In this document: piece by piece, positions 1 through 54,165 of the stretch
Layout of the letters: each line of letters begins with the position of its first letter
Position numbering within the stretch: the stretch's first letter is position 1
Assembly (NCBI RefSeq): GCF_001577525.1
Contig: NZ_CP013015.1
Location: 272,173 to 326,337 of the forward strand
Origin: Candidatus Desulfofervidus auxilii
Lineage (GTDB): Bacteria; Desulfobacterota; Desulfofervidia; Desulfofervidales; Desulfofervidaceae
Reading direction: 5' to 3'
Length of the DNA: 54,165 bases
Notes under the pieces: model-generated
What the model was told of the DNA's origin: nothing
Seen by the model: the letters and a program-made list of their open reading frames with translations, nothing else
Database searches by the model: none
Translations under genes and position numbers: made by a program

Positions 1-518
1 GCTGCCAAAACAAATTCCCTTTCTTTCAAACTTAAGAATTCAGCCCTGACCAGGCGGGCTACACCCATCCAACTGGTTAAACCGATTACTACCATGATGT
101 TCCAAATATTGGGTTCTAAAAAAGTGACTACTGCTAAAATGAGAAAAAAACTGGGAAAACAAAGCATGATATCTACTAAACGCATAATTATGGTGTCTAC
201 AAAATGGCCATAATAGCCGGCCAATGCCCCTAAAAAAGTCCCAATAAAAGTAGCAATTCCTACTGCTACAAAACCTACTAACAGAGAGATCCTAGCCCCA
301 TAGATTAGGCGGGAAAGGACATCTCTGCCTAATGTGTCTGTGCCTAAAGGATGAGAAAACGAAGGAGGTAAGAGCACGGCCTTCACATTTATGGCTAAGG
401 GGTCATAAGGTGCAACCCAAGGGGCCAACCAAGAAGCTAGAAACAATATCAAAAGAAAAATAGCAGCAGCTACCCCTAGTTTATTATTTAAAAATCGTTC
501 TAAAAAACGGGACCACAT
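1..518 (-). CDS. Peptide/nickel ABC transporter permease, DppC/OppC family (3' end outside the window)
   Basis: The minus strand reads open from an ATG at 516-518 to the window edge, giving about 172 residues beginning MWSRFLERFLNNKLG. One N-terminal membrane helix is followed by the segment HPLGTDTLGRDVLSRLIYGAR, the hallmark of DppC/OppC/GsiD permeases, and then the first helices of the permease core. It is the inner-membrane partner of the DppB-type permease just upstream: its ATG directly follows the stop codon of that gene, with no gap. Substrate (di/oligopeptide or nickel) cannot be told from a permease. The C-terminal part, including the ATPase-contact loop, lies beyond position 1, and any ATPase genes would lie there too. 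Confidence 0.93.
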   Translation of the reverse strand, partial: MWSRFLERFLNNKLGVAAAIFLLILFLASWLAPWVAPYDPLAINVKAVLLPPSFSHPLGTDTLGRDVLSRLIYGARISLLVGFVAVGIATFIGTFLGALAGYYGHFVDTIIMRLVDIMLCFPSFFLILAVVTFLEPNIWNIMVVIGLTSWMGVARLVRAEFLSLKEREFVLA

Positions 519-1493
519 CTATCCTACCCTAATCCTGGGGTCTACTAAGGCATAGCTAATATCCGCTAAAAGATTTCCTAATAGGGTTAAGACTGCTCCA
601 ATAACCAAACAACCCATAATAGTAGGATAATCTCTAGACATTACACTGAGATAAAACAATTGTCCCATTCCAGGAATGGCAAATATAGATTCAAAGATCA
701 CACTTCCCCCAATGAGGCCTGGCACAGAAAGCCCCAAGATAGTTACTACTGGCAATAAGGCATTTTTAAGGGCATGTTTATAGATCACCACTCTTTCTGG
801 TAACCCTTTGGCCCTGGCTGTTAGTACATAGTCCTGTCTGATCACCTCTAACATACTGGAACGAACAAATCGAGATAGACCGGCCAGACCACCAAAGGCA
901 GAAACAAACACAGGTAAAATCAGATGCTTAGCAATATCTCCAGATTTTTCTAGGATACTCATACTTTCATAATTCAGAGATTTAAGTCCCGAAAGGGGAA
1001 GCCACCCCAGTTTAATACCAAAGAGCATCATAAGTAATAAGGCCAGCCAAAATCCAGGGGTAGCATATCCAATGAATACAAAGATGGTGGTAATTTTATC
1101 AAAAAAACGGTTGTGTCTAACAGCAGCCATTACTCCTAAAGGAATGGCTATAATAAAGATAAAAAACATGGCCAAAACATTTATACCTACAGTAATAGGC
1201 AATCTTTCTTTTATTTTATCCCATACTGGACGAGCATCCGGCGCAAAACTCCGGCCAAAATCCAAGTGAGCCAACTTCTTCAACCACATCCAATATTGGA
1301 TATAAAGGGGTTTATCTAAACTATATAATTTTATTAACCTTTGGCGAAATTCAGGAGAGACCTTAGGATTGAATTGAGTATAAATATCCGTAGGACTCCC
1401 GGGGGTAAGGTGGATTACCGCAAATGAAATAAGGGTAATCCCCAAAAGTAAGGGAATCATAAAAAACAATCGTCTTAGAAAATAGGCCAACAT
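519..1493 (-). CDS. Peptide/nickel ABC transporter permease, DppB/OppB family
   Basis: A 324-residue inner-membrane permease. The N-terminus ([20 protein letters not shown]) and the segment [11 protein letters not shown] are typical of DppB, and the C-terminal half holds the binding-protein-dependent transport domain with the ATPase-contact loop near [20 protein letters not shown] and five to six predicted membrane helices. Length matches the family. It forms a pair with the DppC-type gene immediately downstream. Its start overlaps the end of the preceding selenoprotein gene by 19 bp, so the two are probably co-transcribed and translationally coupled. A family-5 substrate-binding protein lies at 13282-14904, too far away to be in the same operon but a possible partner. 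Confidence 0.95.
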
Positions 1494-2179
1494 TTTTTAA
1501 TATTTTTACACCAAAAATTTCCTACTTTTTTTCTAAAAATAAAGGCTGTAGACCTAGATTTAAGCATAGCTCGGAGATTTTTCAAGGGAACAAATATTCC
1601 ACTTTCTCCTCCCTGATGCAGTCCAATCTCTATGATTCTCACTATAAGTACACCACAAATGTCCCCAGTATAGGCCAACCCTCCTTCATACACCCTTGCT
1701 GCCTGTTGAAGCCAAGAAGGTAAAATAGGAGGTATAACGCAGGGTGAAGGGGGTGGTGTTTCCCACAGGGGTGGTCTTTGTCGTAACCTATTCACCCAGG
1801 TAGCGGTTTTATCTACTATTTCTAAACAAATCCGCTTTCTTTTTATAAATTTCTTCATAGCATAAGGATGCCAATCAAAAACACCTACTAATTCCCGACA
1901 AAGAGAACTCCCAAAGTAACTCTCAAATTGTCTCTTTAACACCCTTACTGCCAACAAACTCGCAGGATATGGCAACAAGATGCCCAGAGCAAGAGCAGCC
2001 CCTAATAGTGTCCCACAGGTTAAACGCAAACCGCCCAAACCTGCCCCAAAACCACTACAGGCCTTAAGGGAAAGACGCATTTTTTCTTTAGGTAGACTCA
2101 CACTGGCCCTAAATACCGCCTGGCTTCAGGTAAAACCCAGGCGTAAATAGTGTCTGGCAGCCTGCCCAGCTAAATCCAT
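1475..2179 (-). CDS. C_GCAxxG_C_C family redox protein; predicted selenoprotein with in-frame TGA at codon 18
   Basis: Read from the ATG at 2177-2179 through a TGA at 2126-2128, the frame gives 234 residues starting [23 protein letters not shown]. In the C_GCAxxG_C_C family (PF09719) this place holds the conserved first Cys in the form NCSQAV, so Sec fits exactly. After it come [23 protein letters not shown] and LCRELVG, all family motifs with their Cys residues kept. The ATG has a good ribosome site (GAAGGAAG, about 5 nt upstream) and lies within the 3' end of the arnT-like gene. The alternative start is a GTG at 2099-2101, after the TGA, which would delete the first conserved helix. The last 110 or so residues are an unusual Pro-rich extension I do not recognise. 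The true function of the family is unknown; a thiol/selenol redox role is inferred. Confidence 0.82.
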
Positions 2180-3803
2180 TTACTTCCTTCATAGCTAAAG
2201 GTTTATTAGTGATAACAACATACTTCCGCCTTTGTCCTACCACAAAATACTTTTTACCTATAAATTCACACAAGTGTTTTTTAGAAATAAGGCAAAAGAT
2301 ACGCCTGTTTTCTTCCCACCATTGCCAAAAAGTTTGATGGTCAATGAGCAATTTTTTATAATTCTCATTGTCTTCAAACTGGGTCTCTCGAGGTATATCT
2401 ACCAAAACAGTGGGTCTTTTGACATAAAAAGGCAAACTGCGTAAGTAGATCTTGTATTGCACTATTATATCTGCTGGCTTTGCCAAACAATAAATAACTT
2501 TTCCCAGACTTTTATAGGTATTGATAGGTAATTTGTCTCCATACCATAAAAGTGGATGAAAGAAGGCATTACTTAAAGCTAAAACAGCAATAAAATGTAG
2601 TGAATGATGCTTAAGATATTTAGCTATAAGAAACAAAATAGTAATTCCTCCTAAGACAAACACCTCTCCCCACCAAAGAGATTTTAATTGCTGCCATTCA
2701 ATTACATTACCCGTGCCTCTATATAAAGAAAGGGCCATTACCAATGCCCCTAAAGTAAGGATAAAACAGATTATAATCATGAAAATTAATATTATTTTTG
2801 AAGAATTTGATGGATTAGAAAAAACCTCACTCCACCATTTACCTCCTAAAATGGCCAAAGGAGGTAGGCAGGGAAGGATATAAAAAGGCAATTTTGTCTT
2901 CATAAGACTAAAAAGGATAAAAGGGACTATCGCCCATAACAAAAAGAAAAATTTTTCTTTATTTAAATTATAAATAGCCTGAATAAAACTGGGTAAAAGA
3001 TAAAATGTCCAAGGAAAGGTAAGAGCAGGCAAAAGTGGAAAATAATAATACCACGGATGAGGATGACCCATACCTTCAGACCCAATTCTTGAGAAAAATT
3101 GGGCCTTAACAAAATAGGTAATAAGCCCTTTATGATGCACACATACCCATCCATACCAAGGCAGGGCAATGAGACAAAACAATATTATCCCTTTACCTAT
3201 TTGGGCATTTCTTAAACGCTGAAGCTGTCTGGTTAAAGCAAGATACAATAGACAAGTGACTCCCACTAAAATCGGCCCAACAGGGCCTTTTACCAAGGCA
3301 CTAACCCCTAAGACAGCCCAACCCCAGAGTAATGAATGCCCAAATCTTTCCCAGCGTAAAAAGCAATACATAGCTAAGGTGATAAAAAATAAAAGATAAA
3401 GGTCTGTTGAAACCACATGAGTTACAGCAAAAAAGCCTAACATACTTATTAAAATTAAACTGCTAAAAGTGCCTACTTTTTCGTCAAAACAAATACGGGC
3501 GAGCAGAAAAACTATTATAATAGTAAACAAGCCAAACACTCCCAGAAAAAACCTAGCCCCCCATTCATTCTCTCCCAGTATTTTATAGCCCAAGGCAGTA
3601 ACCCAATAAGTAAAAGGTGGTTTATGAAAGTGTTTGATAAAATTGAGGTGAGGGATGAAAAAATCATGGGTCTTTACCATTTCCCATGCAATCTCTGCAT
3701 AACGGGCATCAGTAGTTTCTAATAACCCATAGCTACCCAGGTGAAAGAACAAAAAATAACAGGCAATAGTGAATAAAAGTAATCCATAACAAAACTTTTT
3801 CAT
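2109..3803 (-). CDS. ArnT/PMT-family membrane glycosyltransferase
   Basis: A 564-residue polytopic inner-membrane protein of the dolichyl-phosphate-mannose-protein mannosyltransferase/ArnT superfamily (GT83-like). The N-terminus has one helix, then the periplasmic loop with ETTDARYAEIAWEM and HKPPFTYW, where the Asp and the Lys-Pro-Pro region are the catalytic and lipid-binding signatures of ArnT. About ten more hydrophobic segments follow, then a soluble C-terminal domain. The expected job is moving a sugar from an undecaprenyl-phosphate carrier to lipid A or another surface acceptor. Its ATG overlaps the stop of the LAB_N gene (ATGA), and the GT2 gene that could make the lipid-linked sugar is transcribed divergently. 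The sugar is not known; the name arnT would be an over-call. Confidence 0.88.
   Translation of the reverse strand: MKKFCYGLLLFTIACYFLFFHLGSYGLLETTDARYAEIAWEMVKTHDFFIPHLNFIKHFHKPPFTYWVTALGYKILGENEWGARFFLGVFGLFTIIIVFLLARICFDEKVGTFSSLILISMLGFFAVTHVVSTDLYLLFFITLAMYCFLRWERFGHSLLWGWAVLGVSALVKGPVGPILVGVTCLLYLALTRQLQRLRNAQIGKGIILFCLIALPWYGWVCVHHKGLITYFVKAQFFSRIGSEGMGHPHPWYYYFPLLPALTFPWTFYLLPSFIQAIYNLNKEKFFFLLWAIVPFILFSLMKTKLPFYILPCLPPLAILGGKWWSEVFSNPSNSSKIILIFMIIICFILTLGALVMALSLYRGTGNVIEWQQLKSLWWGEVFVLGGITILFLIAKYLKHHSLHFIAVLALSNAFFHPLLWYGDKLPINTYKSLGKVIYCLAKPADIIVQYKIYLRSLPFYVKRPTVLVDIPRETQFEDNENYKKLLIDHQTFWQWWEENRRIFCLISKKHLCEFIGKKYFVVGQRRKYVVITNKPLAMKEVNGFSWAGCQTLFTPGFYLKPGGI
2126..2128 (-). other. 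Predicted selenocysteine codon (TGA) in the C_GCAxxG_C_C gene
   Basis: TGA replaces the Cys codon of the family motif CSQAV. Coding similarity continues on both sides in the same frame, which argues against a normal stop. I see no convincing hairpin directly downstream; three base pairs GGC/GCC with a ten-base loop are the best I find by eye, so the SECIS element is unproven. Confidence 0.75.
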
Positions 3804-4093
3804 GAAGTTTCACCTTTAAAGAGCATTAGGTTGCGAATATAAATAACACAATTAAGGGATTGACCTAGCATAAATACGGGGTCTTTTAAGTGCAAGGCAT
3901 AAACAAATAATAGACTGCTACCTATAAGAGAAAGATACCAAAAGACCTTGGGAACAGTACTGCGTTTTTTTCTCTCTGAAACAATCCATTGAACAATAAA
4001 TCTAGAGGCAAAAACCGCCTGGGCAAAAAAGCCCAGAATTAGCCAGCCAGTAAGAGAGACTTGGAAATTCCCTAAAGAAATATTCCAATTCAT
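3800..4093 (-). CDS. Lipid A biosynthesis N-terminal (LAB_N) domain protein
   Basis: A 97-residue membrane protein with three hydrophobic segments and the motifs ASRFIVQWIVSERKK, VPKVFWYLSLIGSSLLF and LGQSLNCVIYIRNL, which identify the LAB_N domain (PF07578) found free-standing in many Gram-negatives or at the N-terminus of some LpxB proteins. Its biochemical role is not established. It sits first in the minus-strand run that leads into the ArnT-like glycosyltransferase, with a 4-bp ATGA overlap, and opposite a GT2 glycosyltransferase. That three-gene set is common in lipid-A/undecaprenyl-sugar loci and may include a flippase-like step. The start ATG at 4091-4093 matches the normal length. 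Confidence 0.9.
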   Translation of the reverse strand: MNWNISLGNFQVSLTGWLILGFFAQAVFASRFIVQWIVSERKKRSTVPKVFWYLSLIGSSLLFVYALHLKDPVFMLGQSLNCVIYIRNLMLFKGETS

Positions 4094-4191
4094 GCAATGC
4101 TCCTTAAAAATTTAGTTTTAGCCAGACTTTGCAATATAAAGAAAATAAACTACATTGACAAGGTTTATTTGAGCTGATAGAAAACAAAATA

Positions 4192-5124
4192 ATGGAGATT
4201 TCTATTGTTATTCCTGTATATAATGAAGAACAGGCCTTACCAAAACTCTATAATTCATTAAAAAAGGTATTGGAATCCCTTCAAAAAAAATACGAAATAA
4301 TTTTGGTAGATGATGGTAGTACAGATAGAACATGGGAAGTGCTTTCCGTCCTACGAGCAAAAGATGATTCTTTAAAAATTATCCGATTTACTCGAAATTT
4401 TGGTCAGACGGCGGCCATAGCGGCTGGTTTTTACCATGCCCAGGGAGAAGTTATTATTGCTATGGATGCAGACTTACAAAATGACCCTGTGGATATTCCT
4501 TATTTTTTAAGTAAAATAGAGGAAGGTTATGATTTGGTCAGTGGCTGGCGCAAGAACCGTAAAGATAGTTTAAAACGCAAATTTCCTTCCTGGATAGCTA
4601 ATTGGTTGATTGGCAAAATTACAGGAGTAAAAATCCATGATTATGGTTGTTCTTTAAAGGCCTATCGTTCTTGGGTGGCAAAAAATCTCCATCTTTATGG
4701 GGAGATGCACCGTTTTATTCCTGCCCTGGCTGCCTGGTCAGGAGCCAAAATTACAGAAATTCCTGTAAGACATCACCCTAGACAATTTGGTAAGACAAAG
4801 TATGGACTTTCTCGCACCTTTAAGGTTATTCTGGACTTGATTACCGTCAAATTTTTGCTTTCTTATGCTACTAAGCCACTTCATTTTTTTGGACTACCAG
4901 GCTTGTGCTCTTTGGTAACAGGTCTGGCTATTTGCCTTTATCTCAGCTTTTTAAAAATATTCTTTCATGCCCAATTGGCACAAAGGCCTTTATTACTGCT
5001 GGGGGTTTTACTTCTTTTTATTGGTGTCCAATTTATCAGTCTGGGATTACTAGCAGAAATGAATATGCGGATTTATCATGAAACACAAAAAAAACCTATC
5101 TATGTAATTCGGGAAATACGATAA
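4192..5124 (+). CDS. GT2 family glycosyltransferase (DPM1/ArnC-like, undecaprenyl-phosphate sugar transferase)
   Basis: A 310-residue enzyme: residues 1-225 are a GT-A fold with SIVIPVYNEEQALPKL at the start, VDDGSTDRT for nucleotide binding and AMDADLQNDP as the DXD site; residues 235-300 carry two membrane helices. This layout is that of DPM1/ArnC/GtrB-type enzymes that move a sugar from a nucleotide donor to undecaprenyl phosphate on the cytoplasmic face of the inner membrane. It is divergent from the LAB_N and ArnT-like genes, with about 98 bp between the starts that must hold both promoters, and it probably supplies the lipid-linked sugar for the ArnT-like enzyme. Donor specificity (L-Ara4FN, mannose, glucose) is not decidable here. 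Confidence 0.92.
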   Translation: MEISIVIPVYNEEQALPKLYNSLKKVLESLQKKYEIILVDDGSTDRTWEVLSVLRAKDDSLKIIRFTRNFGQTAAIAAGFYHAQGEVIIAMDADLQNDPVDIPYFLSKIEEGYDLVSGWRKNRKDSLKRKFPSWIANWLIGKITGVKIHDYGCSLKAYRSWVAKNLHLYGEMHRFIPALAAWSGAKITEIPVRHHPRQFGKTKYGLSRTFKVILDLITVKFLLSYATKPLHFFGLPGLCSLVTGLAICLYLSFLKIFFHAQLAQRPLLLLGVLLLFIGVQFISLGLLAEMNMRIYHETQKKPIYVIREIR

Positions 5125-5149
5125 TGAAAAAACTCAAAGATACCCTGAA

Positions 5150-5380
5150 TAATAAAGTTTATCACTGAGAAAATAGATATGGTAGGCATGAAGGTGGTTA
5201 TGAGGCAACGGCCCTTGCGCATTCCATTTATGAAGAGTTAAAGAGGCCATTAAGGATGCCATAAAATATCATTTCGGTGAGAAAAACGTGCTAAATGCTT
5301 CACGTAAGCCTTAAAATAAGGTGCCGAAAACTTTTGACATCTTGCTTAAAAAGATTGAGGATGTTATTGTGGCTTTTTAA
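5150..5380 (+). pseudogene. Decayed HicB/DUF1902-like antitoxin remnant
   Basis: The 267-bp gap between the GT2 gene and nnrD holds coding debris in two frames. One frame reads HEGGYEATALAHSIYEEL, the other continues with KEAIKDAIKYHFGEKNV, and after an in-frame TAA at 5312-5314 goes on to FDILLKKIEDVIVAF and a stop at 5378-5380. The pattern GGY-ATALAHSI followed by an acidic/basic helix and CHF-like YHF resembles HicB or DUF1902 antitoxins, with one frameshift and a probable short deletion at about 5235. No HicA partner is visible. Assignment is by eye and weak. Confidence 0.35.
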
Positions 5381-5391
5381 AGGGGTCAACC

Positions 5392-6957
5392 ATGAAGGTG
5401 GTTACTGCCCAAGAAATGAAGGCCATTGACCAATTTACCATTAAAGAAGTTGGAATTCCTGGGATAGTGCTTATGGAAAATGCTGGACGGGGGGTATTTA
5501 CTTATATCAAATCCTATTTTTCAGACCATATCAAAAGGGGTGCTATTGGGGTGCTTTGTGGGAAGGGAAATAATGGAGGCGATGGCTTAGTGGTTGCTCG
5601 CTATTTGTATGAAGAAGGTTACCTAGTCAATGTTTTTTTGTTTGGCCAGAAAGAACAATTAAGAGGTGAGGCCTTAGCCAATTTAAGAATTGCAGAGCGT
5701 CTGAATCTCCCCATAATTGAATGTTTGGATGAATCACATTGGTCAAAGGCAAGAGAATATCTTATTGCCTGCAGTCTAATCATAGATGCCATGTTAGGGA
5801 CAGGTTTAAAGAGTGAAGTAAGAGGTTTAATGCGCGATGCAATTGATTTTTTAAATAATATCTTTCCTGGTTTTGTTGTGGCAGTAGATATACCTACAGG
5901 ACTGAGTAGTGATACAGGCTATCCTTTGGGTGAAGCTGTAAAGGCAGATTTAACGGTAACTTTTGGCTTACCCAAGATAGGTCAAATAGTATATCCAGGA
6001 GTAGATTATGTGGGTATTTTAGAAATCGTAGATATTGGTATTCCCCATCAGATTCTTAGTAATTTTTCCTTAAATCACCATCTAGTCACGGATGAAGAGG
6101 TAAAGCATATTTTACGCCCGCGCCAAAAGGCCATACACAAAGGGCAGGCAGGACATGTATTGGTGTTAGCAGGCTCCTCAGGAAAAACAGGGGCAGCCAC
6201 TCTTACCTGTCTTGGTGCCTTAAGGATTGGGGCAGGTTTAGTGACTTTAGGCATTCCCAAAAGCCTGAACCCTATTTTGGAAGTCAAGCTTACTGAAGCA
6301 ATGACTTTACCATTACCTGAAACAAAAGATGCTACTCTCTCCCAGAAAGCTTGGGAAGTAATTGGAAGTTCGGGCTTAAGATATAATGTTATTTGTTTAG
6401 GACCAGGCATAAGCACTCATCCGGCAGTGGAGACTTTAGTAAGAAAGATAATTACCGAAGCTCAAACACCTTTGGTTATAGATGCAGATGGTCTCAATGT
6501 CTTAGCTAATGATTTGGAAATTTTAAGACAAAAAAAGGCAGAAATAGTACTTACTCCTCATCCAGGCGAGATGTCCAGATTGGTTAAAGTACCCACAGAA
6601 ACAGTGTTGAAATCCAAACTTGAATTAACTAGAGAAATTGCTGAGCGATATCAAATAACAGTAGTGTTAAAAATGGCTCATACCTTAATTGCCACTCCTC
6701 AGGGTGAGATTTTTATAAATTCTACAGGTAATCCGGCCATGGCTAGCGGAGGAATGGGGGATGTTCTTACTGGTGTCATTGGGGGATTTATAGCCCAAGG
6801 ATATTCACCCAAAGAAGCATCTATTTTGGGCGTGTTTTTGCATGGTTTAGCTGCTGACTTTTGGTTAAAAGGTCATAGCCAGGCGGGCCTGTTGGCCTCA
6901 GAAGTAGCTGATTATCTTCCCTTAGCCCGACGTGAAATAGAAAAGAAAGAAAAATAA
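5392..6957 (+). CDS. nnrD: Bifunctional NAD(P)H-hydrate repair enzyme (epimerase + ADP-dependent dehydratase)
   Basis: A 521-residue two-domain protein. Residues 1-220 are the YjeF_N/NnrE epimerase domain, with MKVVTAQEMKAIDQFTI at the start and VLCGKGNNGGDGLVVAR for nucleotide binding. Residues 225-515 are the ribokinase-like NnrD dehydratase domain with LTPHPGEMSRL, LKMAHTLI and the catalytic segment GNPAMASGGMGDVLTG. Together they repair hydrated NADH and NADPH in the cytoplasm: the epimerase interconverts R and S forms and the dehydratase restores the cofactor with ADP. Such damage is faster at high temperature. The start has a GGGG ribosome site 8 nt upstream. The gene is apparently monocistronic, and the length is normal for the fused form. 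Confidence 0.96.
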   Translation: MKVVTAQEMKAIDQFTIKEVGIPGIVLMENAGRGVFTYIKSYFSDHIKRGAIGVLCGKGNNGGDGLVVARYLYEEGYLVNVFLFGQKEQLRGEALANLRIAERLNLPIIECLDESHWSKAREYLIACSLIIDAMLGTGLKSEVRGLMRDAIDFLNNIFPGFVVAVDIPTGLSSDTGYPLGEAVKADLTVTFGLPKIGQIVYPGVDYVGILEIVDIGIPHQILSNFSLNHHLVTDEEVKHILRPRQKAIHKGQAGHVLVLAGSSGKTGAATLTCLGALRIGAGLVTLGIPKSLNPILEVKLTEAMTLPLPETKDATLSQKAWEVIGSSGLRYNVICLGPGISTHPAVETLVRKIITEAQTPLVIDADGLNVLANDLEILRQKKAEIVLTPHPGEMSRLVKVPTETVLKSKLELTREIAERYQITVVLKMAHTLIATPQGEIFINSTGNPAMASGGMGDVLTGVIGGFIAQGYSPKEASILGVFLHGLAADFWLKGHSQAGLLASEVADYLPLARREIEKKEK

Positions 6958-7160
6958 TAAATTTCTCCATGCACCTTTTGTCCACGTGAGGTAGAGGTCA
7001 TTTCCCCTTTCTCTTATTTTCTTTATAACTTTGATATAGATAACAAGTTTGGTAATAACAAGAGGCAAAATATTGCGCACAGTGCATGCTCGTTATCTCA
7101 CAAATGCCGTATCGCCAAAATGGGCAATATTTGTGTTTCTTTTTCATGCCCGTCTTCTGG

Positions 7161-7547
7161 TTACTGGAGTGTTTCACTTACTGACGGAGACTGGATTATT
7201 TCCTCTTCTACCTTCATTTGCCTTTCAGATTCTGTAAGAGGGATGTTTGCTAAAAAAAACTCAATGTCTTCAATACTCAATCCAATGGCAAATTCTATAT
7301 CTAAGCCTGATTCACTTAACACAGGACTATCAAAATACATAGTCCAATTTTTTTCTCCTGTGTCCAAGTAAGCCTGCTTAAGCGTCTCCAGTTTTTTCAC
7401 AAAGATAATCTTCTCCATTCTTCCATGTAAATAAAACGAATACCGTCCTGTGGCCTTTGTAATAGCATAATCTTCTTCTCCGTTATCTGTTCTTACCCGA
7501 ATCCTCCAGTAGTTATTTTCCGCCAATAATTTACTCTGTATTCGCAT
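7161..7547 (-). CDS. Hypothetical protein, 128 residues
   Basis: I do not recognise this protein. It starts MRIQSKLLAENNYWRIRV, seems soluble and mixed alpha/beta, has one Trp-rich stretch (GEKNWTMYFDSPVL), and ends in an acidic, low-complexity tail. No signal peptide or membrane segment is visible. A strong ribosome site (GGAGG, 8 nt before the ATG) and a normal codon pattern support a real gene. It stands alone between nnrD (opposite strand) and the ankyrin gene. The 203 bp between its stop and nnrD (6958-7160) hold nothing I can name. Confidence 0.7.
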   Translation of the reverse strand: MRIQSKLLAENNYWRIRVRTDNGEEDYAITKATGRYSFYLHGRMEKIIFVKKLETLKQAYLDTGEKNWTMYFDSPVLSESGLDIEFAIGLSIEDIEFFLANIPLTESERQMKVEEEIIQSPSVSETLQ

Positions 7548-7699
7548 TTTTTATACCTCCATTTATTTGTAACGCAAAAATTATGCCAAAATTTATCTTA
7601 AGATAATCTCAATTGATTTAGTTCTATAAGTAGCGGGTTTTTCTGAAAAATTTTAGTTTGAATAAAACAAGGTCAGTTGATAAATATCATTCCACTCGG

Positions 7700-7714
7700 T
7701 GACAAAATTTGTCA
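7700..7714. promoter_or_regulatory. 15-bp palindrome in the leader of the 128-residue hypothetical gene
   Basis: TGACAAA-A-TTTGTCA has two perfect 7-bp arms around a central A. It lies about 155 bp upstream of the start at 7547 and 40 bp downstream of the ankyrin gene, in a non-coding stretch. The size and symmetry suit a dimeric repressor site, but no regulator gene is next to it, so the role is a guess. Confidence 0.35.
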
Positions 7715-7720
7715 TTGAGC

Positions 7721-7746
7721 TATTTTTCTCTAGGGAGAGAAAATAT
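7721..7746. terminator. 11-bp perfect hairpin after the ankyrin gene
   Basis: The arms TATTTTTCTCT and AGAGAAAAATA pair perfectly around an AGGG loop, starting 9 bp past the end of the ankyrin gene. The arms end in A/T runs, but there is no clean U-tract following the stem in the direction of that gene, so it may be an mRNA 3'-end stabiliser rather than a strict intrinsic terminator. Confidence 0.5.
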
Positions 7747-7754
7747 TGAAAATT

Positions 7755-8138
7755 TCAAGTTTTAGTCTTTGCCTGAACTGTCTTAATGAGTTTCACTATT
7801 TCTTCATGTCCATTTTTTATGGCATATTTCAAGGCAGTCATTCCATTTTTATCTTTAATATCTACGTCTGCTCCGTTTTCAAGTAAAAGTTTAACTATGT
7901 TGGTATATCCTAAGGCAGATGCTAGGATTAAGGCCGTCCAGCCCATAAAGTCATCCTGAGCATTAACATCTGCCTCCTTTTCTAGCAAAAGTTTCACAAC
8001 GGAAATTTGTCCCTTTCGAACCGCTAACATCAAGGCAGTCATACCATTTCTATCCCGAAGGTTTACATTTGCCCCTTGCTCAAGGAGTTTTTTTACCTTA
8101 TTTACATCTCCTAAAATCACGGCCTGAATTAAATCCAT
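7755..8138 (-). CDS. Ankyrin-repeat protein
   Basis: A 127-residue protein made almost wholly of ankyrin repeats: about three and a half copies of the 33-residue unit with the signatures NGMTALMLAVRKGQISVVKLLLE, GWTALILASALGYTNIVKLL and NGMTALKYAIKNGHEEIVKL, separated by ADVN/ANVN turns. It is predicted to be a cytoplasmic protein-binding scaffold; the partner is unknown. No signal peptide is visible. I start it at the ATG at 8136-8138 rather than the TTG one codon earlier. It is divergent from the rplU operon, with about 140 bp between them carrying the rplU promoter. Bacterial ankyrin genes are often accessory, but codon use looks native here. Confidence 0.9.
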   Translation of the reverse strand: MDLIQAVILGDVNKVKKLLEQGANVNLRDRNGMTALMLAVRKGQISVVKLLLEKEADVNAQDDFMGWTALILASALGYTNIVKLLLENGADVDIKDKNGMTALKYAIKNGHEEIVKLIKTVQAKTKT

Positions 8139-8227
8139 CAATCTAAATATCTCTTATTTCTTTTTGTCCTAAAATATTGTTCTATTCTCTCTCTGTCAAG
8201 ACCATTTTGGAAACAAAAAAGCATCTC

Positions 8228-8256
8228 TTGACAGAAAGGAGATAATTAATTTAAAT
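8228..8256 (+). promoter_or_regulatory. Probable sigma-70 promoter of the rplU-rpmA-obgE-proB operon
   Basis: A perfect -35 box TTGACA (8228-8233) is followed after 17 bp by TTAAAT (8251-8256) as the -10 box. Transcription would start about 20 bp before the rplU start codon, so the leader is too short to hold a structured L21-type autoregulatory element. Confidence 0.55.
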
Positions 8257-8282
8257 TTAGGTTGAAAAAAAGGGGGAAAGTT

Positions 8283-8594
8283 ATGTATGCCATTATGGAA
8301 ACCGGAGGGAAACAATATAAAGTAGCACCTGGTGATATAATTAGAGTGGAAAAATTGCCTGGGAATAAAGATGATGAAGTTTTATTTGATAAAGTATTAT
8401 TGATTTCGGATAAGGAGAAGATAGAATTAGGACATCCCTTTATCAAAGATGCAAAGGTAAGAGGGAAAATTTTAAATCAAGGCAGGAGTAAGAAAGTAGT
8501 GGTTTTTAAATTTAGACGTCGTAAGAGATATCACAAGAAAAGAGGACACCGTCAGTATTTAACTACAGTAAAGATAGAAAATATTGAGTTATAA
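8283..8594 (+). CDS. rplU: 50S ribosomal protein L21
   Basis: A 103-residue protein beginning [18 protein letters not shown], the canonical L21 opening, and carrying the basic C-terminal loop [16 protein letters not shown] with TTVKIENI at the end. It binds 23S rRNA in the large subunit. I use the ATG at 8283, which has the ribosome site GGGGG about 7 nt upstream, rather than an in-frame TTG at 8262, which would add a non-conserved lead. It is first in the widespread rplU-rpmA-obgE order, with L27 12 bp downstream. Confidence 0.97.
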
Positions 8595-8605
8595 GGAGGG
8601 AAAAC

Positions 8606-8866
8606 ATGGCCCATAAAAAAGCAGGTGGTAGCTCTCGGAATGGTCGTGATAGTGCCGGAAAGAGGCTAGGAGTTAAAAGGTTTGCTGGCCAATTTGTTAA
8701 AGCAGGCAATATTTTAGTCAGACAGAGAGGGACAAAAATTCATCCTGGACTAAATGTGGGAACAGGTAAAGACTACACTTTGTTTGCTAAAATAGATGGT
8801 ATTGTAAATTTTGAGCGTCTGGGTAAGTATAAAAAGAAAGTTAGTGTGTATCCTCCAAATGTTTAA
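8606..8866 (+). CDS. rpmA: 50S ribosomal protein L27
   Basis: An 86-residue protein starting [20 protein letters not shown], the L27 signature; its N-terminal arm reaches the peptidyl-transferase centre. The N-terminus has no cleavable extension of the Firmicutes type. Ribosome site GGAGG lies 8 nt before the ATG. It follows rplU by 11 bp and abuts obgE without any gap, its TAA being followed at once by the obgE ATG. Confidence 0.97.
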
Positions 8867-9889
8867 ATGCGTTTTGTTGATGAAGCAAAAATATATGTTA
8901 AGGCCGGCGACGGTGGACGAGGTTGTGTTAGCTTTCGCCGTGAAAAATATGTTCCCCATGGTGGACCAGATGGAGGAGATGGTGGCCATGGGGGAAATGT
9001 CATCCTTAAAGCCAGCTCTCAACTTCACACCTTATTAGATTTTAAATATCGTCAACACTTCAAGGCCCAGCACGGTCAACATGGTCGGGGCAAAAAACAG
9101 ACAGGCAAAGACGGAAAAGATTTAATTATTAAAGTACCTACGGGAACACTTGTCCTGGATGTTCAAACTGGAAAGGTCTTGGCTGATTTAACCCAAGATG
9201 GTCAAGAAGTAATTGTAGCTAGAGGTGGCCGCGGTGGTTGGGGCAACTGGCATTTTGCTACCCCTACCCATCAAGTCCCACGGCATGCTCAACCAGGAGA
9301 AAAGGGAGAAGAACGTTGGATTTTGCTGGAATTAAAATTGATAGCAGATATAGGCTTAGTAGGAGCACCTAATGTAGGAAAATCCTCATTAGTGGCTGCT
9401 ATTTCAGCCGCTCGCCCTAAAGTTGCTGAATACCCTTTTACTACCTTATACCCTCAATTAGGCTCAGTAGAAACAGAAGACCACTTCCGTTTTGTAGTAG
9501 CGGAAATACCAGGACTTTTAGAAGGTGCCCACACAGGTATAGGATTGGGAACTCGTTTCCTTCGTCACATTGAAAGAACTATCCTGATTGCCTATGTCCT
9601 TGATATATCCCAAATTGATCCCCAACAACCGCTGAAGGCCTTTAAAAAATTAAAAAGGGAATTAAAGGCCTATAATCCGTCTTTACTCACTAAACAACAG
9701 GTGGTAATTATTAATAAAATAGATTTACCAGAAGCTAAACAACGGTTGGCTATTATAAAAAAGGCTTTAGAGAAAGAAAGAATTCCTTATTGGTGTGTTT
9801 CCGCTTTAACTGGGGAAGGTATAGAGGTATTTAAAAAAGAAATAGGAAAGATACTAAATGAAGGCAGAAAAAAATCTTACCAAGCTTAG
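8867..9889 (+). CDS. obgE: GTPase ObgE/CgtA
   Basis: A 340-residue ribosome-assembly and stress GTPase. Residues 1-157 form the glycine-rich Obg fold (MRFVDEAKIYVKAGDGGRG, GGPDGGDGGHGGNV). The G domain has P-loop GAPNVGKSSL (more often GFPNVGKSTL), switch II EIPGLLEGAH (usually DIPGL) and NKID for guanine recognition. The C-terminal OCT domain of some Gram-positives is absent, as usual for Proteobacteria-like forms. Its ATG follows the rpmA stop directly, and its 3' end overlaps proB by 32 bp, so translation of the operon is tightly coupled. Confidence 0.96.
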   Translation: MRFVDEAKIYVKAGDGGRGCVSFRREKYVPHGGPDGGDGGHGGNVILKASSQLHTLLDFKYRQHFKAQHGQHGRGKKQTGKDGKDLIIKVPTGTLVLDVQTGKVLADLTQDGQEVIVARGGRGGWGNWHFATPTHQVPRHAQPGEKGEERWILLELKLIADIGLVGAPNVGKSSLVAAISAARPKVAEYPFTTLYPQLGSVETEDHFRFVVAEIPGLLEGAHTGIGLGTRFLRHIERTILIAYVLDISQIDPQQPLKAFKKLKRELKAYNPSLLTKQQVVIINKIDLPEAKQRLAIIKKALEKERIPYWCVSALTGEGIEVFKKEIGKILNEGRKKSYQA

Positions 9890-11006
9890 AAAATCTATAT
9901 GTGAAAATGCGCATCGGATAGTAATAAAGGTAGGAAGCAGTGTAATCACCACTGCGGAAGGTCTTAATCTATCTATTATCGCTCAACTGGCTGCTCAAAT
10001 CGCCAGTTTGCGTCAAAAGGGTAAGGAGATTATCTTGGTTTCTTCTGGGGCTATTGCCGCAGGAAAGAGAAAAATGAAATTCAAACAAGGCCATTTTTCC
10101 CTTCCTCAATATCAGGCCCTGGCTGCTATTGGTCAGGGAGATTTAATCCAGTGTTATGAAAGGGCTTTTGCCGCTTATAACCAACCCATAGCTCAAGTGT
10201 TACTCACTAAAGATGGACTAACCCAGCGTTATCGTTACCTGAATGCTCGTCACACCTTTCTCGCTCTTTTGCGCTGGGGAGTAATACCCATTGTGAACGA
10301 AAATGATACTGTAGCGGTTGAGGAAATAAAATTTGGGGATAATGATTTTCTGGCAGGTTTGATCACAGCCATGTTGGAAACGGATCTGCTGATTTTCCTC
10401 ACAGACATAAATGGACTCTATGAACAAGACCCTAGAATTTATCCAAAAGCCAGGCGTTTGCCCATAGTGGAAAAAATTGATGCCTTCATAGAAGCTTTGG
10501 GTGCTAGTCCTCCAAACAAACTAGGAAGAGGTGGCATTGCTAGCAAAATTCAGGTAGCAAAAGAGATGACTGCCTTAGGCATTCCAGTAATCATGGCTAG
10601 GGGCAAAGACCCTGAAGTTTTATGTTCAATTTTTAAGGGTGAAGAGATAGGAACACTTTTTATTCCCCAGAAAGCACATCTGCGTGTGCGTAAACATTGG
10701 CTGGCTTCCTTACCTCCTAAAGGGAAAATAATCATTGATTCCGGTGCAGAAAAGGCATTACGCTATGGCGGAAAAAGCCTCTTACCTCCAGGGGTAAAGT
10801 CCATTGATGGAGAATTTTCTGCTGGTGACCCGGTATGTTGCACCAATGAGCAAGGAGAGAAAATAGCTATTGGTTTAGTAAATTACAGTAGTTGGGAAGT
10901 AGAAAAAATAAAAGGGCTTAAGACTAAAGAGATCGAAAAGGTATTAGGTCACAAAGGCTATGAAGAAGTAATCCATCGCGATAATTTGTGTATTCTGGAA
11001 AGATAA
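9858..11006 (+). CDS. proB: Glutamate 5-kinase with PUA domain
   Basis: A 382-residue cytoplasmic enzyme making gamma-glutamyl phosphate, the first step of proline synthesis. Residues 18-260 are the amino-acid kinase fold (IVIKVGSSVIT, SSGAIAAGKRKM, NENDTVAVEEIKFGDND, GRGGIASKIQVAK), and residues about 285-370 are the PUA domain (GKIIIDSGAEKALRYGGKSLLPPGV). The start ATG lies inside the end of obgE; this obgE-proB linkage is common in Desulfobacterota and relatives. The feedback-inhibition region in the kinase domain is intact. No proA is next to it; a hairpin after the stop suggests that the operon ends here. Confidence 0.95.
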   Translation: MKAEKNLTKLRKSICENAHRIVIKVGSSVITTAEGLNLSIIAQLAAQIASLRQKGKEIILVSSGAIAAGKRKMKFKQGHFSLPQYQALAAIGQGDLIQCYERAFAAYNQPIAQVLLTKDGLTQRYRYLNARHTFLALLRWGVIPIVNENDTVAVEEIKFGDNDFLAGLITAMLETDLLIFLTDINGLYEQDPRIYPKARRLPIVEKIDAFIEALGASPPNKLGRGGIASKIQVAKEMTALGIPVIMARGKDPEVLCSIFKGEEIGTLFIPQKAHLRVRKHWLASLPPKGKIIIDSGAEKALRYGGKSLLPPGVKSIDGEFSAGDPVCCTNEQGEKIAIGLVNYSSWEVEKIKGLKTKEIEKVLGHKGYEEVIHRDNLCILER

Positions 11007-11040
11007 AAGGCTGAACATTTCCCCATTTAAAACTACATCC

Positions 11041-11090
11041 AAAGGGGTGGTGGATAAATTATAGAGGGATTGTCTAGCAAACCACCCTTT
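11041..11090 (+). terminator. Possible terminator hairpin after proB
   Basis: AAAGGGGTGGT (11041-11051) can pair with ACCACCCTTT (11081-11090) with one bulged G and a 29-nt loop, followed by TTCC. It lies 35 bp past the proB stop. The long loop makes it a weak intrinsic terminator. Confidence 0.4.
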
Positions 11091-11174
11091 TCCAAACATG
11101 GCTAGACTTTGACGTTATAGCCAAAATATTCTATAAACACTTAAATAAAAATACAATCAAAGGAGAAAAATCCA

Positions 11175-11603
11175 ATGCGATTATATTTTTATGTAGTATT
11201 AACTTCTGTAATGCTCTTTAATAGTACAGCATTAGCCCAATCTCCTCCATTTTCCACAATAACAATAACTGGAGAAACTAAAAATATTTTCAATAAAGTA
11301 TGTCTTTTTGAAAAAGGCAGCTCAAAAACTCCCTTTAAAACAGAATACATATCATCTAATGGGAAATATAGCATTGACATTGAGATCCCAGGGGATATGC
11401 ATCAGTATGGAGATTATTTCTATACAGATATGCGTTTCTGGAGAGACAGTAATGACAATGGGATGAGAGAACCTAATGAACCTATTAGCGAATGTCATTT
11501 TATCATATGGATACCATCTGTCAAAAAACTATATTTGCAAGTTTACAATGGGCCAAAATACGAAATCAAATCTTCTCCTTTCAAATATGATTATCCAAAA
11601 TAA
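11175..11603 (+). CDS. Secreted hypothetical protein with a possible calcium-binding loop
   Basis: A 142-residue protein with a Sec signal peptide (about residues 1-21, ending ALAQS), so exported to the periplasm or beyond. The mature part is predicted mostly beta, like a small Ig/FN3-type or transthyretin-like domain (TITITGETKNIFNKVCLFEKG, SNGKYSIDIEIPG). Residues about 95-107 (RDSNDNGMREPNEP) resemble a DxDxDG-type calcium loop. I do not recognise a named family. The ATG has a clear AGGAG site 8 nt upstream. It stands alone, with a bidirectional hairpin after it. Confidence 0.75.
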   Translation: MRLYFYVVLTSVMLFNSTALAQSPPFSTITITGETKNIFNKVCLFEKGSSKTPFKTEYISSNGKYSIDIEIPGDMHQYGDYFYTDMRFWRDSNDNGMREPNEPISECHFIIWIPSVKKLYLQVYNGPKYEIKSSPFKYDYPK

Positions 11604-11693
11604 AATAGGAAGTTATGTTTTAAAGGGTTAAAAACAAACTTCTTATCTGCCAATTAGTATCTTGCGCTATCCGCCCACCATTGGCACACTTTA

Positions 11694-11750
11694 AGAGCTT
11701 TAAAGAGGGGCCATTATACTGCCAAATGACCCCTCACTCTAAAGCCCTCT
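11694..11750. terminator. Long imperfect inverted repeat between convergent genes
   Basis: AGAGCTTTAAAGAGGGGCCA and the reverse complement of the segment AATGACCCCTCACTCTAAAG form a long imperfect stem of about 20 bp with a short loop near 11717-11724. It sits between the secreted hypothetical gene and the ferredoxin gene, which converge, so a shared terminator is the simple reading. Confidence 0.5.
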
Positions 11751-11777
11751 ACCTTGATTGAGCTAAGTTTGCAAATC

Positions 11778-11966
11778 TTATACTTCTTCTACGGTAATAC
11801 ACTCATTTGGACAAACTTCAACACAACTCATACAGCCCACGCACTCGTCTGCATTTACTGGTTCTGCTTTTTCATCTACTAGTTCCCATACCTCTTGAGG
11901 GCAAATCTCTACACACTCGCCACATCCCACACAACAATCTTTGTCATTCTTTGGAATAAAAGCCAT
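11778..11966 (-). CDS. Small 2[4Fe-4S] ferredoxin
   Basis: A 62-residue protein with two CxxCxxCxxxCP clusters: CVGCGECVEICP and CVGCMSCVEVCP. It is a bacterial-type dicluster ferredoxin, an electron carrier of low potential in the cytoplasm. It follows the Mrp-type ATPase gene by 52 bp on the same strand, so it may be in one transcript with it and could serve the same Fe-S related process, but this is only context. The start ATG at 11964-11966 has a ribosome site GGAGGGGAAGG upstream. Confidence 0.95.
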   Translation of the reverse strand: MAFIPKNDKDCCVGCGECVEICPQEVWELVDEKAEPVNADECVGCMSCVEVCPNECITVEEV

Positions 11967-12018
11967 CCTTCCCCTCCTTTAATTGAAATATCCTTCCCTC
12001 AAATAGGAAAGGTAACTC

Positions 12019-13194
12019 TTATTTTAATTCCCCTTTAATAAATTTTTCAACTAATTCTTCAGGTGTGGCATCTGGTATATCTAAAACTACACCTACCTTG
12101 TTTTTATAAAAAACATATTTGGCCTTCTCTTTCATCTCCTTGGCCATCACTAAATCCGCACCTAAATCCACAAATACCTTAGGTCTTATAGGCCCTTGCT
12201 GTGAAGGGCTAATCCGCTCCACCTTCTTTATCTGACTATCTTTGACATGCACCATGGCTATTTGGTCACAATTAGTAAGAAATGGTGCAGGTTTGCCATC
12301 TTTTAAAGGAATAGTTACTTTATAGCTATTTTTTGCCCTAATTTCATCTAAAGATACAGGTTTTATTTCCATTTCTTTTAAACGTTGAATTAATCTATCA
12401 GCAATTTCAAAAAGTGCCTTATTATAAGGATTATCTTCTCTTTCCATATATTTTATTAGTTTGCCTTCATCTCCTGCTTCTACCACTCCTAAATCAAAGG
12501 GCAATTTCCCCAAAAATTCAACATGAAAGGCCAAGGCTGTCCTTTCTCCCCCACCTGTTTTAAAAATATCCACTTCTTTTCCACAGTGAGGACAGATAAA
12601 ACCACTCATATTCTCTATTATGCCGGCAATGTCCATATCTACTTCGTGGCAAAAGGTAATAGACTTTCGGATATCAGCTAGGGCTACTTCTTGAGGAGTA
12701 GTGACAATGATGGCCTTGGCTTCAGGAATTAATTGGGCAATAGAAAGAGGCTCATCCCCTGTGCCTGGAGGAGAGTCAACTACCAGATAATCCAAGTCTC
12801 CCCACTGCACATCACCAATAAATTGTCTGATGGCCGCATGTTTTAAGGGACCACGCCAGATTACTGCCTGGTCTTTATCCGCCATAAAACATTCCATAGA
12901 TACTACTTCCAGATTAGGCATAATTTCCTTGGGCAAAACCTTTTGTTCAGGGGAGATATCTAAAATATCTGGGATATTTAAAAGGTGAGGGATGCTAGGG
13001 CCGTGTAAGTCTATGTCCAATAAGCCTACTTTATTTCCCTTTTTAGCCAGGGCAATAGCCAAACAGGCAGCAATAGTGCTCTTTCCTACCCCACCTTTTC
13101 CACTAAGGACCATCAACTTGTGCTTAATATGGGTAAGGACGGGTTTTAAAATTGCTTCTTCATCTATCCCGGGCATTTGTTTTTCTTGTTTCAT
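12019..13194 (-). CDS. Mrp/NBP35 family P-loop ATPase with C-terminal NifX/NifB-like domain
   Basis: A 391-residue protein. Residues 25-270 are the Mrp/ApbC ATPase: deviant Walker A SGKGGVGKSTIAACLA, the YLVVDSPPGTGDEP motif and a CPHC pair (FICPHCGKEVDIF) for Fe-S cluster binding between subunits. Residues about 290-390 resemble the dinitrogenase iron-molybdenum-cofactor-binding domain (IPLKDGKPAPFLTNCDQIAMV, VFVDLGADLVMAKEMKEKAKY). Mrp proteins act as Fe-S cluster carriers. The fused architecture is common in Desulfobacterota and archaea. No typical nitrogenase genes are near. A dicluster ferredoxin gene follows. Confidence 0.93.
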   Translation of the reverse strand: MKQEKQMPGIDEEAILKPVLTHIKHKLMVLSGKGGVGKSTIAACLAIALAKKGNKVGLLDIDLHGPSIPHLLNIPDILDISPEQKVLPKEIMPNLEVVSMECFMADKDQAVIWRGPLKHAAIRQFIGDVQWGDLDYLVVDSPPGTGDEPLSIAQLIPEAKAIIVTTPQEVALADIRKSITFCHEVDMDIAGIIENMSGFICPHCGKEVDIFKTGGGERTALAFHVEFLGKLPFDLGVVEAGDEGKLIKYMEREDNPYNKALFEIADRLIQRLKEMEIKPVSLDEIRAKNSYKVTIPLKDGKPAPFLTNCDQIAMVHVKDSQIKKVERISPSQQGPIRPKVFVDLGADLVMAKEMKEKAKYVFYKNKVGVVLDIPDATPEELVEKFIKGELK

Positions 13195-13281
13195 TTTCTG
13201 CCTCCGCTTTCCTCAACAACTTGTTAAAGAAAAAATTTATATAAACTTTTTCAATTTATTTAGCAATACCACATTTACAAT

Positions 13282-14904
13282 TCAAGGTATAAAACTATAT
13301 CTTTGCATCTTTTTAGGCACATACCATCTAATAAAATTATAGCTAATGCCTGCTGGTGCAGGCTCAATCCCATGAAAACGCAAATGAATGATAGGTAAGG
13401 CTTCAGGCACATATAAAAAAGTATAAGGTTGTTCTTCAGCCAAAATTTCCTGAATACGAAAGTAACATCTTTTTCTTTCCTCTAAATTAAAAGTATGCCG
13501 TCCTTCTTCAATCAACTTATCTAACTCTTTATTGTGATAACCAATAAAATTTAATCCCCCTGGGACATCTTTAGAAGAATGCCAGACATCATATAAATCA
13601 GGGTCTTGCGGAATTGTCCAGCCTAAAATAGTGGCTTCAAAACGACGTTTGTTAATAAATTCTTTGATGAAGGCCGTCCATTCAATCACCCTAATTTTGA
13701 CCTTAATGCCAATTTGACCCAGGCGATATTGGATAATTTGGGCAGCATTAAGGCGGTTTGAATTACCTTGATTAGTGATAATAGTAAACATAAAAGGGCG
13801 ACCATCTTTATCCAAAATCCCATCACCATCTGTATCTTGCCAGCCTACCTCAGCTAAAAGTTTCTTTGCCTTTTCAGGATTATAAAAGTAACGCCTTACA
13901 TGGGGATTATAGGCCCACATATCTGGTTTATACGGCCCTGTAGCTACCACACCTAATCCCAGTAATACTCCATCTACAATTTCTTGCTTATTTATAGCAT
14001 AACTTATTGCTTGGCGAACACGCTTATCTCTAAATAAAGGACACTGCAAATTGTAGCCTAAATAAGTATAACTTGCGGCTAGATAGCGATATTTTTTAAA
14101 ATTTTTTTTAAACCAGGCAGTATCAGTCTGTCTTTTGTATTGTAAGGGGGTTAAACCCATGTAATCTATCCCTCCTGCCTTCAGCTCCAAAAACATGGTT
14201 GCCATATCTGGAATAACACGGCTAATATACCAATTAATACAAGGTCTGCCGTCAAAATAGTCAGGATTATACTCCAATATAATTTTTTGTCCACTCACCC
14301 ATTCTTTAAACCTATATGGGCCTGTCCCAATGGGATGGCGAATAAGGGGGCTTTTAGTAATATCTTTACCACTTAATAAATGCTGGGGCAAAATGGAAAT
14401 GGTCCAGCTAGCCAGACCTGGAGCAAATGGCTGTTTGTAATAGACCCGAAAGGTAAAATCATCAGGCGCCTCTGCCTTAGCTATCTCCATAAAATCTCCT
14501 GCATAAGGTGTGGGGGTATGAGGGTCAACCATGAGTTGATAGGTAAAAAGCACATCTTTAGCAGTAAAAGGATGACCATCATGCCATTTTACTCCCTGCC
14601 GTAATTTAAAGGTAATTATCTGCCCATCTGAAGAAACATTCCAAGATTTAGCCAGATTTCCAATAAGTTTTAAATTCTTATCATATTTAAGAAGACCATC
14701 ATACACCAAACTAGCAATTTCATGAGAGGCACTATCTGGGGCCAAAATAGGAATCAAATTACTGCACTCACCAATAGAACCTACGATAATGGCATCACCA
14801 TAAGGGCACTTTCCATAAAGTGCTGAAACTTGCAAAAAAAGAAAAATTAGGATTGACAAAACCTGTTTCTTTTTGTCTAAATAAAATATGTATCTTTTTT
14901 TCAT
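13282..14904 (-). CDS. Family-5 peptide/nickel ABC transporter substrate-binding protein
   Basis: About 540 residues from the ATG at 14902-14904. A basic N-terminus ([12 protein letters not shown]) and hydrophobic segment form an export signal ending near ALYGK. The mature protein is an SBP_bac_5 (DppA/OppA-like) periplasmic binding protein: [31 protein letters not shown] and a long C-terminal lobe. No ABC permease or ATPase is adjacent; the DppBC pair at 1-1493 is a candidate partner. The open frame continues 42 codons further upstream, but that would run through the divergent RlpA-like gene. With the chosen start, the two genes still overlap head-to-head by 17 bp. Confidence 0.93.
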
Positions 14905-15343
14905 ATGCCTAGTGTTTTTAATGTCAAGTTGCACGGTTGTCAAGGTAGCTACTTTTCCAGTTAAAGTAGCTGGGAAGGTGGCAGTGAAAACAGTGGAAAT
15001 CACTGGTAAGACTACTTGGAAAATCCTCACTGCCCCTTTACCAGAGAGTGAGACCGAGGGGATAGCCTCTTGGTATGGACCTGGCTTTCACGGACAGCGC
15101 ACAGCTAGTGGAGAAGTATATAATATGTATAAATACACTGCTGCTCACAAAACCCTGCCTTTAGGCACTTATGTGCGGGTAATCAACCTTGAAAATGGTA
15201 AGACAGTAATTGTCCGTATCAATGATAGGGGTCCTTTTAAAAAGGGAAGGATTATTGACCTTTCTTATGCAGCAGCCAAAAAAATTGGTATGATTGCTTC
15301 AGGGACAGCGCGGGTAAAATTAGATATTATTAGTAAGCCTTAA
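14888..15343 (+). CDS. RlpA-like septal ring lytic transglycosylase/lipoprotein
   Basis: A 151-residue lipoprotein: N-terminal signal with lipobox LMSSC (Cys about residue 15), then a Val-rich linker, then a double-psi beta-barrel (residues 55-150) with [33 protein letters not shown] and [18 protein letters not shown]. In characterised RlpA proteins this domain cleaves naked glycan strands; the Asp in NDRGP and the His in FHG are kept. There is no SPOR domain. The ATG has no obvious ribosome site and lies 17 bp inside the divergent binding-protein gene, an awkward layout; a leaderless start is possible. A HIT-family gene follows by 21 bp. Confidence 0.9.
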
Positions 15344-15364
15344 ATTCATAGTAGGAGGTAAAAG

Positions 15365-15781
15365 ATGGGAGATTGTATCTTTTGCAAAATTATTCAAGGA
15401 GAAATACCAGCAACCAAAGTCTATGAAGATGAAAAGGTGTTGGCCTTTATGGACATCAATCCCTTAAATGATGGACACACCCTTATTGTTCCCAAACGGC
15501 ATGCTGAGACTATTTTTGAGATTGACCCACAAGATCTAATTGCTACCATAAAAGTAGCCCAAAAATTAGCCATAGCCATTAAAAAAGCCTTAGATTCAGA
15601 TGGTATGATTGTAGTGCAATTAAACAACAAGGCTGCAGGACAAATGGTGCCTCATCTACATATCCATCTTATCCCTAGATGGGAAAATGATGGCCTTCAG
15701 ATTGGCAAATGGGAGATGAAGCCAGGAGATATGGAAAAAATAAAAGACATTGCTGAAAAAATTAAAAAGGAAGTTGGATAA
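15365..15781 (+). CDS. HIT family nucleotide-binding hydrolase
   Basis: A 138-residue cytoplasmic protein with the full histidine-triad signature HLHIHLIPR at residues 97-105 and the N-terminal CIFCKIIQGEIPATKVYED of the Hint/PKCI branch. Members hydrolyse purine nucleoside phosphoramidates and adenylated intermediates; the physiological substrate is generally unclear. The two N-terminal Cys residues of a zinc site (CIFC) are present, the matching His residues are less certain. AGGAGG lies 6 nt before the ATG. It follows the RlpA-like gene closely. Confidence 0.95.
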   Translation: MGDCIFCKIIQGEIPATKVYEDEKVLAFMDINPLNDGHTLIVPKRHAETIFEIDPQDLIATIKVAQKLAIAIKKALDSDGMIVVQLNNKAAGQMVPHLHIHLIPRWENDGLQIGKWEMKPGDMEKIKDIAEKIKKEVG

Positions 15782-15826
15782 TCATCTAACCTTGCATCTT
15801 TTAAAACTCCCGCGTAAAATGGCACA

Positions 15827-16321
15827 ATGAATTATGTTTTTGAAAAGGCCAAAATGTGTGATATTAAAGCTATTTATAACTTGCTCACCTATTATGGCCA
15901 AAAAGGATTGCTTTTACCTCGTCCTTTAAGCCAGATTTATGATTTTTTACGGGATTTTTTTGTTTGCCGTCGTGAGAGTGAAGTAGTGGGCATTTGTGCT
16001 TTACACATTTGTTGGGAAAATCTGGCAGAAATTCGGTCTTTGGCAGTAAAAGAGGAATTTCAAGGAAGAGGTATTGGTTCATATTTGGTTCAGGCCTGTC
16101 TTCAAGAAGCCATGTCTTTTGGTATTACCAGAGTATTCACTTTAACTTACCAACCTGATTTTTTTCAGAAATTTGGTTTTAAAGAAGTAAAAAAATCATT
16201 TCTACCACACAAAATCTGGGCAGATTGCATTCGCTGTCCTAAATATCCGGATTTGTGTGATGAAGTAGCATTATTGTGGGAGTTCAAAAATGGAACAAAT
16301 AATGAACATATGTCAAGATAA
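15827..16321 (+). CDS. GNAT acetyltransferase, short N-acetylglutamate synthase-like
   Basis: A 164-residue GNAT protein: the acetyl-CoA site is SLAVKEEFQGRGIGSYLVQAC (Q/RxxGxG/A), and the N-terminal half (IYNLLTYYGQKGLLLPRPLSQIYD) matches the stand-alone N-acetylglutamate synthases of Desulfobacterota that lack the kinase-like domain of ArgA. The reaction would be L-glutamate plus acetyl-CoA, the first step of arginine synthesis. The C-terminal CIRCPKYPDLCDE segment, with three Cys residues, is also usual in this branch. Its 3' end overlaps the next gene by 32 bp. No arg genes are adjacent, so substrate is inferred from sequence alone. Confidence 0.82.
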   Translation: MNYVFEKAKMCDIKAIYNLLTYYGQKGLLLPRPLSQIYDFLRDFFVCRRESEVVGICALHICWENLAEIRSLAVKEEFQGRGIGSYLVQACLQEAMSFGITRVFTLTYQPDFFQKFGFKEVKKSFLPHKIWADCIRCPKYPDLCDEVALLWEFKNGTNNEHMSR

Positions 16322-17615
16322 AATAGCTGTCAAAAACATCAAAAAATATGAAATTTATGCAGTGAAGAGCAAAAAAACAGTTATCCAAGTGAAAGAAGGA
16401 AAGGTAGAATTTCTAAACTTAGCAGAAAGTAAGGGATTAAGTTTAAGATTACTTAATGATGAAGGCAGAATAGGTTTTGCTTATACCACAGATATGGAAG
16501 AAAGTGCTTTAGAATACATTGTTGATCAAGCTTTAACTGGAAGCAGGTTGACCTCACCTGATGCCTTTTGGGAATTTCCGGTTGAGACCAAGAGTTATCC
16601 CCAATTGATGATCTGTGACACAGAGATAGATCTAAATCCCAAGATTCAGTTTACCTTAGAAATGGAGGCCGCAGCCAAAAAATATTCCCCTTCTATTAAA
16701 AAAGTGCGTCAGGCCCAATTTCAAGATATATGGGCAGAAGTGTATATTAAAAACCATAGGGGACTTAATGTAAATGCTGAACGCACCCTTTTCAGTGGCA
16801 GTATTATGGTTATGGCTGAAGAAAAAGGGCAAGCAGAAATGGGCTGGCACTATGAGTTCAATCCTTTTTTTAGTAAATTAAATTCTCAAGAAATTGCTCA
16901 AGAAGCTGCCCGTTTGGCCACAGAAGCTTTGGGGGCTAAACCAATCCCCACCCAAAAAACAAATGTTATTTTGACTAATCGGGTAACTAGTGAAATCTTA
17001 AATGTGTTAAGCCCTGCTTTTTTAGCAGATGAAGTCCAAAAGGGGAAATCCATCTTAGCTCCCCATCTAGGAAAAACACTTTTTTCTCCTCTAATCACTA
17101 TATATGATGATGGTCTTTACCCCCAGGGTTATGCTACCAGACCATTTGATGACGAAGGTGTCCCTCAGCAAAAGACCACTTTAGTAAAAAGTGGAACAAT
17201 AAATGGCTTCCTCTATGATAGTTATACAGCAGCCAAAGAAAATAAACACTCTACTGGCAATGCTGGACGTATGGGTTTAGAAGTTCCTCCTAAAGTAGAG
17301 CCAACCAATTTCTATTTGGAGCCACTTTCCACTTCCTTTGCGCAATTGTTAAAAAAGCTCCATAAAGGCCTAGTAGTTACTGAGGCATTAGGCATGCACA
17401 CTGCTGATCCTATTTCTGGTGATTTTTCGGTAGGAGTGGCTGGTTATTGGGTAGAAAGGGGAGAAAAGGCCTTTCCTGTAAAGGGCATTGCCATGGCAGG
17501 AAATGTAATAAATTTATTTAAAAATATCATTGATATTGGCGAGGATTTACGCTTCTTTGGCCATTGTGGAGCCCCTAGTGTTTTAATAGAAGGAATTCAA
17601 ATAAGTGGCTATTAA
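16290..17615 (+). CDS. TldE/PmbA-type metalloprotease component
   Basis: A 441-residue member of the TldD/PmbA family. TldD and TldE (PmbA) act together as a cytoplasmic protease that trims unfolded peptides, for example the antitoxin CcdA and modified-peptide precursors. The conserved features are YGEGV-like N-terminal VKEGKVEFLNLAESKGLSLRL, the long middle beta domain, and GLVVTEALGMHTADPISGDFSVG and EGIQISG near the C-terminus. The HExxxH zinc motif of TldD is lacking, so I place it on the PmbA side; the TldD partner is not in the window. GGGAG lies 7 nt before the ATG. The gene overlaps the acetyltransferase gene, and its end overlaps the ChaN gene. Confidence 0.9.
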   Translation: MEQIMNICQDKIAVKNIKKYEIYAVKSKKTVIQVKEGKVEFLNLAESKGLSLRLLNDEGRIGFAYTTDMEESALEYIVDQALTGSRLTSPDAFWEFPVETKSYPQLMICDTEIDLNPKIQFTLEMEAAAKKYSPSIKKVRQAQFQDIWAEVYIKNHRGLNVNAERTLFSGSIMVMAEEKGQAEMGWHYEFNPFFSKLNSQEIAQEAARLATEALGAKPIPTQKTNVILTNRVTSEILNVLSPAFLADEVQKGKSILAPHLGKTLFSPLITIYDDGLYPQGYATRPFDDEGVPQQKTTLVKSGTINGFLYDSYTAAKENKHSTGNAGRMGLEVPPKVEPTNFYLEPLSTSFAQLLKKLHKGLVVTEALGMHTADPISGDFSVGVAGYWVERGEKAFPVKGIAMAGNVINLFKNIIDIGEDLRFFGHCGAPSVLIEGIQISGY

Positions 17616-18486
17616 ACAAATAATATTTATTTTTTTACTCATCATTATAGGCTGTGCACCTAATAAATTGTGTTTATATTCAGCTCACCAAAAACTATAT
17701 TTCCCTCCTCAAACCGTGGTAGATACCCAAAAATTACAGGCCATTTCTTGGGAAGACTTTATTAAAAAATTAGAGACGGTTCGGGTCGTTTATGTAGGAG
17801 AAAAACACACTTCTAAAGCAGATCATGCTTTACAACTAAAAATTGCCCAGGCCTTGATAGAAAAAAAGAGAGATTTAGCCATTGGGCTAGAAATGGTAAT
17901 GCGCTCCAGGCAAAAGGTATTGGATGAATGGATAAATGGGAAATTAACGGAAAAAGAATTATTAAAAAAGCTAGATTGGGAGGAAGTCTGGGGCCACGAT
18001 TTTTCTCTTTATCGGGATATTTTTTTATGGGCTAAAAAACACCACATTCCCCTTATTGCCCTCAATGCCCCACCTGGCTTAGTTAAAAAAATAGCCATGT
18101 ATGGAATTTCTTCCCTACTACCTAAAGAACGAGCTTATCTTGCTCAAAAAGTTGATTTAAATAATCCTGAACATCGGGCCTTTATAGAACAAGAATATAA
18201 AAGACATAAACATTTGAATAAACACGGCATTAGTAAGTTTGAATACTTTTATCAAGCCCAATGTATTTGGGATGAAACCATGGCCGAGACCATTGCTCAA
18301 TATTTAAAAGCTCATTCCCAAAAACAACTTTTAGTATTTGCTGGTAAAGGACATATCAGTTATAAATTCGGTGTCCCTCAAAGGGTAATAAAAAGACTTC
18401 CTGTAAGTTATGTAACTGTTTTACCTTTATCTACTGATAAAGAGGTTATGCCAGATATTGCTGATTTTATTTATGTTACCAAATGA
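17605..18486 (+). CDS. ChaN-type (heme-binding, Cofac_haem_bdg) lipoprotein
   Basis: A 293-residue lipoprotein with signal and lipobox LIIIGC (Cys17). The mature part matches the ChaN/haem-binding uptake family (PF04187): VVYVGEKHTSKADHALQLKIAQAL, AIGLEMVMRSRQKVLDEWI, LDWEEVWGHDFSLY and VFAGKGHISYKFGVPQR. Campylobacter ChaN binds two hemes between dimer faces, and the role here could be iron or heme handling or peptidase-like. It begins with GTG at 17605, overlapping the end of the TldE gene by 11 bp, and its stop overlaps the RlmH start (ATGA), so it is part of one operon. Confidence 0.9.
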   Translation: MAIKQIIFIFLLIIIGCAPNKLCLYSAHQKLYFPPQTVVDTQKLQAISWEDFIKKLETVRVVYVGEKHTSKADHALQLKIAQALIEKKRDLAIGLEMVMRSRQKVLDEWINGKLTEKELLKKLDWEEVWGHDFSLYRDIFLWAKKHHIPLIALNAPPGLVKKIAMYGISSLLPKERAYLAQKVDLNNPEHRAFIEQEYKRHKHLNKHGISKFEYFYQAQCIWDETMAETIAQYLKAHSQKQLLVFAGKGHISYKFGVPQRVIKRLPVSYVTVLPLSTDKEVMPDIADFIYVTK

Positions 18487-18941
18487 AGTTTAAATTTATC
18501 TGGATAGGACGAACAAAGTCTGCTTATTTGTCCCAGGGTATTAATGACTATGTTAACCGCCTCAAACACTATGCTCAAATAGAAATAAAGGAAATAAAAC
18601 CCAAAAACAAATCTTCAGAAATTAGCACTCTCAAAGAAACACAACGTCTTGAAAAAAGCCTTACAACAGGTGAATACCACATTGCCTTAGATGAAAAAGG
18701 AAAATTATTTTCCACAGAAGCCCTAGCAAAATTTTTGGCGGAACTGCCTAAAAGAGGCCATAAAACTATCACCTTCTTTATAGGTGGACCTTTTGGTCTT
18801 GAGCCCAAATTTCTCAGAAAAGTAGACTTTGTTTTATCCCTTTCACCTCTAACTTTTACCCACGAAATGGCCCGTATTATTCTTTTAGAACAACTCTACC
18901 GGGTGCTCACTATCTGGCAGGGAGAGAAATATCATAAGTAG
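18483..18941 (+). CDS. rlmH: 23S rRNA (pseudouridine1915-N3)-methyltransferase
   Basis: A 152-residue SPOUT enzyme. The knot region FFIGGPFGLEPKFL, SLSPLTFTHEMARIILLEQLYR and the C-terminal GEKYHK (family consensus GxPYHK) are diagnostic. It methylates pseudouridine 1915 of helix 69 in assembled ribosomes, using S-adenosylmethionine. The ATG overlaps the stop of the ChaN gene by 4 bp. It closes the operon; a new promoter lies just beyond. Confidence 0.97.
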   Translation: MKFKFIWIGRTKSAYLSQGINDYVNRLKHYAQIEIKEIKPKNKSSEISTLKETQRLEKSLTTGEYHIALDEKGKLFSTEALAKFLAELPKRGHKTITFFIGGPFGLEPKFLRKVDFVLSLSPLTFTHEMARIILLEQLYRVLTIWQGEKYHK

Positions 18942-18984
18942 AAATACTTGACTTGAAGCATCCCTATTAAAGTCTCTTTAGGAC

Positions 18985-19013
18985 TTGATTTATCTTGATT
19001 ACAAAGGTATAAA
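18985..19013 (+). promoter_or_regulatory. Sigma-70-type promoter of the DUF39-NIL-thi4 operon
   Basis: TTGATT (18985-18990), 17 bp, TATAAA (19008-19013): near-consensus boxes with ideal spacing, 28 bp upstream of the ATG at 19041. The leader is only about 20 nt, so no TPP or other riboswitch can fit upstream of the start. Confidence 0.65.
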
Positions 19014-19040
19014 AGCTTTTACTGCGCGTTGGGGAGTAAA

Positions 19041-20213
19041 ATGAGAACCATTGAAGAAATCAATGATAAGATTAAAAAAGGCAAGGTAGTAGTAGTTACT
19101 GCGGAAGAGATTATAGAGATAGCCAAAGAAAGGGGTATAAAGAAAACTCTTCAAGAAGTTGATGTGGTTACTACTGGAACTTTCAGTCCCATGTGTTCTT
19201 CGGGTATTTTATTAAATTTAAAACAGCCTGCACCTAAGATGAAACTAGGTGGAGGTGAAATATACTTAAATGGTGTCCATGCTTATCCAGGGTTAGCTGC
19301 AGCTGACATTTATTTGGGGGCTACATCTTTACCTGAAGAAGACCCTAGAAATAAAGTTTATCCAGGAGAATTTAGATACGGCGGGGGTCATGTTATAGAA
19401 GAATTGGTAGCAGGAAAGGATATTAAAATTGAGGCCTATAGCTATGGCACTCACTGTTATCCACGCACAGAATACACAGGTTTTATTAATCTTCGTTCTT
19501 TAAATAATGCTATGTTATTAAATCCCAGAAATGCTTATCAAAACTACAATGTAGCCGTGAATCTTTCTTCTAAAGTAGCTTATACCTATATGGGGGTATT
19601 ACTTCCTAAATTGGGAAATGCCAATTATGCTACTGCAGGTCAACTTTCTCCACTCTTTAACGACCCATATTATAAGACTATTGGTATAGGAACATCAATA
19701 TTTCTGGGAGGTGGTATTGGATATGTTATTTGGCATGGAACCCAACATCAATCTAAGGTCCCCCGAACAAACAAAGGCATTCCTACCCGCCCCGCAGGCA
19801 CTCTGGCCTTAATAGGTAATCTAAAAAAAATGAATAATTATTGGCTCAGGGGAGTTTCTTTAAGGGGTTATGGGGCCAGTCTGGCGGTAGGAGTGGGTAT
19901 TCCTATACCTTTACTAAGCGAAGAAATCCTTTCTTATACTCTAATAAATAATAAAGATATTATTATGCCAGTGATAGATTATGGTGAGGCTTATCCTCAA
20001 GGAAAGGAGGAGGTTTTAGAAGAAATCACTTATGCTGAATTACAATCAGGAGAAGTAGAAATTGGTGGGAAGAAAGTTCCTACTGGAACGCTTTCTAGTT
20101 ATGCTAGAGCTAGAGAAGTGGCTGAGACATTGAAGGAATGGATAAAGAAAGGATACTTTCTCTTAACCCAACCTGCTATAACCTTAGAAAAATTAGGAGC
20201 AAAAGGTGATTAA
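19041..20213 (+). CDS. Homocysteine biosynthesis protein (DUF39 family, sulfide-dependent)
   Basis: A 390-residue cytoplasmic protein of the DUF39/HcyBio family. In methanogens the homologue (MA1821) together with a NIL/ferredoxin protein (MA1822) is needed to make homocysteine directly from aspartate semialdehyde and sulfide. Conserved features seen: TGTFSPMCSSGILLN with Cys52, SYGTHCYPRTEY with the second invariant Cys, and IGTSIFLGGGIGYVIWHGTQH. I start it at the ATG at 19041, which has GGGGAG 4 to 9 nt upstream; a TTG four codons earlier is unlikely. The stop overlaps the NIL gene by 8 bp. It has its own promoter and forms a three-gene operon with the NIL-ferredoxin and Thi4. Confidence 0.92.
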   Translation: MRTIEEINDKIKKGKVVVVTAEEIIEIAKERGIKKTLQEVDVVTTGTFSPMCSSGILLNLKQPAPKMKLGGGEIYLNGVHAYPGLAAADIYLGATSLPEEDPRNKVYPGEFRYGGGHVIEELVAGKDIKIEAYSYGTHCYPRTEYTGFINLRSLNNAMLLNPRNAYQNYNVAVNLSSKVAYTYMGVLLPKLGNANYATAGQLSPLFNDPYYKTIGIGTSIFLGGGIGYVIWHGTQHQSKVPRTNKGIPTRPAGTLALIGNLKKMNNYWLRGVSLRGYGASLAVGVGIPIPLLSEEILSYTLINNKDIIMPVIDYGEAYPQGKEEVLEEITYAELQSGEVEIGGKKVPTGTLSSYARAREVAETLKEWIKKGYFLLTQPAITLEKLGAKGD

Positions 20214-20625
20214 AAAAAAATATCTTTTGGTATTTCCTCCTCATGCGGTTGAACAACCGGTCACTTATCATTTAATCCATGACCATGATTTGATAATTAA
20301 TATTTTAAAAGCCAGTGTTACTCCTGGGAAAAAAGGAAAGCTAATGGTGGAAATGGAAGGGACAGAAGCCAATTTGAACAGGGCTATGGCTTATCTGGCC
20401 AGTATGAGTGTAGAGGCTCATCCTGTAATTGAGGGAATTCGCTGGCGTGAAGATAAGTGTGTTCACTGCACTGCCTGTGTTCCTGGTTGCCCTGGACAGT
20501 GTTTTGAAGTAAATAGGGAAACTATGCGAATTTCATATATTCCCGAGAGGTGTATTAGATGTAGACATTGCCTTTCAGTGTGTGCTTATGGAGCAATTGA
20601 ATTGATAGAAGAAAATGCATCTTAA
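20206..20625 (+). CDS. NIL-domain dicluster ferredoxin, partner of DUF39 in homocysteine synthesis
   Basis: A 139-residue protein: residues 1-75 are a NIL domain (ACT-like substrate-binding domain first seen in MetN), residues 82-135 carry two [4Fe-4S] motifs, CVHCTACVPGCP and CIRCRHCLSVCAYG. This is the architecture of methanogen MA1822, which works with the DUF39 protein, presumably giving electrons or handling persulfide at the active site. It starts with GTG at 20206 with AGGAG 7 nt upstream, inside the end of the DUF39 gene. The tight pairing supports a stable complex. Confidence 0.92.
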   Translation: MIKKKYLLVFPPHAVEQPVTYHLIHDHDLIINILKASVTPGKKGKLMVEMEGTEANLNRAMAYLASMSVEAHPVIEGIRWREDKCVHCTACVPGCPGQCFEVNRETMRISYIPERCIRCRHCLSVCAYGAIELIEENAS

Positions 20626-20643
20626 TAAATTTTGGAGAAAAAA

Positions 20644-21429
20644 ATGGGTTTAGATGAAATTATAGTTACGCAGGCAATTGTTGACCGTTTTATGGAAAAA
20701 TTAAAGGCATGTCTTAAGTTAGATGTAGCTATTGTAGGAGCTGGTCCTTCTGGGATGGTAGCTGCTTATTACCTAGCCAAAAGTGGACATAAGGTAGCTA
20801 TATTTGAGAGGAAATTGAGTATTGGTGGTGGAATGTGGGGTGGTGGTATGATGTTTAATCAAATCGTAGTGCAAGAAGCCGGTAAGCACATCTTAGATGA
20901 ATTTGGCGTTCGTGTTTACCCTTATAAAGAAGGATATTTTACAGCCGATGCCATAGAGGCTACTACTATGATTTGTGCCAAAGCTTGCCAGGCAGGAGTA
21001 AATATATTTAATTGCATTTCCATGGAAGATGTAGTGGTAAGAGAGGGAAGGGTATGTGGTCTGGTGATCAACTGGTCACCAGTAGAAACCACGGGTCTCC
21101 ATGTAGACCCTTTAACCATTCATGCTCAGTATCTCATAGATGCTACTGGCCATCATACTGAACTCATAAAAGTGATTGAAAGAAAGGCAGATGGTAAGCT
21201 TTTTACACCCACCGGAAAAATAGTGGGAGAAAAATCTCTTTGGGCAGAAGTAGCAGAAACTACCACTGTTGAGAATACAAAAGAAGCTTATCCTGGAGCA
21301 TTTGTGTGTGGCATGGCCGCTAATGCCTGTTTTGGCTCCTACCGTATGGGACCTATCTTTGGAGGTATGTTACTCTCTGGAAAAAAGGTAGCTCAATTGA
21401 TTCAGGAAAGGTTAAAATCAGAAACATAA
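20644..21429 (+). CDS. thi4: Sulfide-dependent thiazole synthase, Thi4 family
   Basis: A 261-residue FAD/NAD-fold enzyme that builds the thiamine thiazole (ADP-thiazole) from NAD, glycine and sulfur. The Rossmann motif is [18 protein letters not shown], followed by [18 protein letters not shown]. At the place of the suicidal active-site Cys of fungal and plant Thi4, this protein has His ([10 protein letters not shown]), as in methanogen enzymes that take sulfide from solution and turn over many times. I choose the ATG at 20644 (GGAG site about 6 nt upstream) over the TTG at 20632. Third gene of the DUF39-NIL operon, so two sulfide-fixing enzymes are co-expressed. No thiC or thiE nearby. Confidence 0.95.
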
Positions 21430-21432
21430 TCG

Positions 21433-22407
21433 TCATTCACTTAACCAGGTGGCTATTTCTTTGGCAAAATAGGTTAAGATTAAATCGGCTCCTGCCCTTT
21501 TAATGCTGGTGAGAGCTTCTAAAACAACTCGTTTTTCCTCTAGCCAGCCATTAGCAATAGCTGCCTTCAACATGGAAAATTCACCACTTACATTATAGGC
21601 AGCAATAGGCCTATTTATCGCTTGGCGGACACGATAAATAATATCCAGATAAGGTAAGGCAGGTTTGACCATGATAATGTCTGCTCCCTCTCCTACATCT
21701 AATTCTGCCTCTCTTAGGGCCTCTCTGGCATTGGGTGGGTCCATTTGGTAACTTCTTCTATCACCAAATTGAGGTGCAGATTCGGCTGCCTCCCTAAATG
21801 GGCCATAAAAGGCCGAGGCATATTTAACGGCATATGACATGATAGGAATATGGCTGAAACCGCTTCTATCTAAGGCCTCTCTAATGGCCTTTACCCTGCC
21901 ATCCATCATGTCTGATGGTGCTACCATGTCTGCCCCTGCCTCAGCATGAGAAACTGCTTCTTTGGCCAATAATTCCAAAGTAGCATCGTTATCTATTTGA
22001 CCATTTTTTATCACTCCACAATGACCATGACTGGTGTATTCACATAAACAAACATCAGTAATGACTATAATTTCTGGGACACTATCTTTTATGGCCTTAA
22101 TCGCCCTCTGAATAATCCCATCTTTAGCATAGGCCTCGGTGCCTAATTCATCTTTTTTTTCTGGAATGCCAAAAAGGATAATGGCTGGAATGCCCAATTT
22201 ATAAATGTCTTTTATTTCCTTTACTAATTCATCAATGGAAAAACGGTAATTATCAGGCATAGAAGAAATAGGCTCTTTTATGCCCTTTCCAGGTTGCACA
22301 AACAAAGGATAGATTAAATCATCTATACGTAAAAAAGTCTCTCTTACCATCCGCCGAAGGTTTTCATTTCGCCGTAACCGCCTGGGACGATATTGAGGGA
22401 AATGCAT
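21433..22407 (-). CDS. hemB: Delta-aminolevulinic acid dehydratase (porphobilinogen synthase)
   Basis: A 324-residue TIM-barrel enzyme that joins two 5-aminolevulinates into porphobilinogen. Seen: the N-terminal [18 protein letters not shown] arm, zinc-type Cys loop [14 protein letters not shown], the first Lys site [19 protein letters not shown] and the Schiff-base Lys in [14 protein letters not shown]. Three Cys residues in the loop indicate a zinc enzyme. It sits behind ahbC on the same strand, 100 bp apart, and ends 3 bp from the stop of thi4. Together with ahbC it points to siroheme-route heme synthesis. Confidence 0.97.
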
Positions 22408-22507
22408 AAGTGTGCCTCCTTTACTTGGCTTATGCGTTGACGTGTAGATGTGTTTTTTGTTTTCTGAACACTTAAAACTTTTCTTCCTATTCCCTTACCA
22501 CTGGCTA

Positions 22508-23716
22508 CTAGTCATTATCACCATCCACTGAATCTTCCAGACCAATCTCCTCATCTGTCAAATAACAAGCAGGATCAGGGGCCCAAATATCTCCATAATA
22601 GGCCTCTGCCCTAGCCCGAAAGTTACCAGCACAGACATCTAGCCATTTACACTGACTACAGCGGCCTTTAATATATTTTTTCTTTTCTTTTAATCTGGCC
22701 ATCAAGGGGTTTGAGGTATCCATCCAGATTTCACTAAAAGGCCTTTTTCTCACATTGCCAAAGCTATGATTGCGCCAGAATTGGTCAGCATAGACCTCTC
22801 CATCCCAACTAATACATCCTATTCCCACCCCAGAGCTATTACCTTCATTCATCTTTAACAACTCTAGCACTTCCTCAGCCCGGGGATTATTCTCCTTTAA
22901 CATGCGCAAGTAGATATAAGGACCATCGGCATGGTTATCTACGGTTAACACTTCTTTTGGTTTTCCCCTTTGAAACAGATCATAAGTGCGGTCAATGATT
23001 AAATCTACTACTTTTCTTGTCTCTTCATGAGATAAGTCTTGTTCAATTAAGGCACTACCCCGGCCAGAATATACTAAGTGATAAAAACACACTCTGTCTA
23101 TTTCTTCTTTTTCTACTATATCAAAAATAGCAGAGACTTCCTGGGCATTGCCTTTAAAGATGGTAAACCTAAGACCCACTTTCAATTCTGCTTCTTTGCA
23201 ATTTCTTATACCCTCAATGGCCTTTTTAAATGCCCCTGGAACCCCCCTAAACTGGTCGTGCACCTTTTCTGTCCCATCTAAACTTATGCCTACATAAGAA
23301 GTGCCTATTTCTTTTAGTCTTTTAGCCAAATCTTTAGTAATCAAAGTCCCATTAGTAGAAAAAACTACCCTTAATCCCAATTGGGCTGCATACTCAGCCA
23401 ACTCTAACACATCTTTTCTGATTAAGGGCTCACCTCCAGAGAATAATAGGACTGGACACCCAAATGTGGCTAAGTCTTTAATTAATTGTTTTCCTTCCTC
23501 TGTGGTCAATTCGTTGCTGAAATCTTTGTCTTCGGCCTGGGCATAACAGTGTTTGCACTTTAGATTACATCGCCTGGTGCAATTCCAGACCACAATAGGT
23601 TTTTTATCTAAGGCAAATTGAAGGAGATGAGATGGCAGATTTTTGGTCCTACGTCCATACCGCAACGGGTCTGATGCTTCCACTGTGCCACAATATAACT
23701 TAGATACGCCTATCAC
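22508..23716 (-). CDS. ahbC: Radical SAM 12,18-didecarboxysiroheme deacetylase, AhbC-like
   Basis: A 402-residue radical SAM/SPASM protein opening with GVSKLYCGTVEASDPLRYGR, the characteristic N-terminus of AhbC. The radical SAM cluster is CNLKCKHC (in NCTRRCNLKCKHCYAQ) and the C-terminal SPASM-type Cys residues are in GCISWDGEVYAD and CSQCKWLDVCAGN. AhbC removes two acetate side chains from 12,18-didecarboxysiroheme to give iron-coproporphyrin III in the alternative heme pathway of sulfate reducers and methanogens. AhbA, B and D are not in the window. The start is GTG at 23714-23716 with no good ribosome site; NirJ-type heme d1 enzymes are the main alternative reading. Confidence 0.9.
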   Translation of the reverse strand: MIGVSKLYCGTVEASDPLRYGRRTKNLPSHLLQFALDKKPIVVWNCTRRCNLKCKHCYAQAEDKDFSNELTTEEGKQLIKDLATFGCPVLLFSGGEPLIRKDVLELAEYAAQLGLRVVFSTNGTLITKDLAKRLKEIGTSYVGISLDGTEKVHDQFRGVPGAFKKAIEGIRNCKEAELKVGLRFTIFKGNAQEVSAIFDIVEKEEIDRVCFYHLVYSGRGSALIEQDLSHEETRKVVDLIIDRTYDLFQRGKPKEVLTVDNHADGPYIYLRMLKENNPRAEEVLELLKMNEGNSSGVGIGCISWDGEVYADQFWRNHSFGNVRKRPFSEIWMDTSNPLMARLKEKKKYIKGRCSQCKWLDVCAGNFRARAEAYYGDIWAPDPACYLTDEEIGLEDSVDGDND

Positions 23717-23754
23717 GGGGTTTTTTTAAATTATATCTTCAGGCATGTCAAGCA

Positions 23755-23771
23755 TTTCTATTTCGTTGACA
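23755..23771 (+). repeat. 17-bp direct repeat, left copy (flanks the cassette array)
   Basis: TTTCTATTTCGTTGACA; the right copy at 25721-25737 differs only in one base (A for G). The copies enclose almost exactly the cassette array. TTGACA at the end of each may simply be a -35 box. Confidence 0.6.
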
Positions 23772-23784
23772 AATAGGGTAGATT

Positions 23785-23812
23785 TTGACATGGAAAAAAC
23801 ATGTAATATAAT
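23785..23812 (+). promoter_or_regulatory. Strong promoter (Pc-like) reading into the cassette array
   Basis: Perfect TTGACA (23785-23790) and perfect TATAAT (23807-23812) separated by 16 bp, directly upstream of the first cassette junction at GTTAGAT (23826-23832). Integrons drive their captured genes from such a Pc promoter; a second TTGACA lies at 23766-23771. Confidence 0.7.
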
Positions 23813-23825
23813 AAAATAAAGATAA

Positions 23826-23832
23826 GTTAGAT
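23826..23832 (+). other. Putative integron recombination junction (attI-like or decayed attC core)
   Basis: GTTAGAT fits the GTTRRRY core where integron integrases cut between G and TT. It lies at the left edge of cassette 1, 10 bp before the start codon of its gene, and the other junctions in this array have the same short distance to the next gene. The rest of an attI site cannot be recognised without its integrase. Confidence 0.5.
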
Positions 23833-23841
23833 GAATAAATC

Positions 23842-24555
23842 ATGAACAATATCGCAACAATAATAAAATATATTTCCGATGATTTTGAAACATTATGGGA
23901 CTTGATTGCACATAACCAAGAGCATATACCGAGAGGAAATTATCTTTTTGCCGTACAAAGCATGATTTTTTTAGAGGTAGTTTCTAGGGTATGCAATAAG
24001 ATAGACAAATTGCATGAACTATCCCTTGCTATAGAAGATAGATATTTTCAAAAACTCCCTTCATGTTTACGATACTCTTCTAAGGAAAAAGATGACTTTC
24101 TTTTGCCGTATAGAGATGAATCCAGTAAGCATCAATATCTGATTTATTGGCTGTTTAAGGCAGTCAGACATGGAACCGCTCATTATTACGATCAAATAAT
24201 CCTACAAGGTGTAGATTTTTATTTAGACATAGGGGTGACTGGCCCAAAAATTTCACATTGCTTAAGCTACATACATGAAAATAGACCAAAAGTTAAACAT
24301 CTTCAATTTCAAGAAATAGAAGATGAACAGAGTTTTTCTACTTTAGGATTAAAAACAGAGCATAAATTAATTCGATTATACTTTAATCCAGGTCTATTTT
24401 ATTTGGATATAAAAGCTGCCATTAAATCCATTCGTCTTGTTGATAATTATGGTAAGCAACCAATGGATGAGTTTGTATCTGAGTTATATAAAAAAGATAT
24501 GCAAATTAACTGCAAGTTAAAAACATTGGAAAAATGCGTAAAAATAGAGAAATAA
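23842..24555 (+). CDS. Cassette 1 gene: hypothetical protein, 237 residues
   Basis: I do not recognise this protein. It seems cytoplasmic and mainly helical, with an aromatic-rich middle (HQYLIYWLFKAVRHGTAHYYD), an RH..AHY pattern reminiscent of HEPN-like or other nucleic-acid/defence domains, but I cannot prove a family. It is the only gene of a typical integron cassette: the junction GTTAGAT lies 16 bp before the ATG, and an attC begins 3 bp after the stop. No ribosome site precedes the ATG, as is common in cassettes. A strong promoter reads into it. Its base composition is close to the surroundings. Confidence 0.8.
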   Translation: MNNIATIIKYISDDFETLWDLIAHNQEHIPRGNYLFAVQSMIFLEVVSRVCNKIDKLHELSLAIEDRYFQKLPSCLRYSSKEKDDFLLPYRDESSKHQYLIYWLFKAVRHGTAHYYDQIILQGVDFYLDIGVTGPKISHCLSYIHENRPKVKHLQFQEIEDEQSFSTLGLKTEHKLIRLYFNPGLFYLDIKAAIKSIRLVDNYGKQPMDEFVSELYKKDMQINCKLKTLEKCVKIEK

Positions 24556-24557
24556 AT

Positions 24558-24653
24558 CATAACAATTCGCTGCACCTGACCGCTATACCGCTGGCCTGCC
24601 GTCCACCAGTCAGGCAGGCGCTCCACAGCGGCAGGTGAGCTTAGACGTTATAC
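24558..24653 (+). repeat. attC recombination site of cassette 1
   Basis: The site opens with ATAACAA and closes with GTTATAC (24647-24653). Inside are the complementary arms CACCTGACCGC and GCGGCAGGTG, perfect but for one extra A in the left arm, which is the extrahelical base that fixes strand choice in attC sites. A second small hairpin (GCCTGCC...GGCAGGC) makes the variable terminal structure. It lies 2 bp after the stop of the gene before it and 18 bp before the next ATG. Confidence 0.88.
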
Positions 24654-24665
24654 GAAAATTGAAAA

Positions 24666-25139
24666 ATGAAAAAGAGATTTGAAATTGAGCAGATAGGAAT
24701 AATTCATAGCCCATATAAGACCAAGGAGGAATGCCCCATCCAAGGTTCACTTAAGCCAGAAGTAACAGGAAAGATTGAAATATATCCAGAATATGAAGAA
24801 GGATTAGAAACGATAGAAACTTTTTCCCATATCATGTTATTTTATATTTTTGATAGAGCAGGAGAAATAAAATTATCCAGATCAACTTTTCTAGATGATG
24901 CACCTCATGGTGTTTTCGCTTCCCGACACCCTTGTAGACCAAATTTCATCGGTATTTCTATTGTAAAACTAGAAAAAAGAAATGGTAATACATTAGAAGT
25001 AAGCGGAATAGATATTCTGGATAATACACCACTCATAGATATAAAGCCATATATCCCGAGATTTGACTATGTTAAAAATGCAAATAATGGATGGACAGAG
25101 GATAAAAAGATTCGTCAAAAGCCACCAGGCAGAGAATGA
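24666..25139 (+). CDS. trmO: Cassette 2 gene: TrmO/TsaA-type tRNA (t6A37) N6-methyltransferase
   Basis: A 157-residue protein of the UPF0066/TsaA family, which uses SAM to methylate N6-threonylcarbamoyladenosine 37 of certain tRNAs in the cytoplasm. The signatures are IGIIHSPYKTKEECPIQG, FSHIMLFYIFDRA, GVFASRHPCRPNFIGISIVKL and VSGIDILDNTPLIDIKPYIP; SAM-binding residues in RHPxRPN are all present. The C-terminal domain of the longer TrmO is lacking, as in many short forms. It occupies a whole cassette: ATG 18 bp after the preceding attC junction, its own attC starting 4 bp after the stop. TsaA-type genes are plausible cassette cargo, but the selective reason is unknown. Confidence 0.92.
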   Translation: MKKRFEIEQIGIIHSPYKTKEECPIQGSLKPEVTGKIEIYPEYEEGLETIETFSHIMLFYIFDRAGEIKLSRSTFLDDAPHGVFASRHPCRPNFIGISIVKLEKRNGNTLEVSGIDILDNTPLIDIKPYIPRFDYVKNANNGWTEDKKIRQKPPGRE

Positions 25140-25143
25140 AAAC

Positions 25144-25225
25144 GTATAACAAGCCAGTGCACTAGACCGCCAATCCACTGCGCTGCGCTTGCGGTCTTGT
25201 CGGCTGGTGACTTTAGCTGTTGGGT
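25144..25225 (+). repeat. attC recombination site of cassette 2
   Basis: It begins GTATAACAAG and ends with core GTTGGGT (25219-25225), an exact GTTRRRY. The inner arms GACCGC and GCGGTC pair perfectly and the CACTAGACCGC/GCGGTCTTGTCGG region gives an imperfect outer stem with unpaired bases. It starts 4 bp after the trmO stop. The layout (TTTAGC before GTT) is like the TTAGAC before GTT in the first site. Confidence 0.85.
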
Positions 25226-25425
25226 ATTTTAGAAGTTATGTTGGGGGACTTGCATACCGAATTATTGATACCGGTGCATCGGGTGGCATAATCGTATCGC
25301 CGTTACCACTGCAAGATGGAGCGAAAAAAGTAGCCAAAGCCAACCATATCGTCCACGTTCGGTTAGGACCATCAACCCCAGAGAACTTTGCCATCAGTTT
25401 TTTTCAACAAGGTCTTTGTTGGTAG
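25226..25425 (+). pseudogene. Decayed third cassette: C-terminal fragment of an endonuclease-like protein
   Basis: After the second attC junction the plus strand reads GGLAYRIIDTGASGGIIVSPLPLQDGAKKVAKANHIVHVRL and stops at 25425. This resembles the end of a Mrr-like restriction-endonuclease family (VDTGAxGGIIVSPxGLQxGAxKxA), with no start codon or N-terminal domain of its own: the frame upstream is the attC. It therefore looks like the truncated remains of a third cassette. The family assignment is by eye and uncertain. Confidence 0.45.
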
Positions 25426-25636
25426 CATCAATTCTGCCAGTTAGCTCAGTCCTTACCTCATCAATCCTTCGGCTTTGTTCAATTAGATGCCCATTTATGT
25501 CAGAAAGGCGCTTTTCTACAGGGTCAAGCCTTATACCTATCTTTGCCTGATTATCTTTTATCTCTTTAAGTTCAGGTAGGATAAAATTCTTTATAGCAGT
25601 AACCACGCCTTCTTTATTCATACTCCTTACCTTCAT
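25394..25636 (-). CDS. Small coiled-coil hypothetical protein
   Basis: About 75 to 80 residues, mostly helical, with heptad-like repeats in the second half (LSDINGHLIEQSRRIDEVRTELTGRIDATNKDLVEKN), so a coiled coil is likely. It resembles the small coiled-coil proteins linked to DUF or PIN-type modules, but no partner is visible. Possible starts are ATG at 25634-25636 or 25619-25621 (after AAGGAG, which is very close). It converges on the broken third cassette, overlapping it by 32 bp, and is the only array-associated gene in reverse orientation. It has no attC of its own. Confidence 0.55.
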   Translation of the reverse strand: MKVRSMNKEGVVTAIKNFILPELKEIKDNQAKIGIRLDPVEKRLSDINGHLIEQSRRIDEVRTELTGRIDATNKDLVEKN

Positions 25637-25700
25637 ATTCAAGCATAAATTTTATGGACAGGTAAGAACTACCCAAAATACTTGTTAAAAAACCCTTTTC

Positions 25701-25723
25701 CCAAAAATCAATCGCGGATTTTT
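25701..25723 (-). repeat. Dispersed 23-24 bp hairpin repeat, copy 1
   Basis: On the minus strand it reads AAAAATCCGCGATTGATTTTTGG in two parts: AAAAATCCGCG and ATTGATTTTTGG. A near-copy lies in the opposite orientation at 52587-52610. It lies between the coiled-coil gene and ligA. Confidence 0.6.
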
Positions 25724-25737
25724 CTATTTCATTGACA
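25721..25737 (+). repeat. 17-bp direct repeat, right copy
   Basis: TTTCTATTTCATTGACA, one mismatch to 23755-23771. It overlaps the hairpin repeat at its left edge and lies 55 bp before ligA, so its TTGACA may be the -35 box of that gene. Confidence 0.6.
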
Positions 25738-25792
25738 GACAAAGGGAAAATAATTAAACAATAAAATAGTCATATTTTTAGGGAGTAAGGAC

Positions 25793-27940
25793 ATGTATAA
25801 CCAAATTCAACAGAAAGAATTGCTGGAGAAGACAAAATTTTTTTTAAATTGGTTAAAAAATCATCCCGTAAAGACCCTCTCTCTAAAAGAAGCAGAAAAA
25901 ATTATAACTAATCTGCGAGAGGTAATTATTTATCACGATTGGCGGTATTATGTATTAAACGACCCGGTTATTTCTGATTATGAATATGATATTTTGTTTC
26001 GCTATTTGCGGGATATGGAAAAAAGGTATCCCAAACTTATTACTCCTGACTCTCCTACCCAAAGAGTGGCTAGTGAACTTACCAAAGTCTTTCCAGAAGT
26101 GCCTCATCTTTCTAAGATGCTTTCTTTAGACAATGCTTATGGTGCAGAAGAATTAAGAGATTTTCATAGGCGGGTAACTCAAGGCCTGGGTATAGATGAA
26201 GTAGAATATGTTTGTGAACCCAAGTTTGATGGGGCAGGTATTGCTTTAATTTATGAAGGTGATTATTTAAAGCGAGGTGCAACCCGTGGTGATGGTGCCA
26301 GGGGTGAAGATATTACTCCCAATATCAAGACTATCCATTCCATCCCCCTTAAGGCCCCTTTTTCCCAATTTGGCATCCATCTTTTGGAAATAAGGGGCGA
26401 GGTGTTAATTGATAAAGAGACCTTTCATAAGTTAAACCAAAAAAGGTTGGAAGAAGGTTTAACGCCCTTTGCCAATCCTCGCAATGCTGGTGCTGGCTCT
26501 TTAAGACTCCAGGACCCAAGGGAAGTGGCCCAAAAAAACTTGGTGGCCTTTGTTTATCAAATTACTTATGCTGTAAATAAAAAAGGAGAGACTCTCTTGG
26601 GTAGTCATTTGAGGTCTCACTGGGAAGTTTTAAACATCTTGCATCAATGTGGATTTAAGGTTACCCGCGAGGCTCGGTTATGCCATGGCATAGAAGAAGT
26701 TATCACTTTTTGCCAGGATTGGGAAGGAAAGCGAGAAGGATTTGACTATGAAATAGATGGAGTAGTAATTAAGCTCAACTCTATTGCTTATCAGCAAAAA
26801 CTTGGTGAAACTGCTCATCACCCTCGTTGGGCAATTGCCTTTAAGTTTAAGCCTAAACAAGCAACTACTGTTTTAAAAAGAGTGGTTTTTCAGGTAGGTA
26901 GAGTGGGGTCCATCACGCCTGTAGCAGAACTTGAACCGGTGGAGGTAGGAGGAGTGACCATAAGCCGAGTTTCCCTTTTTAATGAAGATTTTATCAGAGA
27001 AAAGGATATTAGAGCAGGTGATACTATATTAGTAGAACGAGCAGGTGAGGTTATTCCTTATGTGGTTAAGGTGATTAAAGAGGCGCGTAAAGGAACAGAA
27101 AAACCCATTATTTTTCCCAAGACTTGCCCTTCTTGTGGTAGTGCTCTGGTGCGTTTGCCTGATGAGGCTGCCTGGCGGTGTCTAAATATCCGTTGTCCTG
27201 TTCAATTAATGGAGAGATTGAAGCACTTTGCTTCCAGACGAGCCATGGATATTGAAGGACTGGGAGATAGGACCGCTCGGGTATTGGTGGTTAGTGGGTT
27301 AGTAAAGGACGTAGGGGATATTTATTTTCTTAATGAAGAAAAACTACTAAAAGAACTCCCTAAACGCATGGAGGCCTTAGGGAAGCCTATTCCCACTTTT
27401 TTAGGAGAACTGAATGTAAAAAAATTACTTAAAGGCATTTCCCAAAGTAAAATAAGACCCCTTCACCGCGTGATTTACGCTATTGGTATCCGTTATGTAG
27501 GTTATACCACGGCTACCATTTTAGCAGAAATGGTGAATTCTATTGATGACCTTATAAACATGCCCTTAGAAGACTTGGAACTGGCTCCAGGTATAGGTCC
27601 TAAAATTGCTCATAGTATTAAAGAATTCTTTAACCTACCAGAAAACATTAAGGTGATAGAAAAATTAAAAAAGGCTGGTGTGCGAATGGCCAAGCTAGAG
27701 ATGGCCGGGCCTTTAGCAGGCAAAGTGTTTGTGTTTACTGGTGCACTCAGCACTATGAGCAGGGACGAAGCCAAAAGTAAGGTAGAGGCGTTGGGTGGAA
27801 AATCTGGGGATACAGTGAGTAAGAAAATAAATTATGTAGTGGTAGGAAAAAACCCAGGCTCAAAATTGGAAAAGGCAAAACGCCTAGGATTAAAAATTAT
27901 AACAGAACAAGAGTTTTTAGAAATGATAAAAGAAAGGTAA
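25793..27940 (+). CDS. ligA: NAD-dependent DNA ligase
   Basis: A 715-residue replication and repair ligase that seals nicks with NAD. In order: N-terminal Ia domain (YHDWRYYVLNDPVISDYEYD), adenylation domain with catalytic Lys144 in CEPKFDGAGI (most have KxDGLA), the OB fold with VGRVGSITPVAELEPV, a zinc finger (CPSCG...CLNIRCP), helix-hairpin-helix repeats and a C-terminal BRCT domain (LAGKVFVFTGALSTMSRDEA). All key residues are present; it is slightly longer than the usual 670 because of the N-terminus. GGAG lies 7 nt before the ATG. It is a single gene, downstream of the cassette array. Confidence 0.97.
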   Translation: MYNQIQQKELLEKTKFFLNWLKNHPVKTLSLKEAEKIITNLREVIIYHDWRYYVLNDPVISDYEYDILFRYLRDMEKRYPKLITPDSPTQRVASELTKVFPEVPHLSKMLSLDNAYGAEELRDFHRRVTQGLGIDEVEYVCEPKFDGAGIALIYEGDYLKRGATRGDGARGEDITPNIKTIHSIPLKAPFSQFGIHLLEIRGEVLIDKETFHKLNQKRLEEGLTPFANPRNAGAGSLRLQDPREVAQKNLVAFVYQITYAVNKKGETLLGSHLRSHWEVLNILHQCGFKVTREARLCHGIEEVITFCQDWEGKREGFDYEIDGVVIKLNSIAYQQKLGETAHHPRWAIAFKFKPKQATTVLKRVVFQVGRVGSITPVAELEPVEVGGVTISRVSLFNEDFIREKDIRAGDTILVERAGEVIPYVVKVIKEARKGTEKPIIFPKTCPSCGSALVRLPDEAAWRCLNIRCPVQLMERLKHFASRRAMDIEGLGDRTARVLVVSGLVKDVGDIYFLNEEKLLKELPKRMEALGKPIPTFLGELNVKKLLKGISQSKIRPLHRVIYAIGIRYVGYTTATILAEMVNSIDDLINMPLEDLELAPGIGPKIAHSIKEFFNLPENIKVIEKLKKAGVRMAKLEMAGPLAGKVFVFTGALSTMSRDEAKSKVEALGGKSGDTVSKKINYVVVGKNPGSKLEKAKRLGLKIITEQEFLEMIKER

Positions 27941-28002
27941 TTTTAAAAAGGTCTTTACTAATCTACTTTGACTGCTTATTTTTATTAAAATAGGAGAATA
28001 AA

Positions 28003-29652
28003 TTGATAGGTTCTAAAAGAGTCTTTGTAATTGGTCATAGAAATCCTGACAGCGATTCCGTTTGTGCGGCTATTGCCTATGCCTATTTCAAGAATAGTAT
28101 GGATAAACAACATCTTTACATACCAGCGAGAGCAGGTGCTTTATTAAAAGAAACACAATTTATCTTAGATTATTTTAAGATTGAAACACCTATACTTGTT
28201 ACTAATCTATCATCTACGGTGAGCGACCTCAATCTGAAAACCCCAATTACTGCCTTTTTACACCAGTCGATAAAAGATGTAGCCATGATTATGAAAGAAC
28301 GTAATATTGACACTGTTCCCATTGTAGATGAATATCAACGGTTATTAGGAGTAACTGGCTACAAAGATATTGCTAAATATTACATAGACAGAATTAAGTG
28401 GGATGAAGTTACCACTTCGGTTTCAGTAGACCTAAAAACCTTGGTTCAAACTCTACAGGCCCGAATACTTGCTAACCCTAAAAAAGTGAAGACCCTTACC
28501 GGCCGCATTCTTATCGCTGCTATGCAGAAAGGCACTATTCTTCATTATATAAAAAAAGGAGATATTGCTATTGTTGGGGATCGAACAGATATTCAAGCAG
28601 ATTTAATTAAATCAGGTTGTAAGGCCTTAATTCTTACGGATGAGACCTCTGTTAGTGAGGAAATCATTAAGTTAGCTAAAAAGCATAGCACTCTTCTCCT
28701 TTCCACTCCTTATTCTAGTTTTACGGTATCTAATTTGCTACCCTTAGCCGTGCCTGTAAAGGCCGCTATGCGGCAAGATGTACCGGTTGTTTTTCTAGAA
28801 ACCCCAATTGGAGAGGTAAAAAAGAAAGTGCTAGAATCGGTTTATAGATGTGCCTTGGTAGTGGATTCTGAACGTCGGCTTATCAGTATCATTACCCGTT
28901 CTGACCTTATTTATTCTATTAAGAAAAAGGTAATTTTAGTAGACCACAATGAAAAAAGCCAAGCTGTAACTGGAGTTGAAGAGGCGGAAATATTAGAAAT
29001 CATAGACCACCATCGTTTAGGTGATATTTCTACATTAAAACCTATATTTGTGTACAATGACCCTGTGGGCAGTACTTGCACCATTGTTGGAGAATTGATT
29101 ACCTTACATAATATAGATATTCCAGCAGAAATAGCTGGGGTACTCCTAGGAGGAATACTCTCTGATACACTTATTCTTTCTTTATCTACTACTACTCAAA
29201 GAGACAAAAAAATGGCACAGGTTTTGGCTAAAAAAGCTGGTATAGATATTGAGACATTTGGGCGTGAATTAATAAAATCTCAAGTGGATTTAAATCATAA
29301 ATCGCCTAGAGAGATACTTTTACAAGATTTTAAGGAAAACATCATTGGAGAAAAAAAGATAGGTATAGGACAAATTCTTATCTTGGATCGGCAAGAATTA
29401 AATCCTTTGGAAAGGGAAATAAAAAAAGAAATGGAAAAAATAAGGAAAGAAAAGGGATATGATCTAGTAGTGTTTCTTATTGCTAATCCATTTGAAAAGA
29501 AAGGAGAAGAGGTTTGGGTCAAAGGAGAAAAGGAGATAGTAGAAAAGGCCTTTGGAGTAAAAGTAAAGGGAGATTGCTGTTTTATTTCTAGTATTCTTTC
29601 CCGCAAGAAAGACTTTATTCCTAAAATAGGATATTCCTTTGAACAGATTTAA
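28003..29652 (+). CDS. Manganese-dependent inorganic pyrophosphatase with CBS and DRTGG regulatory domains
   Basis: A 549-residue family II pyrophosphatase. The catalytic DHH domain is split: FVIGHRNPDSDSVCAAIAYA at the N-terminus, then residues about 75-310 hold a CBS pair (ITAFLHQSIKDVAMIMKERNIDTVPIV) separated by a DRTGG domain, then the catalytic part resumes with VDHN, IIDHHRLGDI and the DHHA2 domain. Related CBS-DRTGG enzymes of clostridia and Desulfobacterota are switched by adenine nucleotides and diadenosine polyphosphates. It hydrolyses pyrophosphate in the cytoplasm. It starts with TTG at 28003 after GGAG. Convergent with the following tRNA and selD operon. Confidence 0.93.
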   Translation: MIGSKRVFVIGHRNPDSDSVCAAIAYAYFKNSMDKQHLYIPARAGALLKETQFILDYFKIETPILVTNLSSTVSDLNLKTPITAFLHQSIKDVAMIMKERNIDTVPIVDEYQRLLGVTGYKDIAKYYIDRIKWDEVTTSVSVDLKTLVQTLQARILANPKKVKTLTGRILIAAMQKGTILHYIKKGDIAIVGDRTDIQADLIKSGCKALILTDETSVSEEIIKLAKKHSTLLLSTPYSSFTVSNLLPLAVPVKAAMRQDVPVVFLETPIGEVKKKVLESVYRCALVVDSERRLISIITRSDLIYSIKKKVILVDHNEKSQAVTGVEEAEILEIIDHHRLGDISTLKPIFVYNDPVGSTCTIVGELITLHNIDIPAEIAGVLLGGILSDTLILSLSTTTQRDKKMAQVLAKKAGIDIETFGRELIKSQVDLNHKSPREILLQDFKENIIGEKKIGIGQILILDRQELNPLEREIKKEMEKIRKEKGYDLVVFLIANPFEKKGEEVWVKGEKEIVEKAFGVKVKGDCCFISSILSRKKDFIPKIGYSFEQI

Positions 29653-29659
29653 ATTTTAT

Positions 29660-29736
29660 TGGTGGCGGTGGAGGGATTCGAACCCCCGACTCTGCGGATA
29701 TGAGCCGCATGCTCTGACCAACTGAGCTACACCGCC
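29660..29736 (-). tRNA. tRNA with CAT anticodon (probably elongator Met)
   Basis: A 77-nt cloverleaf with encoded CCA: acceptor GGCGGTG/CACCGCC, D arm with GCTCAGTTGG, anticodon stem TGCGG/CCGCA with loop CTCATAT, T arm GGTTCGAATCC. The CAT anticodon means Met, or Ile2 if lysidine-modified; the paired first base pair excludes the initiator. It lies in the 115 bp between the pyrophosphatase and the CysK-CysRS gene, in the same direction as the latter. Confidence 0.93.
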
Positions 29737-29767
29737 TGGTAAGATTTTAACAAAGACCTGTTTCTTG

Positions 29768-32089
29768 TCAAGATTGCTTTTTCTGAACAATTCTCCAAAT
29801 AGGACCTTGATTGGTATCTATAATTTCTATACCTTGAGAAAGCAGTTTCTGACGTAAGGCATCAGCTCGGGCCCAATCTTTTCTCTTGCGGGCCGCTTCC
29901 CGCTCTTTTATAAGTCTCAAAGTTTCCTCATCTAACTTTACCTCATCAATGTCCATAATATTAAGCACTTGATTTAATTCTTTAAAAGTAGATAAAATCT
30001 TTCCTTTATCAGTTTTGTTCAAACCCTTCTGCCATAAAACAGGGTTAATCTCATTTATAAAACTGAAAATAGCAGCCAGAGCAGCAGAAATATTTAAGTC
30101 ATCATCCATGGCCTTGATAAAACGCTGCTTCATGTTTTCAAGAAGAGTATCCAGGAGGGGGTAGCTAGGCTCAGGGGTCTCAAGCTGTAAGTGTAAGATA
30201 AAGTTGTTTAACCGAGCTAGGCTTTTCCTTATGGCATCCAGGCTAACGTAAGAAAAATTGAGAGCTTTGCGGTAATGGGTAGCCAAAAGAAAATACCTTA
30301 TTTCTTTACCAGAATAACCCTTTTTTAGTAAATCATTTACCGTAATATAATTGCCGGCTGAACGAGACATTTTTTGGCCATTTACAAAAACCAGTTCATT
30401 GTGAATCCAATAGTTAGCAAAGGTTTTTCCAGTCAAGGCCTGGGCCATTGCTATCTCATTTTCATTATGGGGAAAGATTAAGTCTTTACCACTGGTATGA
30501 ATATCTATGGTTTCTCCTAGATACTTCATGGCCATAGCTACACATTCAATATGCCACCCTGGCCTAACCTTGCCCCATTCTGTTTCCCAAAAAATACCAG
30601 CCTTTAATTCCTGCAGATTACACCGTTTAAAAAGGGTAAAATCCCGGGGATTCTCCTTCTCATAACTGTCCAAATCTACAGTTAGTCCGATTTTAATCTT
30701 GTCTAAATTAATGCCAGAAAGCTTACCATATTCTTTAAATCGGGAGATATCAAAATATACAGAGTGATGTTTTTCATAAGCATATCCTTTTTGTAAAAGC
30801 TTCCTGGTAATTTCCATCATTTCTGGAATATGTTCACTGGCCTTGGGATAATGTTCAGCCGGTTTTATACCCAAAATTTCTATGTCTTTTAAAAACAATG
30901 TAGTATAAAATTGAGTAATTTCAGTAAGGGGTTTCCCCTCCTCTTGGGCCTTGGCAATAGTTTTGTCATCTATGTCCGTGATATTCACCACATGCCTTAC
31001 TTTCAGTTTTTTGAACTCTAAGTACCTCCTGATTAAATCTGCTACTACCAGACGACGATAAACCCCAAGATGAGGAATGTCATGCACTGTTGGTCCACAG
31101 GAATACATCAAGATTTGCCCAGGAGTAATGGGTTTTAAAAACTCTTTTTTGTGGCTTATGGTGTTATAGAAACGAATTGTAAGAGCTGGCTTTTCCACAA
31201 AGAGAGAGGTGCTTAAATATCGTTCTCCTCCATCAGGAAGTATGACCACAATCACCCCATTTTCAAGGGCTTTTGCCTTTTCTATGGCTATAGCCATGGC
31301 TGCACCACTACTTATCCCTGCCAAGATACCCTCTTCCTTGGCCAAACTTCTGGCAGTGTGCAAAGCTTGCTCAGCCTTTACATTCACCTTTTCGTCTAAA
31401 AATTGCTTATCATAAATACCAGGGACATAAGATTCCTTTAGATTTTTAAGACCAGGAATAAACTCTCCTGGATATGGTTCTACCCCAATGACCTTAATAA
31501 CAGGATTATATTCCTTGAGACGCTTGGAAATACCCATTATTGTGCCCGTAGTGCCCATACCAGCCACTACCATATTGATCTTCCCTTGAGTTTGCTGCCA
31601 AATTTCTTCACCTGTGTTATAATAGTGGGCTTGCCAATTATAAGGATTATTGAACTGATCAGTTAGATAATATTTTTCTGGATGCTTCCGCACCATTTGA
31701 TACGCCTTTTCAATAGCCCCATCTGTACCTAAGTGGGCAGGGGTAAAAAGGAGTTCTGCACCATAAGCCTTTAAGATTCGCTTTCGTTCTGTGCTTACTG
31801 ATTCAGGCATTACCAAAAGTAACTTATATCCCTTTATGGCCGCTACCATGGCCAGGCCTATACCTGTATTACCGCTAGTAGCTTCAATGATTATCTTTTC
31901 TTTAGTCAATTCTCCACTCTTTTCAGCTCCCTCTATCATGGCTAGGGCCACCCTGTCTTTTATTGAACCTCCTGGATTAAACATTTCAAGCTTAGCCAGA
32001 ATAGTAACCCTGGGATTGGGATTAAGCCTCTTTATTTCCACCATAGGTGTCTGACCAATAAGATTTAAAACATTTGGATGCACTTTCAT
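29768..32089 (-). CDS. Fusion of cysteine synthase (CysK) and cysteinyl-tRNA synthetase (CysS)
   Basis: A 773-residue protein in one uninterrupted frame. Residues 1-300 are a PLP-dependent O-acetylserine sulfhydrylase: PLP Lys44 in NPGGSIKDRVA, TSGNTG (71-76) and GISSGA (258-263). Residues 303-773 are a class I cysteinyl-tRNA synthetase: zinc ligands Cys331 (CGPTVHD), Cys516 (HIECVAM), His541 and Glu545 (PHNENE), and KMSRS (573-577). The HIGH motif is altered to HLGV (340-343), losing the second His, and the second His of HHENE is Asn. Cysteine would be made and charged by one polypeptide. It follows selD by 66 bp and may share its operon. Whether the synthetase half is fully active is open. 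Confidence 0.95.
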   Translation of the reverse strand: MKVHPNVLNLIGQTPMVEIKRLNPNPRVTILAKLEMFNPGGSIKDRVALAMIEGAEKSGELTKEKIIIEATSGNTGIGLAMVAAIKGYKLLLVMPESVSTERKRILKAYGAELLFTPAHLGTDGAIEKAYQMVRKHPEKYYLTDQFNNPYNWQAHYYNTGEEIWQQTQGKINMVVAGMGTTGTIMGISKRLKEYNPVIKVIGVEPYPGEFIPGLKNLKESYVPGIYDKQFLDEKVNVKAEQALHTARSLAKEEGILAGISSGAAMAIAIEKAKALENGVIVVILPDGGERYLSTSLFVEKPALTIRFYNTISHKKEFLKPITPGQILMYSCGPTVHDIPHLGVYRRLVVADLIRRYLEFKKLKVRHVVNITDIDDKTIAKAQEEGKPLTEITQFYTTLFLKDIEILGIKPAEHYPKASEHIPEMMEITRKLLQKGYAYEKHHSVYFDISRFKEYGKLSGINLDKIKIGLTVDLDSYEKENPRDFTLFKRCNLQELKAGIFWETEWGKVRPGWHIECVAMAMKYLGETIDIHTSGKDLIFPHNENEIAMAQALTGKTFANYWIHNELVFVNGQKMSRSAGNYITVNDLLKKGYSGKEIRYFLLATHYRKALNFSYVSLDAIRKSLARLNNFILHLQLETPEPSYPLLDTLLENMKQRFIKAMDDDLNISAALAAIFSFINEINPVLWQKGLNKTDKGKILSTFKELNQVLNIMDIDEVKLDEETLRLIKEREAARKRKDWARADALRQKLLSQGIEIIDTNQGPIWRIVQKKQS

Positions 32090-32155
32090 ATTGGGCCATG
32101 ATAGCTTATAGAAAACTAGATGACAAGGGCTAATGATTAGTGGCTGAAGGCTTGG

Positions 32156-33196
32156 TTAAATAATTCTTAACTTCCCCTTATTATGATTGTTAACCACCTT
32201 TCCTATGATACTTGCCTCTTTAATCCCTTCAGCCCGAAGCTTTGCCAGACAGTTAGAGGCATCTTTTTCTGATAAGACAATGATAAGGCCACCTGAAGTC
32301 TGGGCATCAAAGAGTATATCCAGAGTTAGTTCAGAAAGCGATGAATTGACATCTACTAAATTGGCACAAAAATGCTTATTAGCATAGCTTCCAGCAGGAA
32401 TAAGTCCCATAGAGGCATATTTCCAAGCCTCTGGTATGACAGGCACCTCCTTGGCCCAAATTTCTATCTCTTTTTTTGAAGCCATGGCCATTTCTAACAA
32501 GTGTCCACCCAAACCAAATCCTGTTACATCAGTGCAGGCATGGACATCAAACCCTTGCATTATTTCACTTGGTCTAGCATTTAAACTGGCGGCTATGTTT
32601 ATCAACTTTTCTATTGCTTCCTGGCTAGCCAGATTGCCTTTAATGGCGGTAGCAATCACGCCTGTGCCCAGAGGTTTAGTTAGAATTAGGACATCACCTA
32701 TTTGAGCTCCAGCATTAGTCAGTATTTTATCCGGATGGACTATACCACTGACCGCAAGTCCATATTTTATTTCAGGGTCATCTACACTATGACCTCCAAC
32801 TAAAATGGCACCTGCCTCCTGGACTTTATCCAATCCACCTCGTAAAATCTCCTTCAAAATATCTTTAGATACCTCTTTAATAGGGAAACAAACAATATTC
32901 ATGGCTGTTAATGGTTTCCCACCCATAGCATAAATATCACTTAAGGCGTTGGCCGCCGCAATTTGGCCAAAGGAGTAAGGGTCATCTACAATGGGGGTAA
33001 AAAAATCCAGTGTCTGAATTAAGGCTGTATCTTCTGTAAGTTTGTAAACCCCAGCGTCATCACAGGTCTCAAACCCCACCAATAATCTAGGATGTCTCTG
33101 CCGAGGCAATTGTGCCATAATTTCAGCCAGGTCCCCTGGACTCAGTTTAGCTGCTCACCCAGAGGCCTTGACTTTTTCCGTAAGTCTATAACTCAT
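32156..33196 (-). CDS. selD: Selenide, water dikinase (selenophosphate synthetase), predicted selenoprotein with in-frame TGA
   Basis: Read from the ATG at 33194-33196 through a TGA at 33155-33157, the product has 346 residues starting MSYRLTEKVKASG-U-AAKLS. SelD proteins have Cys or Sec here (Cys17 of E. coli), three residues before the catalytic Lys (Lys17 here). Then come the glycine-rich ATP site LLVGFETCDDAG, ALSDIYAMGGKP, GGHSVDDPEIKYGLAV and DAQTSGGL. It makes selenophosphate from selenide and ATP for Sec-tRNA synthesis. The conventional ATG at 33116-33118 would lack the active site, so a pipeline that stops at TGA would misannotate it. The start has AAGGAA upstream and overlaps the previous gene by 11 bp. 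Confidence 0.93.
33125..33142 (-). promoter_or_regulatory. Candidate bacterial SECIS hairpin for selD
   Basis: On the mRNA, CCAGG and CCTGG pair perfectly around a GGA loop, and an outer AG/CT pair continues past one bulged U. The apical loop is about 22 nt after the UGA. A bulged U and a G-rich loop at such a distance are what SelB needs in E. coli fdhF. Found by eye; energetics not computed. Confidence 0.55.
33155..33157 (-). other. Predicted selenocysteine codon (TGA) in selD
   Basis: TGA at codon 14, in the SelD active-site loop KASG-U-AAKLS, where the family has either Cys or Sec. Matching sequence on both sides in the same frame supports readthrough. Confidence 0.9.
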
Positions 33197-33536
33197 ATAT
33201 TTCCTTCACTGTCCTTGGAAAACCTATGCTTCTACTTAGCTCCTTCAACAATTCCTTTGCTACTTTTAAAGAAAGGCCTAACTCTAGGGGCGGATAATCA
33301 GGTGCTAAGACCAGCTTTTTATCAAAACGAAGCATAAGCTCGCATGATAGACAATAATCTTTATCTTCTTGATGTCTTTTCCAAAATGTATCTAAATTTA
33401 TATCATCTTCTTTCTGCCCGATAAAAAGACTGGGATAATCAGCATCATAAAGTAGAATGTATGCCAACCCGTCTTTATGAAATTCTATTAAAAAATGGCG
33501 TGTGTCTTGAAACTGAGTATCAATTCGCATTTCCAT
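33186..33536 (-). CDS. Hypothetical protein upstream of selD
   Basis: A 116-residue soluble protein I do not recognise. It contains a CLSCE motif (DYCLSCELMLRF) about two thirds along and acidic and aromatic stretches in the first half (YILLYDADYPSLFIG). The C-terminal part is probably helical (LSLKVAKELLKELSRSIG). Its stop overlaps the selD start by 11 bp, and it points the same way, so the two are likely co-translated; a link to selenium metabolism is only suggested by this. Start ATG at 33534-33536; upstream DNA is AT-rich. Confidence 0.7.
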   Translation of the reverse strand: MEMRIDTQFQDTRHFLIEFHKDGLAYILLYDADYPSLFIGQKEDDINLDTFWKRHQEDKDYCLSCELMLRFDKKLVLAPDYPPLELGLSLKVAKELLKELSRSIGFPRTVKEIYEL

Positions 33537-33653
33537 TATTGTATATTAAAAAATAATATAAAGCAAATAAAGATAGCTTATCTCAAAATTTTCCATTTAT
33601 AAAAATTCCTGATAAGAGTTGTATAAAAGAAAATTTTTTGCTACAGAAATTTC

Positions 33654-33929
33654 ATGGCGCTGTTTCCCAAAGAAACTACCTTAAATTGGGTCTTGAGATT
33701 TCTTAACAAACAGTCTGCGGTTTCTAGGGTAGAAATTCAAAGTTATAAAAGGAACCGCAGTATTAAAGTCTTAAAAAAAGAAGCAAAATTTCAAATTATA
33801 GAAAATGGTTTTTGGAAAGAAGAGTTCATAGTAGAGAAAAATGAATTAAAAACCATTCTTAAAAAATTAATAAGACGGGAATTTCCCCGAAGTCACAAGT
33901 TATGGGTGTTCAAACAAGTTTCCGAGTAG
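33654..33929 (+). CDS. Hypothetical protein, 91 residues
   Basis: A small basic soluble protein I do not recognise (about 25 Lys and Arg in 91 residues), with the fold probably helix-strand-strand-helix. No signal peptide or metal motif. No strong ribosome site. It lies alone between the selD operon (divergent, 117 bp away) and mscS (convergent, 8 bp away). Small size and weak context keep confidence moderate. Confidence 0.55.
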   Translation: MALFPKETTLNWVLRFLNKQSAVSRVEIQSYKRNRSIKVLKKEAKFQIIENGFWKEEFIVEKNELKTILKKLIRREFPRSHKLWVFKQVSE

Positions 33930-33937
33930 GCAAACTA

Positions 33938-34966
33938 TTAATCTTTCTTTAAAAATACTGTTCTAATAGGGAATGGAATCTCAATTCCTTCTTGGTCATA
34001 ACGTTTTTTAAGTCGTTTAACAAACTCATGTTTTACCAAATATTGGTCTACAAATTCTTTGGCCCTTAAGATAACTGTAAAATTGATACTGAAATCATCA
34101 AAGGTGTGATAGCGAATAAAGGGATTAAATTCTGGCACACCCCCAGAAACTTCCTGCATCACTTCCTTTGCTACCTCTATCGTTACCTTCTCTACCTTCT
34201 CTAAATCACTATCATAACTCACTCCTACTTGGACTAACACAGCAAGCTCTCTCTCTGGGAAGTAATAATTAGTAACAATGGCTGAAGCCAATTTTGAATT
34301 GGGAATGATGACAATATTATTGGGGAGCTGCCTAATGGTGGTGTCCCGCCAGGTAATATCCGTTACATAACCTTCTTCTCCTGTTTCTATTTTGATGTAA
34401 TCTCCAGGTCTCACTTTTTTGGTTGCTACGATGTGTAACCCGGCAAATAAATTGGCTAGGGTATCTTGTAAAGCTAAAGCAACAGCCAAACCGCCTATAC
34501 CTAAGGTAGTAATAAGAGGGGTAATGGAAATACCTATAGTATGTAATATCATCAAAAAGCCAATAACTAGAACAAAACCCTTAATAAGGTTTTTAAAAAT
34601 ACTGGCTCCTGGTAAAGCACCTTTTATTTTATCTTCGTATATCTGAATCAAGTCACTTAAAAATCTAGCTAGAAACAAAAATGCAGTAAAAAGAACCAAA
34701 ACCAAAAGAATCTTTTGCGTCAGTGCCAAAATTTTGTCTGGTAAAGAAACAAAGTTCAAGGCAATATAAATTCCCAATAATAAACACCAAAGAACCACTG
34801 AACTCTTTAAAGACCGGATAAGAACATCGTCAAAACGCAGTTTTGTTTTGGAAGTAAGGTCTAATAATTTAGAAATAACCCACTTTTTGCAAAATCTCCC
34901 TAACACCAAAGAGGCTATTATAATAATGGGAGGAAGAAACCATTTTGCCAGATGTGTAAAATCCAT
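33938..34966 (-). CDS. MscS-family mechanosensitive ion channel
   Basis: A 342-residue inner-membrane protein with four N-terminal hydrophobic segments, the pore helix GIGGLAVALALQDTLANLFAGL (glycine/alanine-packed TM3) and a cytoplasmic beta domain with PGDYIKIETGEEGYVTDITWRDTTIRQLPNN followed by the alpha/beta C-domain. It opens under membrane tension in hypoosmotic shock. The start is the ATG at 34964-34966. Last gene of a possible pyrimidine operon: pyrD ends 9 bp before its start. Confidence 0.94.
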   Translation of the reverse strand: MDFTHLAKWFLPPIIIIASLVLGRFCKKWVISKLLDLTSKTKLRFDDVLIRSLKSSVVLWCLLLGIYIALNFVSLPDKILALTQKILLVLVLFTAFLFLARFLSDLIQIYEDKIKGALPGASIFKNLIKGFVLVIGFLMILHTIGISITPLITTLGIGGLAVALALQDTLANLFAGLHIVATKKVRPGDYIKIETGEEGYVTDITWRDTTIRQLPNNIVIIPNSKLASAIVTNYYFPERELAVLVQVGVSYDSDLEKVEKVTIEVAKEVMQEVSGGVPEFNPFIRYHTFDDFSINFTVILRAKEFVDQYLVKHEFVKRLKKRYDQEGIEIPFPIRTVFLKKD

Positions 34967-34975
34967 ATTGCCTCC

Positions 34976-35890
34976 CTAGGTTTTTAAACTGCCAATAATC
35001 ATATTAATATCTTTTATTTCATGTCTTTCTAAATAAGCTTTAATCCCCTTAATTACCTCTATACTCACTTGAGGATTTAAAAAATTGGCACTACCAATCT
35101 GAATGGCCTTTGCACCTACAATGAGATATTCTAAGGCATCTTCAAAGTTAGTAATACCCCCAATTCCTATTACAGGAATATTTGAATTTCTTACTATATC
35201 CCAAACCATCTTTAAGGCAATGGGTTTCAAACAGGGACCAGATAGTCCTCCAGTAATATTACCCAATTTAGGCTTACGAGTAAAAACATCTACACCCATA
35301 GCTGGAAAACTATTAATTAGGGAAACCCCATCTGCACCTGCATCCATTGCTGCTTTAGCAATGGCCACAATATCTGTTACCTGTGGGGAGAGCTTAACAA
35401 ATACTGGAAGATGTGTCCTCTGACACACTGCTTGCGTAATCTGGGCTACCATTTTGGGGTCAGTAGCAAAAACTTCACCTCCTGTTTTAATATTTGGACA
35501 AGAAACATTTACCTCTAGGGCATCTATACCTGTAGTATCCAATATTTCTGCCAAGGCTGCATATTCATCTATAGAAAAACCAAAGATATTCACTATGATT
35601 TTGGTATCAAATTTCTTTAAGAAAGGAAGTTTTTCCTGAATAAATTGTTCAACTCCAATATTTTCCAAACCAATGGCATTTAATAGACCACAAGACACCT
35701 CTGCCAGACGAGGTGGAGGATTACCGATTTTGGGTTTTAAAGAAGTGCCCTTAACTACAATACCCCCCAGTTGGTTTAAATCTATTAACGGGGCATATTC
35801 TTCTCCATAGCCAAATGTTCCAGAGGCTACCAGGACAGGGTTCTTTAGTTCTAATCTCCCTACTTTGACTCCCAGATTTATCTTTCCCAT
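34976..35890 (-). CDS. pyrD: Dihydroorotate dehydrogenase, class 1B catalytic subunit
   Basis: A 304-residue FMN-binding TIM-barrel enzyme of pyrimidine synthesis that oxidises dihydroorotate. The catalytic loop VNVSCPNIKTGG has the class 1 active-site Cys. Also seen: NPVLVASGTFGYG, FVKLSPQVTDI and IGIGGITNFEDALEYL. Class 1B enzymes pass electrons to PyrK and NAD, and pyrK lies just upstream with 13 bp overlap. Length is normal. Confidence 0.96.
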   Translation of the reverse strand: MGKINLGVKVGRLELKNPVLVASGTFGYGEEYAPLIDLNQLGGIVVKGTSLKPKIGNPPPRLAEVSCGLLNAIGLENIGVEQFIQEKLPFLKKFDTKIIVNIFGFSIDEYAALAEILDTTGIDALEVNVSCPNIKTGGEVFATDPKMVAQITQAVCQRTHLPVFVKLSPQVTDIVAIAKAAMDAGADGVSLINSFPAMGVDVFTRKPKLGNITGGLSGPCLKPIALKMVWDIVRNSNIPVIGIGGITNFEDALEYLIVGAKAIQIGSANFLNPQVSIEVIKGIKAYLERHEIKDINMIIGSLKT

Positions 35891-36657
35891 TTTATTTCCT
35901 CAGCCTTAAACACCGGCCCTTGCTGACAAAGTTTTTTATAACCATCCTTTCCTTCTATTATACAGCCCAGGCATGCTCCTATTCCACAGGCCATTTGGGT
36001 TTCTAATGAAACTTGCATAGGGATATTTTCCTTTTCTGTCCAAAAAGCTAATGCCTTTAACATAGGCCAAGGTCCACAGGCATAAATACCAGCCGGTTTT
36101 TGTTTTTCATATAAGGCCTCTACACCAGAAGTCACCAGTCCCTGATAACCCATACTCCCATCCTCTGTATAAATAATTAAAGAACCTAGTTTTTCATGCA
36201 ACAAATCTATTAAGTCTTCCCTTACTTTATACCGCAAACCCCAAATAATTTTAAAAGAGACTCCTTTTTTTATCAGCTCTGACCCCAAAAAACAAAGGGG
36301 AGCAATTCCTGCCCCACCAGCCACTAACCATTGAGGGAATTCAGGAAGAATCTGAAAGCCTCTGCCTAAAGGACCAAGGACACTGACTTCTTCTCCCCCT
36401 CTCCAATTACTCATCAAATTTGTTCCTTTTCCTACCATTTTATAAAGAAGGGCTATCTTTTCTCCTTCACAGAAAAAGATAGAAAATGGTCGGCGTAAAA
36501 AGGGGTCTAAGGTATAATCAACTTTTACCATAACAAATTGGCCTGGTTTTGCTTCTCTAGCAATGTTAGGAGCAAAGAGTGTTAACAAATGAAAATTCTC
36601 TGTGCCTTCTTCTATAAAATGTCGTTGTTCTAAAACTTTGGCTGTTTCTAGTATCAT
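35878..36657 (-). CDS. pyrK: Dihydroorotate dehydrogenase electron-transfer subunit
   Basis: A 259-residue ferredoxin-reductase-like protein: FAD-binding beta barrel with FLRRPFSIFF, NAD site GGAGIAPLCFLG, and the C-terminal [2Fe-2S] motif CGIGACLGC...CQQGPVF. It moves electrons from PyrD to NAD. Its start overlaps the stop of the laccase-domain gene by 4 bp, its end overlaps pyrD by 13 bp. Together with pyrD it forms the heterotetrameric enzyme in the cytoplasm. Confidence 0.95.
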   Translation of the reverse strand: MILETAKVLEQRHFIEEGTENFHLLTLFAPNIAREAKPGQFVMVKVDYTLDPFLRRPFSIFFCEGEKIALLYKMVGKGTNLMSNWRGGEEVSVLGPLGRGFQILPEFPQWLVAGGAGIAPLCFLGSELIKKGVSFKIIWGLRYKVREDLIDLLHEKLGSLIIYTEDGSMGYQGLVTSGVEALYEKQKPAGIYACGPWPMLKALAFWTEKENIPMQVSLETQMACGIGACLGCIIEGKDGYKKLCQQGPVFKAEEIKWER

Positions 36658-37424
36658 TTCTTATTAGTTAACATAATTACTGCTCCAAATCTACCGGTCT
36701 TTTTTCTGTCCCTGCGGTAAGAGAAAAAACGTTTATCACAAACTGTGCAGATATGGGCAATTTCAATATGGTTTGAAGGCACCCCAGTAGCCACTAGTTG
36801 GTCATGGCTTATTACCCACCAATCAAAACAATGCTCCTTTATCTTATAAGGCCATAATGAAACTGGCAATAGTGTTTTATAGTCTTTAATTTCTCCACAA
36901 CATGGTCCCAAGGAAGGGCTTATTCCTGCCCAGATATCACTTGGAGCACTGCCAAATTTATCTTGCATCTCCTCTATAGTAGCCCCAATTATATTGCATA
37001 CATTTCCTCGCCAGCCACAATGTATAGCCGCAATTACTCTTCTTTCGGGGTCGCAGAGCAAAATTCCTTGACAATCTGCCAATTTTACCAGTAAAGCAGT
37101 ATAACTACAACTGGTAATAAAGGCATCATAACCTTTAAAAGGAGGCAATGTGTCATCTTGCACAATCAAAATATTTTTGTCATGAATTTGCCTTGACCAA
37201 ACAATCCTTTTTGCCCCCATATATGTTTTTACCAATTCTAGATTTTTTTTAACCGCCTCAGGGTTATCTCCTACATCAAAACTCAAGTTTAAACTAGAAT
37301 AAGCCCCCTGACTATGACCTCCTTTGCGGGTAAAAACAGCATGTTTTAAGAAAGAAAACTGTGAAAGGCAGGAAAATTGGAAAACAGGCAAAGGGGTTTC
37401 ATGAAATAGCATAAATAAACTCAT
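36654..37424 (-). CDS. Laccase-domain (YfiH/PgeF) purine nucleoside phosphorylase-like or peptidoglycan editing protein
   Basis: About 256 residues of the DUF152/Cu-oxidase_4 family. The metal ligands are His in QIHDKN, Cys in LADCQG and His in IHCGWRG; VFTRKGGHSQGAYSSLNL is the N-terminal motif. Homologues act as purine nucleoside phosphorylase/adenosine deaminase (LACC1-like) or as PgeF, which keeps L-Ser out of peptidoglycan precursors; function here is open. I start it at the ATG at 37422-37424, after AAGAAAG; a TTG at 37445 and an ATG at 37412 are alternatives. It overlaps the restriction-modification gene by about 26 bp and pyrK by 4 bp. Confidence 0.88.
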   Translation of the reverse strand: MSLFMLFHETPLPVFQFSCLSQFSFLKHAVFTRKGGHSQGAYSSLNLSFDVGDNPEAVKKNLELVKTYMGAKRIVWSRQIHDKNILIVQDDTLPPFKGYDAFITSCSYTALLVKLADCQGILLCDPERRVIAAIHCGWRGNVCNIIGATIEEMQDKFGSAPSDIWAGISPSLGPCCGEIKDYKTLLPVSLWPYKIKEHCFDWWVISHDQLVATGVPSNHIEIAHICTVCDKRFFSYRRDRKKTGRFGAVIMLTNKK

Positions 37425-40400
37425 CAATTCTTTCTTGGAGTTCAATAGTTAAGCGGATGGCCTTTGCCACTTTCATATAGTGGTTAATTTCGTCCAATGA
37501 TAATTTTCTTTTCTTTCTATCTTTTAAATATTTTTGCATCACCTGATAGGCACCAATATGGTATTCCCATACCTTTTTTGGGATACCTTCAAAATATTGT
37601 TTTTTATTGATATAAACCCTTTTAGTATTTTCATCATAACTGACCTTTTCAACTATATTTGAATTGCCTTTAGGAAATCCAATTTCTGATTGGTCAAGTG
37701 CTGGATGCTTAAGTAAATGGAGGTCAACTAGCTCTTTACCCAAATTACTTAAGGCATTAAAATAATTATTATCTGTAGGCAATGGAATCCTAGGAAAATC
37801 TATTTTAAGAAATTCCTCATAGCGCTTTCGGTAAGTAGGAGAACAAAGCACAGCATAGATGTAATAAAAAATCTTCTCTGGCGTAGGTTCTGTGCCTAGG
37901 CATTCCTTTATGGCCTGTAAAAACTCGTTAGTAAAGTTAGGGATACGTTTGGATTTTGTTTCCTCTTCCTTAAATAATTCACCTTTGGGCTTGTCAGGAT
38001 AGAGGTAGAGGGGGAAGAAATAAGGTGCACCTCTATTACTGAGGAAAATTCTCCTATCTGAAATTTCATCACTTACAAAAATATGTGAAAAACCGCTTTC
38101 TATAACAATTTCCCTCATACATAGTAAGGCAATATTTTCCTTTTTAAGATTATTCATAAAAGGCAATCTAGGCCTATCTATCAAAGTTGGTTCGTAGCAA
38201 ATAAACCTTGTATCAAAGGGTCGATAGGCATAAGGATAAATTTTATCTTCAGCTTCTTGGCTTCTAATCTTTTGCCTTGCTCTAGCTAACTTCCAAGTTC
38301 CTGTATCCTTGAGGTTCAGGCTTTGACCAACCAAGTCATCAGCTAGGTTGCCCATGAAAATTCTAAGTCTCTGGACTATTTCTTCTTTTGTAAAACCCAC
38401 CACGAAATGATCTCTGTGCGTTGTTACCCCACTTGACCACTTCCTAAATATCTCTGTCACCTTCCAGAATTGTTCATACTCTGCCTGTAGGGCGAAATCC
38501 TTGGGAACGAAGAAATAGTATGGTGAGGTGGGTTTAATCTCTTGCCACTTTGTAGAGACTACATCATTTTTGAATAAGTATTTGTATTTTTCTTCTCTAA
38601 GTCCCCAAAGGTCAGCATAATAAACCTTCTTCTTTCCCGTTGGCTTTTCAGGTTTTACATACAGGGCAATAGAAACACCTTGCTGAATATCAAACACATT
38701 TTCATCCTTACCGCCTTCTGGTGTTTTTTCACCAATCCTTGAAGACCCATGTAGATTTAAAATATAAATCTCATCAAATGTCTCAAGGAGCTTCCTTCTC
38801 ATACCTCGATGGATAATGCCAGAAAGATAAGAATTATTACTTATTATGCCAATAATTCCTATGCCTGCCTGTTCTATTTTCCAGTGGTCAAAGCGAATAA
38901 ATTTTATGTAGTCATCAGAAAGCGGTTGAATATTTCTTTCCTGCCTTACCTCTCTTTTATAATCTTCCATTAAATTTTCAATGAATTGTGATTTATTCTC
39001 TGAACTCACAGAGTAGGGAGGATTCCCAAGGATTACCAAAATTGGCACCTTTTCTTTTATCTCCTTTGCCTTTTGACCTTCTTTGGTAAGGTCAATAAGA
39101 AAACTTAGCCCCCCAGGCTCTTTCATCTCTAAGGTATTTGTGAGATAAAATCGGAATCTTTCATCTTTCTTAAACTTATAGCCCATCTCTTCTAAGACCA
39201 TAGAGACCTTGAAGTGGCCAACTGTATAAGGTGCCATAAGTATTTCAAAGGCATAAAAATGGGGTAAGATGTGTTCTTCTATATAAGACTTGATTAGTCC
39301 TGTTTTATTTTTTTCCTCTAATTCTTTTTTAACTTGTTTAATGGCTTGGACAATAAAGGTAAGTGTGCCTGCTGCTGGGTCAAGGAGGGTTACATCCTTT
39401 GTGGCCAATCCTTCGGGTTTTTTGAATTTATCTTTTAAAAGGCTATGGATTGAGCTTACAATATATGAGACCACTGGCAAAGGTGTATAGTAAACACCCA
39501 ATCTTTCCCTTTCTTTTGGATTATAAGTAGCAAGGAATGTTTCATAAAAATGGATAATTGGATCCTCCTCCCATTTTGTGGTCTTAAATTCACAAAGAAT
39601 TGATGGAATATCTGCCTTTTGTAAAAGCTGTGCTATCTCATCCACAACCCAGGCTAATGATTCTGGTAGATTTGGTCCAGTAAAGGAGTAAAAGATTTCC
39701 CTAAGCAAGGGAAGGCTTTCAGGAATAAATTTCCAGGCCAATTCCTTCTTGAACCCATTTTTTACCTTCATCCTGGCAGCAAAAAGCCCATAGGCGATGG
39801 TCTGGGCATATAAATCCGCAAATCTCTCCTTTGTAAGTTCCTCTATAAGCTCTTGCCTAAATGCCTCATAAAATCTTATTATTTCTTGATTTTCCTCTGA
39901 CAGTTCTTCTTTTAAAATAAATTCAAGGAATCTTGTCCTTTTAGCAAGCTCCATAGAAAGCTTGGAAGAATCCCTTATTTCAGGCATAGAAAATGAGAAG
40001 AACTTCTCAAGGAGTTCAAAGAATAAATCTAGCTTTTCAGGAACAGGGGGCTGCCTTAAATTCTGCAAGATAAATTTACGGCCAACCTCAACTTCTTGAA
40101 CTAAATTGCTTTGCCTGTATAGCCTAAATTCTAGGAAATTTGTTAGAATAAGGTTTGGGAGTGAATTTCTATATCTTCTAAGTTGCTCAGAATCTTCAAC
40201 GTCCTTTAGATTTTCATTCGGTGTTTTGGTTTCAATATACCCGATAATTTCCCCATTTGCCCTAATAAGGAAATCAGGGATGCCTACTTCTGTCCTTTTA
40301 GGCTGAACAAGGACACTAGTCTCCTTTTCAGTCAAAACAAGCCTTGAGCACTCCTCAACAAGCCTTTTAAAACAAGGATAAAAGCTCTCCTCTCTAAAAC

Positions 40401-40482
40401 CTCCACTTACATAAATCTTGTGGATTTCTTTGAAGTAGTTGCTAATTAACCTTTTAAGTTTGTCTTTTTGTTTTTTCATCAT
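37399..40482 (-). CDS. Type IIG (ISP-like) restriction-modification enzyme: PD-ExK nuclease fused to N6-adenine methyltransferase
   Basis: A 1027-residue single-chain restriction-modification protein. Residues about 60-90 hold a PD-(D/E)xK nuclease core: VGIPD (Asp70), then IGYIETK (Glu84, Lys86). The gamma-type N6-adenine methyltransferase comprises motif I LLDPAAGTLTF (near residue 364; canonical DPACGTGTF) and motif IV NPPYS (near residue 487). The C-terminal 450 residues should hold target recognition. No helicase motor is evident. One protein would cut and protect a single site. The start ATG lies 116 bp past the stop of the SIR2 gene, and its 3' end overlaps the pgeF gene, so it is joined to the pyrimidine run. 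Confidence 0.93.
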   Translation of the reverse strand: MMKKQKDKLKRLISNYFKEIHKIYVSGGFREESFYPCFKRLVEECSRLVLTEKETSVLVQPKRTEVGIPDFLIRANGEIIGYIETKTPNENLKDVEDSEQLRRYRNSLPNLILTNFLEFRLYRQSNLVQEVEVGRKFILQNLRQPPVPEKLDLFFELLEKFFSFSMPEIRDSSKLSMELAKRTRFLEFILKEELSEENQEIIRFYEAFRQELIEELTKERFADLYAQTIAYGLFAARMKVKNGFKKELAWKFIPESLPLLREIFYSFTGPNLPESLAWVVDEIAQLLQKADIPSILCEFKTTKWEEDPIIHFYETFLATYNPKERERLGVYYTPLPVVSYIVSSIHSLLKDKFKKPEGLATKDVTLLDPAAGTLTFIVQAIKQVKKELEEKNKTGLIKSYIEEHILPHFYAFEILMAPYTVGHFKVSMVLEEMGYKFKKDERFRFYLTNTLEMKEPGGLSFLIDLTKEGQKAKEIKEKVPILVILGNPPYSVSSENKSQFIENLMEDYKREVRQERNIQPLSDDYIKFIRFDHWKIEQAGIGIIGIISNNSYLSGIIHRGMRRKLLETFDEIYILNLHGSSRIGEKTPEGGKDENVFDIQQGVSIALYVKPEKPTGKKKVYYADLWGLREEKYKYLFKNDVVSTKWQEIKPTSPYYFFVPKDFALQAEYEQFWKVTEIFRKWSSGVTTHRDHFVVGFTKEEIVQRLRIFMGNLADDLVGQSLNLKDTGTWKLARARQKIRSQEAEDKIYPYAYRPFDTRFICYEPTLIDRPRLPFMNNLKKENIALLCMREIVIESGFSHIFVSDEISDRRIFLSNRGAPYFFPLYLYPDKPKGELFKEEETKSKRIPNFTNEFLQAIKECLGTEPTPEKIFYYIYAVLCSPTYRKRYEEFLKIDFPRIPLPTDNNYFNALSNLGKELVDLHLLKHPALDQSEIGFPKGNSNIVEKVSYDENTKRVYINKKQYFEGIPKKVWEYHIGAYQVMQKYLKDRKKRKLSLDEINHYMKVAKAIRLTIELQERIDEFIYAIS

Positions 40483-40598
40483 TTATCTACTATAACATAC
40501 CTTTCCAGATAATCCCACCTGCAAGAGATAACGGACAATCAAACGATGGCCGTCACGTGATGTGGATTCTGCAACATTGTCCAGTGCTGGCAATCAAT

Positions 40599-41609
40599 TC
40601 AGTCCATCCTCAAGAAATATTCTAGCAAAGTATAAGACTTAATATTATTAAAATTAGTATAACTTCGCACTTTATTTTCAATCCTTTTGTCTGGATTAAT
40701 AACAACGATTTTGCGAAGGTTAGGATTCTTTTGAGACAAATTGTATAGTGCCTGAATCAACATTGTATCATCATCTCGGACAGAACATCCGATAAGGATA
40801 ATTTTTTCGACTTGTTGGATGATCCTGGTGAAAATAAACCAAAGTTCTAAAAAAATTGGGATATTATAATATTTAATTGCAGAAGGGGGGATAACCAGGG
40901 GTTGTAATACCGCTTGACCAGAATTGTGGGCACATTTATCACACAATTGGGTAAACCGATCTGTTTTTGAAAAGGTTTCCCCTGAGATTCCGAAATCCCG
41001 TAAATCTGAAATTCTGATATTTTGACAACGCCAACAGAAATGCCAATTGAAAGAGCCATGTAATTTATAATAACGAAATACATCAGGTAAATCCCCCTCT
41101 TCTCCTTTAAGGTAAGAATGTCCTAAGGACAAATCATTTTCATCTACATCTATTCCATAATTCCAAGGAATTTTCTCTTGAATTAAGATTTTTTCGATTA
41201 AATAGTCATAATTTAATGTAGCAAAGTGTGCATAATCCTTATATCTGTATATAAAATCAAAGTAGTGCCTTGGTATTTCTGACTCTGACATTAAAGGTCT
41301 TTTCAAGGATTGAACTAAGATTTCTAAAATCCCCAATTTTATATCTAAAAGTTCAAGTCTCTCCTCTTCGGTTCTGAATGATAGTTGTTCTTCCAAAATT
41401 ACTTTTGTAAGTGCTTCTTCAAAAGAATATTCCTTAAAAGACTTGGATTTATCAATCTTTTGCCATTGTTTGGTTAGACCTTCTAATAATTCTGGCTTTT
41501 TCTTTTCGCAAACTTTCACACCAAAAGGCATTATCTCCTCCTCAAGCGGTAAACCTGCATCTTTACCAAAACCTGCTCCTGTCAAAATCAAAATGTTCCT
41601 TTTTGCCAT
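40599..41609 (-). CDS. SIR2-family protein with zinc ribbon (candidate defence NADase or deacetylase)
   Basis: A 336-residue soluble protein. The N-terminal Rossmann motif is ILTGAGFGKDAGLP (compare GAGxSxxxGIP), TLNYD (131-135) takes the place of the sirtuin TQNID, LHGSFNW is at 183-189 and holds the catalytic His, and a Cys4 zinc site is formed by CWRC (192-195) and CDKC (223-226). IGCSVRDDDTM near the end fits the SIR2_2-type NAD-binding loop. Members of this broad group include defence NADases (for example the SIR2 proteins of phage systems). It lies directly before the type IIG gene on the same strand, behind a 20-bp palindrome, which suggests a defence unit. The activity is not known. 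Confidence 0.88.
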   Translation of the reverse strand: MAKRNILILTGAGFGKDAGLPLEEEIMPFGVKVCEKKKPELLEGLTKQWQKIDKSKSFKEYSFEEALTKVILEEQLSFRTEEERLELLDIKLGILEILVQSLKRPLMSESEIPRHYFDFIYRYKDYAHFATLNYDYLIEKILIQEKIPWNYGIDVDENDLSLGHSYLKGEEGDLPDVFRYYKLHGSFNWHFCWRCQNIRISDLRDFGISGETFSKTDRFTQLCDKCAHNSGQAVLQPLVIPPSAIKYYNIPIFLELWFIFTRIIQQVEKIILIGCSVRDDDTMLIQALYNLSQKNPNLRKIVVINPDKRIENKVRSYTNFNNIKSYTLLEYFLRMD

Positions 41610-41620
41610 GTTACTTACAT

Positions 41621-41640
41621 TAACCTTAATATTAAGGTTA
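41621..41640. promoter_or_regulatory. 20-bp perfect palindrome before the SIR2 gene
   Basis: TAACCTTAAT followed by its exact reverse complement ATTAAGGTTA, centred about 21 bp before the SIR2 ATG at 41607-41609. A dimeric repressor site or an mRNA hairpin masking the start would both fit. A possible minus-strand promoter lies upstream near 41807-41834 (TTGACA, then ATAACT after 16 bp). Confidence 0.55.
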
Positions 41641-41990
41641 CTCCTTTTAAGATATGGTTAATTCCTTATCTCTGCAATACCGGATGAACCTATCAGTTGG
41701 GAGAAGTGGACACGTTATAAATAGTTCATTTTCAATCAAATATTTTAGCATCCAAGGTTTTTCCAGGAACACTCATGTCCTCCATTGCAAACTTTTAACA
41801 CTGCAAAGTTATGGTTTTTAAGATATCTTGTCAATAGTAACAGATTGGCCTATAGATAAAGGTAAAAACTATACTTTTTGTCTTTTCTCCCTATCTACCG
41901 TTTAAAATTATCCTAATAAATAGCATATTTATCAAAGAAAGTGGGAGTTCAGATCCAATGAGTTTTTTAGAAGTAAAATGACAACAGAAT
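41641..41990. other. Intergenic stretch between SIR2 gene and tRNA-Val
   Basis: About 350 bp, AT-rich, with no reading frame I would support and no hairpin of note. The only item is the weak minus-strand promoter candidate near 41807-41834 for the SIR2/restriction operon. Confidence 0.6.
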
Positions 41991-42066
41991 TGGTGGGCGG
42001 TGCTGGATTCGAACCAGCGACTTCCACCGTGTGAGGATGGCACTCTAACCACTGAGTTAACCGCCC
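41991..42066 (-). tRNA. tRNA-Val (CAC)
   Basis: A 76-nt cloverleaf with encoded CCA: acceptor GGGCGGT/ACCGCCC, D arm with AACTCAGTGGTTAGAG, anticodon stem CCATC/GGTGG, loop CTCACAC (anticodon CAC), T loop GGTTCGAATCC. It reads GTG codons. Monocistronic. Confidence 0.95.
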
Positions 42067-42114
42067 AATCAATTCTAACATAACAAATTTATATTTATTT
42101 GGCAAGAGGAAAGG

Positions 42115-42142
42115 TTGACAAAGAAGGGTTTGGTTGTATTAT
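42115..42142 (+). promoter_or_regulatory. Promoter of the plus-strand tRNA(CAT)
   Basis: TTGACA (42115-42120), 16 bp, TATTAT (42137-42142), ending 8 bp before the first base of the tRNA at 42151. Confidence 0.6.
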
Positions 42143-42150
42143 TATAAAAG

Positions 42151-42226
42151 GGGCCCATAGCTCAGTTGGCAGAGCCACCGGCTCATAACCGGAAGGTCCC
42201 AGGTTCAAATCCTGGTGGGCCCACCA
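42151..42226 (+). tRNA. tRNA with CAT anticodon (Met or Ile2)
   Basis: A 76-nt cloverleaf with encoded CCA: acceptor GGGCCCA/TGGGCCC, D arm GCTCAGTTGGCAGAGC, anticodon stem CCGG(C)/(A)CCGG with loop CTCATAA, T loop GGTTCAAATCC. It is the second CAT tRNA in the window; one of the two may be Ile2 with lysidine, which cannot be settled by sequence inspection alone. Own promoter, and a strong terminator 60 bp past the 3' end. Confidence 0.93.
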
Positions 42227-42285
42227 AGGGCTAATGAAATTATTATTTAAGATACGAAAACATACTGTAAAATTTGAAAATGCTT

Positions 42286-42314
42286 AAAAAGGTGCGTTAA
42301 AAGCGCACCTTTTT
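42286..42314 (+). terminator. Intrinsic terminator after tRNA(CAT)
   Basis: GGTGCG pairs with CGCACC (42291-42296, 42304-42309) around a 7-nt loop, flanked by A5 on the left and T5 on the right, so it works in either direction. It lies 12 bp before the nif3 start. Confidence 0.85.
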
Positions 42315-42326
42315 AATTTTTGAGAT

Positions 42327-43115
42327 ATGAAAACTGGGGATATTGTGGAGTATTTGCAGAAAATTGTTCCCATGGATTTGGCAGAGCCTTGGGATAATGT
42401 AGGTTTACAATGTGGTGATAAAAATAAAGAGATTAAAAAAATTGTTATTGCCTTAGACCCTTCAACAAAAGCCATAAATTATGCTATCCAAAGAGAAGCC
42501 CAATTGCTTATTACTCACCATCCACTGATTTTTTCCCCTCTAAAGAGATTGGTTCCCTTTGAACCTGTGGGAGAATTACTCATAACTATGATTAAGCAAG
42601 ATATTGGCCTCTTTGTTATGCATACCAATTTAGATAGTATTCCTGAAGGAGTGAGTGATGCCCTTTTATTCCAATTGAACATAAAGTCTAAAGGCATACT
42701 CTCTCCAAAACAATTTCCAAATACCGGTTTTGGTCGGTGGGGAGAAATGCCTGAAGTTATAGAAGCGGAGCAGTTTATTCAATTAGTAAAGCAAAAACTT
42801 CAATGTCCAGTGGTGCGCGTTATCGGTAAAAAAGAAAAAATTAAGAAAATAGGAGTATGTGGTGGGAGTGCCGGTGATTTGATCCCTATAGCACTGGATT
42901 TAGGCCTAGACGCATTTGTTATCGGAGAAATAAAATATCATCCTGCTCGGCTTTTTGAAAACATTCCTATGTTGGTGTTAGAAGTGGGTCATTATGAATC
43001 AGAAAAATTTATTTTGAAGTTCCTAAAAGAAAAAATAGAGGATTTTTTAGATAAACAGAAAGAAAATGTCGAAATTTTAATTTTTGAGGAAGTATCGCCT
43101 TTTAAATATTATTAA
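42327..43115 (+). CDS. Nif3-like dinuclear metal centre protein
   Basis: A 262-residue cytoplasmic protein of the NIF3/YbgI family, which binds two metal ions. Ligand motifs: LLITHHPLIF with the first His pair, VMHTNLD, and the C-terminal VLEVGHYESE. PWDNVGLQCGD at the N-terminus is the family signature. Some members are GTP cyclohydrolase I-type 2; the true function is unclear. It leads a small operon nif3, zinc-ribbon gene, rnhA, then rnpB, an order I associate with Desulfobacterota. The start is the ATG at 42327. Confidence 0.93.
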   Translation: MKTGDIVEYLQKIVPMDLAEPWDNVGLQCGDKNKEIKKIVIALDPSTKAINYAIQREAQLLITHHPLIFSPLKRLVPFEPVGELLITMIKQDIGLFVMHTNLDSIPEGVSDALLFQLNIKSKGILSPKQFPNTGFGRWGEMPEVIEAEQFIQLVKQKLQCPVVRVIGKKEKIKKIGVCGGSAGDLIPIALDLGLDAFVIGEIKYHPARLFENIPMLVLEVGHYESEKFILKFLKEKIEDFLDKQKENVEILIFEEVSPFKYY

Positions 43116-43130
43116 TAAGGAGGTCAGAAC

Positions 43131-43877
43131 TTGCGTGAAACTCTTTTAAACCTAATTAAATTACAGGAGGTAGACATTGAAATAAAACAAATTAATGGGG
43201 AATTAGAGGCAGAGCCGGAGGCAATTACTGCTTTAAGACAAGAGTTAGCAACAGCCTACCAAGAACAGAAGACAGCCCAAGAAGAACTAGCCCAAAAAGA
43301 GAAAAACAAAAAGGATGCTGAATGGGAACTTAAAGAATGTGAGGAACGAATTAAAAAAAGTAAACAAAGAATGATGGAGGTAAAGACTAATAAAGAATAT
43401 CAGGCCTTATTAACAGAGATTGATGAGCTAAATAAGAAAGTATCAGAATGGGAGGAAAAAATCTTAATTGCCTTAGACCAAGTAGAGGCAGCAAAAAAAA
43501 TAGTAGCGGAAAAAGATAAAAAAGTAAAGGATTTAGAGGAAAGGCTAAAAAAAGCACAAAAACGGCTGGAAACTGTATTTACAAAGTTAAAGAAAAGTTT
43601 AGTTGATTTAAGACAAAAACGACAAGAAATTATTAAAAAACTACCTGATAACTTGTTATCCCGATATGATTTTATCCGAAAACGCCGTAATGGCCGGGCA
43701 GTGGTAAGTGTGAATGATGCTGTATGCGAGGGTTGTCATATGCACATTCCTCCCCAGAATTACAATGAATTATTAAAGTGTGATAAACTCATGACTTGCC
43801 CTAGTTGTCAACGAATTATTTATTGGAAAGGACTATTAGAAAAAAATACTGGTGAACCAAAAGCGGCAGAACAATAG
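43131..43877 (+). CDS. Coiled-coil protein with C-terminal C4 zinc ribbon (PF02591 family)
   Basis: A 248-residue protein: residues 1-180 form a long coiled coil rich in Lys, Glu and Gln, with the conserved RMMEVKTNKEYQALLTEID. Residues 195-240 are a zinc ribbon with CEGCHMH and CPSCQR. Function is unproven; structures of the family suggest a rod-like hairpin with nucleic-acid binding. It starts with TTG at 43131, after AAGGAGG. It follows nif3 by 15 bp and overlaps rnhA by 26 bp. Confidence 0.92.
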   Translation: MRETLLNLIKLQEVDIEIKQINGELEAEPEAITALRQELATAYQEQKTAQEELAQKEKNKKDAEWELKECEERIKKSKQRMMEVKTNKEYQALLTEIDELNKKVSEWEEKILIALDQVEAAKKIVAEKDKKVKDLEERLKKAQKRLETVFTKLKKSLVDLRQKRQEIIKKLPDNLLSRYDFIRKRRNGRAVVSVNDAVCEGCHMHIPPQNYNELLKCDKLMTCPSCQRIIYWKGLLEKNTGEPKAAEQ

Positions 43878-44271
43878 GTTTTACTCCCTTTATACTGACG
43901 GGGCCAGCCATGGCAATCCAGGTGAATCTGGTGCAGGTATTGTTCTGGTTGCCCCAGATGGAAGCATCATCGTTCAAAAATCAGTTTATTTGGGCAAAAA
44001 GACCAATAATGAAGCTGAATATTTAGCCCTTATTTGGGGTCTTAAAACCGCTTGCCAACATGGAATAAAAAAGTTATATATTTATATGGATGCCCAATTA
44101 GTAGTTAATCATTTGAAAGGCATTTATAAGGTGAAGGCAGAAAATTTGAAGGCCCTTCACCATGAAGTTAAAGAATTATTACGCCAATTTTGTTACGAAA
44201 TTTACCATATAAAAAGAGAAAAAAACAAGCTAGCTGATAAATTAGCTAATTTAGCTATCAAAGGGAGTTAG
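43852..44271 (+). CDS. rnhA: Ribonuclease HI family protein
   Basis: A 139-residue RNase H fold: catalytic Asp in LYTDGASHGNPG, Glu in NNEAEYLALIWGL, Asp in YMDAQLVVNHLKG and Asp in NKLADKLANLA, so all four metal ligands are present. It cleaves RNA in RNA-DNA hybrids. It lacks the basic protrusion of E. coli RNase HI, which is typical of the short archaeal/Desulfobacterota branch. It starts inside the zinc-ribbon gene, and its last 9 bp belong to the P1 helix of rnpB. Confidence 0.93.
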   Translation: MNQKRQNNRFYSLYTDGASHGNPGESGAGIVLVAPDGSIIVQKSVYLGKKTNNEAEYLALIWGLKTACQHGIKKLYIYMDAQLVVNHLKGIYKVKAENLKALHHEVKELLRQFCYEIYHIKREKNKLADKLANLAIKGS

Positions 44272-44675
44272 AGTAGGTGAATGGCCGCCCTCTGAATATT
44301 CAGAGGGAGGAAAGTCCGAGCTCCACAGGACAGGGTGGTCGCTAACAGCGACTGGGGGTGACCCCAAGGAAAGTGCCACAGAAAATAGACCGCCAGCGGC
44401 CCCATGGAAGTAATTCCACGGGGTGCGGGTAAGGGTGAAACGGTGAGGTAAGAGCTCACCAGTCTGGGTGGTGACACCCAGAGCTAGGCAAACCCCACCC
44501 GGAGCAAGACCAAATAGGAGGGCAATCCTGAAAAGGATAAGGGTGGTCCGCCCGACGCCCTCGGGTAGGTCGCTAGAGGCATTGAGCAATCAATGCCCCA
44601 GAGGAATGGCCATTACTTGAACAAAGGTGACTTTGTTCAAGGACAGAACTCGGCTTATAGCCTGCTCTAACTCCC
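44263..44675 (+). ncRNA. rnpB: RNase P RNA (class A)
   Basis: About 413 nt. Diagnostic blocks: GGAGGAAAGTCCGAGCTCCACAGGACAGGGTGG (CR-I region with P4 5' strand, shown in part as GAGGAAAGTCCGAGCTCCA), GTGCCACAGAAAATAGACCG, GGTAAGGGTGAAACGGTGAG, and the 3' block GGACAGAACTCGGCTTATAG for P4. The outermost helix P1 is GGGAGTTAGAGTAGG at the left with CCTGCTCTAACTCCC at the right, so the gene starts inside rnhA and ends inside lpdA. P1 followed by TTT may also terminate transcription. Confidence 0.95.
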
Positions 44676-46061
44676 TTTAAATTTAGGCAAATCTATGGCC
44701 TTTTGGTAAACATCTTGAGCTGCTTCCCATATGGCCTCACTTAAAGTAGGATGGGGATAAATTATTCTATTTAACTCATTAATAGTACATCCTAGCCTGA
44801 TAGCAAGGGATGCTTGAGTGATTAACTCCGTAGCCTGCAGACCCAGGATATGAATCCCCAAAATGGCATTAGTTTCTCTATCTACCACTACTTTTACAAA
44901 TCCTGTGGTGTCTCCTGTAGTTATTGCCTTTCCATTGACCATAAAAGGAAACTTACCAATAGCTACTTTATATCCCTTTTTTCTCGCTTCTTCCTCACTA
45001 ATGCCTACACTTGCTATCTCAGGAATAGTGAATATACACCGCGGTATAGCTCTATAATCGATTAATGTTTGTCTGCCCAGGGCATTTTCTGCGGCAACTA
45101 TCCCCTCTGCACTGGCCTTATGCGCCAAAAAAGGCCCTCCAATAACATCACCAATGGCATATATTCCCTTTATATTTGTCTCCATCTTATTATTTACTAC
45201 AATCCTCCCATCTTCACAGAAAATACCTGCATTCTCTAAACCCAAATTATTAATTTGTGGTTTCCTACCTATAGTTATAACTACCTTTTCCACTAGTATT
45301 TTTTCAATATTCTCTCCAGAATTTAAAACAACTTCTACCTTGCCATCCTTGAGATTTATTTCCTTTACAGTAGTTTTGGTCTTAATATCCATGCCTCTTT
45401 TCGCCAGAATACTTTTTAAAGCCTTAGAAATTTCCCTGTCTTCACTAGACAAAATACTAGATAATGCTTCAGCAATAGTGACCTTACTTCCCAAACCCTG
45501 AAAAATACAAGCAAACTCAAGGCCTATTACTCCTCCTCCCACAATAAGTAGGGAAGAAGGAATTTGTTCAAGTTCAATTACATCATTACTAGTTATTATG
45601 TTTTGACCATCTATTTTGATACCCAGCATTTCAGAAATAACAGAACCTGTGGCAATAATGCACTTTTTTATATCAAGAGTTTTATCCTCTATTTTTATTG
45701 TGGAAGGCGAAACAAAATATGCCTGTCCTTTTATAACCTCTATGTGATAGCTTTTAAGTAGGTTTTTTATTCCGGTTCTTAATCGTTTTACTATTCTTTC
45801 CTTTCTGGTCATGATAGCAGAAAAATCAATTTTTACGTTTTTAGCTATGATACCAAACTCTTCTGCCTTTTTTAGACAATGCAAAGTATGAACACTGGCT
45901 ATGAGTGCTTTGGTAGGAATACAACCTTTATTTAAACAGGTTCCACCTAAATCTTGCTTTTCAATAATGGCTACTTTACCACCCAACTGGGCAGCTCGAA
46001 TGGCGGCAGTATATCCACCAGGCCCAGCACCGATGACAAGGACATCAAATTCTTTTTTCAT
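44667..46061 (-). CDS. lpdA: Dihydrolipoamide dehydrogenase
   Basis: A 464-residue FAD disulfide oxidoreductase: FAD motif VIGAGPGGYTAAIRAAQLG, redox pair in GGTCLNKGCIPTK, NAD motif IVGGGVIGLEFACIF, and the C-terminal His-Glu pair in IYPHPTLSEAIWEA. It reoxidises lipoyl groups of 2-oxoacid dehydrogenase or glycine cleavage complexes. The partner subunits are not here; lipA and lipM at 48.8-50.4 kb would provide the lipoyl cofactor. Its stop lies in the P1 helix of rnpB. The upstream gap of 122 bp holds its promoter and that of the divergent APC permease. Confidence 0.96.
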   Translation of the reverse strand: MKKEFDVLVIGAGPGGYTAAIRAAQLGGKVAIIEKQDLGGTCLNKGCIPTKALIASVHTLHCLKKAEEFGIIAKNVKIDFSAIMTRKERIVKRLRTGIKNLLKSYHIEVIKGQAYFVSPSTIKIEDKTLDIKKCIIATGSVISEMLGIKIDGQNIITSNDVIELEQIPSSLLIVGGGVIGLEFACIFQGLGSKVTIAEALSSILSSEDREISKALKSILAKRGMDIKTKTTVKEINLKDGKVEVVLNSGENIEKILVEKVVITIGRKPQINNLGLENAGIFCEDGRIVVNNKMETNIKGIYAIGDVIGGPFLAHKASAEGIVAAENALGRQTLIDYRAIPRCIFTIPEIASVGISEEEARKKGYKVAIGKFPFMVNGKAITTGDTTGFVKVVVDRETNAILGIHILGLQATELITQASLAIRLGCTINELNRIIYPHPTLSEAIWEAAQDVYQKAIDLPKFKGS

Positions 46062-46183
46062 TTTACTTCACTCATAATAAAGCAAGTTTTTTTCAAGCTA
46101 AAGTAAACTTCTCCATATGTCAATCTTTAAATATAAGGAGATGGTGGTAAATTTGTCTTAAAATATTTATGCATGAATATTAG

Positions 46184-47602
46184 ATGAAACGCAGCCTAAA
46201 GAAAATAATTACGTGGTATGAACTGCTGGCTATAGGGGTAGGTGGTATTTTAGGCACCAGTTGGGTTTATTTAAATACTAAATTTTATGCAGAGTATGGA
46301 CCAGGGGGTGTGATTTTTGGTTTTTTCTTAGCCACTGTCATGGGTGTTTTTGTTTCTTTTTCCTATGCCGAATTGGGCTCAGCATTAAAGAGAGAAGGTG
46401 GAGAAATAGTCTTTGCTTATGTGGCCTTTGGTCTAAAAGGAGCATTTATAGCAGGGTGGTCATTATTTACCGCCTATGCTACCTGTGTATCCTTTTATGT
46501 ACCGGCTGCAGGCTACCTTTTTGACTGGTTCTTTCCCAAGCTCAATACTATTCATCTTTGGACAGTGGCTGGCACGCCCGTATATTTGCCTAGCCTATCT
46601 CTTGGCATTTTCCTTCTCATTTTTTTCTTCATGTTGAACTATAAAGGTGTCAGGCTGGCCAGCTTACCTCAATTTTTTATGACTCTTCTATTGGCAGGAC
46701 TTGGCATAATATTGTTTTTTGTAGCCATAATCTATGGCTCAGTCCATAATATGGAACCGTTTTTTCTAAAAGGGCAGGCACCTTTAAAGTGCACAATACG
46801 ATTTGCTCTTTTGGCAATGACCTATTTAACGGGATTTTCTTCATTAACCATGCTTGGAGAGGAAAGTGCTGTAAATGAAAGAACATTCGGGAAGGTGATT
46901 GTATTATCAGTGTTTATAGCAGGGTTGTTCTATATTTTCATGATGGCTGGTGGTGCAGTGTTATTTCCTTGGCAAGATACCGTAAAACTAGAAAAAGGCA
47001 TGATTGACGAATTTTATCTTTTCTACAGACCTTTGGGAATGATGGCTTGGCTGATTTCACTTTTAGGTATGCTCACCAGCCTCAATGGACTTATGCTGGC
47101 TGCTTCAAGAACCATATTTGTGATGGGAAGAGCAGGTATAATGCCACTTACTTTTGCTTCTCTTGATGAAAGCCGCAAAACACCCCAAAATGCGCTTATA
47201 TTCGTGCTCATAATAGCTGTTGCCTTTGGTATGTTGGGTAAAAGGGCCATGGTTTGGTTTTTAGACATTGGAGGAGTGAGTATAGGTATAGCATGGACAT
47301 TATGTGTCCTATCGATGCTGAGACTAAGAAGAAAATACCCAAGTCTTGCAAGACCTTACAAGGCTCCACTTATTCTTATAACTAGTCCTATATCCTTAAC
47401 GATAGTAATTTTGATATTTGCCATTTCCTTCATTCCAGGAACTCCCCTAAGTCTTATGTGGCCTTATGAATACACCTTATTAGTTGTATGGGTTGTGTTG
47501 GGGGCGATTATGTATATTCTTTCTCAAAAAAGATGGAAGAAGCTTGGAGAAGAAAAAATAGCCAGAAATTTGCTTGGTGAATACCTAAACATCAAAACTT
47601 AG
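46184..47602 (+). CDS. APC-superfamily amino acid permease
   Basis: A 472-residue inner-membrane transporter with about twelve hydrophobic helices. The first helix has ELLAIGVGGILGTSWVY, where the GxGG/GI unwound stretch is the substrate site of APC transporters; LTGFSSLTMLGEESAVNERTFGKV is the helix 6 region with the conserved Glu. It would import or exchange amino acids or amines; substrate unknown. It is alone, divergent from lpdA. Its last 11 bp overlap the end of a decayed holin-like gene on the other strand. Confidence 0.92.
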   Translation: MKRSLKKIITWYELLAIGVGGILGTSWVYLNTKFYAEYGPGGVIFGFFLATVMGVFVSFSYAELGSALKREGGEIVFAYVAFGLKGAFIAGWSLFTAYATCVSFYVPAAGYLFDWFFPKLNTIHLWTVAGTPVYLPSLSLGIFLLIFFFMLNYKGVRLASLPQFFMTLLLAGLGIILFFVAIIYGSVHNMEPFFLKGQAPLKCTIRFALLAMTYLTGFSSLTMLGEESAVNERTFGKVIVLSVFIAGLFYIFMMAGGAVLFPWQDTVKLEKGMIDEFYLFYRPLGMMAWLISLLGMLTSLNGLMLAASRTIFVMGRAGIMPLTFASLDESRKTPQNALIFVLIIAVAFGMLGKRAMVWFLDIGGVSIGIAWTLCVLSMLRLRRKYPSLARPYKAPLILITSPISLTIVILIFAISFIPGTPLSLMWPYEYTLLVVWVVLGAIMYILSQKRWKKLGEEKIARNLLGEYLNIKT

Positions 47603-47826
47603 GACACAGCGTTTCACAAACAATTCCTCTTGCACCATCAATAAATCCCCATATTGCCCCAATGATGCCACCTAAAAAGTGAATGTAAAACCAATATAAA
47701 CTGATGACATCACTTCAACGAATTTCGTTCCCCAGCCAAATATGGATGCCCAACCTATAAATAGCATACCAATTCCCTAGGAAACACCAAGTCCAACAGC
47801 GAGTGCCCTTCATTTAGTTTTTCCAT
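47592..47826 (-). pseudogene. Broken holin-like small membrane protein gene
   Basis: The minus strand starts MEKLN at the ATG at 47824-47826, shifts frame near 47808, reads RALAVGLGVS, hits a TAG at 47777-47779, goes on as GIGMLFIGWASIFGWGTKF and VEVMSSVYIGF, shifts frame again near 47683 and ends YIHFLGGIIGAIWGFIDGARGIV. This matches the two-helix proteins often annotated as bacteriophage holin in Desulfobacterota, where a Trp stands at the TAG position. With three lesions it is a pseudogene. The other 200 bp to 48026 hold nothing I can name, apart from an AGGCAA/TTGCCT hairpin near 47880. Confidence 0.7.
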
Positions 47827-48026
47827 TGTCTTTTACCCTTTTTAATAATATAAAATATACGAGCGAGTCTGGGCATTGAAGGCAATTTGCCTATTTCTGC
47901 ATTGCCATCTCCACCTACCTCTGATTTTAAAATTCAATGAGCACTCTACTGCTTATATTTTTTTTGAGCTTATCTCTTTTTGAAAACTTTAAAACAAAGA
48001 AAAAACTAGCAAAAGGCCTTAAGTAG

Positions 48027-48404
48027 CTACTGTGCCCTTTCAATTCTAATTCTAGCTGCACCCTTTGTTTTTCTGAGCAGAACTGCGTCATCAGTAATTT
48101 TCCCCACGAGATTTACCTCACTTGCAGGCACAGGAGCTTGGTCCCTACTCATTGGAGTTGGTCCAAAGAATATTGCAAGTGCTCTCCCAGGAGGCCAGTA
48201 TCCAATATCACCCACTTCCACTTTTATCGTTGCTGTCTCGTCAGGAGGCATTTTAACAGGTATCTCAAAATAAAACTCATCTCCCCATTCATGAAGTCTT
48301 GCCTCTATTGGGAGTACCTGTACAATCGCTTTTGCACATTCGGTATCAAAAAGCTGCGCTTCTAAAACAACATCTGCTATTACTATCTTTATCTGCACCG
48401 GCAT
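48027..48404 (-). CDS. Cyclophilin-like fold protein (PF04126, TM1367-like)
   Basis: A 125-residue protein of the small cyclophilin-like family: AKAIVQVLPIEARLHEWGDEFYFEIPV and GDIGYWPPGRALAIFFGPTPMS are its hallmarks. The fold is like cyclophilin, but prolyl isomerase activity has not been established for the group as far as I know. Cytoplasmic. A ribosome site AGGAATCCAGG precedes the ATG. It stands alone near the lipA operon end. Confidence 0.9.
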   Translation of the reverse strand: MPVQIKIVIADVVLEAQLFDTECAKAIVQVLPIEARLHEWGDEFYFEIPVKMPPDETATIKVEVGDIGYWPPGRALAIFFGPTPMSRDQAPVPASEVNLVGKITDDAVLLRKTKGAARIRIERAQ

Positions 48405-48542
48405 CCTGGATTCCTACTTAAACAAACAGTGCTCATTTTTATGTCTATACCTGTATTGACCCCCAGTCAATGTTCTCTACAAAAGGATTAATTAAAGAGA
48501 ACTATAAACAGGTTTCATGGGAGAAGGCTCTCTCCAATTGAG

Positions 48543-48761
48543 CTAGGGAAGAATAGCAAACACACGGGCAGGAAATCCAGAACCTCTTTGTGGTTTTGGG
48601 AAACTCACAATGACTATAGCCCCTTTTTCAGGCACTTTGTCTAGATTTGCTAAAAGCTCAATTTGATAATGATTTTTGGATAAAATATACATCTCACATT
48701 CATAAATGCCCTTACTAGTCTTAATCCCTGGGTCTGTGTCCAAAGTAGCTACTATAATCAT
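48543..48761 (-). CDS. Small hypothetical protein, 72 residues
   Basis: A predicted beta-rich protein I do not recognise (IVATLDTDPGIKTSKGIYECEMYIL, with PEKGAIVIVSFPKPQRGSG near the end). It follows lipA by 30 bp on the same strand, so it may be the last gene of that operon. The ribosome site is weak. It could be spurious, although its protein-like composition argues for a real gene. Confidence 0.5.
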   Translation of the reverse strand: MIIVATLDTDPGIKTSKGIYECEMYILSKNHYQIELLANLDKVPEKGAIVIVSFPKPQRGSGFPARVFAILP

Positions 48762-48791
48762 TTTTAACTATTTCTTCATATTAGACCCCTT

Positions 48792-49631
48792 TTATCTCAA
48801 ATACTCCTCTGCTTGATAAGAACTACGGACATAAGGCCCACTAGCGACATAGAGAAAGCCTAATGCTAAGGCCTTTTTTTTATAATAATTAAACTTATTG
48901 GGATGAATATATTCCTTTACTGGAAATGCCTTTAAGCTAGGTGGTAGATACTGGCCTATACTTAAAAAATCACAATTTACTCCACGAAGGGCCTTAAATA
49001 CCTCTAACACTTCCTCCTCTCTTTCACCAAGACCCAGCATAAGAGCTGATTTGGCATAAATACCTTTAGTTAATGTTTTAATATTTTTTAATACTTCCAA
49101 AGAACGGGAATAGTTTGCCATGGAACGCACATAAGAATACAACCTGGGCACTGTTTCCAGATTGTGCCCAATGATATCTGGTTTTGCCTCTATTACCTTT
49201 TTAATTGCTCGTTTGTTTCCTTTAAAATCTGGGATAAGGACTTCAATAATAATGTTTTTCATCTTCTCTCTGATGCTAAAAATAGTCTTGGCAAAATGTT
49301 CAGCCCCTCCATCTGGGAGGTCGTCCCTAGTCACACTAGTAATTACTACATGTCTCAAACTTAATCGGTAAACAGCTTCTGCTACCCGGTCTGGCTCCTC
49401 TGAGTCTACTGGTTTAGGTCTCCCCTTTTTTACTCCACAGAAAAGGCAGTTTCTAGTGCAGATATCTCCCAAGATTAGAAACGTAGCCCTCTTTTTGGAA
49501 AAACATTCAGAAATATTGGGACAATGTGCTTCCTCACAAATAGTATGCAGATTCAAATCCTTTAAAAGCAACTTTAAGGCACGGCATACTTTTAAATCAA
49601 TCTTTTTATTCAGCCAGGCTGGTTTTTTCAC
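48792..49631 (-). CDS. lipA: Lipoyl synthase
   Basis: A 279-residue radical SAM enzyme that inserts two sulfurs into protein-bound octanoyl groups. The auxiliary cluster motif is CEEAHCPNISEC, the radical SAM motif is CTRNCLFC, and the terminal RSSYQAEE supplies the serine ligand of the auxiliary cluster. It starts in a 4-bp overlap with lipM upstream, so octanoyl transfer and sulfur insertion are coupled genetically. Confidence 0.97.
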   Translation of the reverse strand: MKKPAWLNKKIDLKVCRALKLLLKDLNLHTICEEAHCPNISECFSKKRATFLILGDICTRNCLFCGVKKGRPKPVDSEEPDRVAEAVYRLSLRHVVITSVTRDDLPDGGAEHFAKTIFSIREKMKNIIIEVLIPDFKGNKRAIKKVIEAKPDIIGHNLETVPRLYSYVRSMANYSRSLEVLKNIKTLTKGIYAKSALMLGLGEREEEVLEVFKALRGVNCDFLSIGQYLPPSLKAFPVKEYIHPNKFNYYKKKALALGFLYVASGPYVRSSYQAEEYLR

Positions 49632-50419
49632 CTCTTAAGGTTCCAATCATCAGTAGCGTACTTTTCTTTTTTTAATTTAAGGGCCAATTTTTCCTCTTCA
49701 GGAATAAGCCCTTGTTCTATTAAATCTATAGAAAAAGTTTCTTTAAAAGATTTTTTAATAGTATCTGCAAGCTCCTCAAACGTTATTTCTCTGCCCAAGG
49801 CCTCTGTTAAAGAACAAACTTTTTCTTCCAATCCATCTATTTTGTTCCGTAAATAGGGCATAAAAATGTCTGTTTTTAGTTCTAAAGGAATAGAACCATG
49901 TTGAAAGATTAAATCTCTCTTTCTCTTCTGAGCGTTACCGCCTATCTTTTTACCCCCTACCATAATATCATAGTCCTCATAAGAACTAAAACAGAACGGA
50001 GATTTTCCTAAAGCAGGCGGTTTAATATCAATCGCAAAATGTGGGATAAGTCCTAATTTTTTATAGGTATTTAGGAGAAAAGAACATATAATTTTAAATC
50101 CATCTTTAACTGAACCAAAGGCATTAATCTCTTGCTTAAAACAAGTCAAACTGTAAGTTACTTCTAAATGATGAAAAATGATTCCCCCTCCAGTGATTCT
50201 CCTTACAAATAGAACTCCCTCTTTTTTACATCTTTCTAAGTCCAACACCTCTTCGGCTTTCTGGGAATAACCTATGGAAAAAGCAGGTGGATTCCAGCCA
50301 TATATCCTCAAGGTAGGTAATACTCTCCCTGAACTATAATTCAATAATATTGCTTCATCTATAGCCATATTGGTATATGGGTCGCAAAGGCCCGAATAAA
50401 TAAATCGCCATGGTTTCAT
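49628..50419 (-). CDS. LipM-like octanoyltransferase (lipoate-protein ligase A family)
   Basis: A 263-residue BPL/LplA-fold protein. Features: RFIYSGLCDPYTNMAIDEAIL, FVRRITGGGIIFHHLEVTYSL and the Lys motif VGGKKIGGNAQKRKRDLIFQHGSI. A Cys in SPFCFSSYEDYDIMV stands where Bacillus LipM has its catalytic Cys, which points to octanoyl transfer from acyl carrier protein rather than ATP-dependent lipoate scavenging. The pairing with lipA, and no lipB in sight, agrees. LplA-type ligase remains the alternative. Confidence 0.85.
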   Translation of the reverse strand: MKPWRFIYSGLCDPYTNMAIDEAILLNYSSGRVLPTLRIYGWNPPAFSIGYSQKAEEVLDLERCKKEGVLFVRRITGGGIIFHHLEVTYSLTCFKQEINAFGSVKDGFKIICSFLLNTYKKLGLIPHFAIDIKPPALGKSPFCFSSYEDYDIMVGGKKIGGNAQKRKRDLIFQHGSIPLELKTDIFMPYLRNKIDGLEEKVCSLTEALGREITFEELADTIKKSFKETFSIDLIEQGLIPEEEKLALKLKKEKYATDDWNLKR

Positions 50420-50447
50420 TTTATAGACTTTTGAAAATCAATGAAGG

Positions 50448-50948
50448 TTATATGGTTTTTCTAAATTTTTCTTGTAACTTGTGATAGACTATATCAGGCA
50501 CTAAGCCTTCCACATTACCCCCTAGCCTGGCTGCCTCTTTAACAATGGTAGAACTTAAAAAAAGCCACTTAAAATCAGTCATCAAAAATACTGATTGGAT
50601 ATTTCGATTTAAACGCCGATTCATTAAGGCTAACTGCAATTCGTAGTCAAAATCAGATACAGCCCTAAGACCTCTTAAGATAATATTAGCTCCTTTTTTC
50701 TGGACATAATTCACCAGCAAACCTTTAAAGATATCTACTTCTACCCTATCTGCTTCTGAAATAGTTTCTAAAATTGCCTGCTTGGTCATTTCTAATCGCT
50801 CATTTGCCGTAAAAACAGGTTTTTTATCCGGGTTTTCAGCAATAGCCACAATGATTTTATCAAAAATCAATAACCCTCTCTTCACTAAACTCAAATGCCC
50901 ATTAGTAATAGGGTCAAAAGAACCAGGATAAACGGCTGTGGTTTCCAT
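50448..50948 (-). CDS. coaD: Phosphopantetheine adenylyltransferase
   Basis: A 166-residue nucleotidyltransferase of coenzyme A synthesis. VYPGSFDPITNGHLSLVKRG carries the T/HxGH site, GLRAVSDFDYELQLALMNRRLN and FLSSTIVKEAARLGG (ISSTxVKE) are intact. Full length. It lies 7 bp after rsmD and 28 bp before lipM; rsmD-coaD is a very common pair. Confidence 0.97.
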   Translation of the reverse strand: METTAVYPGSFDPITNGHLSLVKRGLLIFDKIIVAIAENPDKKPVFTANERLEMTKQAILETISEADRVEVDIFKGLLVNYVQKKGANIILRGLRAVSDFDYELQLALMNRRLNRNIQSVFLMTDFKWLFLSSTIVKEAARLGGNVEGLVPDIVYHKLQEKFRKTI

Positions 50949-50955
50949 TTTTCAA

Positions 50956-51492
50956 TTATTTTTTTAAAAAAGTAATGTTTGTTTGTCCATATTGTTTAAG
51001 GGTAACCAAAGAAAAATCCATAAATGAAAATTTTTCTTTAGGAGAATGTTCAATAATAATCAGTCCTTCTTTAGAAAGAAGTTGGGGGTTGAACTTGATT
51101 AAGCGAAGTGTTTTTTCCACATAGTTTTTTTCATAAGGAGGATCCATAAAAATTATCTGAAAAGTTTGGCTTAAAAAATTCAGACCTCTTAGGACATCAC
51201 GTTTATAAAAAATTGCCTGTGTTTCTATGCCTAAGTTTGAAAGATTCCTTCTGATGATTTGTATGGCAGCCTGGCTTTTATCTACAAAAACAACCTGTTT
51301 TGCCCCCCGGCTCAAGGCCTCTATGCCTAAACTGCCCGTGCCTGCATATAGATCCAAAACATTGGCTGAAGACCAGATATCAGGAAAGATATTAAAAATA
51401 GCCTCTTTTACTATATTACTCGTAGGTCTTATAAAAGAAACGGTGGATGAGGATAAACGTCTGCCTTTGTATTTACCTGTAATGACACGCAT
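50956..51492 (-). CDS. rsmD: 16S rRNA (guanine966-N2)-methyltransferase
   Basis: A 178-residue SAM-dependent enzyme: MRVITGKYKGRRLSS at the start, SAM site VLDLYAGTGSLGIEALSRGA, and the catalytic FMDPPYEKN. It methylates guanine 966 in 16S rRNA. Its ATG directly follows the asd stop, with no gap. Confidence 0.96.
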   Translation of the reverse strand: MRVITGKYKGRRLSSSTVSFIRPTSNIVKEAIFNIFPDIWSSANVLDLYAGTGSLGIEALSRGAKQVVFVDKSQAAIQIIRRNLSNLGIETQAIFYKRDVLRGLNFLSQTFQIIFMDPPYEKNYVEKTLRLIKFNPQLLSKEGLIIIEHSPKEKFSFMDFSLVTLKQYGQTNITFLKK

Positions 51493-52515
51493 TTATAAAT
51501 ATTTCTCCAAAAGAACTTCCGCAATTTGGACAGCATTAAGGGCTGCTCCTTTCCTAATATTATCTGATACCACCCACATGGCAATACCATTTTCAAAAGC
51601 CAAGTCTTTTCTTATTCTTCCCACAAATACCTCATCTTTACCTGCTGCCTCTATGGCCAGAGGATAAAGATTTTTACTTGGGTCATCTACTACTTTTACT
51701 CCCGGGGCCTTAGCCAAAAGACTCTTTACTTCCTCTGGAGAAATGGGTTTTTCTAGCTGCATGTGCACTGCTTCTGAGTGGCTATAGAATACAGGCACTC
51801 GGATACAAGTAGCACTGACAGTAATGGTTTCATCTTCCATGATCTTTCTGGTTTCAAAAAACATCTTCATTTCTTCTTTGGTATATCCATTTTCTAAAAA
51901 AACATCTATATGGGGCAGACAATTAAAGGCAATCTGATAAGGATAAACTTCGCAGGTAACAGGTTGGAGATTAAATAATTCCCTTACCTGTCTTTCTAGT
52001 TCATCTATAGCCTTTTTACCTGTGCCAGAGACGGCTTGATAAGTAGCTACAATTACCCGCTTTATCCGGGCTACATCATGAATAGGTTTTAACGCAACTA
52101 CCATCTGGATGGTAGAACAATTAGGATTAGCAATAATTCCCCTGTTTTTATATTGAGCAATGGCATGGGGATTGACTTCAGGCACCACTAAAGGAATATC
52201 TGGTTCCTGCCTAAAGGCAGAAGAATTATCTACTACTACTGCCCCATGGTGGGCAAAAATAGGGGCAAATTGCTTACTTATACTTGCACCTGCTGAAAAT
52301 AAAGCAATTTTTATGTCTTTTGATTTTACTGCTTCTTCGGTTAGTTCTTCTACTTTTATTGCTTCTCCATGAAAGTTAATCTTTTGACCTGCTGTCCTTT
52401 TAGAGGCAAAAGGATATAAATTCTTTACAGGGAACGCCCTTTGTTCCAAAGTTTTAACCATTTCATTACCCACAGCACCTGTTGCTCCTACTACAGCCAC
52501 ATTTACTTCTTTCAT
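51493..52515 (-). CDS. asd: Aspartate-semialdehyde dehydrogenase
   Basis: A 340-residue enzyme making aspartate semialdehyde from aspartyl phosphate, the branch point to lysine, threonine, methionine and, via DUF39, homocysteine. NAD(P) motif VAVVGATGAVGNEM, active-site Cys in ANPNCSTIQMV, and QAVSGTGKKAIDEL are present. I start at the ATG at 52513-52515, with GGGGGA 7 nt upstream, rather than 13 codons further out. It leads the run asd-rsmD-coaD-lipM-lipA. Confidence 0.95.
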   Translation of the reverse strand: MKEVNVAVVGATGAVGNEMVKTLEQRAFPVKNLYPFASKRTAGQKINFHGEAIKVEELTEEAVKSKDIKIALFSAGASISKQFAPIFAHHGAVVVDNSSAFRQEPDIPLVVPEVNPHAIAQYKNRGIIANPNCSTIQMVVALKPIHDVARIKRVIVATYQAVSGTGKKAIDELERQVRELFNLQPVTCEVYPYQIAFNCLPHIDVFLENGYTKEEMKMFFETRKIMEDETITVSATCIRVPVFYSHSEAVHMQLEKPISPEEVKSLLAKAPGVKVVDDPSKNLYPLAIEAAGKDEVFVGRIRKDLAFENGIAMWVVSDNIRKGAALNAVQIAEVLLEKYL

Positions 52516-52586
52516 AAAATATCCCCCATGCTTAGAAATACAACTAATGAACAAATTTTATCTTTTTTCAAAATATTGTAAAGACC

Positions 52587-52610
52587 CCAAAATCCACGAT
52601 TGATTTTTGG
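52587..52610 (+). repeat. Dispersed 24-bp hairpin repeat, copy 2
   Basis: CCAAAATCCACG followed by ATTGATTTTTGG; the arms CCAAAATC and GATTTTTGG pair. It matches the minus strand of 25701-25723 with one or two differences. It lies between the vapC gene and asd. Confidence 0.6.
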
Positions 52611-52705
52611 ACACCTGTCCACCATTTATGGGTCTCAGTATATTACATTGCAAAATACCTCTATAAAATGTATTTTGTAGGTTAGACTCCAATTTCTCAA
52701 AGACT

Positions 52706-53110
52706 TTATGGTCTCACAATAAATTTGCCATATTGGCTAAAGTGACCATCAAAGGTAAAAGCGGTATCAATATGAAGGTATTCCATTAAGGCAAAACTGG
52801 TACAATCTGTAAAACTAAATTCTTTATCAGCAAATGATTTAAATATACGCCATGCCTCTTCAAGAAGTTCTGAGGTCATATATTCTATCTGGATAATGCG
52901 ACTTGCCCGGATATCTTCACCAAACTGGACAGCAACAGCATGACCTGCCCGAAGGCGAATAATGGTGTAACTTTCATCAAGAACATAATCAGTAGTAATC
53001 AGGCCCAGCCCCGACTGGAGAATAGTATCTCTGTATGCCAGAGCCTGTTTGTGATAAGCATCCCTTCGATTCTCTATGGCCAGGAATGCAGAAGTATCTA
53101 TGAAGATCAT
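52706..53110 (-). CDS. vapC: PIN-domain toxin, VapC family
   Basis: A 134-residue PIN nuclease. The acidic residues are Asp in IFIDTSAFLAIENR, Glu in VLDESYTII, and Asp in FSFTDCTSFALME with a final Asp in FTFDGHFSQYG. VapC toxins cut tRNA or rRNA when freed from their antitoxin. Its ATG overlaps the end of the antitoxin gene by 4 bp, the usual arrangement. No damage visible, so it should be active. Confidence 0.93.
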   Translation of the reverse strand: MIFIDTSAFLAIENRRDAYHKQALAYRDTILQSGLGLITTDYVLDESYTIIRLRAGHAVAVQFGEDIRASRIIQIEYMTSELLEEAWRIFKSFADKEFSFTDCTSFALMEYLHIDTAFTFDGHFSQYGKFIVRP

Positions 53111-53358
53111 CTGTTTTTGCCATATAGATAAAGGTCGTGCTTTTCAGCTAGATCATCCGGCCCATCAAAGGAACCACGTCTCCGGAACCAGGGGTCATTT
53201 TTATAGGTTTTTTTAAGTTCTTCTGTAAGGGATTGACGGTGCTTTGCTATAAGCTCTCTAATCAGCCGGGAGATGGCAATTCCTCTTGCAGTAGCCTCTT
53301 TGCGGAGAAATTCATATTGATCTAAAGGTAGCTCAATATTTAATCTTTTAACTGGCAT
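53107..53358 (-). CDS. vapB: VapB-type antitoxin
   Basis: About 83 residues from the ATG at 53356-53358: an N-terminal ribbon-helix-helix DNA-binding part (VKRLNIELPLDQYEFLRKEATARGIAISRLIRELI) and a C-terminal toxin-binding tail with aromatic residues (NDPWFRRRGSFDGPDD). Upstream in-frame codons to 53415 are not like an RHH N-terminus. It should repress its own operon and neutralise the downstream VapC. A GTTTAGAG site precedes the start. Confidence 0.88.
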   Translation of the reverse strand: MPVKRLNIELPLDQYEFLRKEATARGIAISRLIRELIAKHRQSLTEELKKTYKNDPWFRRRGSFDGPDDLAEKHDLYLYGKNR

Positions 53359-53482
53359 CTCTAAACCCCTAAAGTTTCTATGTACATACATATCATTGGG
53401 ATTATATCTTGTCAATATCCCTCTTTATATTTCTTAGGACTTCGTCAAAGTAATTTTAACGGAGATCCAAATGTTAAGCGCA

Positions 53483-53502
53483 CCTGTCTGCCGACAGGCA
53501 GG
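53483..53502. repeat. 20-bp hairpin CCTGTCTG-CCGA-CAGGCAGG
   Basis: Eight base pairs, one of them G-U, around a CCGA loop, in the non-coding DNA before vapB. A comparable CCTGCC/GGCAGG pair lies within the first attC site. It may be a REP-like or terminator-type element. Confidence 0.45.
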
Positions 53503-53559
53503 ATGGCTCAATGCAGAATGCAAATTGATAAATGCAAAATCGCCTTCTGTTAAATTGGA

Positions 53560-53607
53560 ACGTTAGCACGTTTACACGTTTGCACGTTAGAACGTTAACA
53601 CGTTGGA
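53560..53607 (+). repeat. Octamer tandem array A: six ACGTTNNN units
   Basis: Six contiguous 8-bp units, each beginning ACGTT, with trailers AGC, TAC, TGC, AGA, AAC, GGA. The constant part keeps strict 8-bp register although the last three bases vary. Confidence 0.85.
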
Positions 53608-53622
53608 ACTGGGAAATGGGAA

Positions 53623-53678
53623 TTTCTATTTTCTATTTTCTGTTTCCTATTTTCTATTTTCCTTTTCCTATTTCCTTC
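53623..53678 (+). repeat. Heptamer tandem array A: eight TTTCTAT-like units
   Basis: Eight contiguous 7-bp units: TTTCTAT twice, TTTCTGT, TTCCTAT, TTTCTAT, TTTCCTT, TTCCTAT, TTCCTTC. It starts 15 bp after octamer array A. Strongly strand-asymmetric pyrimidine run. Confidence 0.85.
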
Positions 53679-53685
53679 TTTATGC

Positions 53686-53725
53686 ACGTTAACACGTTTA
53701 CACATTCACACATTTACACGTTAGA
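53686..53725 (+). repeat. Octamer tandem array B: five ACGTT/ACATT units
   Basis: Five 8-bp units: ACGTTAAC, ACGTTTAC, ACATTCAC, ACATTTAC, ACGTTAGA. The last unit runs into ATTGGGAA, much like the end of array A. Confidence 0.85.
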
Positions 53726-53733
53726 ATTGGGAA

Positions 53734-53789
53734 TTTCTGTTTTCCGTTTCCCGTTTTCTATTTTCTATTTTCTGTTTTCTATTTTCTTA
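53734..53789 (+). repeat. Heptamer tandem array B: eight TTTCTGT/TTTCTAT units
   Basis: Eight contiguous 7-bp units: TTTCTGT, TTTCCGT, TTCCCGT, TTTCTAT, TTTCTAT, TTTCTGT, TTTCTAT, TTTCTTA. Same unit count (56 bp) as array A. Octamer and heptamer blocks therefore occur twice in the same order and orientation. Confidence 0.85.
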
Positions 53790-53850
53790 ACTGTATTTTG
53801 TAGGTTTGAACTTTCCATTTAAAAAGTCAAGTAAAAAATGGAAATATTTT

Positions 53851-54165
53851 TTAAGCAGCCTTCTCCATTTCCTCCTTTAAGATATAGTCTCGATCTTCTT
53901 TTAACATCTTAAAAATAACTTTTATCAATTGTCTAGCAAGGCAGCGCAAGGCATGGTTATGCTCTTTCCCTTCAGTCCGTTTTTTAGCATAGTAAGTAGC
54001 GGATTCTGAAACATACCGAATTGTGCAGCCCGCAATTTCAATCATAGTTGCTTTACATATCTTATTAGCCTTATATACAACTCTTGTCCTTTTGTGTTTA
54101 CCAGACTCATCATCTATACAGGCTACACCACAATAGATCGCAAGTTGCCTCTCGTTTTTAAATCT
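53851..54165 (-). mobile_element. IS110-type transposase, C-terminal part (5' end outside the window)
   Basis: The minus strand is open from the window end to a stop at 53851-53853, giving about 104 residues: FKNERQLAIYCGVAC, DDESGKHKRTRVVYKANK, then MIEIAGCTIRYVSESATYYAKKRTEGK and HNHALRCLARQLIKVIFKML. This matches the C-terminal (Transposase_20, PF02371) domain of IS110/IS116/IS902 transposases, whose N-terminal DEDD nuclease domain would be beyond 54165. IS110 elements carry a guide (bridge) RNA in their non-coding ends and have no terminal inverted repeats, so the left end of the element is not visible; it should lie between 53851 and the repeat arrays. Confidence 0.85.

Follow-up and report, generated by a model that had tools for sequence, protein, structure and literature searches.

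How does a cassette array come to lie in a chromosome with no integron integrase gene beside it? In complete genomes, such arrays (CALINs) occur about as often as complete integrons do (PMC9024848). Three routes to them are named, off-target insertion, loss of intI and rearrangement, and how CALINs arise is an open question (PMC8618304). The array studied here lies at 0.296–0.298 Mb of the closed, single-contig 2.54-Mb genome of Candidatus Desulfofervidus auxilii, within a window of 54,165 nucleotides (C1:272173-326337; unprefixed positions below are those of the window). The genome was compared with those of five relatives, four of the same family (other genera) and one of the same order.

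Two attC sites follow the cassette genes

We built a covariance model (R1) from 18 attC-like sites at other loci of the genome, excluding the window sites. The training sites were aligned and then given the attC pairing scheme, and their covariation is 0.371 versus 0.144 for shuffled and at most 0.091 for slid controls. R1 is built from the same genome, its scores are not those of IntegronFinder, and its E-values are rough. It gives a class 1 integron attC 23 bits and is thus tuned to this genome, yet not blind to others. Run over the 54-kb window with filters off, R1 finds exactly two sites, with the best other match at 12.4 bits:

24557..24653, + strand, attC1; R1 63.5 bits, rough E 3e-14; ends in GTTATAC
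25144..25225, + strand, attC2; R1 48.7 bits, rough E 2.7e-10; ends in GTTGGGT

These are the places and cores that a first-pass annotation of the window had given for two attC sites, and the covariance-model check it had proposed succeeds on both with a model trained outside the window. Each site has RYYYAAC and GTTRRRY cores, paired arms and two bottom-strand extrahelical bases. Specifically, both keep two model-unpaired bases located five pairs apart (C and A on the top strand, G and T on the bottom strand). The R'' of attC1 (TCATAAC) is two positions off the RYYYAAC consensus. The bottom strand of attC1 folds into an unusually stable single-stranded DNA structure (z −3.3, 0/200 shuffles), and the bottom strand of attC2 has no significant stability (z −1.5, 18/200 shuffles). 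The two sites lie at most 4 kb apart, attC1 and attC2 follow the ends of the cassette genes at 1 and 4 bases, and no integron integrase gene is adjacent, as in a CALIN. The attC sites have a G+C content of 56–59%, in a window of 38% and behind AT-rich cassette genes of 31 and 34%. A blastn search of plasmids with attC1 and attC2 gave no match. In several attC sites, a GC-rich palindrome (GGCCTGCC...GGCAGGC) is inserted in the central loop and resembles a REP element (L018 8118-8263, L018 10674-10786 and window 24557-24653).

Cassettes and cargo

The crossover points delimit two cassettes, each with one gene whose start codon lies 16 (cassette 1) or 19 (cassette 2) bases after the G of the core site:

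23827..24647, + strand, cassette 1, running from TTAGAT at the attI-B crossover (see below) to the G at the attC1 crossover
23842..24555, + strand, cassette 1 gene, 237 residues, no family found in sequence searches
24648..25219, + strand, cassette 2, 572 bases; its 5' core GTTATAC exactly complements its own attC R'' GTATAAC
24666..25139, + strand, trmO (tRNA N6-methyltransferase), 157 residues; TIGR00104 134 bits (cut-off 93), PF01980 133 bits

For a cassette to be circular, its start core and the R'' core of its own attC should pair with each other. Among 32 cassettes of this genome and two relatives, R'' complementarity averages 5.9/7 with the cassette's own start versus 4.8/7 with the next start, and it is perfect in 13 versus 3 cases. 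The start of cassette 1 (GTTAGAT) complements the R'' of attC1 at only 4/7 positions, so cassette 1 may have changed since it was a closed circle, either by fusion or by editing of an end.

The cargo had been described as trmO and an unknown 237-residue gene. The former is borne out by both family models, and the latter has no detectable relative: we found none in 58 other genomes, plasmids and viral contigs, and no match in Pfam (above cut-off), NCBIfam, PADLOC, PHROGs or PDB sequences. A structure model from the single sequence reached a pLDDT of 38, too poor for use. The protein contains an RHGTAH motif (an R-H-x3-H stretch) that may be reminiscent of HEPN nucleases.

The flanking genes, ligA and a radical SAM gene, lie on different contigs in 5/5 relatives. 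Since synteny is broken and the two genes are not neighbors there, no empty or complete version of the locus was found in the relatives. The layout is thus not one of ordinary genes conserved among relatives; the flanking genes are apart in all five, and the 237-residue gene is missing from the 58 other genomes.

A decayed third cassette at the right end

Behind attC2, the array continues with the remains of another cassette:

25220..25425, + strand, decayed cassette 3, 95% identical to a cassette at C1:1538k (L020 8502-8686)

The leader GTTGGGTATTTTAGAAGTTATGTTGGGGGAC and bases 25240–25422 match the complete 1538 kb cassette, with 95% identity over the long part. Approximately 230 bases are missing between the two matching parts, and the 3' end and attC are lost. 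The array therefore once held at least three cassettes. Its extent had been annotated as 23826–25225, which covers cassettes 1 and 2, but the array reaches further right, to about 25425. The 1.538 Mb array that shares cassette 3 is headed by the other of two attI types described below, and the shared cassette suggests that arrays of this genome have exchanged cassettes or have drawn more than once on the same pool.

Two further elements lie at this end. An 82-codon coiled-coil-like frame (25394–25642, − strand), UPF0184-like below cut-off, overlaps cassette 3 with its 3' end. The sequence AATCAATCGCGGATTTTT at 25706–25723 belongs to a dispersed repeat of 18 bases, which has 23 copies when one mismatch is allowed. 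Other members are found near tyrosine recombinase genes, and one lies ~220 bases behind the intact intI.

A putative attI/Pc platform at the 5' end

A perfect TTGACA-16-TATAAT promoter and a GTTAGAT junction had been noted before cassette 1, and both are present, the junction at 23826–23832. They fall within a module that recurs in the genome:

23762..23830, + strand, attI-B (attI/Pc module, second type), 89% over 70 bases to C1:587900-587969(-); crossover between 23826 (G) and 23827 (TT)
23785..23812, + strand, TTGACA-16-TATAAT promoter (Pc-like), by direct reading

No other perfect TTGACA/TATAAT pair (spacing 15–19) occurs in the window, and dinucleotide shuffles average 0.18. In the copy at C1:587.9k, homology to the window module ends at AAG/TTAG (the slash marks the crossover), and a different cassette follows. 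That cassette starts with GTTAGCG and is 7/7 complementary to its attC R'' (CGCTAAC). On the opposite strand is what remains of an integron-integrase gene; it has an internal deletion and is oriented divergently, as in an integron. This remnant is closest to the IntI of relative G004, with 52 residues at 48% and 15 residues at 80% identity (E 9e-11 and 0.002, respectively).

The window module aligns without gaps over 62 bases to the attI beside the intact intI of G004; this likeness is weak (4/500 shuffles as good). A better alignment is obtained with the attI of G001 (0/500 shuffles as good), which adjoins a broken intI and five attC sites. There is no likeness to the attI of the intact integron of this genome (alignment score 19 versus a shuffled mean of 19.3). 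Because the 70-base module recurs at 588 kb with a different cassette, stopping at G/TT in both copies, and there stands beside a broken intI, the 5' end is better read as an attI/Pc platform than as a chance promoter. We conclude from these sequence comparisons that promoter and junction most plausibly form the attI/Pc platform of a second lineage of integrons, which at this locus no longer has its integrase gene. The first-pass reading of a CALIN with a Pc-like promoter was thus right, with promoter and junction forming a second copy of a module that at its other site adjoins what is left of an intI.

A partial copy of the promoter module (86%) is located at C1:2172451-2172494 (L179 4452-4495), and no attC was found nearby. 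The sequence TTTCTATTTC(G/A)TTGACA occurs without mismatch exactly twice in the genome, at window 23755–23771 and 25721–25737, as a direct repeat flanking the array. It may be the mark of an insertion or recombination event, or reflect two similar promoters.

Integron loci elsewhere in the genome

No intI had been seen near the array. This holds for the window, where tblastn with both IntI lineages found no intI homology and there is no complete integron, but the genome is not integrase-less: an intact integron integrase lies on the same contig at 2.238 Mb (C1:2238312-2239256; 498 bits, cut-off 265), accompanied on the opposite strand by a normal attI/Pc and an array. In addition to this complete integron, the genome holds about 10 integron relics, of which the window array is one. 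R1 recovers ~35–40 attC sites genome-wide, distributed over the main array (2226–2237 kb), a second array (2249–2255 kb), clusters at 553–557, 1291–1292 and 1538 kb, the window pair and several single sites.

A DNA search with the intact intI region revealed seven further attI copies (eight in total) and intI pieces at three of these loci. In each copy, homology ends at G/TT, followed by a different cassette or sequence. Where the attC of the first cassette is known, its R'' complements the cassette start at 7/7 positions in six copies and 6/7 in one. Outside the intact integron there are four other clusters with more than one attC; each has an attI remnant at its head, and three also have intI fragments. 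Judged by sequence, these attI-headed loci represent relics of integrons that have decayed to different degrees. The genome thus contains two unlike attI types, eight copies of one and at least two of the other. The IntI of G004 is about 51–54% identical to the intact IntI of this genome; the G004 integrase of the second lineage (L176 about 6015-7240) is a 411-codon open frame with an N-terminus ~85 residues longer than that of the IntI of this genome.

Two loci show attI/Pc copies in unusual settings. One copy (98% identical) lies inside the main array (L010 5717-5881; C1:2233716-2233880), with its upstream break at TTAGGC immediately behind an attC, as though it had gone in like a cassette. 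At L139 5780-7030 (C1:1363.8-1365.0k), two copies ~1 kb apart precede a single attC, each followed by different sequence at G/TT. That the platform itself spreads in the genome, the integrase having moved attI and promoter as a cassette, seems doubtful to us. If true, such copying of promoter platforms by the integrase could establish new points of cassette capture around a chromosome.

Origin of the array

We consider it likely that the window region is the remnant of an integron of the second lineage that lost its integrase gene. The attI platform and cassette promoter (23762–23830) would once have stood with an integrase gene running away on the other strand. The integrase would have inserted cassettes at G/TT, giving the order promoter, unknown gene, attC1, trmO, attC2 and third cassette. 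The integrase gene would later have been deleted almost wholly, leaving the radical SAM gene to start 46 bases from the platform. The third cassette would then have lost its middle and attC, the remainder being a promoter that drives two cassette genes. We infer that intI was probably lost at this locus rather than never present, and that the Pc-like promoter is presumably in use. The distant intact IntI may excise or exchange the window cassettes in trans. Against this reading we count that no trace of intI is left in the window, that none of the relatives has the locus in an empty or complete state, that the module has a modest likeness to the relatives' attI, that cassette 1 reaches only 4/7, and that the bottom-strand fold of attC2, taken alone, is not significantly stable.

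An array simply broken off from the intact integron was dropped as an explanation because the attI types differ. Since the 5' site is unlike the attI of the intact integron, the distant intact IntI, whose gene is in the genome, might have put the cassettes into an ordinary G/TT (attG) behind a strong promoter, with no integrase ever present here; attG insertion is described in work by Loot 2024, as cited in PMC12444791 and PMC12901181. The 5' flank, however, is a 70-base module held in common with the 588 kb locus, where another cassette follows and part of an intI remains, and it is similar to the attI of two relatives, which makes this origin unlikely. The same difference in attI type speaks against a larger integron having been split by chromosomal rearrangement, or the attI and three cassettes having been copied away from the integrase through repeat recombination. 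Such a split or copy would fit the separate contigs of the flanking genes in relatives, the TTTCTATTTC repeat found without mismatch only on both sides of the array, and the 18-base repeat found at its right end and behind the intact intI. The relatives belong to different genera, so their gene order says little, and we regard this origin as quite improbable. Chance inverted repeats behind two ordinary genes would suit the weak single-strand fold of attC2, but R1, blind to these sites, scores both far above its 12.4-bit noise floor, the cores of cassette 2 are exactly complementary, and the third cassette is shared with another array; coincidence is barely credible. Integrase loss from a second-lineage integron is thus the reading we prefer.

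Comparison with known systems

Like other CALINs, the window array has two tandem same-strand attC sites behind genes and no intI nearby. It differs in that a recognizable attI/Pc platform still stands at its 5' end, and its genome differs in holding a complete integron and several sister relics, which make the origin of the array readable. These relics span intact intI, truncated intI and none, and with several stages of decay side by side the route through intI loss can be read from the sequence. Searching for a repeat that breaks off at G/TT is a way to test whether a hidden attI lies at the 5' end of a CALIN.

The sedentary chromosomal integrons of Vibrio and Xanthomonas are likewise chromosomal, with diverse attC sites and mostly unknown cargo. 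In Xanthomonas, CALINs distant from the intI locus occur in about half of the genomes (PMC12444791). Here, in contrast, relics are headed by attI copies rather than consisting of attC clusters alone, and there are two unlike attI types. The attG insertions of Loot 2024 (as cited in PMC12444791) also place cassettes outside the main integron, whereas here insertion took place at a module that is repeated and attI-like, not at a unique genomic site. The attI copy inside the main array (L010) recalls the delta-attI gene cassettes of mobile integrons (PMC12901181), but here there are no resistance cassettes and one case only.

Integron cassettes had been thought rarely described in anaerobic sulfate-reducer-like lineages, a view that needs correcting: Desulfobacterota are among the listed integron carriers (PMC8618304, PMC9668308), and lineage rarity therefore adds little. 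CALINs that formed through loss of intI are known as well. We regard the window array as a fine instance of an element type already known, not as a new type. More unusual, perhaps, is that so many attI platforms are scattered over 2.5 Mb, with eight copies of one type and at least two of the other.

Follow-up and report, generated by a model that had tools for sequence, protein, structure and literature searches.

How does a gene for an enzyme of the tRNA-modifying type come to lie between recombination sites in the chromosome of Candidatus Desulfofervidus auxilii, and what could it do there? The window, that is, the whole stretch of 54,165 nucleotides that was analysed, corresponds to C1:272173-326337 of a single contig of 2,540,211 bases (2.54 Mb), to which all genome-wide E values refer. 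Its forward strand holds, at positions 24666-25139, an open reading frame of 157 amino acids that is assigned to the TrmO family of class VIII methyltransferases by PF01980, TIGR00104 and a structure match. The gene is flanked on both sides by attC sites in the same orientation as itself. The initial annotation had described it as being carried on a recombination cassette, and this description proves to be right: it is an integron cassette, with an attC on either side and an R'' box that pairs fully with the start of the cassette.

The attC sites were recognized with a covariance model, R1, trained on nine attCs that come from the genome's main array and one further cluster, with the sites of the window left out. 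At E <= 1, this model has only two matches in the window, both on the forward strand. The first, at 24557-24653, is the attC of the preceding cassette (cassette 1) and scores 56.3 bits (E 6.1e-10 genome-wide). The second, at 25144-25225, is the attC of the trmO cassette itself; it is degenerate and scores 33.7 bits (E 2.7e-4 genome-wide). Measured from one G^TT point to the other, the trmO cassette is 572 bp long (24648-25219, forward strand). Its start, GTTATAC, is complementary at 7/7 positions to the R'' box of its own attC, GTATAAC, while twelve comparison attC pairs have 4 to 7 complementary positions (nine pairs from this genome and three from the contigs of L014 and L017, two relatives discussed below; hand-picked, weak intervening sites being skipped). 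As single-stranded DNA, the attC of cassette 1 folds better than shuffled sequences (z -3.24 and -3.64 for the two strands) and the trmO attC no better than these (z -0.23 and -1.37). A first-pass scan for attC sites by arm pairing was rejected: it detected sites within the arrays but missed the trmO attC and, with the cut-off unchanged, gave 30 and 38 chance matches in two shuffled windows.

Judged from its surroundings, the trmO cassette stands in the middle of a small group of three that has no integrase of its own, a CALIN. Cassette 1 starts at a left recombination core GTTAGAT (G^TT; 23826-23832, forward strand), as read from the sequence, and contains an open reading frame of 237 amino acids (23842-24555, forward strand; ORF call) that has no match in Pfam, NCBIfam or PADLOC. 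This frame finds a counterpart in two of 395 genomes of the phylum, its own and one other (57 residues, E 2.7e-4), and its single-sequence structure prediction has a mean pLDDT of 39.3, too poor to be interpreted. It includes a motif, RHGTAH, which by eye only we take to resemble the Rx4H of HEPN ribonucleases. Of the third cassette a remnant is left (25220-25422, forward strand), a copy of an Mrr-like gene from which an internal piece is deleted. Positions 25240-25422 of the window are 95% identical, over 186 columns, to a gene that follows a different attC, at 1.538 Mb (L142:1756-2265 = C1:1538255-1538764). This whole copy reaches 21.2 bits with the Mrr_cat model (cut-off 21), and it is its inner part that is missing from the copy in the window.

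Ahead of cassette 1 lies a candidate cassette promoter, TTGACA-16-TATAAT (23785-23812, forward strand), which matches the sigma-70 consensus at 12/12 positions and from which the cassettes might be transcribed. Promoter-like sites as such are no more frequent in this region than in shuffled sequences (7 vs 9.2), and it is the perfect match alone that stands out. The candidate promoter is part of a 70-bp segment (23761-23830) that is 89% identical to C1:587900-587969, where it precedes another cassette (588 kb). At both places the shared segment ends at a GTTAG core, exactly where the first cassette begins. A third, partial copy (44 bp, 86%; C1:2172451-2172494) is situated about 7 kb from the nearest attC, so that the segment cannot be counted as a proven component of the integron. 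Weak similarity to it (E 0.1-0.3) is also seen ahead of single cassettes at 2114 and 2537 kb.

The genome does contain an integron integrase. The integrase model has 15 matches, of which one, C1:2238312-2239256, lies above the cut-off (498.3 bits vs 265); it is a full-length match, to a gene encoded elsewhere in the same chromosome and of putative activity. A complete integron, with integrase and attI beside the array, was not found at the trmO cluster, the nearest full integrase match being the one at C1:2238312. The attC model has 37 matches in the whole genome at E <= 1, representing 36 distinct sites (one is an opposite-strand duplicate) at 12 places: 10 in the main array, 10 at 2249-2255 kb, five at 554-557 kb, the trmO pair, a pair at 1291-1292 kb and seven singles. 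With an attC pair here and the integrase gene elsewhere, the trmO cluster is a small CALIN with the integrase gene in trans. It shares with known CALINs the open reading frames in one direction separated by attC sites, the lack of an adjoining integrase and the presence of an integrase elsewhere in the genome. The integrase would then act in trans on the attC sites of the trmO cassette, which could be cut out or pasted in at another place.

Some of the other attC places merit a description of their own. The second large cluster, C1:2249353-2255382 (L012:7353-13382), has its 10 attC matches on one strand, about 10 kb beyond the integrase and apart from the main array. It is preceded by what are presumably ordinary genes, for example, a methionine-tRNA-ligase-like frame. 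One of its cassettes (L012:7974-8616, about C1:2249.97-2250.62 kb) encodes HepT and an MNT-type nucleotidyltransferase. In another cassette (L146:1128-1522, about C1:2537.6-2538.0 kb), HicA (27.9 bits, cut-off 27) is accompanied by a HicB-like protein that narrowly misses its own cut-off.

It might be argued that the trmO cassette is a fossil, which arrived by way of an integron long ago and is now fixed and immobile. The degenerate second attC, the decayed third cassette behind it and the lack of an adjacent integrase are all in agreement with such a history. On the other hand, the attC of cassette 1 still scores well, the complementary boxes of the trmO cassette are exact and the integrase frame is matched over its full length, and we consider immobility somewhat unlikely. 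A cassette that is still movable in trans remains our preferred reading.

What does the cassette encode? The 157-residue protein passes the cut-offs of PF01980 (132.8 bits, cut-off 26.8) and of the NCBIfam TrmO equivalog TIGR00104 (134.4 bits, cut-off 93.25). Its predicted structure (mean pLDDT 76.5) has ten matches among solved structures at E <= 0.001, every one a TrmO-family member, with Archaeoglobus fulgidus AF0241 (E 6.0e-13) and TrmO of P. aeruginosa at the top. AF0241 (PDB 2nv4) is the best solved match by sequence as well (135.8 bits). The AdoMet-binding residues of E. coli TrmO are Q25, R92, D125 and K136 (PMC4132733), and all four are kept in the cassette protein, as Q26, R87, D116 and K127. 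At the DNA level, dN versus the window gene is 0.10-0.19 in all 15 comparisons, and dS is 1.3-3.1 in eight of them and saturated, hence not computable, in the other seven. The low dN against dS indicates that the protein has been kept by selection.

The initial annotation had the enzyme act on t6A37. The part of this claim that concerns the enzyme type stands, since the TrmO fold and the AdoMet residues are present; the target itself is unproven. E. coli TrmO (YaeB), the tRNA m6t6A37 methyltransferase, resembles the cassette protein in its N-terminal domain, but it also requires a C-terminal DPRxxY, mutation of which abolished its activity (PMC4132733). Unlike this enzyme, the cassette protein has no C-terminal DPRxxY domain and belongs to a separate clade. 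With the AdoMet residues present but DPRxxY missing, methylation of t6A37 thus remains a good guess rather than a result. The motif is absent from the second PF01980 copy of the genome, too, and the C-terminal domain is said to be specific to gamma- and beta-proteobacteria and mammals. The target could, alternatively, be another RNA or a protein instead of t6A37 of tRNA-Thr. Besides the missing DPRxxY, the best solved match points in this direction, as it is the archaeal AF0241, and a target other than tRNA-Thr t6A37 has been suggested for the short archaeal homologs (PMC4132733). AF0241 shares with the cassette protein the length of a single domain; nothing ties it to a cassette, in contrast to the window gene, and its substrate is not established, as far as it is described in PMC4132733. 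Against another target speaks the score above the TrmO equivalog cut-off, and we hold this alternative to be a real one, though not the favoured one. The enzyme would most likely methylate t6A37 or a similar RNA target and thereby tune decoding, rather than serve in defence.

A second trmO in the chromosome had been proposed as the observation to make, and such a gene exists: one further PF01980 member is located at C1:2341780. A tree of 108 sequences and 155 columns places it together with genes from three same-family genomes (support 100/98), the pattern expected of vertical descent. (Rows that were short or cut off, namely L137, L083, L057, L077 and L100, were dropped from the tree, as were the second frame of L065 and repeat fetches of loci already in it, L120-L125, L127-L133 and L136.) The cassette gene falls elsewhere: its clade (100/99) comprises 16 sequences, whose bins belong to 12 named phyla, three of them archaeal. 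This clade is nested in one of 28 sequences (100/99) that also comprises Geobacteraceae, Myxococcota, Nitrospirota and Planctomycetota. The forks inside the 16-sequence clade are mostly weak, and the order of the transfers is therefore not readable.

A search of four genomes of the same family, one of them 81% complete, gave no gene of the cassette type; three have a single PF01980 gene, orthologous to the copy at C1:2341780, and one has none. An empty site from before the insertion was sought in the same four genomes as well, and no match to ahbC was seen within 1.5 kb of ligA. The initial annotation would have been contradicted by a sole copy of vertical descent. With a second PF01980 gene present and a cassette gene that is not vertical by the tree and is absent from the four same-family genomes, this is not the situation found.

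The relatives of the cassette gene are widely scattered. A scan of genome contigs yielded 77 loci, 14 of which are at 73-84% identity, the next one being at 64%. The archaeal labels among the 14 are Nanoarchaeota, Nanohalarchaeota and Aenigmatarchaeota; the bacterial ones are Clostridia, Falkowbacteria, Mycoplasmatota, Omnitrophota, Nitrospira, Lentisphaeria (two loci in one bin), Desulfococcaceae, Anaerolineae, Chlorobiaceae and one unplaced bacterium. Two loci assigned by label to different archaeal phyla, L014 and L018, are 93% identical in DNA (dN 0.035, dS 0.237). The host searches covered 13 genomes for the 14 loci, because L023 and L024 share one bin. In nine of these 13 (the completeness of the bins is not stated), the cassette type is the sole PF01980 gene found. 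For this reason, a second trmO does not by itself separate a counter-measure from a housekeeping gene on the move, contrary to what had been anticipated. Matches to attC (E <= 0.1) occur in at least five of the 13 host genomes, with 150 first-look candidates scored for G047, G049 and G050, and an integron integrase above the cut-off in two. The Chlorobiaceae bin has two full trmO genes of the cassette type 4.4 kb apart (L147:6209-6730 and 10578-11099), and a partial third one (L137) on another contig, directly behind what by eye is an apparent attC end.

Are these relatives also cassettes? By covariance models, an attC is found beside five of the 14 close relatives and, at E <= 0.01, beside none of the control loci. 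R1 has a match beside L020 (24.6 bits, E 0.0056) and L026 (27.6 bits, E 0.001), and none at E <= 1 in 19 control loci (L028-L046). A second model, built from four attCs of L014 and L017, recognizes sites outside its training set behind the gene of L014 (E 4.7e-12) and ahead of the gene in L017 (E 9.8e-5) and L021 (E 5.6e-4). In 29 control loci (L028-L056) it has no match at E <= 0.01, the value for L049 being E 0.33. When the training sites on the other side of the gene are counted, L014 and L017 are complete cassettes; accordingly, a trmO relative forms a complete cassette on a Nanoarchaeota contig with archaeal genes. An attC beside L015 is suggested by folding and complementarity rather than by either model. 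For the remaining eight of the 14, neither the models nor the support tests gave an accepted attC; these copies may not be cassettes, or their sites may have been lost or have escaped recognition.

Other procedures were tried and put aside as evidence. A strict 7-mer scan, considered as the main test, picked out L015 as the only one of the 14 close relatives. The window itself escaped it, since the pattern GTT[AG][AG] disallows GTTATAC; four control loci (L059, L066, L085 and L086) passed it at 6/7. In a fold-based test, 6 of the 28 flanks of the close relatives passed (no more than 2 of 40 shuffles as good), among them one of L016 that is probably false, as it apparently lies within the upstream coding region. 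Four of 58 flanks from 29 control loci passed as well (L032, L042, L052 and L065), and beyond its support for L015 this test was rejected. Arm scans of longer stretches gave a few sites in the contigs of L014 and L017 and no clear excess over shuffles elsewhere.

One could object that the wide distribution arises mainly from errors of binning or from chimeric metagenome contigs, and that the cassette is in fact confined to a few bacteria. The hosts of the close relatives are indeed mostly metagenome bins, several of them CSMAG-labelled. The contigs themselves speak against it. That of L014 encodes an archaeal-type GluRS (glutamate-tRNA ligase; 527.3 bits vs 127.8 for the bacterial model), that of L021 contains RLI (728.4 bits) and that of L017 contains FtsW and MurG, both above their cut-offs. 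From these markers it follows that, chimeric assembly aside, contigs of both domains hold the gene. Furthermore, the protein sequences differ by up to 27% and are thus not copies of one contaminant. Such an artefact appears improbable, and we favour a lineage that crossed phyla as well as the archaeal-bacterial boundary, partly at least in cassette form.

Finally, there is the matter of purpose. It had been suggested that modification genes on mobile DNA could be counter-measures against phages or tRNA-cutting toxins; the cassette enzyme would modify the anticodon loop and so block cutting by such toxins or by defence nucleases. Integron cassettes often carry toxin-antitoxin and restriction genes according to PMC9668308, and the attC places of this genome hold the HepT/MNT, HicA/HicB-like and Mrr-like genes described above. 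These circumstances would favour the proposal, but the results of the searches run counter to it. PADLOC gave no match at E <= 0.01 for trmO, cassette 1 or the third remnant; its PDC-S09 models do recognize the MNT gene, which lies in a different cluster. In IMG/VR, a search for close relatives did not confirm any contig with one, and the matching phage (10) and plasmid (187) records are all below 60% identity. No toxin was identified beside trmO, and nothing links it to the toxin-antitoxin or restriction genes at the other attC places. An enzyme that is the only PF01980 gene found in most of the host genomes fits poorly with this role, too. A counter-measure is therefore very improbable, and a decoding-related housekeeping gene on the move is the likelier reading.

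Taken together, we propose, with a probability of roughly 0.8, that a TrmO-type methyltransferase cassette resides in a three-cassette CALIN, is movable by an integrase encoded in trans and belongs to a lineage that has spread across phyla and over the archaeal-bacterial divide. At the level of sequence, this proposal draws on the cassette borders, the integrase in the genome, the separate second gene, the cross-phylum clade, the attC sites beside other copies and the low dN versus dS. Integron cassettes and CALINs are already known, and so is their exchange across the two domains; what is unusual is the TrmO-type cargo and its reach. As described in PMC9668308, archaeal cassettes reside mostly in CALINs and are exchanged with bacteria. 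The present case is similar in having cassettes on archaeal contigs and an exchange with bacteria, and differs in that a single protein lineage is followed across both domains. Its cargo also departs from the toxin-antitoxin, restriction and acetyltransferase genes that are common in the cassettes of PMC9668308, and the words tRNA, methyltransferase and TrmO do not occur in the main text of that article. A TrmO-type integron cassette was not found in the literature outside the supplementary cassette tables, which may hold PF01980 members. Most likely, then, the enzyme is a class VIII methyltransferase of the ordinary sort, and it is the cassette that has travelled unusually far.

It is tempting to go a step further, although only tentatively, and to see in this tRNA-modifying enzyme a recurrent cross-domain integron cargo. 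Bacteria, among them CPR bacteria, and DPANN archaea would trade a plug-in that tunes decoding or shields the anticodon, sometimes in several copies and often as the only family gene of the host. Toxin-antitoxin pairs, restriction enzymes and proteins of unknown function are what many integron cassettes code for. If true, a conserved enzyme connected with translation and travelling as a cassette from phylum to phylum and across domains would be a recognizable marker of cross-domain cassette exchange, and with it one could test directly why cells should trade a tRNA modification.

Follow-up and report, generated by a model that had tools for sequence, protein, structure and literature searches.

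Locus and domain architecture

The window, by which we mean the whole stretch of 54,165 nt analysed here from contig NZ_CP013015.1 of "Ca. Desulfofervidus auxilii", carries on its minus strand a single frame of 773 aa in which a cysteine synthase (CysK) is joined to a cysteinyl-tRNA synthetase (CysRS). A preliminary description of this DNA had given the extent of the frame exactly, and the motifs it reported (HLGV in place of HIGH, zinc ligands C331, C516, H541, and E545, HNENE, and KMSRS) are all present. The features are listed below in window positions, which are used throughout unless marked otherwise; counts refer to an alignment of 120 fusions and 97 stand-alone CysRS.

29768-32089, minus strand: CysK-CysRS fusion gene, 773 aa, ATG start, stop codon at 29768-29770
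31190-32089, minus strand: cysteine synthase half of CysK/CysM type, a fold type II PLP enzyme, aa 1-300 (TIGR01136, TIGR01138)
29771-31180, minus strand: CysRS-derived half with CP1, DALR, and anticodon-binding domains, aa 304-773 (TIGR00435; fold match to 1u0b)
31958-31960, minus strand: PLP Schiff-base lysine K44 (SIKDR), Lys in 120/120 fusions
31445-31447, minus strand: basic residue K215 at the place of R220 in M. tuberculosis CysM, Lys in 120/120 fusions
31097-31099, minus strand: zinc ligand C331 (E. coli C28), Cys in 94/120 fusions
31061-31072, minus strand: HIGH motif as HLGV, aa 340-343, from the alignment of fusions
31052-31054, minus strand: R346, second Arg after HIGH, Arg in 120/120 fusions
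30596-30610, minus strand: CP1 element ELKAG, aa 494-498, fusion-specific (near-invariant in fusions, not in stand-alone CysRS)
30542-30544, minus strand: zinc ligand C516 (E. coli C209), Cys in 106/120 fusions
30455-30469, minus strand: HNENE, aa 541-545, with zinc ligands H541 (119/119 fusions) and E545 (71/120)
30359-30373, minus strand: KMSKS motif as KMSRS, aa 573-577, motif Met in 57/120 fusions
29816-29902, minus strand: anticodon-recognition segment with R730, R734, W739, D743, R746, and D758 (E. coli R423, R427, W432, D436, R439, and D451)
32156-33118, minus strand: selD, directly upstream of the fusion gene, 66 bp away on the same strand

Pfam and NCBIfam models place a PALP/cysteine synthase domain at aa 8-297 and tRNA-synt_1e, DALR_2, and CysS_C at aa 306-766, the CysRS body (aa 304-766) being complete and in full domain order. 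The fusion scores 392.4 bits against TIGR01136 (CysK/CysM; curated cut-off 344.15), 391 bits against TIGR01138, and 442 bits against TIGR00435 (CysRS; cut-off 340). In a single predicted model (mean pLDDT 85.6, pTM 0.63) the CysK half matches OASS structures (Z ~32), and the CysRS half aligns over 445 residues, the anticodon domain among them, with chain B of 1u0b, the complex of E. coli CysRS with tRNACys (Z 51.9). The linker between the halves comprises only a few residues of low model confidence, and given this and the pTM we draw nothing from the relative placement of the halves.

No neighbour of the fusion gene was found to be conserved across families, and a conserved operon with selD or other genes was rejected, as none was seen in the neighbourhoods of the relatives. 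selD was not detected beside the fusion in any of the 18 relatives examined, members of the same family included; in genome G001 of the same family, the mscS-pyrD-pyrK-laccase block is kept and a selD neighbour was not detected. The link to selD is thus probably local, and the cysteine/selenocysteine theme once read from it is not borne out. Rfam at gathering score gave no riboswitch or T-box near the fusion gene. A tRNA-Met(CAT) lies ~31 nt past the stop codon of the fusion on the same strand (29660-29736, minus), and a 116-aa protein with no Pfam match is encoded upstream of selD (33186-33536, minus).

Distribution of the fusion

The same fused frame was found in 155 of the 395 genomes sampled from the phylum of the window, representing 99 of 246 genera. 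Most of the matches listed share 46-78% identity with the window fusion, and it also occurs on two public contigs labelled Deltaproteobacteria. A sequencing or assembly error joining two genes is ruled out by this recurrence, and the fusion is a true one, as originally proposed. It was further present in five of 284 genomes of a group drawn around a Deltaproteobacteria MAG, a group perhaps within or outside the window's phylum, and in none of 296 genomes grouped around a locus that bears the label Bacterium BMS3Abin06, a weak negative with no known positive among them. Relatives of the CysK half were not found on the viral contigs searched. Judging from these genomes, many sulfur-cycling bacteria appear to carry a cysteine synthase joined to a worn-down copy of CysRS whose chemistry is often lost. 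A text search of the open-access literature found no published account of a CysK-CysRS fusion.

Some related arrangements were observed alongside. In the single-contig genome G019, the fusion (L032) seems to be interrupted near residue 591 and to continue in a second frame, owing either to a frameshift or to a genuine split. A phylum member without the fusion encodes a stand-alone 378-aa relative of the fused CysK (L033; 58% identity, GLKNL loop, Cys-containing C-terminal tail), possibly of the unfused ancestor type. The window's phylum also has a third kind of CysRS-like protein, a 728-aa product (L295:1505-3691, plus strand) in which a CysRS with HLGN and KMAK precedes a family 2 glycosyltransferase domain (Pfam PF00535). 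It may act in a small-thiol pathway akin to that of mycothiol, and a 729-aa frame in genome G062 resembles it by length only.

Cysteine synthase half and the search for CysE

The fused CysK has the same whole fold and all the catalytic motifs of CysM and CysK enzymes (OASS-B, OASS-A, and the OPSS of M. tuberculosis). The catalytic lysine K44 is unchanged in every fusion, and the substrate loop TSGNTG and the phosphate loop are invariant or near-invariant. It differs from these enzymes in a distinct loop (GLKNMKES), the invariant K215, and the C-terminal CysRS. Counted from the EP motif, K215 aligns without gaps with R220 of M. tuberculosis CysM, the residue that binds the phosphate. That enzyme, for which the query sequence matched the PDB entry over its full length, is annotated in the PDB as an O-phosphoserine sulfhydrylase. 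Since E. coli CysM also has Arg at this position, K215 only hints at O-phosphoserine as acceptor.

The fusion is the only CysK in 38 of the 80 fusion genomes examined, while about half also hold a separate CysK. Cysteine feedback usually acts at serine acetyltransferase (CysE). This enzyme was not found in 37 of the 38 genomes that rely on the fusion, in a search limited to CysE itself at E 1e-30; the lone exception is a weak match in a 576-aa frame. Unlike ordinary CysK and CysM, the fusion as sole CysK is thus usually found in genomes with no detected CysE. All six fusion genomes with a separate CysK in which we looked for CysE have it, and in four of them it adjoins that cysK. The failure to find CysE and the place of K215 only suggest an acceptor other than O-acetylserine.

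Motif decay under purifying selection

A free-standing cysS, which the preliminary description had proposed to look for together with a free-standing cysK, does exist in the window's genome (G000:C1:1515990-1517408), with canonical HIGH, KMSKS, and zinc ligands and no deviation at any of 65 near-invariant CysRS positions, as against eight of 65 in the fused CysRS. A second cysK was not found in that genome. At least one second CysRS match is present in each of the 80 fusion genomes examined, partial or at a contig end in a few drafts. The window's genome has one tRNA-Cys(GCA) gene among 43 tRNA matches, so a dedicated second tRNA-Cys for the second CysRS was rejected.

The retention of HIGH, KMSKS, and all four zinc ligands throughout the family that marks a functional CysRS was not observed. 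The first His of HIGH is found in 63 of 120 fusions and the Met of KMSKS in 57, and about half of the fusions are missing one or more zinc ligands. All three motif sets are kept in 32 fusions; HIGH and KMSKS are both absent in 52. On a tree of 118 sequences, parsimony counts 14 changes in HIGH, nine in KMSKS, and eight in the zinc set. In close pairs of decayed fusions, dN/dS of the Rossmann+CP1 part is ~0.05-0.19 (NG86, some pairs saturated), similar to the CysK half, which argues for a working domain and not a dying one. In these pairs Rossmann+CP1 evolves more slowly than DALR+anticodon taken together, so the main selected function could sit in the former. Decay does not track the presence of a separate CysK (all motifs kept in 12 of 36 sole-CysK and eight of 40 extra-CysK fusion genomes), and this rules out that the CysRS half decayed because a separate CysK had made the fusion redundant.

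Channelling of cysteine into aminoacylation had been put forward as the reason for the fusion. This is not supported, because the aminoacylation motifs were repeatedly lost across the 120 fusions while the fusion and purifying selection on it persist. Loss of ATP-binding motifs next to a second normal cysS, named at the outset as the combination that would count against the proposal, is what the family displays; for the window fusion it holds in part, HxG and KMS still being there. That fusion also keeps W512, all four zinc ligands, and the anticodon domain, with eight changes at near-invariant positions, so that residual cysteine/ATP binding or slow charging is conceivable in this protein, and about a quarter of the fusions, the window's included, look possibly active. 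A bifunctional enzyme, in which the CysRS half serves as a second CysRS and charges tRNA-Cys with cysteine handed over from CysK, would suit these proteins and the 32 fusions with complete motif sets. We nevertheless regard it as unlikely given the separate CysRS in all 80 genomes and the decay of the motifs in most family members while purifying selection goes on. Moreover, positions that are invariant in the 97 stand-alone CysRS have changed even in "intact" fusions, G533 and K576 mostly to Ser and Arg, respectively, and R470 to Thr; the fourth HIGH residue differs as well.

At this fourth position, L, V, or N prevails in "intact" fusions and I and P occur too, His being outside the five commonest residues; the 97 stand-alone CysRS have H in 74 and N in 23. 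HLGV therefore fits the norm of the fusion family and is not an oddity of the window fusion, as it had first seemed. The accompanying suggestion of either a divergent active form or another role survives in its second half, another role being probable, while HLGV as a peculiarity of this one protein falls away.

What the synthetase half might have been kept for

Selection has left several marks on the CysRS half that are specific to the fusions. R346 is Arg in all fusions and mainly V, S, P, T, or A in the 97 stand-alone CysRS, and together with P333, S443, Y445, D472, R489, ELKxG, and G591 it makes up a set of fusion-specific invariant residues lying mainly in Rossmann and CP1. These residues may form a contact with CysK or a new ligand site. 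Conservation of R346, S443, Y445, R489, and ELKxG, and the low dN/dS in Rossmann+CP1, would also be expected of a structural or scaffolding domain that senses no ligand and serves instead to form dimers, to stabilise the protein, or to dock onto the stand-alone CysRS or the ribosome. Such a domain would need neither an invariant set of anticodon-reading residues nor a whole CysRS body of >460 residues, and we consider this role quite unlikely.

Another candidate is a cysteine or sulfur sensor, in which free cysteine or cysteinyl-AMP would occupy the zinc/cysteine pocket and exert feedback on CysK without tRNA, in the manner of HisZ-HisG. W512, H513, and H541 are near-invariant across fusions, the window fusion retains W512 with its four zinc ligands, and the normal point of cysteine feedback is the very enzyme not found in 37 of 38 sole-fusion genomes. 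On the other hand, the zinc set is incomplete in about half of the fusions, the equivalents of T68 and D229 are relaxed, and the invariant anticodon contacts would be left unexplained, which makes a tRNA-free sensor improbable.

A cysteine ligase of MshC type, making a small thiol, comes to mind since MshC is a paralogue of CysRS and MshC structures match the predicted model at Z 44-45. The match to TIGR03447 reaches 219.7 bits, far under the cut-off of 485.1, so the fusion falls outside that family. Further, the fusion keeps a tRNA anticodon domain that lies outside the matched MshC structures, adenylation motifs are gone in many fusions, and no conserved partner gene was found, so we think this function very improbable.

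Anticodon-reading residues and a putative tRNA-Cys switch

PMC12684709 describes how E. coli CysRS binds anticodon base G34 by R427 and D436 and stacks it on W432, and how a water network links G34 with D436 and R423 (citing Hauenstein 2004). Using E. coli numbering obtained by HMMER alignment to 1li5/1u0b, we found the corresponding residues retained in fusions that have lost the catalytic motifs. R730, R734, D743, R746, and D758 are invariant in all 51 decayed fusions (without HIGH and KMSKS) that cover the region, and position 739 (E. coli 432) is aromatic in all 51. The equivalents of R423, D436, R439, and D451 are near-invariant in ordinary CysRS too, and part of this conservation may therefore be structural.

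Two things that a control domain calls for are found in the fusions, namely a canonical synthetase present besides the attached one (80/80 genomes) and, at the level of the family, catalytic motifs lost under purifying selection. Together with the anticodon-reading residues, they point to a cysteine synthase carrying a captured CysRS that was kept as a tRNA-Cys-binding control domain and not as a second charging enzyme, a reading to which we would give an even chance. The conserved residues lend support to tRNA-Cys binding; that binding and its control of CysK are both inferred. The CysRS half would bind tRNA-Cys, charged or uncharged, and the bound state would be signalled to the CysK active site via the short linker and the fusion-specific surface formed by R346, S443/Y445, R489, and ELKxG. 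Cysteine synthesis would then follow translational demand, with tRNA-Cys control replacing that by serine acetyltransferase, which was not found in genomes relying on the fusion. The more specific proposal that tRNA-Cys on a retired CysRS switches CysK directly and takes over from CysE feedback in a large part of the phylum is tentative, and on balance we lean against it.

The invariant anticodon contacts, the failure to find CysE, and K215 at the place of the phosphoserine arginine of M. tuberculosis CysM would also accord with RNA-dependent cysteine synthesis, the CysK half acting, like SepCysS, on a seryl-type group on tRNA-Cys held by the CysRS half. However, the searches, which did not extend to SepRS, identified no known enzyme that charges tRNA-Cys with Ser or Sep, CysK active sites act on free amino acids, and a canonical CysRS is retained, all of which renders this route highly unlikely.

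Comparison with known synthetase-derived proteins

Control of CysK by an attached tRNA-Cys-binding domain would have its closest parallels in histidine biosynthesis and starvation signalling. HisZ is a HisRS paralogue without adenylation activity that regulates HisG in histidine biosynthesis (PMC9437257). Like the fused CysRS, it is a synthetase paralogue attached to a biosynthetic enzyme of its own amino acid. HisZ, however, is a separate subunit of class II acting at the first committed step and described as histidine-responsive, whereas the CysRS half is fused, of class I, at the last step, and conserved in its anticodon-reading residues. In Gcn2, according to PMC4335047, a HisRS-related domain binds uncharged tRNA and thereby activates and controls an enzyme; the fusion likewise joins a domain of synthetase origin to an enzyme. 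As a eukaryotic kinase, Gcn2 controls translation, while the output of the fusion would be that of a metabolic PLP enzyme.

Compared with canonical CysRS (E. coli, 1li5/1u0b), the fusion shows 39% identity over 445 residues and shares the complete domain order, DALR and anticodon domains among them, but differs in its N-terminal CysK, relaxed HIGH, KMSKS, and zinc sets, and fusion-specific RR and ELKxG. The CysRS* of Desulfobacterales, partner of SelC*, is likewise a second CysRS in a sulfate-reducing group, with a selenocysteine theme. CysRS* has no anticodon-binding domain and is linked to selC*/selB* (PMC9437257). In contrast, the fusion keeps CysS_C with its key residues invariant and its selD neighbour is local, so it does not belong to CysRS*. 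In the 2022 review of synthetase paralogues, the CysRS entries are CysRS* and MshC only, and CysK or cysteine synthase is unmentioned (PMC9437257).

HisZ for histidine and Gcn2 for starvation signalling are thus known cases of control domains derived from a synthetase, while a cysteine counterpart was not found described in the searchable literature. Database entries named "cysteine--tRNA ligase" because of the fused CysRS half may be misnamed. Because the fusions range naturally from intact CysRS halves to fully decayed ones, the question can be put to the test. If true, control of CysK by tRNA-Cys would be a direct feedback from translation to metabolism that acts on an enzyme and not on gene expression, and it would show how bacteria without CysE control a reactive thiol.
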